Positions 1-35,205 of a DNA stretch of 35,205 nucleotides are shown here, piece by piece (within the stretch, counting starts at the first letter, position 1; every line of letters starts with the position of its first letter). The translations under genes were made by a program, and so were the position numbers. The notes below the pieces were generated by a model. The model was not told where the DNA came from. It saw only the letters and a program-made list of their open reading frames with translations, and made no database searches. Origin of the DNA: a virus; IMG/VR virus record IMGVR_UViG_3300035670_000744, positions 1-35,205 of that record; one strand, 5' to 3'.

Positions 1-1045
1 GAAACTGTGCATGTGCGAGACGGGCCCCGCGGTCGGCAAAGTCGTGCACTTCGCCGAATCGCTTGCCGGCATGCGGTCGCATGACGCGGCCGGTTCGCTG
101 TTCGACCTTTCCCGGCGACCGTCCTCCGGCCGCCAGCACAAGCACGCTGGCGCAGGGAACATCCAGGCCTTCGTCCGCGAGGCTGGTGGCCACCATCACC
201 TTCACTCGCCCATCGCGAAAGCCAGAAACGATTTCTGCGCGCTTCCTGCGGCCGATCCCGGCGTGCACCATGACAGCGTCTTTGATCGCGCCGGCCAGCT
301 CCTCGCCGTGCTCGATGCTGCCAACCAGGACGAGCACGCTTTCGCCGGCCGCGGAAGACTCGCTCGCGATCCAGGCGATGCGGTCGTTGCGCCGGATGTT
401 GGTGCGCAGCTTCTCCGCAGTCGCCTGCCACCGGGCCCGCCGCTCGTGCTCCTCGCGCGGCACCAGGCGCCACTTGCGGCAGCGCTTCTTGGTCTCGGTC
501 CGCACGAAGCGCTCGATGCCGTCGTCAAAGCAACCTGGCCGATCGACGTCGTGGATATACACGACGCCGTCGGTGATGGAGCCTGTCTGCTTCACCTGTT
601 CTCGGTCGACGACGTGGAAATGCGCACCGAAGAAAGCGCGCAGCCGTTCGTTGCGCTCCTGGTCAGTGCTCCACGGGGTGGCGGAAAGACCCCAGACTCG
701 GCCGACGGATCGGCCGACGGTCGACCACCAGGTCGGAGCTGGAAGATGGTGCGCCTCATCCACGATGACGATTTCGGCGCCCGTGACGTCAGGCGCGGCA
801 GCTACGCAGCGCACGTCAAGATCGACTGCCGGATCGACATGGCAGCGCTGAATTGCCTCTCGCGCCTGCGCGCACTGCTCGATCGTGTTTGCCAGCCAGA
901 CCACGCGGTCAAACGGTTTTGCGACCTGCGCGAGCGCCGCGGCCGCCATGATGGTCTTTCCGCTGCCGGCCGGCGCGACGACGAAGGCTCGGTCGTGCGC
1001 GGCTAGGTGCTCGACCGCGTGCAGTTGGTACGGGCGCAGGATCAT
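1..1045 (-). CDS. SF2 DEAH-box helicase, 3' end outside window
   Basis: An open minus-strand frame runs from ATG at 1045 off the window edge (at least 348 residues). The translation shows a Q-region-like start (MILRPYQLHAVEHL), Walker A APAGSGKT at about residues 24-31, a DEAH box at about 96-99, a SAT motif (GLSATPW) and motif VI (QRTGRVMRPH) near the visible end. These define a superfamily 2 helicase of the type III restriction/UvsW-like class, ATP-driven on duplex or branched DNA. It is the last visible gene of the early operon and its ATG overlaps the stop of the preceding 79-aa gene (ATGA). It probably serves phage replication or recombination together with the Sak4 and SSB-like genes upstream. 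The helicase class is clear; the exact substrate is not. Confidence 0.9.
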   Translation of the reverse strand, partial: MILRPYQLHAVEHLAAHDRAFVVAPAGSGKTIMAAAALAQVAKPFDRVVWLANTIEQCAQAREAIQRCHVDPAVDLDVRCVAAAPDVTGAEIVIVDEAHHLPAPTWWSTVGRSVGRVWGLSATPWSTDQERNERLRAFFGAHFHVVDREQVKQTGSITDGVVYIHDVDRPGCFDDGIERFVRTETKKRCRKWRLVPREEHERRARWQATAEKLRTNIRRNDRIAWIASESSAAGESVLVLVGSIEHGEELAGAIKDAVMVHAGIGRRKRAEIVSGFRDGRVKVMVATSLADEGLDVPCASVLVLAAGGRSPGKVEQRTGRVMRPHAGKRFGEVHDFADRGARLAHAQF

Positions 1046-1281
1046 TGGACGATTTCAGCGATCTTCGCTTTCAGCTCCAGGTATTCCTTCATCGGTTCCA
1101 TGACGGCCAGGACGACGCGCAGCAGGTCTCTCTGCTGCGAGCAGATCGAGGCCGCAGTCTCGGCTGGCACGACCTGCATGTTTTGCCCGATAGCGAACGA
1201 TTTGGGTTTGATCGGCTGGTCGAACTGGACCGTCACAGTCCGGTCGGCCGCGTCGAATGCAACGATTCTTGAGTCACTCAT
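1042..1281 (-). CDS. Small early protein, 79 aa, unknown
   Basis: I do not recognise this protein. It starts MSDSRIVAFDAADRTVTVQF, has a beta-rich first half and a helical C-terminal half (about residues 45-79, ending in KAKIAEIVQ), with no membrane segment. The start at 1281 was chosen because it begins with ATGAGTGA, the same start context as its neighbours, although the strong GGAGG found before other members is missing here. Its stop overlaps the helicase start (ATGA), which suggests translational coupling and a possible accessory role, but that is inference from position only. Confidence 0.7.
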   Translation of the reverse strand: MSDSRIVAFDAADRTVTVQFDQPIKPKSFAIGQNMQVVPAETAASICSQQRDLLRVVLAVMEPMKEYLELKAKIAEIVQ

Positions 1282-1493
1282 GGTCGGGTTAACTCTTTCG
1301 GCTGTCGAAGCCTGCCAGCTTCCAGCAGGTGCTCGCGGATGCACGCCCACTCCGACCAGTCCTTCAGGCGGCCGTTGTCGTGACGCCCGTATATCCACTC
1401 AACACGAGACACGTCCCGCAGCATATCATCCCACGCCCAGGCGGATAAACGCCGAACAGGGCGCGTTAGCCATCGCCATTTCGCGTCGCTCAT
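1278..1493 (-). CDS. Small early protein, 71 aa, Trp-rich, unknown
   Basis: Unknown product with many tryptophans and arginines (for example WRWLTRPVRR, WAWDDM, WIYGRHDNGR, WSEWACI). The start at 1493 is supported by GGAGG at 1501-1505 with a 7-nt spacer, part of a start cassette shared by neighbouring genes. The stop overlaps the next start. The regular spacing of tryptophan and basic residues suggests a compact folded protein, possibly nucleic-acid binding. No family is claimed. Confidence 0.7.
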   Translation of the reverse strand: MSDAKWRWLTRPVRRLSAWAWDDMLRDVSRVEWIYGRHDNGRLKDWSEWACIREHLLEAGRLRQPKELTRP

Positions 1494-1690
1494 GGTTGGT
1501 CCTCCTTCACCTCCCGCCACTGGCCCGTTACTTCCCTAAACCGCACCTCGAACTCCCTGCCTTTGTTCAGTTTTTCGGTGGGGTCTACCACAAAAAGTCG
1601 CTCCGAATCGTGAATGAATCCAGCGACAAACAGAAGCGCGTCGTTACTGTTGTTACACTCTACAATGTCGCCAATCTTGAAATCTCTCAT
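1490..1690 (-). CDS. Small early protein, 66 aa, SH3/KOW-like beta barrel candidate
   Basis: The protein begins MRDFKIGDIVEC and carries alternating hydrophobic stretches (ALLFVAGFI, RLFVVDP, FEVRFREVTGQW), a pattern typical of small SH3-like barrels. The GDIVEC opening parallels GDLVEV in the next gene upstream (1687-1866), so the two may be diverged paralogues. The start at 1690 has GGAGG at 1698-1702. The C-terminus VKEDQP is encoded by the SD-start cassette of the following gene. Function unknown; the fold assignment is only a guess from pattern. Confidence 0.72.
   Translation of the reverse strand: MRDFKIGDIVECNNSNDALLFVAGFIHDSERLFVVDPTEKLNKGREFEVRFREVTGQWREVKEDQP
1491..1505 (-). promoter_or_regulatory. 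SD-start cassette of the 71-aa gene
   Basis: Minus strand GGAGG (complement of 1501-1505), then ACCAACC, then ATG (1491-1493) followed by AGCGAC. The upstream gene reads the same bases in another frame as its C-terminal KEDQP and stop. The same arrangement recurs at 1688-1702, 1864-1878 and, weakly, 2279-2294. Confidence 0.75.
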
Positions 1691-1866
1691 GGTTGATCCT
1701 CCTTCACCAGCCGCAACTCATCTGCGGTCACGGGCCACACGCACCCGGCAAGCTCGACGATAACTAGTCCGTCTGCTTGCACCCACGACACCACGCCCTT
1801 TTCGCCATGTGCCTCGCTTCCATCTCGCACTTCGACAAGATCGCCGGGGTTGTAGGTGTCGCTCAT
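1687..1866 (-). CDS. Small early protein, 59 aa, KOW/SH3-like
   Basis: The sequence MSDTYNPGDLVEVRDGSEAH continues into GEKGVVSWVQADGLVIVEL, resembling KOW or SH3-like nucleic-acid-binding barrels (a GDxVxV opening, then a G-rich turn and VxWVxxDGLVIVEL strands). It starts at the ATG after GGAGG (1874-1878). It ends in LVKEDQP, the same tail as the 66-aa neighbour, because both tails are read through an SD-start cassette. It overlaps both neighbours by ATGA. Likely a paralogue of the neighbour; the precise role is unknown. Confidence 0.72.
   Translation of the reverse strand: MSDTYNPGDLVEVRDGSEAHGEKGVVSWVQADGLVIVELAGCVWPVTADELRLVKEDQP
1688..1702 (-). promoter_or_regulatory. SD-start cassette of the 66-aa gene
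   Basis: Minus strand GGAGG (1698-1702), ATCAACC, ATG (1688-1690). It is read by the upstream 59-aa gene as KEDQP and TGA. The spacer differs from the neighbours by one base. Confidence 0.75.
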
Positions 1867-2201
1867 GGTTGGTCCTCCCTGCGGCTCCACTCAGGCCCGG
1901 CGTCATAGCCTCGGCTCCAAGTCACGCGATGCACGCATTTCCCGTGGCCCGATGGGCCTATGGCGCGTTCCCTGATTTCGAGGGTCACAAAGTCCTCCCA
2001 GTCATCGTGAGCACAGCACCCGGTGTCATTCGGATCGTCGCCCGCGATCGCCGCTTTCGCGTCTTCAAGAGAGGTGTAGATGGCCAGCGGGAAAAAGGTC
2101 TCGTCGTTGCTGGCGTCGACGACCTCGAAAACAGATGCCACGCAGGCAATGATTTGACGGAGTTCGTCCTCAATGAGCGTTAGTTGGTATACGTCGCTCA
2201 T
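1863..2201 (-). CDS. Hypothetical early protein, 112 aa
   Basis: The product begins MSDVYQLTLIEDELRQIIAC, and about residues 27-60 read like a compact alpha/beta segment (FFPLAIYTSLEDAKAAIAGDD). That resembles the small proteins phages place in early operons. It ends in REDQP, again encoded by the following gene's SD-start cassette. The start at 2201 was chosen over an upstream in-frame codon because it gives the MSD opening and an ATGA overlap with the 27-codon frame before it; no strong SD precedes it, so coupling may be needed. Function unknown. Confidence 0.7.
   Translation of the reverse strand: MSDVYQLTLIEDELRQIIACVASVFEVVDASNDETFFPLAIYTSLEDAKAAIAGDDPNDTGCCAHDDWEDFVTLEIRERAIGPSGHGKCVHRVTWSRGYDAGPEWSRREDQP
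1864..1878 (-). promoter_or_regulatory. SD-start cassette of the 59-aa gene
   Basis: Minus strand GGAGG (1874-1878), ACCAACC, ATG (1864-1866), then AGCGAC. The upstream 112-aa gene reads it as REDQP and TGA. Spacer identical to the cassette at 1491-1505. Confidence 0.75.
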
Positions 2202-2281
2202 GTGCTTGAATAGCGGGTAAGTCGCCGAACCATCCGATGCAGGCAACCCGGCCTACTGGTCGCTTTCGTGACGTCACTCAT
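2198..2281 (-). CDS. Possible 27-aa mini-gene in the coupled chain
   Basis: A 28-codon frame opens at ATG 2281 with a cassette start (GGGAG at 2290-2294, then ATCCAACC, then ATGAGTGA). It ends in a TGA that overlaps the start of the 112-aa gene by ATGA. The predicted peptide is short and basic (MSDVTKATSRPGCLHRMVRR and a few more residues). It could be a translated leader that couples ribosomes to the next gene, a decayed gene, or a real small protein. The SD and perfect overlap on its 3' side argue against chance, but the peptide alone is not convincing. Confidence 0.45.
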   Translation of the reverse strand: MSDVTKATSRPGCLHRMVRRLTRYSST

Positions 2282-2537
2282 GGTTGGATCTCCCTGCGCG
2301 ACCCTGTGCGTAAACGCCCCATTCTGCACCCTGCTTTCCTCGCGCCACGATCCGCAACTCCTCGCCTGGTCCAACCTCGGGCGGTGTGATGCAGCAGAAA
2401 TCCGCCGGCCCGTCCCCGTTGCGGATGCCCCAGCCAAATGCGGTTTTGCAGAGGGTGCCTTGGGTACATCCGCTTTCTTCGGCGATGGCACCCCAGTCGA
2501 TAGGGATTTTGCGCACGAGGCGCAGGTTGTCGCTCAT
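2274..2537 (-). CDS. Hypothetical early protein, 87 aa
   Basis: Unknown protein starting MSDNLRLVRKIPIDWGAIAE, with three cysteines in the middle (ESGCTQ, TLCKTAFGWG, DFCCITPPE) that might bind a metal or be incidental. The C-terminus is read through the SD and first codons of the following mini-frame (8-nt overlap). It starts with ATGAGCGA after a weak GAGG element, 10 nt downstream of the previous stop. No function is assigned. Confidence 0.62.
   Translation of the reverse strand: MSDNLRLVRKIPIDWGAIAEESGCTQGTLCKTAFGWGIRNGDGPADFCCITPPEVGPGEELRIVARGKQGAEWGVYAQGRAGRSNHE
2279..2294 (-). promoter_or_regulatory. Diverged SD-start cassette of the 27-aa frame
   Basis: Minus strand GGGAG (2290-2294), ATCCAACC, ATG (2279-2281), then AGTGAC. 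One base longer than the other cassettes, and read in a different frame by the upstream 87-aa gene (ending SNHE). Confidence 0.6.
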
Positions 2538-2547
2538 GTCGTCGGCC

Positions 2548-2751
2548 TCAACCGCACGTGATCTTTACGCGAACGGTGCGCGTATTTGGTTGGTTGCCCC
2601 GCGCCATCTCGGCCTGCTCCCGATTCGCAAAAAGCCTCGGGATCATGTATCCATGTTCCGCAAGAATCTTGTTGTCGAGCATCAGATATGTCCGGTGCCT
2701 GCGAGGGTCGCCCATGCAAACAGCGTAATAGGTTTCTTTGATTGTGCTCAC
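2548..2751 (-). CDS. Hypothetical early protein, 67 aa, GTG start
   Basis: The start is GTG at 2751, forming a GTGA overlap with the stop of the preceding gene. This start gives the sensible opening MSTIKETYYAVCMGDPRRHR and avoids a long Arg/Ala-rich artefact extension. The product is small and basic, with YLMLDNKILAEHGYMIPRLF followed by ANREQAEMARG. It looks like the short phage proteins that resemble host YmfR/DUF-type small proteins, but I cannot name a family. Coupled to the DUF6378-like gene upstream. Confidence 0.65.
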   Translation of the reverse strand: MSTIKETYYAVCMGDPRRHRTYLMLDNKILAEHGYMIPRLFANREQAEMARGNQPNTRTVRVKITCG

Positions 2752-3311
2752 GGCCCCGGCCTTTCCCCCGTCGTCGCCCACTCGTAGCACAGGAGGTAGC
2801 CGTAGGCGTCCACCAGGTTGTCGCGCTTCGGGCGCCGCGCCTCCCGCCGCAGCTTCAAAGCCTCCATCATCAGCAGGGCTTCCTCGCAGGTGATGTCCGA
2901 CTCGAGCTTGTCGTGAAGCAACCCGCTCCACATCTTCGCGATGCCCTCGAAGTCGCCGCGCGGTGAGCCGTAATCGTCGTTGCGCTCGCCCAGCACCAAA
3001 CGGCACGCAGTTGTAAAGGCTGACTCGGGCAGGTCGACGGCGTTGAGGTCTGCGTGCTTGTCGGCATCAGTCATCGGCGTGCACGGCGGCGGCAGGTGGT
3101 CCATGTCGCCGGGTTTTGCGACGGGCATCTCGCGGTAGCAAACCACCTCCTCGTATTCAGGATGGCAGACCGCATAGTCCTCGATCGGCAACCCAAGCTC
3201 ATTGGGATGAGCCTCCCAATAATCGCCGCAGCAAGCGAGCAGATCGCCTGGCTCGACTTTGCCGTCACAGATCATTTGCCTGCCTTTGATGAGCTCTTGG
3301 GCGATGCTCAT
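2748..3311 (-). CDS. DUF6378-like phage protein, 187 aa
   Basis: The C-terminal half has a pattern I associate with DUF6378 phage proteins: NDDYGSPRGDFEGIAKMWSG, then an EEALLMMEALKLRREARRPK helix, then RDNLVDAYGYLLCYEWA. The N-terminal half (about residues 1-100) is a separate acidic, Cys-containing region (LLACCGDYWEAHP, YEEVVCYREMPVA) that may be its own small domain. The start at 3311 is supported by GGAGG with a 7-nt spacer and by an ATGA overlap. A nucleotide-metabolism role is possible since the helical layout recalls MazG-like proteins, but this is not established. An internal MTDADKHADLN could be an alternative start for the C-terminal domain alone. Confidence 0.75.
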   Translation of the reverse strand: MSIAQELIKGRQMICDGKVEPGDLLACCGDYWEAHPNELGLPIEDYAVCHPEYEEVVCYREMPVAKPGDMDHLPPPCTPMTDADKHADLNAVDLPESAFTTACRLVLGERNDDYGSPRGDFEGIAKMWSGLLHDKLESDITCEEALLMMEALKLRREARRPKRDNLVDAYGYLLCYEWATTGERPGP

Positions 3312-3541
3312 ATGAAGACCTCCATGGTCCGCAGGCGAAGAAAACGCGGCGGGATTTCCTGTTGGGATTCCTGCAGTTCCTCGATGAGCTGCAGCGCCGC
3401 CGAGAGCCGCGCGACCTGTCGCCCGGCGTCGGCCTCCACCATCGTGCCGTTGTCGACCCATCGCGAGTAAACCTTGCGTCGCATGGCCAGCTCGCGCCGG
3501 ATCTCGGCTTTCATGTCATCGATCGTGACCGCGGTTTGCAT
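3308..3541 (-). CDS. Hypothetical helical protein, 77 aa
   Basis: A short, mostly helical protein: MQTAVTIDDMKAEIRRELAM, then a VYSRWVDNGTMVEADAGRQV segment and a hydrophobic-heptad stretch RLSAALQLIEELQESQQ. The composition suggests a small coiled-coil or dimeric helix-hairpin protein. It starts 2 nt after the stop of the SSB-like gene and overlaps the next start by ATGA, so it is clearly in the recombination operon. No family recognised. Confidence 0.7.
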   Translation of the reverse strand: MQTAVTIDDMKAEIRRELAMRRKVYSRWVDNGTMVEADAGRQVARLSAALQLIEELQESQQEIPPRFLRLRTMEVFI

Positions 3542-3543
3542 GG

Positions 3544-3975
3544 TCAGAACGGAACGTCCTCCGTGGTTTGGGCGACAGCTTTGGCCGGCTGCTTGTGTCG
3601 CAGTTTCCCGGCGACAGCGGAGAGTTTCTCCGCGAGACCTGGCGGCGGTGGCACCGGTGGTTTGGATGGCGAATTGATCCAGCGCACACGCAGCGCCGTT
3701 TTGCCCTGGTAGTCGTGCTCCTCCACGACGATCGAGCACGGGCGCCCGATCATCTGATCGACGCAGGCGAAGTCGCCGTCGAAGTCGAGCGCGTCTTCGA
3801 GTGTCTGCAGGCTGCGCTCGAAGGCCTTATCGGAAAAGTAGACCCACGCGCCGATGTGCTCGCCTGCCTCGGTATCGAAGCCGAGGTAAACGTACGGAGT
3901 GCCGGTCGCGCTTTCGCCGACCTCGGCCTTCGAGACGGTGACCGCGTAGCGGCCGGGTTTGCTGATGAGTGGCAT
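3544..3975 (-). CDS. SSB-like / DUF669-type ssDNA-binding candidate, 143 aa
   Basis: The protein opens MPLISKPGRYAVTVSKAEVG and continues with beta-strand-like segments (YVYLGFDTEAGEHIGAWVYF, CSIVVEEHDYQGKTALRVRW), compatible with an OB-fold of the DUF669 phage type. A proline-rich linker (PSKPPVPPPPG) follows, and the very end is TTEDVPF, matching the acidic-aromatic tip of bacterial SSB proteins (DDIPF) that recruits partner enzymes. It lies between the Sak4-like ATPase module and the early small genes. I infer that it binds single-stranded DNA during annealing or replication. The start at 3975 sits 2 nt after the previous stop. Confidence 0.75.
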   Translation of the reverse strand: MPLISKPGRYAVTVSKAEVGESATGTPYVYLGFDTEAGEHIGAWVYFSDKAFERSLQTLEDALDFDGDFACVDQMIGRPCSIVVEEHDYQGKTALRVRWINSPSKPPVPPPPGLAEKLSAVAGKLRHKQPAKAVAQTTEDVPF

Positions 3976-3977
3976 GA

Positions 3978-4694
3978 CTAGACGATGCTCCTGGCTTCCT
4001 TCCAGACGCGAAGGCCTGGCAGTTGTTGGTTTTGCGGTTGTTTGATCGCCGCGCGGATTGCGGCCGCGTTTGGCGAAAGGGTCACGAGGTAGGGCGCGGC
4101 CTGATACAGCGCCTGGATGTCGGTCACCTCGAAGCACCAGGTCTCGCGGACCGTGGCACCGGCCGGCCGCGAAAGCGCGACCTGCGCCTCGGCCTCCTGC
4201 CGGGCCTGGACGATGCGCTCGACAGCGACCTGCTGGATCGCGGCAGCATGTTCGGCTGCCTGCTGCGCGTCCGCGGCGTTGCGTTCGGCCTCCCGCTGCC
4301 GGCGCTCGGCCTCGCGGCGGATTCGCGCCTCTTCCTCGGCGGCACGACGGCGCGCCTCTTCGGCCTTGCGCCGCTCCTCGGCCTGCCAGGCTCCGAGCAC
4401 GCGCGAGATCCGGGTGGCCTCGGTGTCGACCGAGCTGGTCAGCTCCTTCGCCAGCGCGTCGATGCGGCGCGAAAGCTCGAGCACCGGCGCTTTGACCTCG
4501 ACGCGCGAGGCCTCGACCTCGCGCACCATGTCCTTGCAGCGCTTGAGCGTCTCGCCCGCGGCGTCGGCGTCGATCTGGTCGACAACCGAGTTGATCGTGG
4601 CGGCCTCGGCGAGCAGCTCGTCGCGCCGCGTTTTCGCACCTTCGAGAACGTCGATCTCGACGGTGCCGGTTCCCCTGACGGTCAGGTAGTTCAT
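3978..4694 (-). CDS. Coiled-coil recombination-operon protein, 238 aa
   Basis: The N-terminal about 95 residues are helical and charged (LEGAKTRRDELLAEAA, EASRVEVKAPVLELSRRIDA). The middle (about 110-175) is a long Ala/Glu/Arg-rich coiled coil (ERRKAEEARRRAAEEEARIR). The C-terminal about 60 residues form a globular tail with WCFEVTDIQALYQAAPYLV and end KEARSIV. This architecture recurs in phage proteins next to RecT or Sak-type annealing genes, where the tail is the conserved part, but its activity is unknown to me. ATG at 4694 overlaps the Sak4-like stop (ATGA), supporting co-translation with it. Confidence 0.75.
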   Translation of the reverse strand: MNYLTVRGTGTVEIDVLEGAKTRRDELLAEAATINSVVDQIDADAAGETLKRCKDMVREVEASRVEVKAPVLELSRRIDALAKELTSSVDTEATRISRVLGAWQAEERRKAEEARRRAAEEEARIRREAERRQREAERNAADAQQAAEHAAAIQQVAVERIVQARQEAEAQVALSRPAGATVRETWCFEVTDIQALYQAAPYLVTLSPNAAAIRAAIKQPQNQQLPGLRVWKEARSIV

Positions 4695-5836
4695 GGTGTG
4701 GGAATGCCGACGGCCCGCGCGAAGCGGTCGGTGCGCTCGCGGATGCTGCGCATCTTCTCTTCCGAGAGATCCTTCCACGACTGGCCCGGCTGGATCCACT
4801 TTACCTTGACCAAGTATTCGTTGATCTCGGCCGTGTATCCGGTGAGCCATTGCGTGATGTCGGCGGCCGGCGCCTTGGGCGGCTGCGGCGCGGCCTCGTT
4901 CATCTTCTGCTGGATCCAGCCGATCGTTTTGTCGGCCTGCTCCTCCGTGAGCTCGGCGACGGAGACCTGGCCGGCCTTGTCGAGCGCGGCCTGCACGAGC
5001 GGGGCGCCGATCGAGTTCTGCGCGTAGAGCGTCAGCTTCTCGATCTGTTCCTGCGTGGCGTTTTTGAAGACCGCCTGCGGCGCGGCCTCATGCACCCCTC
5101 TGTCTTGCACTGCCCCCCCTGTCGCTGTCGCCGTCGCCGCAGGCGGAATTGTGGATCCACCGAGCCAGGTCAGCAGGCGCTGGCCGGTTTCCTCGGTGAT
5201 CTGGAAGATGGCGTCGCCAAAAAGCTGCGTGCGGTCCTTCGTGGCTTTGGCCGTGTGGTCAAGCGCGATGTCGAGCACGGTCGTAAACTCGTAGTCGGCA
5301 CCCTCGCGAAAGACCGGCGCCAGGCCGACCTTGCGCGGTGTCTGCCGGCCCTTGTCGTTCTGTTCAAGGACGTATTCGGTCTTCGAGCGCAAGCACGCGA
5401 TGACGTGCACTGGCGCTTGCAGGACCGCGTTGAGCCCGGCCTTGAACTTCTCGCCGGCCTGGTTCCAGTTCGTGAAGCTGTTGCCGCCCCGGTTGTCGAG
5501 CTGGCTCTTGTATTCGAGGACGCCTTCCCAGAAGTGAGAGGCGCTGTCGATGATCGCCACGCTGTAGCCGTTCTCGATAGCGGCCTTCATGAAGTCGGTG
5601 AACTTGTCCCAGGTGAACGGCGGCTCGATGTCGACCTTGTCGAACTCGAACTGCTGCGCGTAGAGGTCGGCGCTGCGGTTCTCGGTGTCGCCGAGCAGGA
5701 TCGGTCCGCCGTTGGCGAGGCCGGTTGCCATGCGCAACGCGCTGAACGTCTTGCCGCTTCCGGCCACGCCGGTCAGCGCGAGTTTGAGAAATGCCGCGCG
5801 TCGCACGGCCTTTCGGATCTGTAGTGGGGTGCTCAT
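4691..5836 (-). CDS. Sak4-like RecA-type ATPase (AAA_24 family), 381 aa
   Basis: Residues 1-210 form a P-loop ATPase: Walker A GVAGSGKT at 23-30, GPILLGDTENRSADLY, Walker B-like VAIIDS at 93-98, then HFWEGVLEYK. This is the pattern of phage Sak4 single-strand annealing/RecA-core proteins (AAA_24). A variable Ala/Thr-rich linker follows and then a C-terminal extension (about 260-381) with helical QIEKLTLYAQ and EEQADKTIGWIQQK segments. It probably loads or anneals ssDNA with the SSB-like product encoded downstream. The start at 5836 has no SD, and a GCC pentamer array lies 60-160 nt upstream. Walker motifs are clear; the Sak4 label rests on family resemblance. Confidence 0.85.
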   Translation of the reverse strand: MSTPLQIRKAVRRAAFLKLALTGVAGSGKTFSALRMATGLANGGPILLGDTENRSADLYAQQFEFDKVDIEPPFTWDKFTDFMKAAIENGYSVAIIDSASHFWEGVLEYKSQLDNRGGNSFTNWNQAGEKFKAGLNAVLQAPVHVIACLRSKTEYVLEQNDKGRQTPRKVGLAPVFREGADYEFTTVLDIALDHTAKATKDRTQLFGDAIFQITEETGQRLLTWLGGSTIPPAATATATGGAVQDRGVHEAAPQAVFKNATQEQIEKLTLYAQNSIGAPLVQAALDKAGQVSVAELTEEQADKTIGWIQQKMNEAAPQPPKAPAADITQWLTGYTAEINEYLVKVKWIQPGQSWKDLSEEKMRSIRERTDRFARAVGIPTP

Positions 5837-5894
5837 TTCAGTCTTTGGTCATGGGTGGAAATTGGTGCGACCTGTTGCGGCCGGTCGCCCGCCG

Positions 5895-5998
5895 GTGTTG
5901 CGATGGCTTGCCTTGCCGTGCCTCGCCGGGCCGCGCCATACCTCGCCTGCGATGCCAGGCCAAGCCTGGCCGTGCCCAGCCGTGCCCTGCCTGCGATG
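5895..5998 (-). repeat. GCCNN pentamer array 1
   Basis: The interval between the 160-aa gene and the Sak4-like gene is filled with GCC repeated at 5-nt spacing on the plus strand (GCCTT, GCCGT, GCCTC, GCCGG, GCCGC, GCCAT and so on). Two GCGAT interruptions occur at 5949-5953 and 5993-5997. In the transcript the unit reads NNGGC, so GG pairs fall every 5 nt. A perfect 7-bp inverted repeat with a 3-nt loop lies at 5954-5970 (GCCAGGC, CAA, GCCTGGC). The gene-proximal edge GTGTTGCGATGG (5895-5906) resembles the edges of the other arrays. No SD or promoter was seen inside. Confidence 0.8.
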
Positions 5999-6481
5999 TC
6001 ACTTGGCGGCTGCACTGAGCTCGAGCTGTTCAATGGCCCTGAAGATCGGAGCCAAGGCGGAGAGCGTTTCGTATTTGCGCCGGAACGCGCGGAGGTCGCG
6101 CATGGCGCTGTCGAGCATCTGTCGCGTCCATTGCTCGCTTTCGAGAACCTGGTCGATGCTGACGTAAACGCCCTTCTTACTCGCGTCCTCTTCGTCCTCG
6201 TCGGCGGCCTGCTGCACAACCGGCCGCACGTTTACGAAGGCGCGCACGACGCTTTCGGTTCCGGCCCGCACTTCGCGTCTGACCTTGACCGTGCGGATCA
6301 GGAAAGCGGCCTGCACGAGCCGATACTGCTCGCCGGCCACCTTGTCGTTCCACTCGAAGGACGAGTGAAGCGGCGACGTTTTCGGCCTTGCGGCCTCGAC
6401 GACGATCTCGGGAGTGAGAGAGCCGTGTTTCTTGTGAAGCTCGATGAGGGCTTCACGGACGCTGACCATTTTTCTGTTCAT
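5999..6481 (-). CDS. Conserved phage protein of the recombination operon, 160 aa
   Basis: The N-terminal about 70 residues carry a motif I have seen in many phage early proteins of unknown role: LTPEIVVEAARPKTSPLHSS followed by FEWNDKVAGEQYRLVQAAFL and IRTVKV. The C-terminal half is helical (DQVLESEQWTRQMLDSAMRD, LRAFRRKYETLSALAPIF). Start 6481 (MNRKMVS) was chosen since longer readings run through the pentamer array. An alternative start is M5 at 6469. No SD is visible, and the gene stands apart from both neighbours by arrays rather than overlapping them. Its location suggests a DNA-binding or replication accessory role. Confidence 0.75.
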   Translation of the reverse strand: MNRKMVSVREALIELHKKHGSLTPEIVVEAARPKTSPLHSSFEWNDKVAGEQYRLVQAAFLIRTVKVRREVRAGTESVVRAFVNVRPVVQQAADEDEEDASKKGVYVSIDQVLESEQWTRQMLDSAMRDLRAFRRKYETLSALAPIFRAIEQLELSAAAK

Positions 6482-6519
6482 GAGGAAATAGGTCCGGCGG
6501 TAATCCGCCGCCGGTCGGT

Positions 6520-6735
6520 GTTGTTGCGCTGTTGCGCCACGCCTGGCCTCGCCTCGCCTGGCCTCGCCGCGCCTCGCCGTGCCATGCCGCGCCATGCCCG
6601 CGTTGCCGAGCCGGGCCTGGCCGCGCCTAGCCTCGCCTGCGTTGCCATGCCCGGCCACGTTGCGCCATGCCCCGCCAAGCCGTGCCTGCGATGCCTTGCC
6701 TTGCCGTGCCTTGCCCGGCCCCGCCTGCGATGCGT
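6520..6735 (-). repeat. GCCNN pentamer array 2, longest
   Basis: About 215 nt consist largely of NGCCN pentamers with the GCC core phased every 5 nt. Interruptions of GCGTT or GCGAT occur near 6600, 6639, 6688 and 6727, which divide the array into blocks. The gene-proximal end is GTTGTTGCGCTGTTGCGC at 6520-6537, preceded by CCGGTCG. The array has no stop codon in one minus-strand frame, so automatic gene callers extend the downstream gene through it, giving degenerate 5-residue repeats such as ARRGE. It separates the 207-aa gene (stop at 6751) from the 160-aa gene (start 6481). Confidence 0.85.
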
Positions 6736-6750
6736 TTGCCAAAAGAACCA

Positions 6751-7374
6751 TCACTCGACGCGGAAGGATCCGAATCCCATGCCGCAGCTCATCTTGCTGT
6801 CGTTGCGCCCCTCTCCGATGCCGACCTGCTCGCCGACGCGGACGAGGAGGTTGGCAATGTCGGTCTCGGTGAACTGGTCGGCGTCGTAGCGCACCTTGAG
6901 CTCGCACGACCACGGCCAGAACTTGGCCCGCACGCGGAGGTCGATCACGCCGGTAGCGTTGCGGGCGTGAAGCATGAAGAGCTCGGGCTTGGCGTGGATG
7001 CGGACAAGCGGCGTGTCGTCGACCTTGTCGAAGCCGTCCGGCGGCACGAAGACCGAGAGCTTGGCCATCGTCATCTTGAAGCCGACCAGCCGGCACGCGG
7101 AGATGAGCGCGTTGCGAAAGGCCGACGCCGGGATCCCGTTCCATCCGTCGGTCGAAATGTGTTGGGCCTGCTCGAAGTCGCGCTGGAAGTCGCGCGCTTC
7201 TCTCTGCTTGCCCTTCTTTCCGGTCGAGCCGGCCGTCATCTTGGCGGCCATTTCGTTGATCGCCTTCTGCGAGAATCGCAGCTGGACGTATGGCGCGGTT
7301 CCGACGAGCGTGAACTGCGCGGTTCTGATGTTGGGCGCCGTAACGGCGACCGTGGTTTCTGTCTGCTTTTTCAT
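6751..7374 (-). CDS. Conserved phage protein, 207 aa, unknown
   Basis: The protein opens MKKQTETTVAVTAPNIRTAQ, then FTLVGTAPYVQLRFSQKAIN. A basic Lys/Gly-rich linker (about 47-60) is followed by a region containing IPASAFRNALISACRLVGF, and the protein ends GMGFGSFRVE. The IPASAFRNAL and closing GxGxF features loosely recall RAMP/Cas7-type folds, but the context is a Sak4/SSB recombination operon and no CRISPR is present, so I do not assign it there. The start at 7374 has AGGGG just upstream. A role in the recombination operon is inferred from position only. Confidence 0.75.
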   Translation of the reverse strand: MKKQTETTVAVTAPNIRTAQFTLVGTAPYVQLRFSQKAINEMAAKMTAGSTGKKGKQREARDFQRDFEQAQHISTDGWNGIPASAFRNALISACRLVGFKMTMAKLSVFVPPDGFDKVDDTPLVRIHAKPELFMLHARNATGVIDLRVRAKFWPWSCELKVRYDADQFTETDIANLLVRVGEQVGIGEGRNDSKMSCGMGFGSFRVE

Positions 7375-7456
7375 TTTCCCCTTCGTGTCTTTGGTTGAGC
7401 GCGTCGGTCAGTGGGGTGCCTCAGCGCAAAGAGTCCGGGATTACGCGCCCGGTCGC

Positions 7457-7597
7457 GTTGTTGCGTTGTTGCGCAGGGCCTCGCCGAGCCCTGCCTCGCC
7501 TTGCCTGCGTTGCGTTGCCTTGCCCCGCCGGGCCGCGCCTCGCCTGCGTTGCGGTGTTGCGCCCTGCCTAGCCTTGCGCCGCCAAGCCACGCCTCGG
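7457..7597 (-). repeat. GCCNN pentamer array 3
   Basis: A third array of GCC cores at 5-nt spacing fills the space between the 122-aa HTH gene and the 207-aa gene. It includes GCGTT interruptions near 7507, 7512 and 7546. Its gene-proximal edge, GTTGTTGCGTTGTTGCGC at 7457-7474, is identical to the edge of array 2 except for one base, and is again preceded by CCGGTCG. The distal third is less regular (GCCCTGCCTAGCCTTGCGCC). About 80 nt without repeats separate its edge from the start at 7374. Confidence 0.8.
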
Positions 7598-7613
7598 AAA
7601 TTGTTCGTCGCCA

Positions 7614-7982
7614 TCATCGCTGCGCCCTCTCCTTCTTCCTCCAAATCCCGTGTTCGTGGAGGATCGCGCTGATCGTCCAAGCCGACACGCCGGACGCTTT
7701 GGCGATCCGCTCGACGGTGACTCCGCTCTTGGCCATCGCGACGACGGCCTCTCGGCCAGCCTGGCCGAGTGTCTGCCAGCCCGGCGGCATCTTCCTGCGC
7801 TTCACGCTGTAGAGCTTGCGCGGCACGCCCTGGATCACCGGCCGCGGCATCTTCACCAACCCGGCCTTCACCGCGGCGGCCAGTTCGGCTGGCGTGATGG
7901 CCCGCTGAGCCAGTTTGAACACCGACTTTGCCATGCCGGCCTCGTAGTAGGCCGCGCAGGAGGATGCTTCGGCGGCGGTCAT
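7614..7982 (-). CDS. Helix-turn-helix protein, 122 aa
   Basis: The C-terminal segment at about residues 80-112 reads as a helix-turn-helix: VVAMAKSGVTVERIAKASGV then SAWTISAILHEHG. The very end is basic (IWRKKERAQR). The middle has PRPVIQGVPRKLYSVKRRK, and the N-terminus is short and Ala-rich. It probably binds DNA as a regulator or replication accessory of the early operon. The start at 7982 gives an ATGA overlap with the upstream membrane protein gene. Its 3' end abuts array 3. Confidence 0.72.
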   Translation of the reverse strand: MTAAEASSCAAYYEAGMAKSVFKLAQRAITPAELAAAVKAGLVKMPRPVIQGVPRKLYSVKRRKMPPGWQTLGQAGREAVVAMAKSGVTVERIAKASGVSAWTISAILHEHGIWRKKERAQR

Positions 7983-8251
7983 TTGCGCTGGATCGGAAAC
8001 AGGATTGGCGATTCGGCGCGGTAGACCGGCCGGGGCCGGTAGGCCTTGCCGTCGATGACGCAGCGCAGCCGGTCGCGCTCCTCCTTCACCCGGTCGTGCT
8101 CCTCGGCCCGCATGGCGAGCATCCGGTCTTTGCCCGCCACGTCCTGGGCGCGGCGCAGGCGCTCCAGTGCGACCGCGCGAGCGCCCCAGAAGCCGATTGA
8201 GATTCCGCCGGCGACTGCGCCTAGGGTGAAGAGAAGGATGTCTCCGAGCAT
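7979..8251 (-). CDS. Small single-pass membrane protein with coiled coil, 90 aa
   Basis: Residues about 3-24 (ILLFTLGAVAGGISIGFWGA) form a transmembrane helix or signal anchor. A charged helical segment follows (ALERLRRAQDVAGKDRMLAM, RAEEHDRVKEERDRLR), likely coiled coil, then a short C-terminal tail. Topology is probably N-out/C-in or anchored with a cytoplasmic coil. The position near the divergent early promoter region could fit a superinfection-exclusion or membrane-tethering role, but no family is recognised. No SD is seen before the ATG. Confidence 0.65.
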   Translation of the reverse strand: MLGDILLFTLGAVAGGISIGFWGARAVALERLRRAQDVAGKDRMLAMRAEEHDRVKEERDRLRCVIDGKAYRPRPVYRAESPILFPIQRK

Positions 8252-8273
8252 GGGGTAGGGGGTTGAGGGTTAC

Positions 8274-8438
8274 TCAGGTGTTTTTCGCTTTCAGCGCAGT
8301 CAGCCGCTGCGTGATGGCCGCGCGGATGAAATCGCTTGGGCGTTGGTGGGCGGCCCGCGCCTCGCGGACCACGGCTTGCCAGATCGACGTCGGGATCCGC
8401 ACTCCGCGGACCGGGTCGTAGGTGGTTTTCTTGCTCAT
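8274..8438 (-). CDS. Ribbon-helix-helix regulator, 54 aa
   Basis: From ATG 8438 the product is MSKKTTYDPVRGVRIPTSIW followed by QAVVREARAAHQRPSDFIRA and AITQRLTALK. This matches an Arc/CopG-type ribbon-helix-helix: strand VRGVRIP, helix A about 19-32, helix B RPSDFIRAAITQRL. Longer upstream in-frame readings cross the operator region and are rejected. It is the first gene of the leftward early operon and is transcribed divergently from another RHH gene at 8540. It is probably an autoregulating repressor binding the palindromes in 8439-8539. Confidence 0.78.
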   Translation of the reverse strand: MSKKTTYDPVRGVRIPTSIWQAVVREARAAHQRPSDFIRAAITQRLTALKAKNT

Positions 8439-8539
8439 GCGGCGCTGAACAGTGTTAAACACCGTTGGACGCGCAAGGACATTTTTCAACCACGTGCGAT
8501 TTTTGTTGAACAAACCGGATTCTGTGCGACTGTGCCGGC
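8439..8539. promoter_or_regulatory. Divergent control region between two RHH genes
   Basis: This 101-bp AT-richer gap separates the leftward and rightward RHH genes. It contains the palindrome GTGTTAAACAC (8452-8462), an inverted pair TTCAAC (8485-8490) and GTTGAA (8505-8510), a CACGTG palindrome (8491-8496) and one TGTGCGAC (8523-8530). These are operator-like elements for the RHH proteins. I could not identify convincing -10/-35 boxes on either strand, so promoters are inferred from gene orientation. Confidence 0.6.
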
Positions 8540-8740
8540 ATGAACGCGATCGCCTTTCCCATGCCAGAAAAGCCGAAAGGTCCGGTGAGCGAGCCGGTCA
8601 AAGGCCTCCGCATGGATGCGGAGATGCTCGCTCGCGTTGAGAGGGCAGGCCGGGTGCTCGGGATCCGCTCCTTTTCGGAGCAGGTCCGGTTCCTCCTAAA
8701 TCACGCCCTCAACGCAGTCCTCCACGATCGGCCAGCCTGA
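8540..8740 (+). CDS. Ribbon-helix-helix protein, 66 aa
   Basis: The translation MNAIAFPMPEKPKGPVSEPV is followed by KGLRMDAEMLARVERAGRVL and GIRSFSEQVRFLLNHALNAV. The latter part is an RHH layout: strand GLRMDAE, helix A MLARVERAGRVLGI, turn, helix B SFSEQVRFLLNHALNAV. It likely binds DNA as a dimer. It is the first gene of the rightward block and diverges from the other RHH regulator. No clear SD precedes the ATG. Confidence 0.75.
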   Translation: MNAIAFPMPEKPKGPVSEPVKGLRMDAEMLARVERAGRVLGIRSFSEQVRFLLNHALNAVLHDRPA

Positions 8741-8787
8741 CCCGATGCGTGTGAACGGCCGACATGATGTTGCGTGTTCGCCGTGCG

Positions 8788-8832
8788 CCCGGCTCTGCCG
8801 GGTTGTGCGACGTGCAGGCAGCCGTCGCACAA
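8788..8832. promoter_or_regulatory. Tandem hairpins / operator candidate downstream of RHH gene
   Basis: Two adjacent perfect inverted repeats: CCCGGC-TCT-GCCGGG (8788-8802) and TTGTGCGACG-N10-CGTCGCACAA (8803-8832). There is no T-run after either on the plus strand, so an ordinary intrinsic terminator is unlikely. The second stem contains TGTGCGAC on one arm and its complement on the other, the same octamer that lies at 8523-8530 ahead of the RHH gene, which suggests a binding site. The region upstream of the next gene (8833-8912) shows nothing else recognisable. Confidence 0.6.
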
Positions 8833-8912
8833 TAAACATTAGGGACCATAAGGTGCGTTTCTGGCGGGTAACTCAACCCCACTTTCTGGTAAGGAATTGA
8901 ACAATCACTCCG

Positions 8913-9260
8913 ATGAAAACCGCCGTCATGGCTACTGAAGAGAGCGAACGAAATGAGCATGTGCTCAAAATGCTGTCACGGTTCGGCGACAAGGCCGGCC
9001 AGCATGGTGCACTGGCGCGGGTCAAGGTGCCGATCATGCTGCGAGTCGGGCGGGAGGCGAACTTGCGGCTCGAGCGGCTGGCGATGCGGCTCAACGTCCG
9101 AAAGGCGACCCTGCTCGGCCAGTTGGCCGAGACGGCGAGCGAGATCGAGCCGCAGGACTGGTATCGTGCCCTGGTGGCCATGCAGGCCGTCGCCGGGCGG
9201 AAGTTTTCGACCAAGCGGATGTTGCGCCCGCAGGACGAGGCGGACTGGCCGACGCGCTGA
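8913..9260 (+). CDS. Hypothetical protein, 115 aa, RHH-like core
   Basis: The product reads MKTAVMATEESERNEHVLKM, then VKVPIMLRVGREANLRLERL and AMRLNVRKATLLGQLAETAS. The segment from about residue 39 to 70 could be a ribbon-helix-helix or similar small DNA-binding fold, and a C-terminal part contains WYRALVAMQAVAGRKF. The start at 8913 is the first ATG; M6 at 8928 is possible. There is no strong SD. It is followed by a T-rich stretch and a new promoter-like gap, so it may form its own transcription unit. Confidence 0.62.
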   Translation: MKTAVMATEESERNEHVLKMLSRFGDKAGQHGALARVKVPIMLRVGREANLRLERLAMRLNVRKATLLGQLAETASEIEPQDWYRALVAMQAVAGRKFSTKRMLRPQDEADWPTR

Positions 9261-9261
9261 A

Positions 9262-9341
9262 AGATTTTTTGTTTTTCTTCGATTTCCGCTTGCAATCGTG
9301 GTGCAGAATTGCACTGTGGATGCCGTTAGGAGATTACTACC
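9262..9341 (+). promoter_or_regulatory. Upstream region of the 130-aa gene with SD
   Basis: The gap begins with a T-rich run (ATTTTTTGTTTTTCTTC) just after the previous stop. It then has TGCAAT (9291-9296) paired with ATTGCA (9308-9313), which also contains GTGCA-GAAT-TGCAC. A good SD AGGAG lies 9 nt before the ATG at 9342. This suggests a regulated start, although no classical promoter boxes were identified. Confidence 0.45.
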
Positions 9342-9734
9342 ATGACCACCACCACCACCATGAAACTCCGCAAGTATCACGACGAAATCCTGCGTCATCG
9401 CCTCGATGCCGACTGCACGGTCGAGTGCCTCCTTGATTATGCAGAAGGCGAGGCACCCATCGCGCATTCACCCGAAGCTGCCGAAGCTGCGGTCGGCGAA
9501 ATCTACCGCATGCTGGACGCGGGAGAGATCGACTTCGGTTGCTTGAGTCGGCTGGCAGTCGAAGTCCTCGTCGACTGCATCGAGGGCTCGACGTTCTTCG
9601 CTGACGAAAATCAGGCGATCGCGATGGGCGAGTGGACCAAGGCCCGGTCTCGCGCTGCCCACGCAGCCGCAGACGAGCTTGAGAAGTGGATCAGTGAGGC
9701 GGCGGGCCGCAGGGTCCGCTGCACTAGATTCTGA
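9342..9734 (+). CDS. Hypothetical protein, 130 aa
   Basis: Unknown acidic helical protein that begins with a run of threonines (MTTTTTMKLRKYHDEILRHR). Later segments include CTVECLLDYAEGEAPIAHSP, EAAEAAVGEIYRMLDAGEID and LAVEVLVDCIEGSTFFADEN. An alternative start is the internal ATG at M7 (9360). The SD AGGAG supports 9342. The ACC-repeat opening is shared with the next gene start at 9752. The function is unknown; there are no membrane segments or catalytic motifs. Confidence 0.72.
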   Translation: MTTTTTMKLRKYHDEILRHRLDADCTVECLLDYAEGEAPIAHSPEAAEAAVGEIYRMLDAGEIDFGCLSRLAVEVLVDCIEGSTFFADENQAIAMGEWTKARSRAAHAAADELEKWISEAAGRRVRCTRF

Positions 9735-9751
9735 GCACCATTACCACCACC

Positions 9752-10055
9752 ATGACCACCACCATCCCCTCCCATGCGGTCCGCGCCCGCAGGTTTTTTT
9801 TACTACGTAGTCACCGGCTATCAGCCGAAATCCCCCGCCGTCCCCGAGGCCGCGAACAACAATCACTGTCGGTCCTCGCATCGGTCCTTCGACTTGGCCC
9901 GCAATGCCGCCCGCAAGTTGAGTCGGCACGTCCGCGCTGACATCGACATCGGCATTGTATATGAAGGGGTTGTCGTCGCCCGCCGCGGCACGTGTGATCT
10001 ATTCACTGGGCTGCCGGGCGAGTTCGATCGCATCGACGTCGGTCCAAGCCCGTAA
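9752..10055 (+). pseudogene. Hypothetical gene with frame break at T8 tract
   Basis: The ATG at 9752 gives MTTTIPSHAVRARRFF and then runs out of register at eight T (9794-9801). The +1 frame continues with a sensible product (YYVVTGYQPKSPAVPEAANN, then CRSSHRSFDLARNAARKL and HVRADIDIGIVYEGVVVARR) to the stop at 10055. Removing one T joins them into about 100 residues. The joined product resembles a small phage protein with a DIDIGIVYEG strand pattern. Read as is, it is either a broken gene, a sequencing artefact, or a frameshifting gene. An alternative is an intact 93-aa frame from ATG 9774. Confidence 0.6.
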
Positions 10056-10105
10056 GCACGGCGGGAGGCCGAGGTGCGGGCTGAAAAGCAAACTTGGAGC
10101 GCCTG

Positions 10106-10342
10106 ATGACTCCCGCCGAATACCGCAACGCCCGCATCCAGCTCGGCCTCACGCAGGCCGGGCTGGCCGAGCAACTGGGAATCCCACGAACGTCGGTCTC
10201 CCGGCGGGAGTCCGGCAAGTTAGCGATCGGGAAAGAGGCCGTTTTAGCGCTGGCCCTTCTTGCTAGCGGGTGTCCGGATCCGGCTCCGGCTCGTCGTCCA
10301 GCTCTTCGAGCAGGATCCAGTACCAGCCGCGCGGCTCAGTAG
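10106..10342 (+). CDS. XRE-family helix-turn-helix regulator, 78 aa
   Basis: Residues 1-55 form a Cro/CI-like HTH: MTPAEYRNARIQLGLTQAGL then AEQLGIPRTSVSRRESGKLA, with the characteristic LTQ...LG...SVSRRESG layout. The rest is Ala/Arg/Pro-rich. Start 10106 has GGAG 7 nt upstream; an in-frame TTG at 10094 is possible. The gene is last in the rightward block and its 3' end overlaps the metallophosphoesterase gene tail-to-tail by 7 nt. It probably acts as a phage repressor or switch protein; what it binds is unknown. Confidence 0.8.
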   Translation: MTPAEYRNARIQLGLTQAGLAEQLGIPRTSVSRRESGKLAIGKEAVLALALLASGCPDPAPARRPALRAGSSTSRAAQ

Positions 10343-11184
10343 AAGCTGATGAACTCGGCCCGCACGCGGTTGGCAGATTTGCCACGGCAGTATTCCACGA
10401 TCCAGCCGCCGACGTGCGCGCTCAAACCATTGCGCGCCATGAACGGCGTCTGTCGTTCAAAGGTGCCGGTCTGGAAGACCGCCACGTTGCGGTACTGGGG
10501 GATGAACTCGGCCTTGTGGAAATGGCCCACGGCGAGAATGTCGGGCTTGCTGCCGCCCTCCAGCTGCTCGACGATCTTCTGCACCTTGTAGGAGAGCGCG
10601 TAGGCGGTGCCGCCGTCCGGGTGGATCAGCTGGATCCGGCAGCGCGTGCCGGATTCGTTCTTGAGCTCGACCGAGGCTGTGTCGGCGCCGAGGAAATGAA
10701 AATCGGGCCGGTCTGCAGAGAGGCGGTCGCCGACCGAGACGCCGACCCGGCGAGTGAACGACGCATCGTGATTGCCGGTGATGAAGTGGGTTGTGAAGGA
10801 GCCCTGCGGGCTTTCGGCCGCGAACGCTTTGGCCTGCGCCTCAAAGCCGACGTGTTTGAGCTCGAACTCCTGGCCGCGGTAGACGCCGTGCCCGTCGAGC
10901 ATGTCACCGGCATCCAGGACGTCGGTAATCCCAAGACGCTCGACCTCTGCGGAGAACGCGGCGATGGCCGACACGTCGCAGCAGAGGTTCCCGTGATGGC
11001 GGTCACCGACGATGGCGAAGCGCAGGCAGTCGCCGCGGTCGGGAATGGTGATCGTGGTCGACTGTTCCTTGGCCAGATGGGCGATCGTCTGCTGCAGCCC
11101 GTGCAGGCGAGATGCGCCTTCGGGCGAGTGCTCGTAGGCGTCGACGACGTCGGCGAGCGTTTTGTGATGGTGGCGGTTTTTCAT
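10336..11184 (-). CDS. Metallophosphoesterase, 282 aa
   Basis: Calcineurin-like phosphoesterase motifs are present in order: DRHHGN (D61, H63), DAGDMLDGH (about 91-99), TGNHD (about 136-140), H188 and GHFHKAE (about 220-226). The first motif is slightly unusual since D-x-H is followed by H-G-N. The family cleaves phosphodiesters or phosphomonoesters with two metal ions; SbcD/Mre11-like nucleases and phosphatases share these motifs, and I cannot separate the two. It is the last gene of the late operon, overlapping the HTH gene by ATGA. Start 11184 (MKNRHHH) is chosen because longer readings fall in the shadow of that gene. Confidence 0.82.
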   Translation of the reverse strand: MKNRHHHKTLADVVDAYEHSPEGASRLHGLQQTIAHLAKEQSTTITIPDRGDCLRFAIVGDRHHGNLCCDVSAIAAFSAEVERLGITDVLDAGDMLDGHGVYRGQEFELKHVGFEAQAKAFAAESPQGSFTTHFITGNHDASFTRRVGVSVGDRLSADRPDFHFLGADTASVELKNESGTRCRIQLIHPDGGTAYALSYKVQKIVEQLEGGSKPDILAVGHFHKAEFIPQYRNVAVFQTGTFERQTPFMARNGLSAHVGGWIVEYCRGKSANRVRAEFISFY

Positions 11185-11615
11185 GGGAGACCGAAGACCT
11201 CGCGCGCTCGCACGACGTGCTTTTTGTCGGCCCAGTGCAGCACACCGGAGAGCTTGATCTGGTAGCACTCGAACTCCTCGAGCGAGGCATAGCGGCGCCA
11301 GTGCTGGACGTGCACGCCGCACAACTCGCGGAAGTGGCTGTCGTCGACGAAGGCGTCCTGGCCGACCAGGTGCTCGGCGATCCCTCGGCGGATCTTCTCG
11401 GCCACATCGTAGCGCGCGCGCAGGTCGGCGAGCGTCAGCACTCCTGCGATTTTTGGCACAGGCTTCGACGCCTTTGCGGCTTTGGCCGGCGGATCGCCGC
11501 GCAGCAGTCGGCGCGCGACAGACTCGCCAATGCCGAGTGCTTTTGCGAGACCGCGCCGGCCGAGCTGTGGGTTGGCCTGAATGAGTTCCCGAGCTTTGTC
11601 TTCGATGGTGGGCAT
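11181..11615 (-). CDS. HTH DNA-binding protein, 144 aa
   Basis: The N-terminal about 40 residues are a helix-turn-helix (MPTIEDKARELIQANPQLGR followed by RGLAKALGIGESVARRLLRG). A basic linker follows (PPAKAAKASKPVPK), then a second region with LADLRARYDVAEKIRRGIAE, FRELCGVHVQHWRRYA and a C-terminal LSGVLHWADKKHVVRAREVF. The layout resembles phage proteins that pair a DNA-binding head with a second helical DNA- or protein-binding domain. It is encoded between the membrane proteins and the metallophosphoesterase, overlapping the latter. A regulatory or DNA-processing role together with the phosphoesterase is plausible. Confidence 0.72.
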   Translation of the reverse strand: MPTIEDKARELIQANPQLGRRGLAKALGIGESVARRLLRGDPPAKAAKASKPVPKIAGVLTLADLRARYDVAEKIRRGIAEHLVGQDAFVDDSHFRELCGVHVQHWRRYASLEEFECYQIKLSGVLHWADKKHVVRAREVFGLP

Positions 11616-11619
11616 AGAA

Positions 11620-12045
11620 TCACTTGCTGAAGAACTTGGTGCTGGTGCGTGTCCCAAACCACCAGCCGATGGCGATGCCGGCCTGCGGCTCCATGGCGGG
11701 GTTGTAGTAGGCCATGAGCGTGAGCACCCACGTCAGGCCGGGCCGCGTGAAGCGCCGCAGCGCCTCGGAGTAGACGACGGCGATCGACAACCACCATGGC
11801 GTGCCGGCCGGCGGCATCGTCCAGCCGGCTTCGTGGCCGCTCGCGACCGATGCGGTGAAGGCCTTTGCGGCCTCGTGCTCGGTGGCGATGTCGGCGTTGA
11901 TTTTCGCCATCTCGCGCTCGTGCTGCCACTGCTCGCGCAGCCGCGCGGTTTCCTGCTTGTGTTTGAAGAGCTCGATGATCCCGTTGCCGATCCCGCCCAG
12001 GAATCCGACCAGTCCGCCGGCGACGCTGGGCGCAAGCTCGATCAT
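11620..12045 (-). CDS. Multi-pass membrane protein, Holin_3TM-like, 141 aa
   Basis: Segments: an N-terminal hydrophobic Gly-rich helix (MIELAPSVAGGLVGFLGGIG, about 5-24), a charged cytoplasmic-type helix (about 28-60), then hydrophobic WWLSIAVVYSEALRRF (about 84-99), WVLTLMAYY (106-114) and AGIAIGWWFGT (122-132). This agrees with the 3TM holin-type family that phages and gene-transfer agents use for release. ATG 12045 shares one base with the previous TAA. It is placed in the lysis position, but no endolysin was found nearby, so the holin function is inferred. Confidence 0.62.
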   Translation of the reverse strand: MIELAPSVAGGLVGFLGGIGNGIIELFKHKQETARLREQWQHEREMAKINADIATEHEAAKAFTASVASGHEAGWTMPPAGTPWWLSIAVVYSEALRRFTRPGLTWVLTLMAYYNPAMEPQAGIAIGWWFGTRTSTKFFSK

Positions 12046-12257
12046 TATTCGCGCCCTCTCTGCCAAGCCTTTGCCCCCATCGCGCCGACGATCAGTCCGA
12101 CAACCTCCCATGGGGGCGTGATGAGCGTGACGTGTTGCGGGAGCACGCATGCCGCCGCCCAGACCAGCGTGGCGACGACACTGACGAAGACCATGACGAG
12201 TCGGGTCGAACTGACCTGCCCGTCGCCCTCGGAGATTGCTTCCTTAAGTTCGTTCAT
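12045..12257 (-). CDS. Small two-TM membrane protein, holin candidate, 70 aa
   Basis: The protein is acidic at the start (MNELKEAISEGDGQ), then has TM1 at about 20-39 (LVMVFVSVVATLVWAAACVL) and TM2 at about 48-64 (PPWEVVGLIVGAMGAKA), ending basic (WQRGRE). The size and layout suit a class II holin or antiholin. It overlaps the secreted FN3-like gene (ATGA) and the next membrane gene by one base. Lysis is inferred from position and topology, not from family identity. Confidence 0.68.
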   Translation of the reverse strand: MNELKEAISEGDGQVSSTRLVMVFVSVVATLVWAAACVLPQHVTLITPPWEVVGLIVGAMGAKAWQRGRE

Positions 12258-12616
12258 GGTTGCGTCACTGTAATTGTTCCGACTTCCACCTTGATCGTGA
12301 TAACAACCGTCGCCCCGCTCGGAGCAGCAGGCTTGCTACCGGTCGCCGTCGTGGCCTCGTTGCTCCATGCCGAGTCACCCCACTGGTTGAACGCGAGAAC
12401 GCGATATGCGTAGGTCGTGGACTCCGCGATCGCAGCGTCCTCGTAGTTCGTGGCATTGGCCGGCAGCGTGGTCAGCGGCTGCCATTCGCCAGCGCCAGCC
12501 TTGCGCTCGATGCGGAAGCCTTCTTCGTTGTCGCTGTTGTCCTGCCACGACAACTTGAGAGCCGGGGCTGCAAAAGCAGCCGTTGCAGAGAGAAGGAATG
12601 CGATGAATGTTTTCAT
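12254..12616 (-). CDS. Secreted FN3-like protein, 120 aa
   Basis: The N-terminus MKTFIAFLLSATAAFAAPAL is a signal peptide with a likely cleavage after AFA. One fibronectin type III-like domain follows (LSWQDNSDNEEGFRIERKAG, NYEDAAIAESTTYAYRVLAF, NEATTATG), then a short tail ending TITVTQP. FN3 domains bind sugars or proteins. A signal peptide on a phage late protein is unusual and would send it to the periplasm or cell surface, not into the virion. Start 12616 was chosen because of the signal peptide; longer readings lack it. It lies downstream of the beta-helix gene. Confidence 0.8.
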   Translation of the reverse strand: MKTFIAFLLSATAAFAAPALKLSWQDNSDNEEGFRIERKAGAGEWQPLTTLPANATNYEDAAIAESTTYAYRVLAFNQWGDSAWSNEATTATGSKPAAPSGATVVITIKVEVGTITVTQP

Positions 12617-12648
12617 GGGGATTTGGTGCCGCCGAGGGTCATGGTGCT

Positions 12649-14232
12649 TCAGCCGACGATGGTTGGAAGAATGCGAACACGGTCCAGAGTAGCTTCGCCG
12701 GCACGCCAGTTGTCGATTCCACGCGTATCGTTTCCGCGTACAGTCACAGAGTCGAACCAGCACTTACCGGCCCCGGCGGTGCTGCGGTTTATCAGTCGGA
12801 TCTTCACCCAGCTTTTGCGCGTCGGTGTGAACGCTGTGAACGTCAGCGTTTCGTAGGCGTCGGAAGCGCTGGATGTCGCGGTTTCGGTCTCCGTTGATAC
12901 GCCGATGTCGCCGGCATCCAGAAGGATCGCCTGCGGGTAGTCGGTGCCGCCGTAGGTTGCCGAGTCGTATTTGACCTTCAGCGAGATCGTCGTGCTCGAC
13001 GCATCGACCGGCACGATGATGTCGTGGTCGCCCGGCCCGACCAGCTCCAGACAGGAACCGGAACCACCATCGGCGGCGGATGTGTTCTCGGTGCCGAAAT
13101 CGTGGCACTCCATGGCCCCGATGCCGGCGCTGGCGGAAGCGACAGTGCGCCCCCCTCCAGACGGACGCGGCCGGCCAAAGAGATCGGTGGTCGGTGGCGA
13201 CGATCCGCCGAAGCCGAGCGTGCGGGACTGGTGCCACGGCGACAAAAATGGGCGCGGCTGGAATCCATGGAGGAACGATTGGCCAAGCTCCAGATACGGG
13301 GCGCATTCCGTCGTCTTGGAGTTGCTACCGGCTGTCACATTTTGGCGGGCAATGCTCCCGAGCAGTAGATTGTAGTCCTCAATGATCTGCCCTGTTGTGT
13401 TCGCGGTGAGCACAGTGTCGCCCATGCCGACCGAATTGTATATCGTGCATGGATAGGTGGTTGAAATACCGGCAGAACTGCACTGCATCGCGTAGCGTCC
13501 GATGCAGGTGCAGTTCAAGACATCGACACCTCCACCGTAGAACGAAGTAGCGCTTCCTGCTACGGCCACCTCGACAGCGGCAACCACGTAGGGAGTCAGA
13601 AACAAAGAGTTCTTGAGCGTGATGTTAACATCATAATCCGCTGTGTTGGAGTAACCCAACGCGATACTGATGGGTCGACCTCGAGGAGCAAACACCACAC
13701 ACGAATCCACCAGCAGATTGTTCGCAACGTCGATCGCGGGCTGGATCTGTAATGCGTTTTGAGAACCGACAGCGAAAAAGACGCATCTCCTAAGCGTCCA
13801 GTTTTCACATGAAATGAGGCTGATAAGAATACCACGCGCGATGAAGTAGATGTTCTCGAACGTCAGGTAGTCCTTGCCGCTGGCCGAGAGCGAGTTATTC
13901 GCGGAATAGGCAGTCGTGTCATCGGTGAGATAACCACTCATGGTGACAGGAGCCGCTGGCACGAGCACGCCGCTACTATTCTTGAACCCTTGGCGATTCA
14001 GCGGGTCGCCAATGATCGAGGTCTCGGATGTCGGCGAGATTCCGACGGTGACGTTTGCCTCACGATAAACTCCGGGGGCAAGATAAGCGGTATCCCCTGA
14101 CGACATCGCTCCTGAAGCGGCAATCAGCTTGGCGATGGTCGCGAACGGCTTGTTCGTCGCGTTGGACGCATCCGGACCGAGACCGTTGTTTGAGTCGGAC
14201 CCGTTATTGTAGTCGACGTAATATGTGGCCAC
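12649..14232 (-). CDS. Right-handed beta-helix tail protein, 527 aa, tailspike candidate
   Basis: It opens MATYYVDYNNGSDSNNGLGP, then PFATIAKLIAASGAMSSGDT and AYLAPGVYRE, the typical start of a parallel beta-helix. Repeating short strand-turn segments follow through about residue 330 (for example NWTLRRCVFF, NNLLVDSCVVF). A C-terminal jelly-roll-like beta domain (about 380-527) contains DIIVPVDASSTTISLKVKYD and SWVKIRLINRSTAGAGKCWF. Such proteins bind or cleave surface polysaccharides; no catalytic residues can be assigned by eye. Base composition is lower in GC than neighbouring genes, in keeping with exchange of receptor-binding modules. Confidence 0.8.
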   Translation of the reverse strand: MATYYVDYNNGSDSNNGLGPDASNATNKPFATIAKLIAASGAMSSGDTAYLAPGVYREANVTVGISPTSETSIIGDPLNRQGFKNSSGVLVPAAPVTMSGYLTDDTTAYSANNSLSASGKDYLTFENIYFIARGILISLISCENWTLRRCVFFAVGSQNALQIQPAIDVANNLLVDSCVVFAPRGRPISIALGYSNTADYDVNITLKNSLFLTPYVVAAVEVAVAGSATSFYGGGVDVLNCTCIGRYAMQCSSAGISTTYPCTIYNSVGMGDTVLTANTTGQIIEDYNLLLGSIARQNVTAGSNSKTTECAPYLELGQSFLHGFQPRPFLSPWHQSRTLGFGGSSPPTTDLFGRPRPSGGGRTVASASAGIGAMECHDFGTENTSAADGGSGSCLELVGPGDHDIIVPVDASSTTISLKVKYDSATYGGTDYPQAILLDAGDIGVSTETETATSSASDAYETLTFTAFTPTRKSWVKIRLINRSTAGAGKCWFDSVTVRGNDTRGIDNWRAGEATLDRVRILPTIVG

Positions 14233-14235
14233 AGG

Positions 14236-14484
14236 TCAGTCTCCGATTCTGCGTTGGTAGATTCCGACGAGCGCGTCGACTATTGCCTGCATAAGCTCCT
14301 GGCGCTCGGCGACGGTGAGCTGCGCGACGATATTCGGGAACAACACCTGCTTGCCTTGCGACTCTCGCAGATCGGCCAGCGTCGTCTGCTGCGTCTGGCT
14401 GTCGACCATCCGCAGCGAGATTAGCACTTGTGGGCAGGAGACATTCTGCCCCGTCGTGCGCCATGAGAGATCGAGGATGTCCAT
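14236..14484 (-). CDS. Hypothetical tail-region protein, 82 aa
   Basis: The short protein starts MDILDLSWRTTGQNVSCPQV and ends ERQELMQAIVDALVGIYQRR. It has a beta-like first half and a helical C-terminus. It sits between tail fibre and beta-helix genes with 3-nt gaps on both sides, so it is likely a virion-associated or fibre-assembly protein, possibly a chaperone. No family recognised. Confidence 0.7.
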   Translation of the reverse strand: MDILDLSWRTTGQNVSCPQVLISLRMVDSQTQQTTLADLRESQGKQVLFPNIVAQLTVAERQELMQAIVDALVGIYQRRIGD

Positions 14485-14487
14485 GCG

Positions 14488-16326
14488 TCAGGAAATCTTG
14501 AGGGTTGCTGTCACGCGGGTGACGTTCACGACGGTGCCGGAAACGCCGAAGGAAAGAACATCCCCTGCAGCCACAGCCGTCGTCCAGTTGGTCAGTGTCG
14601 TGTCGCGGTTGTGCCGGTAGGTCGTGACCGTGACTGTCCCGAGGTTGGTTATGTTTCCGAGGTTGCCGGATGTCGGCGTGTATTTGCCAAAGTCGATCGC
14701 GACATTGCCGTTGGTGTCCGAGACAACGGCCGCCGCGGACACATTGCCGGTCGACTCGATCGGAAGCAGCTTGGTCGCGCTGTTTGAAACGACTTCGCCC
14801 TGGCCATCGAACACTGCGCTGTATTCGATCGTTCCGCTGCCGCCGGTCGTCGCCTTCCACTCGAGCCCGGTGGTGGTCGCGGTGTTCACTGTCAGCACTT
14901 GGCCGTTCGTGTTGCTCGAGGCCAGGCGCACGGCGGTGTTGGCGCCGGTGCCGATCGCGAGGTCGCCTTTGGCATCCCAGATCGCGTCGGCCGCCACGTT
15001 GCCGGATCCGCTGCCGCCAAGGGATGCGATGGCCTGGGCGACGCGCAACGGGCTCATGCTGCGCAGCCCCGCCTCGGTTCCGGCCTCCATCTCGGCCTGG
15101 TTGGCGACGGTCAGCACCGGCTCGTAAACTCCGCTGTGCGTGTGGTCTCCGGCAGCCGCTGTCCCGGCGCTCGTGCCGACGTCGAGCGTCGCGACGTTGC
15201 CGAGCTCGAGCGTCGTGCGCATGACGGCGACGTTGCCGTCGTCGATCAGCGATCGGCCGGCGGCGGTCAGGTCGGCCAGCGAGGCCGTGCCGCTTCCGGT
15301 GAAGTATGGCAGCTTGTCGGCCGCGGACGAGAGGCCGGCGATGGCGGCGAGCTCGACGTCGTAGGCCTGCACGTTGGTGCCGATGGTCAGGCCGAGCGCC
15401 GTGCGCGCGTCCGCTGCCGTGTTTGCGCCGGTGCCGCCCTGGGCGATGGCGATGATGCCGTCTTCGTCGGGGTCGTAGGCGGCCTTCGTCATGTCGCCTG
15501 TTCCTCCGGCGGAGATCGCAACGTTCGAGCCGGACGTCACCCGACCGTCGGTGCCGACGACTAGCTGCGCCACGTGCGTCGCGTTGCCGTAGGTCTGCGC
15601 GGTGACGCCGGATGCCGCGATCGTCGGATTCGGATAGGTACCGGTCAGGCTGCCGCCGGCGCTGCCGGTCGGAGCCCGGCTGTCACTCAAACGCGAGTCA
15701 TTGGCCTGCACGACGGTGTTGGCGGTCGTGCCTCCGCCCTCGGCCAGCAGCACCACTCCGACGGCTGCGGTCGTCGCGTTTGCAACAGTGAGTGTGAGAT
15801 TGCCCGACAGCGCTCCGCCGCCCGCGAGTGGTGCCGTGGTCGAGACCGTCCGAGAATCAGGGACGATGCCGCCGTGCGCGGTCGTCGTCAGGTTCGTGTG
15901 CGTCGTCAGGTCGCTCGAGCTCGCCTTCGCCGCCAGCGCAGAGACCAGGTCGGTCACCTGCGCCTGCGCGATCGTGATCGCGTCGGATCCGCCGTTGGCG
16001 TGGCTGGAGGCGTGCGCCGTGTTGGCGTAGCTGCCGGCCGCCTGGTAGACGCCGGTGTGCAGGTGATCGCCGGCCGCCACGGTGCCGGCCGCGGTGCCGA
16101 CGTCGAGCGTGGCCGAGTTGCCGAGCGAGAGGTCTGTGCGTGCGACTTCGGCGTTCGTGTAGCCGGCCGACGTCAGCCAGGAGAGCTTCGCCAGCACGTA
16201 GTTGGCGACGCCGGAGAGCAGGAAGCGCCGCTCGCCGCCAGAGGTGGCCGTGTTGTAGCCCACGACGTGCTGCGAGTCGGCCGGCGCGGTGTTCTGGGTG
16301 AAGTCGGACCAGACGGTGTTAGCCAT
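14488..16326 (-). CDS. Tail fibre / side-fibre protein, 612 aa
   Basis: Highly repetitive, Ala/Gly/Thr-rich beta fibre. Typical segments include [12 protein letters not shown]-like strands, [20 protein letters not shown] and [20 protein letters not shown]. Two longer repeats occur at residues 66-94 ([16 protein letters not shown], then GDHLHTGVY) and 373-401 ([16 protein letters not shown], then GDHTHSGVY). HxH pairs in those copies match the metal-binding HxH of phage fibres. It is probably trimeric and binds the host surface. The start [12 protein letters not shown] is immediate after the previous gap. Confidence 0.88.
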
Positions 16327-16353
16327 GAGTCATAGTGGTGCGGTATGACCTTG

Positions 16354-16551
16354 TTAGATCATCGTCACCATGTAGTTGCCGTCGAAGTCGACCATCGGGT
16401 CGCCGCCAAAGGTCACCATGAGGCTTTGCGTCGGCGGCGTGAAGTCGTAGGTGCGACAGAGTCCGTCGCCAATCGGTCGCGCCGACTCGGCCAGGCTGCC
16501 GGACGGTCGGCTGGCTTCGGTCAATGAGGCTGCGAGCACCTGGCATGGCAT
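16354..16551 (-). CDS. Hypothetical protein, 65 aa
   Basis: Starting MPCQVLAASLTEASRPSGSL and ending DFTPPTQSLMVTFGGDPMVD plus about 12 residues rich in M, V and T, this short protein has a C-terminal beta-like part (FGGDPMVDFDGNYMVTMI) that could be a small virion or fibre-assembly accessory. It lies 27 nt upstream of the fibre gene and 3 nt after the preceding gene. Unknown family; the frame is intact and in the right place. Confidence 0.58.
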   Translation of the reverse strand: MPCQVLAASLTEASRPSGSLAESARPIGDGLCRTYDFTPPTQSLMVTFGGDPMVDFDGNYMVTMI

Positions 16552-16554
16552 GGG

Positions 16555-16896
16555 TCACGTTTTCGCTTTGAGCAGTCCGATCAACCAGGTCGCCGCGGCC
16601 GAGACTGGCGCGGCCACCAGTGCAGAGGCGACCACGACGGATTTCCATGCGCCCTTGAGGTATTCGCGCTGCAGCTCGAGCGCCGCGACGCGGTGCACGA
16701 TTCCGGCCGGGCCCGACAGTTCGGCCGCAAGCCGAAGGCATGCGCCTGGATCCGGGCATTCCTTTTTCGCGGCCAGCAGGGCGACCTGGATGGTGAGCTT
16801 CTTTTGCTCGTCGATCAGCTGGTCGACCTTGCGATTCAGCGCTTTGAGCTGATACCCGTGGGTCGCGGCCCCGTTGGTCTCGGTGTCGTCGGTCAT
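16555..16896 (-). CDS. Membrane-anchored coiled-coil protein, 113 aa
   Basis: About residues 14-45 are a charged helical coiled coil (QLKALNRKVDQLIDEQKKLT). The C-terminal about 25 residues are hydrophobic (SVVVASALVAAPVSAAATWL, then IGLL) and probably form a transmembrane segment. A small CPDPGAC loop separates them. It could be a spanin-like or membrane-associated accessory protein, or a minor structural protein. ATG at 16896 overlaps the preceding stop (ATGA). Confidence 0.68.
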   Translation of the reverse strand: MTDDTETNGAATHGYQLKALNRKVDQLIDEQKKLTIQVALLAAKKECPDPGACLRLAAELSGPAGIVHRVAALELQREYLKGAWKSVVVASALVAAPVSAAATWLIGLLKAKT

Positions 16897-17246
16897 GAGC
16901 GCGTGCGTGTTGCCGGATGGGTGATCGTGCATCGTCCGGTGTCGAGGGTGTAGACCGAGCCGGCTGCGGTGTTGCATCGCAGGCTCCAGAAGCCGAGTGG
17001 CAGTGGCTCCAGGTTGGCGCTGGTCGCGGAGTTGATCGTGCAGGTCAACACCGAGGTGTTGATCGTGATGTCGCCGGCGTCGCTGGTCAGCTGCAGGACC
17101 GCGGCGCTGTCGGCGTCCTCGCCCGGATCCTCTTTGACTGTGAGCCAGACGTCGGAGCCGGCGAGATTTTGCGCCGAGCCGTCCACCGTGACGTTGCAGG
17201 TGTAGGTGTAGGTGTCACCGATGAGGATGCGCAGGTAGTCGCCCAT
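16893..17246 (-). CDS. Hypothetical beta-rich virion protein, 117 aa
   Basis: The product MGDYLRILIGDTYTYTCNVT continues through VDGSAQNLAGSDVWLTVKED and AVLQLTSDAGDITINTSVLT to the Gly-rich LEPLPLGFWSLRCNTAAG. This is a typical immunoglobulin-like beta protein of phage tails. A TTG at 17267 would extend it by 7 residues and has GGAG close by, so that is an alternative start. The start overlaps the end of the glycosyltransferase gene. Confidence 0.7.
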   Translation of the reverse strand: MGDYLRILIGDTYTYTCNVTVDGSAQNLAGSDVWLTVKEDPGEDADSAAVLQLTSDAGDITINTSVLTCTINSATSANLEPLPLGFWSLRCNTAAGSVYTLDTGRCTITHPATRTRS

Positions 17247-18354
17247 CGCGGACAGGCGGCGGGTCAACCTGCTCCGGTATCCACGGCATCTCCCGGTAGC
17301 GGAGGTGCCCGACGCATTCGCCCTCGGGCTCGTGGTAGGCGTCGAGGAGCACGTAGCGGCTCTCGGCCTCGCGCAGTTCGGTGGCCGTGATCTTGTCCGG
17401 CGCGACCTTCTTGCGCTGCCAGATGACGTGTGAGCATGGGCAGTGCGTGACGACCGCGATGCGCAACCCTGCCGGCGCCCACCGCCGCCAGACGACGAAG
17501 AGATCCTCGGTGCCGCCGCCGTCGTAGCCGATGAAGTCGGCCAGCTCGAGCGCCCGGCAGTTGATCAGCGTGCAGCCGAAGCCGCACCAGTCGGACGGCA
17601 GGATCGCACCGCGCCCGATGCCAGGATAGGCGAAGTCCAGCCAGCCGCGCTTGCGCCAGCCGTGCTTTGCCGTGACCTCCCAGACGTTGCCGTCGGGCGG
17701 GCAGGCTTTCAGTCGGTCGCGCAGCCGCTGCAGGCGCTTCTGCTCGCGCTCGTTTGCCGGATCGGCGGCCAGCCGCTTCTCACACGCTGCCAGCGCCCGA
17801 GTGAGCTTCCACGGCACCTTGCGCTCGTGCGGCAGGAAGTCCTCGCCGATCGGGTGGGTATAGCTGCCGCGGCCCCCGAGCCAGAGCGCGTTCGGGTATG
17901 GGCATTGCGCGATCGCATAGAACCCGTCGTCGAATCGCAGCGTGTCGAGGCTGCATCGCAGGGCGTTGGCCGGCGGCAACACGTCGGAATCGAGGCTCCA
18001 GCAGTAGTCCGCGCCGAACTTTCGTGCGGCAGTGAATGCGTCCTCGCGCATCGCCGCGATCAGCAGTTGCGCCTGCGTCTTGTAGTTCTCGCCCTGGTGC
18101 TCGCGGAAGCCGGGGTTGCAGATGAGCGTGATCTTCCAGTCCGGCGGCATGACCGACTCGTAGGCGGAGCGGATGCGCTGGAGCGCCGGGGCCGGCTCGA
18201 CCTCGCCTTTCCGGTCGACCACGCCGTCGCCCACGATGATGATATGCCCCGGCTCGATCCCGGCGAGGCGCACGTTTGCCGCCACGCGCCGGGCCTGCGC
18301 AGCCATGGCGTAGGTGTAGCTGCTCGTGGCGCAGATGGTGATGGCGAGAATCAT
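17215..18354 (-). CDS. Family 2-like glycosyltransferase, 379 aa
   Basis: It begins MILAITICATSSYTYAMAAQ, and the GT-A core contains CWSLDSDVLPPANAL with a DxD at residues 122-124, preceded by AARKFGADY. Later regions include YAIAQCPYPNALWLGG, GWLDFAYPGIGRGAILP and GGGTEDLFVVWRRWA, which matches the GxEDxxxxxR acceptor-side pattern of GT2-like enzymes. It would transfer a sugar from a nucleotide-sugar using a metal held by DSD. Its ATG shares one base with the previous stop (TAATG). It lies among tail genes, so it may decorate virions or host surface glycans. Confidence 0.82.
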   Translation of the reverse strand: MILAITICATSSYTYAMAAQARRVAANVRLAGIEPGHIIIVGDGVVDRKGEVEPAPALQRIRSAYESVMPPDWKITLICNPGFREHQGENYKTQAQLLIAAMREDAFTAARKFGADYCWSLDSDVLPPANALRCSLDTLRFDDGFYAIAQCPYPNALWLGGRGSYTHPIGEDFLPHERKVPWKLTRALAACEKRLAADPANEREQKRLQRLRDRLKACPPDGNVWEVTAKHGWRKRGWLDFAYPGIGRGAILPSDWCGFGCTLINCRALELADFIGYDGGGTEDLFVVWRRWAPAGLRIAVVTHCPCSHVIWQRKKVAPDKITATELREAESRYVLLDAYHEPEGECVGHLRYREMPWIPEQVDPPPVRDGRLPAHPHR

Positions 18355-20192
18355 TAGTCGTATGGAAACCCCTTGCCCCATTCAATAAAATTTCTGGTCA
18401 AAACCATAACCGGAAGCGTCGGTCGTCGCGAGTACCCAAGAAGCGTGGCCCCGGAAATGTCGTGAACAATTTCGTTTTCAGAGCTTGACACAAAAACAAA
18501 CGGAGCGGCGCCGAATGTATGCCGCGCATTCTGAACGACAGTGGCAGACGATGGAAAGGTTGTTGAAACCCCAGAATGCAGGAAAGTTGTCGTTGCAGTC
18601 GAATTGGAAACACTGAAGACATCAAGGACGCGCGGATTGGCAGATGCGAACAGGGCGCTATGAATGAACCCGTCGCTGTTGAGCTTGGCGTTAGTGTTTA
18701 TGTAATGTTCATAACCAAAAACGTCATCAGACGACACAGAGAGCGTTTCATGTGCAAGCGTGTCATATCCGTCAGGACCAGCAAATCTCATGGCGGCGCA
18801 GTCGCACGTTCCTGCCGCCTGATACACCTTGACGTCGCCAGACGACAGCGAAACTGCCGATGTGTCGGTGATTGCCAGAAGGTGCGGTGGGCGTGGAGCC
18901 GAGTATTCGACAATCTCCCAATACTTCATATCTCCTTCGGCCAGGGATAATTTTGACTCAACTGTCGATTTGGTTGTTGCAGCCACCGAGGTCGCGTAGG
19001 TTCCGAAAGTGTCGCCTATTACCGACACTCCGACATTTGCCGCAAACAGCAACGGTGCAAAGTTTCTGAGCACAGTGCTCATTGTGTAGAGTGAAGCAAA
19101 AACGACCGCATGGTTTGTCCCATCTGACGAAAACCAGTCGCGCGCCACAAACACGCCCGTTGCCGATGTGTGTGCACTGTTGATAGCTGCAAGCGTAATT
19201 GTAGAAACCGCATCTGTTCCGGTCTTTGCCGTAGTGGTCAAAGTTTCGACAACCGTTGTCCATAATGTCGTTCTGGAGGTCGAAGAAAAACTCCTGAATC
19301 CTCCTGCGGTTGTCTGTGGCGTTACCCCACCACACGTCCTAGCCTGGGTAGTTGTCGACAGCACTCCAAACCTTGACGTTGTGCTTTCGGTCGGCGGCAC
19401 AAACGAAGTCGTTTGCATGTTTGTGAACGTCACAAACACGACCGTCGGCAGCGAGGATACAGTCGATGTTACAATGGTTGTATGGCTTCTGGTGATTACT
19501 GACGACAGGATGCCGCTAAACCCTGCCGTAAACGTGCCGCACATTGCACTTGCCTCCGACGTTGTGGCAAATACGTCAGAAACGGCCTGCCAACCTGTAG
19601 CCGTGCTGTTCGTCAGCAAAAGGAGCACCTCGCTGCCATGCGGTATGCTGACACCTACAACGGCATGCCCATTGGACAAAGATATGTTTCCGGTTACGCC
19701 AGTAATGGTTGATCGCGTATGCGTCACCCCTGCGTAAAGGTTGGTTTTTCTCGTAACGGTTTCTGTCAAAGTAGCCAGGGATGTTAATGCCCCGGCAGAT
19801 GATACTGGCATTCCTCTTGTAGCAGTCGCGGTCGTTGTCGTGGCCAGGGTTGAGCTTGTCGTAACGGTGGTGACCGTCGTCGTGTTTTGCGCTGACAAAC
19901 CGAAGGAAAATGTTGCCGATGATGAACTTGAGCCCGTGACAGTTCCGGTTGTCCCGCGATGTTCAACTGTCGATCCCGATGACACGACGCTGGTAATTCT
20001 TTCAATAAGCGTCGATTCCGTTCCAGTGCTATTAGCCGACGTTTGCCATTCCGTAGCTGTCGTAAATGCGCCGACGACTGTCCCAGAGACGGATGTTGTC
20101 CAAAGCGAACCGAGGATGGAGCTTGTCTGGCTGTAGGCAACCGTCGCCGTGGGCCACGGTGACGCCACTGTCTTAAAGTAAACAAGTGGCAT
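18354..20192 (-). CDS. Ser/Thr-rich tail protein, 612 aa, receptor-binding candidate
   Basis: An intact protein with extreme Thr/Ser content (for example GSTVEHRGTTGTVTGSSSSS and VTTVTTSSTLATTTTATATR). Later parts include SISLSNGHAVV-like strands, TSFVPPTESTTSRFGVLSTT and SVIGDTFGTYATSV, ending NFIEWGKGFPYD. It looks like a long beta-structured adhesin or tail fibre. Base composition is distinctly lower in GC than most of the genome. The start at 20192 (MPLVYFKTV) is chosen because longer readings are Arg-rich artefacts. The function is inferred from composition and location between tail and glycosyltransferase genes. Confidence 0.75.
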   Translation of the reverse strand: MPLVYFKTVASPWPTATVAYSQTSSILGSLWTTSVSGTVVGAFTTATEWQTSANSTGTESTLIERITSVVSSGSTVEHRGTTGTVTGSSSSSATFSFGLSAQNTTTVTTVTTSSTLATTTTATATRGMPVSSAGALTSLATLTETVTRKTNLYAGVTHTRSTITGVTGNISLSNGHAVVGVSIPHGSEVLLLLTNSTATGWQAVSDVFATTSEASAMCGTFTAGFSGILSSVITRSHTTIVTSTVSSLPTVVFVTFTNMQTTSFVPPTESTTSRFGVLSTTTQARTCGGVTPQTTAGGFRSFSSTSRTTLWTTVVETLTTTAKTGTDAVSTITLAAINSAHTSATGVFVARDWFSSDGTNHAVVFASLYTMSTVLRNFAPLLFAANVGVSVIGDTFGTYATSVAATTKSTVESKLSLAEGDMKYWEIVEYSAPRPPHLLAITDTSAVSLSSGDVKVYQAAGTCDCAAMRFAGPDGYDTLAHETLSVSSDDVFGYEHYINTNAKLNSDGFIHSALFASANPRVLDVFSVSNSTATTTFLHSGVSTTFPSSATVVQNARHTFGAAPFVFVSSSENEIVHDISGATLLGYSRRPTLPVMVLTRNFIEWGKGFPYD

Positions 20193-20196
20193 GACG

Positions 20197-20853
20197 TTAA
20201 GAGGCAATAGCCTGCCAACTGAACCAGAAGTCGTATGGGCTTTCGCCTGGGTTGATCGTGCCCGTCTTGTCGGTCCTAAAACACTCGATCGGCCTGACCC
20301 ACATGTTCGACTGGTTTGCCCAGATGCGGTAGACCGTCGCATCCACGATGATTGCAACTGCGATCGAAAACGAGGTCGGTGGCGTCGACTGGTCCACGGG
20401 CGCGACGGCGGGCGCGCTGGTCTCCAGGCTCCATGTCACGGCGGAAACCTGACCGCTGGATGTTGTCACATTGATGCACACGTAGCGGGTGGCGTCGTTT
20501 GCGACGTTGATCGCAGAGCTGATGTTTGACGGCAGAAGCCCGTTCACCGTGCCATAATACATTGTCGCGTCGCTAGTACCGTCGCCCTGGTCTTCAAGCG
20601 TAACCTCGAACGGTTCTGGATCCGCCTCGACGGTGCCTCCGCTGGTCCCTGTCTTGTTCGTGTCGTGCCCGACCTCGAGGATGCTCTTGCGCTCGGACCG
20701 TGTGAGCGTGGACGCCTTGCCTTGCCCGTAGCTGTCGCGCAGCTCGAGCGACTCCCACTCGCGCACCGCGCGCAGGATTCGGCAGAGCAGTTTCGGCGAG
20801 AGCAGATGAACCTCGCCGCTCGACGGCTTTGGCGTTTCCCCTTTTTCGCTCAT
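20197..20853 (-). CDS. Hypothetical tail/virion protein, 218 aa
   Basis: Residues 1-65 are helical and charged (SPKLLCRILRAVREWESLEL, RSERKSILEVGHD). The rest is beta-rich with SDATMYYGTVNGLLPSNISS, RYVCINVTTSSGQVSAVTWS and DFWFSWQAIAS at the end. This two-part layout suits a minor tail or adaptor protein that carries a beta domain. ATG at 20853 overlaps the preceding stop (ATGA). No family is recognised. Confidence 0.72.
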   Translation of the reverse strand: MSEKGETPKPSSGEVHLLSPKLLCRILRAVREWESLELRDSYGQGKASTLTRSERKSILEVGHDTNKTGTSGGTVEADPEPFEVTLEDQGDGTSDATMYYGTVNGLLPSNISSAINVANDATRYVCINVTTSSGQVSAVTWSLETSAPAVAPVDQSTPPTSFSIAVAIIVDATVYRIWANQSNMWVRPIECFRTDKTGTINPGESPYDFWFSWQAIAS

Positions 20854-21458
20854 TTTGCCGGGATGTAGACCGTCTCGCGCCGCCAGATGTTGCCGCGATA
20901 GCGCGTGATCGTGGAGTCGGCGGCCACCAGTTCGACGTTGGCGTTGTCGATGTAGTTTGCCGTGTAATCGGTCGCGCTCGGCGTCGTGGCCTCCACGCCT
21001 GCGCCGCCGTCGTTGAGGTAGAGGACGTCGGCGTAGTCGTAGCTTGTCAGGTAAAACCTGGTCTTCGACACGACGTCTGGCACCGCGTTGAAGAAGTAGT
21101 CGATCTGGATGCGCGCGCGCACGGTCCGCGTGAATGGGTCGCGGTAGTTGAGCACGCCGGGGAACTGGTAGGCGTAGTCGGCGTACGTGTTCGTGTTGGC
21201 GACGTTCACGAAGGAGCGCGTCACCTCGGCCACACCTGCGCCCAGGATGCTGAAGCCAGAGTCGCCGACGCAGTAGGCGGTGTTGTAGGTCGAGTGCACC
21301 TCGCCGGTGATGTTCGGCGCGGTGTAGTTGGCCACCAGGCCGACATACTTTTGACTGACGATGAACGTGCCGGTCTCGCCCTGCTCTGAATACTCGATCG
21401 AGAGCGGGCCGCTGGCCTGCCAGGTCGTGAAGTTGCCGTCTGCGTAGGGTAGCGCCAT
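20850..21458 (-). CDS. Tail protein, 202 aa, N-terminus similar to tail-tube candidate
   Basis: The sequence begins MALPYADGNFTTWQASGPLS, with the same MALPYxDGN start as the 118-aa tail-tube candidate at 23090-23446. Beta-rich segments follow (GTFIVSQKYVGLVANYTAPN, YQFPGVLNYRDPFTRTVRAR, IQIDYFFNAVP). It is probably a distal tail or tail-tip component encoded after the tape measure; the shared N-terminus may bind the same partner. The function is inferred from gene order. Confidence 0.72.
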   Translation of the reverse strand: MALPYADGNFTTWQASGPLSIEYSEQGETGTFIVSQKYVGLVANYTAPNITGEVHSTYNTAYCVGDSGFSILGAGVAEVTRSFVNVANTNTYADYAYQFPGVLNYRDPFTRTVRARIQIDYFFNAVPDVVSKTRFYLTSYDYADVLYLNDGGAGVEATTPSATDYTANYIDNANVELVAADSTITRYRGNIWRRETVYIPAK

Positions 21459-21460
21459 GG

Positions 21461-22498
21461 TCAGTCGTCGGTCGCTGTGGTGATCGTCACGATGTGTTCC
21501 TCGATCTTGCGCAGTGACCGCAGCTGGTCCGCAAACACGTCACCTCGCGCGCCTGGGATTGCGTCGCGGATCTTGTCGGCCCGCGACTGCAGCTGGTCGG
21601 CGAGGCTGTCGTTGCCTCGAAGGCGGGCCTCTACAGCACGGCCCAAAAGCCTGTTGGCCTGCTTTGCACTGCTGCGCACGCCGCGCGAGACCTTGAACTC
21701 CGGCATGCCGCCGGCGGCCTCGGCCAGCGAGATGCGGGTCTCATCGCGCCAGGCGGACATGTTTGACGCAGCCCGCATGGCCAGTTCGTTGCTTTCCTTG
21801 GTGACCGTCTTGATCGCCTTTGCCGTCTCAAGCGTCGCCTTTTTTTCTGTCGACTCTGCCTTCGCCGAATCGACCGCAGACTTGCCCGCTTTCTCGGTCT
21901 GAATGCGGTATTCGAGGCGATCGCGCACTTGCCTGGCGAGTATCTCCTGAACGCGCTTCTGGACGGCTTCTTCGTTGAGCACTGGCGTTTCGATCGTCGC
22001 CGGCTGGCCACCGAAGAGGCGCGTTTGCCTCTTCATCGTGTAAGCGCCTGAGCCGAGCTCGGCGATGGCCTGGCGGCGCGCGGCGATCTCTGCGTCCTGC
22101 GCGTCGTTCATGCCCTGCCCCTGCATCTTGGCCATCACGGCCTCGATGCCGACTTCGACTTTTCCGATGGCCGCGAGCGCCGATTCCTTCCACCGCTCAA
22201 AACGGCTGCCGAGGCGCGCGACCGCGGCCGCTTCAAGATTCGACAGCTTGAGGCCGGATTTCTGCAACTCCTCGATGGTCTTGCCGGTTGTCTTGGCAAG
22301 TTCCTCGAGCCGGCGCGCGTGGTCGATGCCGGCCCGCACCAGGTTGATGCCGAAGTAGGTCATGATCGCCGCGCCAACACGCGAGAACATGCTCTGCATC
22401 GCCTTGCCGAAGGCGCCGGCCTTGTGCTGTGCCCGCTGCAGCCCGCGATCGTAGTCGCTGGTGTCGAGGCCGAGTCGCTGGACGATGGAGTAGGGCAT
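21461..22498 (-). CDS. Tape-measure-like protein, 345 aa
   Basis: The N-terminus MPYSIVQRLGLDTSDYDRGL then QRAQHKAGAFGKAMQSMFSR with a GAAIMTYFGINLVRAGI hydrophobic segment is typical of tape-measure protein N-termini. The remainder is helical (RLEELAKTTGKTIEELQKSG, RLGSRFERWKESALAAIGKV, and a long charged helix from about 180). At 345 residues it is much shorter than most siphophage tape measures, predicting a short tail of roughly 50 nm at 0.15 nm per residue if the whole length counts. Its ATG shares bases with the previous stop (TGATG). Confidence 0.78.
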   Translation of the reverse strand: MPYSIVQRLGLDTSDYDRGLQRAQHKAGAFGKAMQSMFSRVGAAIMTYFGINLVRAGIDHARRLEELAKTTGKTIEELQKSGLKLSNLEAAAVARLGSRFERWKESALAAIGKVEVGIEAVMAKMQGQGMNDAQDAEIAARRQAIAELGSGAYTMKRQTRLFGGQPATIETPVLNEEAVQKRVQEILARQVRDRLEYRIQTEKAGKSAVDSAKAESTEKKATLETAKAIKTVTKESNELAMRAASNMSAWRDETRISLAEAAGGMPEFKVSRGVRSSAKQANRLLGRAVEARLRGNDSLADQLQSRADKIRDAIPGARGDVFADQLRSLRKIEEHIVTITTATDD

Positions 22499-23088
22499 CA
22501 GTTCGAGGCCTGCGCGTTCACCTGGCGCAGCCAGGCCGCGGTGGCGGCATCAGAAATCGGATTGCGCGGCCGGCCGCCTTGGCGCTGCTCGATGCGTCGC
22601 AGGTATTGCGCGAGCTCCGCGAGAGGAGTCGTCAGGATCTCCTGCCGGCTCCAGTGATACTCGCGGGCTATCGTGTCGACTAGCGCAGCCAGCCAGCAGA
22701 CCACCGGAGTCGAGGATGCGCCGCCGGCGTCGGCCCCGGCGACAAAGTCCATGAGCGCGGCCTCCAGATAGGAGCGGATCCCGGCGTCAGCCAGCTCCAG
22801 CGGGATCTGCGCGATCGAGCGAATGAAGACGTCGCGCTTCTGCAGGTCGTGCGGCTTGAACGCACGGCTGACGATCCAGAGGAAGTGCGCCACGTGGCCG
22901 GCGGATGGCTCGCCGCCGGTCACGTAGGCATTTCGAGAAACCATCAGCAGGTTTAGCCGCTCGAGCGTGAGTGGAATCACCGGAACTCCGGCGATCGGCT
23001 CGGTCGCGCCAAGGAAGGCGAGCTCGCGCAGCTCGCGCTCTCGCTGCAGTGCCTCGGCCAGACCTGGGATCTGGTCGGCCAGGCTCAC
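22498..23088 (-). CDS. Tail assembly chaperone-like protein, 196 aa
   Basis: A helical protein with MSLADQIPGLAEALQREREL at the start, VPVIPLTLERLNLLMVSRNA, GHVAHFLWIVSRAF and a C-terminal about 50 residues with TTPLAELAQYLRRIEQRQGG. The position between the tail-tube candidate and tape measure is that of the G/GT-type tail assembly chaperones. I saw no clear slippery heptamer for a programmed frameshift near its end. The assignment rests on gene order and helical composition. Confidence 0.7.
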   Translation of the reverse strand: MSLADQIPGLAEALQRERELRELAFLGATEPIAGVPVIPLTLERLNLLMVSRNAYVTGGEPSAGHVAHFLWIVSRAFKPHDLQKRDVFIRSIAQIPLELADAGIRSYLEAALMDFVAGADAGGASSTPVVCWLAALVDTIAREYHWSRQEILTTPLAELAQYLRRIEQRQGGRPRNPISDAATAAWLRQVNAQASN

Positions 23089-23089
23089 G

Positions 23090-23446
23090 TCAAGACAGCT
23101 TGAGCGCGTAGCCGATGTTGTAGACGCGCGGATCGCCCTTGCTGACCGGCGCGGACTGGCTGGTAACGACGAAGTTCTGCGCCGTGTTGAGAAACGTGTT
23201 GGTCGAAAAGGTTTCGCCGCGGAGGTCGCCCTTGTCGGCCGCGGCGTTGACCTGGATTTCGGCGGTGCCGGTCGCGTTGCCGCTTTGCCAATGATAGGCC
23301 GCGGTCGGCGTGCCGTTGGCGTCGGTCACCTCCACGCTAGAGGAGGGATAATCCAGCGTCGCGTTGTTGAAGACGTAGGTGACGTTGTTGATGGTCGCCG
23401 TGAAACTGGTGGCGACGATGTTGCCGTCGGTGTAGGGAAGAGCCAT
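23090..23446 (-). CDS. Major tail (tube) protein candidate, 118 aa
   Basis: Small beta-rich protein: MALPYTDGNIVATSFTATIN, then YVFNNATLDYPSSSVEVTDA and AYHWQSGNATGTAEIQVNAA, ending NIGYALKLS. It is encoded right after the tail-terminator candidate and just before the chaperone-like and tape-measure genes, the standard place for the tail-tube protein. Length is short for a lambda-type tube protein but within the range for simple tubes. A near-copy of its N-terminus is found in the 202-aa tail gene. Confidence 0.72.
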   Translation of the reverse strand: MALPYTDGNIVATSFTATINNVTYVFNNATLDYPSSSVEVTDANGTPTAAYHWQSGNATGTAEIQVNAAADKGDLRGETFSTNTFLNTAQNFVVTSQSAPVSKGDPRVYNIGYALKLS

Positions 23447-23468
23447 GCCATCGGCGGCATGGTCAATC

Positions 23469-23918
23469 TTACCAAGGCTTCAGGGCGAACCAGACGGAGT
23501 AGACGAGCTCGGTCGCCAGTTCGTCGAGCTCTGGATCTTTGCTCACCGTACTGCCGGCCTCGCGGACGTCCTTGACTTCGACGTAGGTGCTGGTGTTTGC
23601 GGTGACCGCGGCGTCGTTCGATACCAGCAGCTGCCGCACCTGGCCGACGTAGTTGGCGTGGTTGGCAACGTCAGTGTGCCTGGTCACCACGCGGAAAAGC
23701 CAGTCTCCGCGGTAGTCGGAGTAATAGTAGCTGTTCGAGCCGGATGAGCGCTGAATTATCCGGTCGTTCGCGATTCCGGCAGACACGAAGTCAACCTCGA
23801 GGCGCGGCGTCGCCTTCTCGGTGTTGTCGAACGTGCCGATGATCTGACTGACGACGTTGGCCGTCAGCGATTTGCCGGCATCCACGAAGATTTTCTCGAT
23901 CTGGAGTGAAGCGCTCAC
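23469..23918 (-). CDS. Tail terminator/completion protein candidate, 149 aa
   Basis: MSASLQIEKIFVDAGKSLTA starts a mixed alpha/beta protein with RLEVDFVSAGIANDRIIQRS, YYYSDYRGDWLFRVVTRHTD and LDELATELVYSVWFALKPW at the end. The order head-completion, this protein, tail-tube candidate matches the lambda gpU position, and the length is similar. The assignment is based on position and fold-like pattern. Confidence 0.7.
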   Translation of the reverse strand: MSASLQIEKIFVDAGKSLTANVVSQIIGTFDNTEKATPRLEVDFVSAGIANDRIIQRSSGSNSYYYSDYRGDWLFRVVTRHTDVANHANYVGQVRQLLVSNDAAVTANTSTYVEVKDVREAGSTVSKDPELDELATELVYSVWFALKPW

Positions 23919-23927
23919 GTGCTAGGC

Positions 23928-24539
23928 TCATCGGACAACTGCGCCGCGGCCGCGTGCTGCCGCCACGGCATCTTTGCGGAACTCCTCGTCGATCGCCCGA
24001 CGGTATTGCCGGACGCGGCCGGCCAGGATGCGGTTGAGCATGCGGCGCCCGTGGGTCACAACGGCCACGACGCCGATGTTCACCAGTTCGAGCGTGTAAG
24101 CTGCCTGACCAACCAAAACGTGCGCGGTTCCGGTCTTCGGTTTGCCTTTCTTGCTGCGCGAGTTGATGACGTAGGACGGCGCCTTCACCAGCAGGCCGAG
24201 TGCCTCGGAAATCTGGTGCCAGGACTGCTTGGTAAGGCCTCGCGCCTTGATCTTGTTGGCGATCGAGGCCTTCTGCAGCGAGAGCAACTGCTGCCAGATC
24301 AGGTCAGAGTAGCGGTGCCGCATGTTGTATCGCTTACCGCGATAGGTGCGCCACTGGCGATCCTGCTGATTCTTCACGATTTGCGCGATCTTGGCTCCCT
24401 TCGATTGGCGGACGGCAGAGGCGAGGATGACGCGCGCCTCCTCGCGGACGACCTTTTCCATGGTTCCCTTGCCGCGCGCCACCAGGTCGCGCACCATGTC
24501 GCCGAAGTGGCGGATGTCGACCGATGATCGCAGCCTCAT
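23928..24539 (-). CDS. HK97 gp10-like head-tail or neck protein candidate, 203 aa
   Basis: Basic protein starting MRLRSSVDIRHFGDMVRDLV with helical GKGTMEKVVREEARVILASA, a long basic middle and YTLELVNIGVVAVVTHGRRM near the C-terminus. It lies between the 100-aa neck candidate and the tail-terminator candidate and overlaps the preceding gene (ATGA). This is where gp10/Z-type proteins of siphophages sit. Composition and position support the assignment; no residue-level proof. Confidence 0.66.
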   Translation of the reverse strand: MRLRSSVDIRHFGDMVRDLVARGKGTMEKVVREEARVILASAVRQSKGAKIAQIVKNQQDRQWRTYRGKRYNMRHRYSDLIWQQLLSLQKASIANKIKARGLTKQSWHQISEALGLLVKAPSYVINSRSKKGKPKTGTAHVLVGQAAYTLELVNIGVVAVVTHGRRMLNRILAGRVRQYRRAIDEEFRKDAVAAARGRGAVVR

Positions 24540-24838
24540 GAGAGCTTGCGCAACTGCAGGGTGTAGGCCTGCGTGTCGGTCTGCACGTCGCGAACGGAAT
24601 AGGTGACCGAGTCGTAGACGACGTCGTTGCGCGTCGTCGGCGCCGAGGCGAACTGCGCCTTCGAAGCGACGATCACCAGATCGACCTCCGGCCGGATGCC
24701 CTGCTGCTCGAGCGTCAGGTCGCGCGCGATGCGGTCCACGACGCCAGTGTAGCTGATGTTCGCGATAGTGAACGTTTCGCCCATCAGGCTTTGGGCGAAG
24801 CTCTGTGCGGCGGTGGCGATGGCTGCGAACGTGCTCAT
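24536..24838 (-). CDS. Head-tail joining (neck) protein candidate, 100 aa
   Basis: MSTFAAIATAAQSFAQSLMG opens a beta-rich protein with ETFTIANISYTGVVDRIARD, LTLEQQGIRPEVDLVIVASK and YSVRDVQTDTQAYTLQLRKL. The size and strand pattern (a DUF-type head-tail joining fold) suit a connector between capsid and tail. The start at 24838 is chosen because it gives an ATGA overlap with the glycosyltransferase gene and avoids a long Arg/His-rich artefact. Function inferred. Confidence 0.7.
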   Translation of the reverse strand: MSTFAAIATAAQSFAQSLMGETFTIANISYTGVVDRIARDLTLEQQGIRPEVDLVIVASKAQFASAPTTRNDVVYDSVTYSVRDVQTDTQAYTLQLRKLS

Positions 24839-25653
24839 AGCTTGGCGGTGGGTTTGTCGTTGGCCTCGGCCTTGCGCGCGACGTCGTAGGCGAAGACGGC
24901 GTTGCGCAAATCCTCCTCGGCCAGCGGGTAGATGGCGCGGCCGATGTGTTTGGCCCGCACCTTGGTGTCGAGCCAGATGTCGCCGCCCATGTCGCGCCAA
25001 CGCTGGCAGAAGTAGTAGTCCTCCGAGAGATAGCGCACGCGGTCGACAACCCTGTCGCGGTAGGGCCCGACCGAGAAGAAGTCGTAGCGCGGATGGCCTC
25101 CGTTTTCGTTGTCGTCCGGCAAGTAGGCGATTTCGGGGTGCGCTGCGGCCATGGCTTCGAGGACGTCGCGGCGGATGAGCATGAAGCCCGTTCCGGCCTC
25201 GCGCACCTGCACGAGTCCGTTCGACTGCATGTCGGCGCCTGGCACGTTGTTCACGACCCAGCCCGGCACCGTGCGCTTCAGCGGATACATGCCGCAGACC
25301 ACTGGCTTGTCGTGCGAGATGAGCCGCTGAATCATCCACGGCTCGAAAACGATGTCGCAGTCGATGAAAAGTAAGTGCGTGCAGTCCTTGGCGACCGCAA
25401 GAAATGTGGCTGCCAGGTTGTTTCGCGCTCTGCAGACAAGGCTGTCGCCGCCGATCGTGCCGATCTGCGAAATCAGCTGCGTCTTGGTCAGCGTCGCAAT
25501 GACGGCGTTCATCCACTCGACATAGACCTGCGCTCCGTAACAGAGGATGCCCAGGTAGAGCTTTGGCGGGCCCTTCGGCGGATTGAGCTTGGGCGCTGGC
25601 GGCTTGGCCGGCTGCGCGGTTGGCGTGGCGGTCTCGATGATCGGATCAGGCAT
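24835..25653 (-). CDS. GT-A type glycosyltransferase, 272 aa
   Basis: The N-terminus is a Pro/Ala-rich tail (about 1-30), then KLYLGILCYGAQVYVEWMNA, CRARNNLAATFLAVAKDCTH, LLFIDCDIVFEP (DxD at 98-100), PVVCGMYPLKR and later SEDYYFCQRWRDMGGDIWLD with a VRAKHIG tail. These are the DxD, ED and closing His motifs of GT-A glycosyltransferases. It would use a nucleotide-sugar and a metal. It is the first gene after the capsid terminator and is coupled to neck genes, so it may glycosylate virion proteins or a host polymer; the acceptor is not visible. Confidence 0.85.
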   Translation of the reverse strand: MPDPIIETATPTAQPAKPPAPKLNPPKGPPKLYLGILCYGAQVYVEWMNAVIATLTKTQLISQIGTIGGDSLVCRARNNLAATFLAVAKDCTHLLFIDCDIVFEPWMIQRLISHDKPVVCGMYPLKRTVPGWVVNNVPGADMQSNGLVQVREAGTGFMLIRRDVLEAMAAAHPEIAYLPDDNENGGHPRYDFFSVGPYRDRVVDRVRYLSEDYYFCQRWRDMGGDIWLDTKVRAKHIGRAIYPLAEEDLRNAVFAYDVARKAEANDKPTAKL

Positions 25654-25710
25654 GATGTTGCGCGACCGCTCGGCCCCCTGCCGCGCGTCGCTGCCGATGG
25701 ATCGACGGTC

Positions 25711-25747
25711 AACGAAAAGGGCGTCGCCAGCAGTGCCAGCGACGCCC
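25711..25747 (-). terminator. Strong intrinsic terminator after capsid gene
   Basis: A perfect 9-bp inverted repeat GGGCGTCGC (25719-25727) and GCGACGCCC (25739-25747) with an 11-nt loop is followed on the minus strand by TTTTCGTT, the standard layout of a rho-independent terminator. It sits between the end of the capsid gene (25772) and the start of the glycosyltransferase gene (25653), so it likely reduces late transcription past the capsid unless antitermination or a new promoter acts. Confidence 0.75.
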
Positions 25748-25771
25748 TCGACGCGGTCAGGGGAAAGCCCG

Positions 25772-26662
25772 TTACGGGGCGGCCGTGCGGATGGCGTTCA
25801 GGTTGCCCGCGACGCCGACCGCGACGCCGTAGAAGGCCTCGACGGAGATGTAGTGGCGCTTGGTGTTCTCCGAGTACCACTGGCGGAACTGGAGCGGCAG
25901 GCCGGTCGACGGATCCTGCGCGTTCACGACCTCGCCGGAGAAGAACTGCGGCACAGCCGGCTGGCGCGCAGCGATCAGGAGCGCCTGCGGAGCGAGCGCG
26001 ATTCCGGCGAGGTTCTCCGAGTTGTTCGGGATCGTGTTGTACTGGATCACGTTGAACCCGGCGATCTGGCCAAGGCGGCCGGCCGCGATCATCTCGGGGT
26101 TGCCGCCCTGGATGGCCGCGGCGATGGTCGAGTCCTTGCGCAGCGTGGCCGCGTAGGTCGGCGTGATGATGAGCGAGCGCGGCTGCAGCGCGTTAGCCGT
26201 TTCGAGGCTCACATCGAGGCCGACCACGTTGGCGTAGCTGAAGTTCGCGGCGGCGATCGTGGTGTAGCTCGAGAACGCGGCGTTTGTGACCAGCGCGAGC
26301 GCGTTGGAAACCATCTGGCGCAGCACGCTGTTAACGGCCGGCCGGATGAAGACGTTTTTGAGCCAGTTCACGTCGCCGGCCTTGCTCACCTCGGAGTCGA
26401 GGAAGGCCATCGGGAAGCCGTACTCGCAGTTAAGCGTGACGGTCTTGGCCGTGCTGGTGACGTCCTGCGCGGTGTAGCCGTTGGCGACGTTCACGGCCGT
26501 CATGGCCGTGGCGACGCGGGTCGAGATCGACTCCCCACGGGTCGCGATTTCATTGCTGAAATCGGTCGTGAAGGCGTCGAACAGGAACATGCGATTTTCG
26601 AGGGTCGCGAGGGTTTCCTCGGCAATCGCGGCGAGATTGATACCACCAAGAGTGTTAGACAT
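25772..26662 (-). CDS. Major capsid protein, 296 aa
   Basis: The sequence shows capsid-like regions: MSNTLGGINLAAIAEETLAT, a segment with TAKTVTLNCEYGFPMAFLDS, then VNSVLRQMVSNALALVTNAA, ALQPRSLIITPTYAATLRKD and SGEVVNAQDPSTGLPLQFRQ, ending AGNLNAIRTAAP. The pattern recalls the P22 coat/HK97-fold lineage. There is no protein-length N-terminal delta domain, and the protease-scaffold gene lies directly upstream. Length is normal. The terminator after it fits strong expression of this abundant protein. Confidence 0.88.
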   Translation of the reverse strand: MSNTLGGINLAAIAEETLATLENRMFLFDAFTTDFSNEIATRGESISTRVATAMTAVNVANGYTAQDVTSTAKTVTLNCEYGFPMAFLDSEVSKAGDVNWLKNVFIRPAVNSVLRQMVSNALALVTNAAFSSYTTIAAANFSYANVVGLDVSLETANALQPRSLIITPTYAATLRKDSTIAAAIQGGNPEMIAAGRLGQIAGFNVIQYNTIPNNSENLAGIALAPQALLIAARQPAVPQFFSGEVVNAQDPSTGLPLQFRQWYSENTKRHYISVEAFYGVAVGVAGNLNAIRTAAP

Positions 26663-26706
26663 TGTAGGTCAGGTGAAAGCTGCGGTTGTAAGTGCTGGTG
26701 AAAGTG

Positions 26707-27711
26707 TTAGCGGGTCCGCAGAAGCATCTCGCGATGCGTGCGGTAGAACGCGCTGCGCCGGTTGGGCGGCAGTGAGTGGTAGAGCGCCCAGAAATTGTCC
26801 TTGGTCACGGTGGCGCCGTCGGCCGGCGTGGCTTCAAGCGGAGGAACACCGAGGCGCGCGGCGGACAGCGCCTGCGCGGCGGACAGCTGGCGCTCGAGGT
26901 CGGCCTTTTCGGTCGACCATGCCTTGCGCTCCTGGTCGAGCGACTCGGCCATGGCATCGCGCTCCTGCTCGAGCTCTGCGGCGCGTTTGACGAAGGCCTC
27001 GCGCTCGTCCTGCCACGTCTTCGAGGCCTTCTCGAAGTCGGACTGCAAAGCGGAGAACTGGCGCGCGATGTCGGGTTGCTCGGCCGGCGCGGCGGCTGCG
27101 GGTTCCTGGTTCATGCCGGCCGCCGGTTGGTCAACCTGCGCCGAGAATAGCCCCTCCGGATTTGCGGCCGGGCTCTTTACAAAGTCGGCCGACTCGATGC
27201 GCGCGAAGCGCTGCACCGGCATGTCGCCGAGCGCGCCTTCCGGCCGGCGCATCGACATTGCGGGCGTTTCGGTCCCGTCCTCGAGCTTCCAGACCGCCTC
27301 GCCGTCGAAGACGATCGAGAGCCCAAACTCCGTCGGAGCTGACTCGGCGAGCTCCAGCAAGATGTCGCGCTTCTCCGGTTGGTGCTCCTCGAATGCGCGA
27401 AGGAAGGAGAACTGCGAGGCCCGCAGCTTCAGCCCATCCAGGTAGAAGCCGCTGAAGAATCCGATCTGCTCGAAAAGCCTGTCGCCGCGCCAGAGACCGT
27501 CGTGCGTCGCGTAGGCCGGAAGGGAGCGGCCGAGCAGAAGCTTGGCGGCCTGTTGTACTCCGGCCTCGTCCACATAGACGCCGTGGCCGAGTGCCTCGGT
27601 CTCGCCGGTCAGGATGACGGCGTCACGGATGGTGTTGCTGGAGCGGTCGACGCGCGCGACTTCAAAGGAGGTCGACGTCTGGATCCGGCTTTGCGCTTCG
27701 AGCGTTGGCAT
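26707..27711 (-). CDS. Prohead protease fused to scaffold, 334 aa
   Basis: Residues 15-190 resemble a U35 HK97-type prohead protease: AYATHDG (H70), LFEQIGFFSGFYLDGLKLRA, then TEFGLSIVFDGE (S132). Residues about 190-300 have a Gln/Glu/Ala-rich coiled-coil, with FSALQSDFEKASKTWQDERE and AELEQERDAMAESLDQERKA, which would be the scaffold. The C-terminus has a YHSLPPNRRSAFYRTHREML segment likely for capsid binding. One gene covering both roles is common in phages with a short gene order. The start at 27711 lacks a clear SD. Confidence 0.8.
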   Translation of the reverse strand: MPTLEAQSRIQTSTSFEVARVDRSSNTIRDAVILTGETEALGHGVYVDEAGVQQAAKLLLGRSLPAYATHDGLWRGDRLFEQIGFFSGFYLDGLKLRASQFSFLRAFEEHQPEKRDILLELAESAPTEFGLSIVFDGEAVWKLEDGTETPAMSMRRPEGALGDMPVQRFARIESADFVKSPAANPEGLFSAQVDQPAAGMNQEPAAAAPAEQPDIARQFSALQSDFEKASKTWQDEREAFVKRAAELEQERDAMAESLDQERKAWSTEKADLERQLSAAQALSAARLGVPPLEATPADGATVTKDNFWALYHSLPPNRRSAFYRTHREMLLRTR

Positions 27712-27777
27712 GCCAACGCTGAAAGCGTCAACGGATTCACCATAAGCATGCGGCGCATGGTTGGCGCTGGCGGTGCT

Positions 27778-29199
27778 TCAGGCCTGCGGTTCAGCGGCAG
27801 CACTCGGTTGCAGCGTCGACAACAGCTCGCGCTCGGCGCGCAGCTTCTCGACGTGGTCCTCCAGCTTGATGCCCTGCTCGGCCAGGATGTCGGTCAGCGT
27901 GCGGATCCCGGCCTCGTAGTCGGCGCGGTCTGCATTGGAGTCGCGGCCGAAGTCGACCGTCAGGCGCGGCGGCAGGCTGAAGTCCCATTTCCACCAGTCG
28001 TCCGACTGCGGCAGCACGCCCAGGTTGATCGCCTTGGCGATGGCGTAGCCAACGCAGCGCTTGGCGACTGGTCGCAGCAGATCCTGCCGGTCTTCAACCG
28101 AGCGCATTGCCTTGGCCACGCAGAGCCGCGTGTTGGCGCCGCCGAGTTTGGACACGTCCCATGCCATTTCGTACGGCCAGCCGAGCCCGACCATGGCGTT
28201 GCGAATCAAGCGGTCCATGAAGGATTCCCAGGACTGGCCGGGCCTGTCGTTCTTCACGATCTCGATCTTCGATCCGGTGCCGGCCTGGAAGTAGCGATAG
28301 GCGCCGCCGGCGAGCGTCTGCGTCGTCAGGCCGGTCGCGCCCTGCGCCGGCTGCACGTCGCTGGCCGTCAAAGCAAACTCCGGGTCCTCCGGGTTCGGCA
28401 TGCCGGTCATGTTGTGCTCGACCAGGCCGAGCTCGCTCGCGAGCATGGCGGCCTTTTCCTCATAGCCCTGCGTCGTCATGAGCGAGCGCAGGTCGTTGAT
28501 CGCGTGCGTGAAGCCGGGGAATCCGCGCGCCTGGTCGTACCACTCCGGCTCGAAGATGTGGATGACGTCACGCGCGCTGACGTCGCGATCCGTCTTTTCG
28601 CTGTCGCCGAGCAGGCGGTAGGCGACCGGACGACCGGAGCGGTTGAAGATGACGCCGTTGCGGATCGGCAGGCCGTTGTAGCGCCCGCCCTTGACCTCGG
28701 TGTCGTAGCTGCGCGAACCGATGCGGTGCGCTGGGATCACCTGGATGGCCGGATAGCCGTCGGTCTGCTCGGTCAGCAGGATCGCGACGTCGCCGTCTCG
28801 GTCGACGGAGATGGACAGCAGGAACAGGACCGTGACGAAGTCGTAGTTTGGCCCGCGCGCGTCGGCCACGCCGTACCACTCCTGCGACAGCCACTCGGTG
28901 GCGCGTTGCCCCCACGCGGTATCCTGGCCGCGAAACTCCGGCTGCCAGGCGCGACCGACCGAGTACATGGCTTTGTCCGAGATGGCGCCCTTCGCGGGTC
29001 CGAGGTTGGCGTAGAGCTTGCGGCTGGCGGCGACCAGTTGGCGCCACTCGGTGGCGCTGACTTCCTTGTCGATCGCGCCGTAGGAGTACATCCACTGCGG
29101 CAGGTGCCCTGGATTCTGCGCGCCCTCGATGAGTCGCGACGTTTCCCACTTTTTGTGCCGGCGCACCGGCGCGGGCTGCCCGTACTGGTCGAGGATCAT
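27778..29199 (-). CDS. Portal protein, lambda-B type, 473 aa
   Basis: Start MILDQYGQPAPVRRHKKWET, then WMYSYGAIDKEVSATEWRQL, KGAISDKAMYSVGRAWQPEF, DVAILLTEQTDGYPAIQVIP and AHRIGSRSYD, and DVIHIFEPEWYDQARGFPGF. These are hallmark regions of lambda-family portals (a long-lived clip and crown with DVIH then FEPEW near a loop). It would form the dodecameric ring at the capsid vertex for DNA entry. The start at 29199 is chosen because it overlaps the connector stop (ATGA) and the first 103 residues of the longer reading are low-complexity Arg-rich. Confidence 0.9.
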   Translation of the reverse strand: MILDQYGQPAPVRRHKKWETSRLIEGAQNPGHLPQWMYSYGAIDKEVSATEWRQLVAASRKLYANLGPAKGAISDKAMYSVGRAWQPEFRGQDTAWGQRATEWLSQEWYGVADARGPNYDFVTVLFLLSISVDRDGDVAILLTEQTDGYPAIQVIPAHRIGSRSYDTEVKGGRYNGLPIRNGVIFNRSGRPVAYRLLGDSEKTDRDVSARDVIHIFEPEWYDQARGFPGFTHAINDLRSLMTTQGYEEKAAMLASELGLVEHNMTGMPNPEDPEFALTASDVQPAQGATGLTTQTLAGGAYRYFQAGTGSKIEIVKNDRPGQSWESFMDRLIRNAMVGLGWPYEMAWDVSKLGGANTRLCVAKAMRSVEDRQDLLRPVAKRCVGYAIAKAINLGVLPQSDDWWKWDFSLPPRLTVDFGRDSNADRADYEAGIRTLTDILAEQGIKLEDHVEKLRAERELLSTLQPSAAAEPQA

Positions 29200-29486
29200 T
29201 GGAAGACGGCTTTGGCGCGCGACGTCGGCCTGGTCATGCCCGACTCGAGCACCTGCAGCGCATATTCTGTGGCCGAGAGTAGGTCCGCTTCCGTCCAGCC
29301 GCCGGCCGGAACTTGCAGCGAGGTCGTTTTGCCGTTGACGCTGACGCTGATGATCTGGGCGCCGCCTCGCGTCGAGATGTTGGTGAACGAGCCGGACGCC
29401 AGCGTCTGCAGGTATTGCTGCGGGTTCGCGTTCTGGTTGGCGACGCGCAGGATGCTCGAAACAAGGAGGCGGAAGTTGCCGGCCAT
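29196..29486 (-). CDS. gpW-like head-tail connector candidate, 96 aa
   Basis: Between the portal and terminase-side modules lies a small protein, MAGNFRLLVSSILRVANQNA, then GSFTNISTRGGAQIISVSVN, GKTTSLQVPAGGWTEADLLS and ATEYALQVLESGMTR. The pattern (short helix, beta hairpin with a GKT turn, helix) is compatible with gpW-type joining proteins, and in lambda-like phages such a gene precedes the portal. The DNA-level proof is weak, so confidence is moderate. Confidence 0.62.
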   Translation of the reverse strand: MAGNFRLLVSSILRVANQNANPQQYLQTLASGSFTNISTRGGAQIISVSVNGKTTSLQVPAGGWTEADLLSATEYALQVLESGMTRPTSRAKAVFQ

Positions 29487-29522
29487 TTGTGACCGGCGCG
29501 GTCGTCAACGGCTGGCGGACAG

Positions 29523-30209
29523 TCAGGGGGCCGGAACGTCGCCGATCGAGGTCATGAACTCCGGCGGCCGCAGGTTGCCATCAGTGCGAACGGTCGAAAA
29601 CAGCACGCCGGTTCGGCTGAAGCTGAAGCCCGCGTCGTAGATGTCGCGCATGACCATGCTTTCGGGGTGGAATGGGCGCCCATTGGCGATCGCGGTGTCC
29701 AGCCGGTCAAAGACGGTGTGCCATCGCTCGATGACGTCGCGCTCTCCGTAGGCGAAGCGGTCGCAAACACCCCAGAAGCTGGAGAACCGCGGCACGTAGC
29801 ACAGTTTTGGCTGCCATGAAGCCACAGGCTCGATGCGGTTGTAGTAGAGGCTGTCGGTCCGCAGCCGGAGCGCCATGTCGTAGCTGCCGCGTTCCTTCTC
29901 GGCGGCCTTGACGAGCTCCCAGCCACGGCGCCACACCCAGAATTGGCGCAAGACCGACTGGATGCCGCAGACGCCGCAGCCCGATCGCAGGATGTAGTTT
30001 TTTTCGTCGAGCAGAGGCTGGTCGTCGACGGAAATCTCGGCGGCCGGAAAGCACTCGTAGGCTTTGTGCGCGTCGCCGTCGGATGCAACGGCGAGGAAGA
30101 CGTCGACCTGCGCCTGCTCGCGCAGCGGATCGAGGATGTGCTTGTGAAGGCTGGCGGCGCACTGATCCATCGTGCGAACCTGCCCGGTGATGACGGCGGC
30201 GATTTTCAT
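29523..30209 (-). CDS. Glycosyltransferase-like protein, 228 aa
   Basis: The opening MKIAAVITGQVRTMDQCAAS is shared by small phage/bacterial glycosyltransferase-like proteins, with later VFLAVASDGDAHKAYECFPA, SYDMALRLRTDSLYYNRIEP and FHPESMVMRDIYDAGFSFSR. The RLRTDSLYY motif resembles RxDxxY donor-binding patterns seen in small GTs. No clear DxD with a cofactor context is visible except the RTD motif. Together with the methyltransferase and radical SAM pair it forms a four-gene auxiliary cassette. It overlaps the methyltransferase gene (ATGA). Confidence 0.72.
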   Translation of the reverse strand: MKIAAVITGQVRTMDQCAASLHKHILDPLREQAQVDVFLAVASDGDAHKAYECFPAAEISVDDQPLLDEKNYILRSGCGVCGIQSVLRQFWVWRRGWELVKAAEKERGSYDMALRLRTDSLYYNRIEPVASWQPKLCYVPRFSSFWGVCDRFAYGERDVIERWHTVFDRLDTAIANGRPFHPESMVMRDIYDAGFSFSRTGVLFSTVRTDGNLRPPEFMTSIGDVPAP

Positions 30210-30880
30210 TTGAGACAGGAAAGTGATGATACCCAGATGCAGCTTTTATAGACCGCGAACCGGTCGAACCGCGCGTTCACGCATTCGACGACGCCCCAGT
30301 TTGGCCGGCGCATGTAATCGTCGCCGGCGATGACGATGTCAGCGCTTGAGGCGCAGAGTTTCGCTGCGTCGATCTCTTTGTTGAGCGTCTCGTAGTCGTG
30401 GCTCGTGTCCAGGTAGATCAGGTCGTAGCGCTCCTCGGTCGTGCTCATGTGCTCGATCGAGTTGGACTGCACCAGGCGGACGTGGTCGTAGGCGTTCAGC
30501 GCGCGGAGGTGAGCGACGGTTCGGTCGAGCTGCGGATGCGGCCCGAATCCGGCCTCGAGCCACGACATTCCTCGTTTTTCGTCAGGCCAGTCGGCACACG
30601 GAGCGCCAGAGAAAAGGTCGACGCCGGTGATTTTTGGCGAGTAGTTGAGGTGCCGTCGCGCAGCAAGTTGCATCATCCCGATGTCGCGGCCGTAGTAAAC
30701 GCCGGTGATGAGGATGTTTCGCGGCGTGAGCGCGATCAGCGCCGTCTTGAAGAAGGCGAAATGCGCGAGGCCGGACCAGCCGGGACACATTTCAATCGCC
30801 TTGGCAGCCAGCCTATCGTCCTCGTGGTCGGTCAGCGGCTCGGCCGCCATTGCGCGGTGGATGGTGTGGAAATCGCTCAT
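30206..30880 (-). CDS. Class I SAM-dependent methyltransferase, 224 aa
   Basis: Motif I region ILITGVYYGRDIG (about 56-68), a binding loop TGVDLFSG (about 85-92), and YDLIYLDTSHDYETLNKEID (about 152-171) follow the pattern of Methyltransf_24 proteins, where D-x-x-H-x-Y holds substrate or metal. The remaining DADIVIAGDDYM helix is typical. It would use S-adenosylmethionine. It sits between a glycosyltransferase and a radical SAM enzyme with ATGA overlaps on both sides, suggesting one pathway acting on a sugar, DNA base or peptide. Confidence 0.8.
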   Translation of the reverse strand: MSDFHTIHRAMAAEPLTDHEDDRLAAKAIEMCPGWSGLAHFAFFKTALIALTPRNILITGVYYGRDIGMMQLAARRHLNYSPKITGVDLFSGAPCADWPDEKRGMSWLEAGFGPHPQLDRTVAHLRALNAYDHVRLVQSNSIEHMSTTEERYDLIYLDTSHDYETLNKEIDAAKLCASSADIVIAGDDYMRRPNWGVVECVNARFDRFAVYKSCIWVSSLSCLK

Positions 30881-32184
30881 AGCATGGTCTCGATTTTGCG
30901 CTGCCCGTCGGCCGCGCGGACGTAGTTGTCAAGGCTGGCGCCTGCGTAGGCGTCGAGGTGGCCGCGGTTGGCGAGCGTCGCCAGCGGCGTGCCTTCGATC
31001 TCTGCGGTGCCGGAGAGCTGGTGCGAGTCGAGCGGCAGGCTTTGCAGAAACCTGATCGTGTCGTTTTGCTGCTCGGCCGTTTCACCAGGCAGACCGATCG
31101 TGAACGTGCCGTGCACGGTCATGCCGATTTCCTTGAGGTGGCAAACCGTCTCGCGCGCCGCCTCCAGGTCGAGGCGCTTGTTCACGATGTTGTCGATAAC
31201 CCACTGGTTGCCGGATTCAAAACCGACCTTCACGCCGAAGCAGCCGGATGCCTTCATTTCGGCCCAGGTCTCGCGCTTGATCGTGTCGGCGCGGCACATC
31301 GCCGACCATGGCAGGCCGACGTCGCGCATCACGCGGCACATGGCCAGCACGTGCTTGTCGCCGAGGTTGAACGTGTCGTCGTCGAAATAGACAGATCGAA
31401 ACGGAAACGTGCTCTTCGAGCGCAACAGGTAGTCGCGCATGTAGTCCTCGCTGTAGTGTCGGACACGCCGCGTTTTGGTCCCGTCCGGGTCGTTGCCGGT
31501 CATCGTGGCCGGCCAGACGCAGAAAATGCACTTGTATGGACAGCCGCGGCTCGACCAGACCTGCAGGTGCGGGTATATCTGGCCGCGCGGGCATGCGTCC
31601 CAGTAGTGCGTCCAGGTGGAACGATGAATCGGCGGCGGCGGCGCTTTGTTCATTTCGTCGACGGTGAGCAGGTCGTGCTCGACAAGGCCGATTTTGCCGC
31701 GCAGGACGCGAACAACGCCCTTTTCATATTCGCCGCGCACAGCCGCCACGACGTTGGGCAGCGAGAGGATCGCTGCTGCGTCGGTGGATGTGATCGGGCC
31801 TGTCACGATGATACGGCATTCCGGCAGTAGTTTCGCGATGCCGGCCAGCACAGCACGGTCGTGCTCCCACGACGGCGTCGCGCTCTCCATGACGATCCAG
31901 TCCGGCTTTTCAGTCGTGAGCCAGCGTCCGAAGGATGCCACACTCTCGCGCAGCGCGATGGAGTCGCGCATGACCACCGTCGCGCCGGAGAGCTGCTGGT
32001 AGGCGTAAGAGGCGGCGTAGCCCAGGAAGAACGGGTAGGGCATGTAGTCGCCGGCGACAAAGCGGTCAGGCGACGAGCGGCATGTGTGCGTGAACGGCCA
32101 GCGCGAGCCGGCACGGATGCCGCCGCGGATGCGGCCGTCGTCGTCCTGCTCCCACCATGGCGGATTGAGAAACGCGACTTTCAT
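30877..32184 (-). CDS. Radical SAM enzyme with B12-binding-like N-terminus, 435 aa
   Basis: The CxxxCxxC cluster motif is intact: RGCPYKCIFCVWPATM with C215, C219 and C222. FDDDTF at about 267-272 and GVKVGFESGN at about 317-326 are further radical SAM strands; TIGLPGET occurs at about 362-369. Residues about 40-165 (for example ATVVMRDSIALRESVASFGR, DWIVMESATPSWEHDRAVLA, CRIIVTGPITSTDAA) resemble the Rossmann-like B12-binding domain of class B radical SAM methyltransferases, though the classic DxHxxG is not evident. The enzyme likely methylates or rearranges an unknown substrate. The start at 32184 overlaps the neighbour (ATGA); longer readings are in a shadow frame. Confidence 0.88.
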   Translation of the reverse strand: MKVAFLNPPWWEQDDDGRIRGGIRAGSRWPFTHTCRSSPDRFVAGDYMPYPFFLGYAASYAYQQLSGATVVMRDSIALRESVASFGRWLTTEKPDWIVMESATPSWEHDRAVLAGIAKLLPECRIIVTGPITSTDAAAILSLPNVVAAVRGEYEKGVVRVLRGKIGLVEHDLLTVDEMNKAPPPPIHRSTWTHYWDACPRGQIYPHLQVWSSRGCPYKCIFCVWPATMTGNDPDGTKTRRVRHYSEDYMRDYLLRSKSTFPFRSVYFDDDTFNLGDKHVLAMCRVMRDVGLPWSAMCRADTIKRETWAEMKASGCFGVKVGFESGNQWVIDNIVNKRLDLEAARETVCHLKEIGMTVHGTFTIGLPGETAEQQNDTIRFLQSLPLDSHQLSGTAEIEGTPLATLANRGHLDAYAGASLDNYVRAADGQRKIETML

Positions 32185-32930
32185 TTGCGGATCAGCTGGA
32201 ATGCGTCGTAGGGAATGGTGAGTGATCGTGCCCCGTCGGTTCCCATGCCGTGCACACGCAGCCCGAGCAACTTGATCCGGCACACGAGCTCGACGTCGAC
32301 CTCGTCACCGTCGACCATCACGCCGAGGCAGCCGGCCAACTTGAGGTCGTGCGGCCTGGATAGAAGACGCTCGGCCGCGGCGCACGACCACGGCAGGCGA
32401 AGCAAGCGGATCGACTCGATTGCGTCATCCTGATATGCGCATCGCTCCAGTCCGAAGACGACGGCGTTGGTGAAGGCGGGAAAGCGCCACGAGAGATCGC
32501 GGACATACTCCGAGAACCACTCCGGCCCAAGCGGCAGGCAGTGGATCTGCAGTTGCCACGGCCGGGCTCCCGGCGCGTGCTTGATGAGGTAGTGCTCCGC
32601 GTGCCAGCGGTCGAGCACCGGGAACACCGGCTCGGTGGCGCCGTATGGCATGTATGTCAGCGTGTCGGCCTCGAACGGAGCCTCGCGCCGGTTGCTGACC
32701 CAGAGGATTTCGTCCGGCCGAATTGAGGAGATGATTTCGCGAATTGACTTGGGCTCGGCGCGCGTCACGCCGACGTCGACAAAGCGCACGCGCATCGTGA
32801 GCGCGTCGACCGCAGCATTGTAGGCCGGCGCGGCCGGATAGACCGCGGACCCATCTGGCAGCGGCACGGTATCGACCAGGTAGAGCCTGGTGCGATCGAG
32901 GTCATTCTGTCGTGGCAGTTTCGAGGTCAT
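32181..32930 (-). CDS. Cysteine-poor radical-SAM-like paralogue, 249 aa
   Basis: The product lacks a CxxxCxxC cluster, yet parts align by eye with the radical SAM enzyme encoded next. Examples: EYVRD (141-145) with DYMRD (247-251), LPWSCAAAE (179-187) with LPWSAMCRA (291-299), AGCLGVMVDG (199-208) with SGCFGVKVGF (313-322), and LGLRVHGMGTDG (222-233) with IGMTVHGTFTIG (353-364). The N-terminal part (SIREIISSIRPDEILWVSN) resembles the B12-domain half. This suggests a catalytically dead or altered partner subunit. It overlaps the terminase end by 29 nt and the radical SAM start by ATGA. Function is inferred. Confidence 0.7.
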   Translation of the reverse strand: MTSKLPRQNDLDRTRLYLVDTVPLPDGSAVYPAAPAYNAAVDALTMRVRFVDVGVTRAEPKSIREIISSIRPDEILWVSNRREAPFEADTLTYMPYGATEPVFPVLDRWHAEHYLIKHAPGARPWQLQIHCLPLGPEWFSEYVRDLSWRFPAFTNAVVFGLERCAYQDDAIESIRLLRLPWSCAAAERLLSRPHDLKLAGCLGVMVDGDEVDVELVCRIKLLGLRVHGMGTDGARSLTIPYDAFQLIRK

Positions 32931-34710
32931 GTTTTTCCACTCCGATCAGTTTGAGCATGAGCGCCGCGGCGACCTGCATCGCCTCGCAGTCGCGAAGATG
33001 GTTCGGCGAGCCGCTACGACGAAACCAGCGCAGTTCAATTTGGCCGCTGGTCTTGTTCACGCGCTCGACCTTGCGCTCGGCCTGCATGTGCTGCCGGTAG
33101 TATTCCGGCGCGTCGTCCGGTGTCTCGAAGGCGACGCCGCGGCCGCAATAGAGGCGGTGCAGCACGTCTTTAACCGGATCCGAGCTCCAGTGGATGTAAC
33201 GCGCGACGCTGCCAGAGACCTGCGCATAGCGGACTGGCGACCAGAAGCGGGCGACGCGCGCCTTGTTCGGCAAATCGTGCCAGAAGGATCCCTGGCCGCT
33301 GCCGTGCAGCGCCGTCCAGCCGTAGCGGATGCAGTCGTTATAAACGTCGGAGGTCGCGTGCTGCGCGTCCTCGAAGACCATGCGCGATGGCACGAGGAAG
33401 CGCTGTGCGATGGCCTGGCAGTCCTCGATTGTCAGCAGCTTCCCGCACCAGAGCAGGCGGCTGGATCCGTCGGCGCGCCAGGCGCGCACCAGCGCCCAGA
33501 AGTGGTCGCGCTGTCGGTCGATGGTGGCAAAGCGGTATTTCTCGCCTTCGATCTTGGCAGCCGGATCCTTGGCGACCTCGGCCAGCGTGTAACCGCTGCC
33601 GGTCACCTCGACCTGTTCGTCGAAGTCGGCACTCGACTCCTCCCAAGGCAAGGCGCAGCGCTGGCGGATGAAGTCAGCGATGCCTTGGTAGAGCCCGCGG
33701 TGCTTCTGGTTCGATGCCTCGGCCCATTGCGCGGCCAATGTGGCGATGTCACGTGAGACAAGCGCCTCCCATCGGTAACTGCGAATGTGCGCCGGCGCAT
33801 CGTCTCGGCCGGCCAGGTAGCGGCCTTCGGCGTTCCAAAGCGTGTGCGTGCGCGGCGTGTCGGCGTGGTCGTGGCCGCAGAGCCGGCAGCGGAAGCGGGC
33901 CGTCTCGGCGACGCGCTGCACGTTCCAGTCGCCGCGCTCGGTGCGCGCGGCATCATCCCAGGTGACGCCGGCGTAGCGGAGCGGGTCGTCCGCCATTTTC
34001 GCGAAGAACGTCAGCGGCACCCACTGGCGGCAGCCCTCGCAGCGGATCGACCAGACGGCCTGGTGGCCGGACTGCCAGGCGCGGTCGAAGTCGTCGCCCT
34101 TGGTGCCGCCCTGGCTCTCGTTTACCACCTTGCTCGTGCCGGCGCGGTCGAAGGCCGTCACGCGGCCTCGCGCGTGGTCGAGCAGTCCGGCTTTCCAGAG
34201 CCAGACCTCCGAGTTGAACTTCCACCGGATCGAGACGCGCTGCAGGTTGTTGATGTTGGCCCCGTTCACCATCCAGAAGTAGGGCCCGAAGTAGATGCTG
34301 CCGGTCGCCAGGTCGTAGCCCTTGGGCAGCATTTGCTCGACCACCGGACAGGCGCGCATGAGCGCGAGGAATCGCTGCTTCCAGTGCTCTTTAGCGTCCT
34401 GGTCGGTCTGCAACGTCCACATGCCGGGCCCCGGCTCGTTCACCATGGCCCAGAGCTGGGCGAGCTCGACGATCAGCGTCTTGCCGGTCTGGATGGCGCC
34501 GGCCAGGCTTACCTCGCGCACGAGCGGATCCTGGATCGCGGCCAGCGGCTCGAGCATGTGGCGCGAGGTCTCGACCGAGAAGCGGCCGTCGACCGCGTAA
34601 GCCGGCGGAAGCACGACGTGGTCCGCGGCCCATTCCCAGATCGGTCGACGATCCGGCTTGAGCCAGCCGTTGCGCCATGAGCGCGTCGGGAAATCAAGCA
34701 TCGCCACCAT
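32902..34710 (-). CDS. Terminase large subunit, GpA-like, 602 aa
   Basis: Walker A GAIQTGKT (about 71-78), an adenine-side LQTDQDAKEHWKQRF segment, the WKFNSEVWLW region (about 163-172) in the position where GpA proteins have Walker B, two CxxC pairs (C224/C227 in SIRCEGCRQW and C275/C278 in FRCRLCGHDH), and a nuclease-region start FATIDRQRDHFWALVRAW (about 394-411). These identify a GpA-family packaging motor. The Walker B acidic pair is not the usual DE and is represented by SE. Alternative start MLDF at 34701. The gene ends inside the next gene's start region. Confidence 0.9.
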   Translation of the reverse strand: MVAMLDFPTRSWRNGWLKPDRRPIWEWAADHVVLPPAYAVDGRFSVETSRHMLEPLAAIQDPLVREVSLAGAIQTGKTLIVELAQLWAMVNEPGPGMWTLQTDQDAKEHWKQRFLALMRACPVVEQMLPKGYDLATGSIYFGPYFWMVNGANINNLQRVSIRWKFNSEVWLWKAGLLDHARGRVTAFDRAGTSKVVNESQGGTKGDDFDRAWQSGHQAVWSIRCEGCRQWVPLTFFAKMADDPLRYAGVTWDDAARTERGDWNVQRVAETARFRCRLCGHDHADTPRTHTLWNAEGRYLAGRDDAPAHIRSYRWEALVSRDIATLAAQWAEASNQKHRGLYQGIADFIRQRCALPWEESSADFDEQVEVTGSGYTLAEVAKDPAAKIEGEKYRFATIDRQRDHFWALVRAWRADGSSRLLWCGKLLTIEDCQAIAQRFLVPSRMVFEDAQHATSDVYNDCIRYGWTALHGSGQGSFWHDLPNKARVARFWSPVRYAQVSGSVARYIHWSSDPVKDVLHRLYCGRGVAFETPDDAPEYYRQHMQAERKVERVNKTSGQIELRWFRRSGSPNHLRDCEAMQVAAALMLKLIGVEKHDLETATTE

Positions 34711-35170
34711 GCCAGGCCTCCACGCGGTCGCGCATGACGTCGCAGATTTCGTCCGCCACCGTCACCAGTCGCTGCCGGATCATGTCGGCCGCCTGGCCTT
34801 CGAGCGCGACCGGCAGCTCGCCTCCAAAGACGGCGTAGAGGTGCTGCTTCTGGCGCGTCGCAATGGTCAGCAGCAGGCGCTCGACCTCGTCCACGGCCAC
34901 CACCGTGCGGCGCTCGCGGGCGATCTGGAGGTCGAGCTTTTCGATTTCCTTGGCGAGCTTGTCCTCGCGCAGCTTCGAGAGTGAGATCGGCGCCCGGTTT
35001 CCGGCGATGCCAGCGCCGTGCGCGGTGATCCACTGGCGCCATTCCATGACGTCGTAGCCGGCCGGAGAACCCTCGATGCGCTTCCATCTGGCCAGCGTGG
35101 TCCGCGAATAGCCGAGTTTCTTGGCGAGCTGCGCCAGGTTGGCCGGCTTTTGCTGGCGGCTGGAACTCAA
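34694..35170 (-). CDS. Terminase small subunit-like, Nu1-type, 158 aa, TTG start
   Basis: The N-terminal about 35 residues form a winged-helix-type DNA-binding start (MSSSRQQKPANLAQLAKKLG followed by YSRTTLARWKRIEG). A helical, charged middle (RAPISLSKLREDKLAKEIEK) and a C-terminal helical domain (EAWHGGDA end) follow. The start codon is TTG at 35170, supported by a perfect GAGGAGG SD with 9-nt spacing. It overlaps the large terminase gene, as expected for packaging recognition partners. Assignment is by position and HTH pattern. Confidence 0.78.
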   Translation of the reverse strand: MSSSRQQKPANLAQLAKKLGYSRTTLARWKRIEGSPAGYDVMEWRQWITAHGAGIAGNRAPISLSKLREDKLAKEIEKLDLQIARERRTVVAVDEVERLLLTIATRQKQHLYAVFGGELPVALEGQAADMIRQRLVTVADEICDVMRDRVEAWHGGDA

Positions 35171-35205
35171 ATCAAAATACCTCCTCGTAAAAAAACACGG
35201 CGGTT
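35171..35205 (-). promoter_or_regulatory. Leader of small terminase gene with strong SD
   Basis: Upstream of the TTG start, the minus strand has GAGGAGG (complement of 35180-35186) followed by a T-rich spacer. The SD decides the start because no ATG is in frame nearby. The remaining bases hold an A/T run (a stretch of seven T on the minus strand); no promoter is visible within the few bases before the window edge. Confidence 0.6.

Follow-up and report, generated by a model that had tools for sequence, protein, structure and literature searches.

Three punctuated GGCNN arrays interleaved with a RAMP-fold gene and a candidate accessory gene identify a probable VIPR locus in the genome of an uncultured phage

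The Viral Interference Programmable Repeat (VIPR) system, described in a preprint of April 2026 (PMC13142463), is built around Vipr, a small (~20 kDa) ancestral RAMP protein, and vrRNAs made up of YNNGG repeats, with a fixed GGY and a hypervariable NN, followed by a structured 3' tail that forms a pseudoknot in one clade; a vap gene is often present as well (PMC13142463). Through their NN pairs the vrRNAs recognize double-stranded DNA, skipping one base in each unit; natural targets include competing phages, satellites and prophages, and programmable targeting has been shown in relatives (PMC13142463). VIPR is encoded mainly by phages or proviruses and has been proposed as an ancestor of CRISPR (PMC13142463).

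We analyzed a 35,205-nucleotide stretch of viral DNA (IMG/VR record IMGVR_UViG_3300035670_000744, positions 1 to 35,205; hereafter, the window), for which a preliminary description had reported degenerate GCCNN arrays in three gaps of an operon and had named no known phage element of comparable build, a statement now superseded by the description of VIPR (PMC13142463). The window almost certainly carries a minus-strand VIPR locus, in which the arrays are vrRNA genes lying beside the gene for a guide-binding protein, and its order on that strand is array 3, vipr, array 2, candidate vap and array 1. The locus resembles the VIPR systems of Escherichia phage SUSP1 (solved Vipr, PDB 36pp) and of the Pseudomonas fulva prophage (type II) in its RAMP-fold Vipr and in having (GGY NN) repeats next to vipr and in its coding sense, and it shares with VIPR a 3' tail with a predicted pseudoknot, a phage-borne location and, putatively, an accessory gene (PMC13142463). 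The SUSP1 vrRNAs, however, are separate, ~100 nt long and composed of 9-16 repeats (PMC13142463), whereas the arrays of the window are spread over three gaps in a single operon, where marks divide them into blocks that mostly hold 7-9 units, fewer than the published range.

The periodicity of the arrays is pronounced. Pairs of GCC cores at a lag of 5 nt number 12, 30 and 14 in gaps 1, 2 and 3; in 2000 dinucleotide shuffles they averaged 0.70, 2.04 and 0.98 and peaked at 5, 7 and 4. The preliminary description was therefore right that the fill is too regular for chance, and its further observations, that the period is not a codon multiple and that the units differ, are likewise borne out. Far from recurring all over the genome, the pentamer pattern is confined to the three gaps and to one strand: a sliding scan of the window detected no further lag-5 GCC array outside these gaps and none on the opposite strand, and the pattern GCCNNx6 yielded 18 matches in the forward orientation, none in reverse and none with a reversed-pattern control. 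The gaps first delimited at 5895-5998, 6520-6735 and 7457-7597 do hold the arrays, but the repeat tracts themselves (~17-36 units each) are refined to ~5899-5997 (array 1), 6535-6736 (array 2) and 7471-7595 (array 3, the first transcribed), with non-repeat tails adjoining on one side. The genes flanking all three arrays lie, without exception, on the minus strand, so that array transcripts would carry (GGC-NN)n instead of GCCNN. The preliminary description was right that roles in transcript structure or protein binding are possible; it had missed the match between array strand and transcription strand, the RAMP-fold gene between arrays 2 and 3 and the information carried by NN.

We assign the gene at 6751-7374 (minus strand; 207 aa, PHROG phrog_4652) to Vipr, a RAMP-fold (Csm3/Cas7-like) guide-binding protein, on the combined basis of profile searches, structure prediction and residue conservation. 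A profile built from 64 homologs and searched against the PDB retrieved 36pp, annotated as "SUSP1 Vipr protein", with E=3.3e-35, the match covering positions 2-188 out of 191; the runner-up scored E=0.17. The window sequence on its own matched 36pp weakly (E=0.51), if as the sole match, and homology is thus founded on the family profile and on the fold. The AlphaFold model (pLDDT 92.5, pTM 0.85) retrieved with Foldseek, among the matches listed, only CRISPR Csm/Cmr or type VII subunits; the best VIA-align superposition on a chain of a Csm complex reached Z 11.9 (146 aligned residues, rmsd 3.1), and when the whole chain is aligned with Csm subunits, residues 14-207 are covered. Five residues are invariant among the 64 homologs (R149, W155, G181, G185 and G202), and the three glycines preserve the RAMP glycine-rich loop near the C-terminus. 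Comparison of the Vipr alignment with Pfam and PADLOC yielded no credible family in the former and no family in the latter.

The gene between arrays 2 and 1 (5999-6481, minus strand; 160 aa, PHROG phrog_15946) likely encodes a VIPR accessory protein, judging from its linkage to vipr: homologs are present in 60 of 122 vipr-bearing loci. Its fold is predicted confidently, but a Foldseek search with the model returned nothing below E 0.5 and no match to a solved structure, and for this reason we designate it a candidate vap only. Downstream of the arrays, and outside VIPR, lie a gene for an AAA_24/Sak4-like ssDNA-annealing protein (4691-5836, minus strand) and an exonuclease gene. The "recombination operon" of the preliminary description holds for these two neighbors, but the genes flanked by arrays are vipr and the candidate vap.

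Just upstream of array 3, a minus-strand gene (7614-7982) encodes a 122-aa product with no Pfam or PHROG match, the C-terminal part of which (VTVERIAKASGVSAWTISAILHEHGI) resembles a helix-turn-helix. The minus-strand gene at 2748-3461 carries a DUF6378 domain, and the PHROG label "phosphofructokinase" on the same stretch looks doubtful. The terminase large subunit (32902-34710, minus strand) has Verrucomicrobia phage P8625 as its nearest annotated relative, at 23% identity, which hints weakly at a Verrucomicrobia phage. Given this distant relationship and the lack of a PHROG match for most other long open reading frames tested, the phage belongs to a poorly sampled group.

The arrays follow a block-and-mark layout. 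Across all fetched loci, successive GGY cores are spaced by 5 nt in 6,292 instances and by 4 nt in 238, and 228 of these 238 tetramers read GGCA-GG(C/T), where the hyphen denotes the break. Distances between breaks are mostly of the form 5k+4, with peaks at 39, 44 and 49 nt. The GGY is fixed, while all 16 dinucleotides occur at NN, at 3-11% each and with about two thirds starting in a purine. The GCGTT and GCGAT interruptions noted earlier do break the arrays of the window into blocks; read in the mRNA sense they become A[AT]CGCA-GGC marks (A[AT]CGC[AG]-GGC in the more permissive form), mostly 39, 44 or 49 nt apart, against GGCA-GGY in relatives. Between marks, the blocks of the window consist mostly of 7-9 pentamers (one has 12) plus one tetramer. 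A mark often stands ahead of the first block as well. Parsed in this manner on the minus strand, array 3 comprises about three blocks of GGCNN units, with AACGCA marks at 7545-7550, 7511-7516 and 7462-7467; array 2 comprises four, of 7, 9, 7 and 12 units, with marks at 6731-6736, 6687-6692, 6638-6643 and 6599-6604; and array 1 comprises two, of 8 and 9 units, with ATCGCA marks at 5992-5997, 5948-5953 and 5899-5904. The preprint also mentions staggered, overlapping arrays (fig. S18; PMC13142463), and, as far as that mention goes, our block-and-mark layout may be what it terms "staggered arrays with overlapping vrRNAs".

The non-repeat tails, which the preliminary description had overlooked, are each predicted to fold into an H-type pseudoknot on the minus strand. 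The predicted helices are ACGCG / CCGGG / CGCGT / CCCGG for the tail of array 3 (7431-7470), CCG / CCGGCGG / CGG / CCGCCGG for that of array 2 (6491-6534) and CGGC / GCGACC / GCCG / GGTCGC for that of array 1 (5853-5898). The corresponding counts of shuffles scoring as high (0, 1 and 2 of 200) are indicative only, since the tight loop limits of the pseudoknot finder made it miss the tail of one relative (locus L140). Comparative evidence comes from 17 distinct tails of relatives, which have in common the arrangement ACCG[CG]-loop-[CG]CGG[GA]GTA; farther 3', another segment base-pairs with the loop to form an H-type pseudoknot. The first helix (P1) pairs in all 17, and the second (P2) covaries, with an observed pairing sum of 243 that was reached in none of 20,000 partner permutations (maximum, 221). 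The three tails of the window differ from those of the relatives in sequence and have the same topology. No obvious tail was seen in Cyanophage Cy-LDV1, and tails are consequently not universal.

Searches for the array pattern located similar loci predominantly in viruses. A DNA scan of IMG/VR for GCCNNx7 returned at least 120 stretches, and a pattern incorporating the interruption of the window was found in 42 viral contigs, whereas a longer version matched just two contigs in 84,980 bacterial and archaeal genomes. One of these contigs (JAPKZA010000114.1), binned in an "Acidobacteria" metagenome-assembled genome (MAG; isolate LacPavin), carries a vipr locus with a punctuated array and a pseudoknot tail; it holds all the pattern matches of this 7.9-Mb MAG and is possibly proviral, or else a virus binned in error. 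The window itself derives from a virus record with a terminase gene, and its relatives are mostly viral contigs.

Loci were gathered by array DNA pattern alone, with no protein query, and the subset with diverse NN amounts to 146. A homolog of the Vipr encoded in the window was present in 112 of these 146 loci, and 32 viral loci retrieved with unrelated patterns contained no such homolog. GGC and the vipr coding sequence share a strand in 110 of the 112 cases. In relatives, the array commonly starts ~5-20 nt from an upstream stop codon. The recurrence at equivalent gene junctions of related phages that the preliminary description had proposed as a check is observed in Cyanophage Cy-LDV1 (BK059895.1), where unannotated punctuated GGCNN arrays occupy both vipr/vap junctions (6650-6829 and 7448-7587) and where Vipr is 60% identical to that of the window. 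In Mycobacterium phage Quico (NC_028751.1), an unannotated GGCNN array with 41 lag-5 pairs (2617-2855) lies upstream of a vipr homolog that itself has homologs in 27 mycobacteriophage records, and in Gordonia phage UmaThurman (NC_031249.1) the array follows the vipr homolog. UmaThurman gene 40 (3598-3921), annotated as "hypothetical protein", lies almost wholly on the GGCNN array and is therefore probably a false gene call.

Searches for natural DNA targets found none above chance. When 651 decoded repeat tracts were compared with all fetched loci, allowing skips of 0 to 4, no skip rose above background. Three guides decoded from the window (A1B1, A2B2 and A2B4) had 16, 7 and 9 matches in viral contigs, respectively, with flanks or extensions agreeing at chance level, and most matches of A2B4 fell on a common peptide motif, AMTEAEQEE or a near variant; no good match to the window guides was found in the window's own genome. 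A Quico guide had no match in viral contigs. In 396 genomes of the phylum to which the LacPavin MAG belongs, a guide from its vipr contig had two one-mismatch matches, neither convincing, and A2B4 had none. For an uncultured phage such as this one, the missing targets are weak evidence against guides. Given this outcome, the 1-nt skip rule, processing at the marks and the guide length are inferences for the clade of the window.

One alternative is that the arrays bind Vipr only as an operator or an autoregulatory leader, an RNA scaffold without a guide function. The arrays do occupy untranslated stretches of the very operon that includes vipr, and no target emerged for the three window guides or for the two taken from other phages, but a hypervariable NN next to a fixed GGC is expected of guides and not of an operator, and programmable targeting has been demonstrated for relatives (PMC13142463). 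We accordingly regard this reading as very improbable. A degenerate pentanucleotide satellite, in which slippage arrays drift neutrally and serve no function, has even less to recommend it. Tandem Repeats Finder sees weak arrays of period 5, 10 and 15 at this locus, and the 5-nt period is that of pentanucleotide microsatellites, from which, however, the arrays differ in varying at two of five positions through all 16 dinucleotides while GGC stays fixed, in being punctuated and in keeping their strand relative to a single gene family, as the near-constant orientation with respect to vipr illustrates. Neutral drift is also at odds with break spacings that adhere to 5k+4 through a nearly invariant tetramer, and with the restriction of pattern matches to one contig of the LacPavin MAG, and we deem it extremely improbable.

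Equally hard to credit is a role as recombination boundaries, or as R-loop or G-rich hot spots that help the neighboring Sak4-exonuclease module to shuffle genes. The Sak4-like and exonuclease genes are situated just downstream and it is the non-template strand that is rich in G, but the phage whose Sak4-like gene is closest, Pseudomonas phage KLEP17-4, has no array in the stretch read. The arrays track vipr and not recombinases, so that the hot-spot role raised in the preliminary description gains no support, and such a role would leave both the hypervariability of NN and the covarying tail unexplained.

Under the VIPR reading, and by analogy with the described systems (PMC13142463), the arrays would be transcribed as vrRNAs in which a (GGC-NN)n scaffold is followed by a pseudoknotted 3' tail, and Vipr subunits would line the vrRNA, one per GGC, to form a ribonucleoprotein. 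The NN pairs would then provide gapped guide pairing with double-stranded DNA, one target base being skipped per unit, and the guided Vipr would act as a repressor of genes in rival phages, satellites or prophages. The locus has in common with class 1 CRISPR-Cas systems (Csm3/Cas7) the fold of its protein, as measured by the structural superposition above, the use of short constant marks to delimit variable segments and, by the same analogy, a presumed RNA-guided logic. Unlike CRISPR-Cas, it presented repeat-finding tools with only degenerate short-period arrays and not with long, identical direct repeats that alternate with unique spacers, its Vipr alignment contains no Cas family recognizable by sequence in Pfam or PADLOC, and its specificity would reside in NN pairs every 5 nt instead of in a contiguous spacer.

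Together, these results define a new, previously unannotated member of VIPR. Its identity accounts for repeat-filled gaps in the named phages Cy-LDV1, UmaThurman and Quico; one of these gaps carries a protein-gene annotation. Of the whole finding, the punctuation grammar most deserves follow-up. It is conceivable, though we hold it only tentatively, that the arrays of the window clade are miniature repeat-spacer arrays, with the GCA-GGC mark, which stands before the first block and follows most blocks, acting as a processing or register signal by which a single precursor yields several gapped guides, each independent of the others; if marks do divide the precursor in this way, the arrays would stand structurally between single vrRNAs and CRISPR arrays. 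The locus, first spotted blind in raw sequence, brings with it more than a hundred relatives from viruses, in which the block grammar is uniform and the tail covaries, and their guides are thereby made readable and their targets searchable in bulk.
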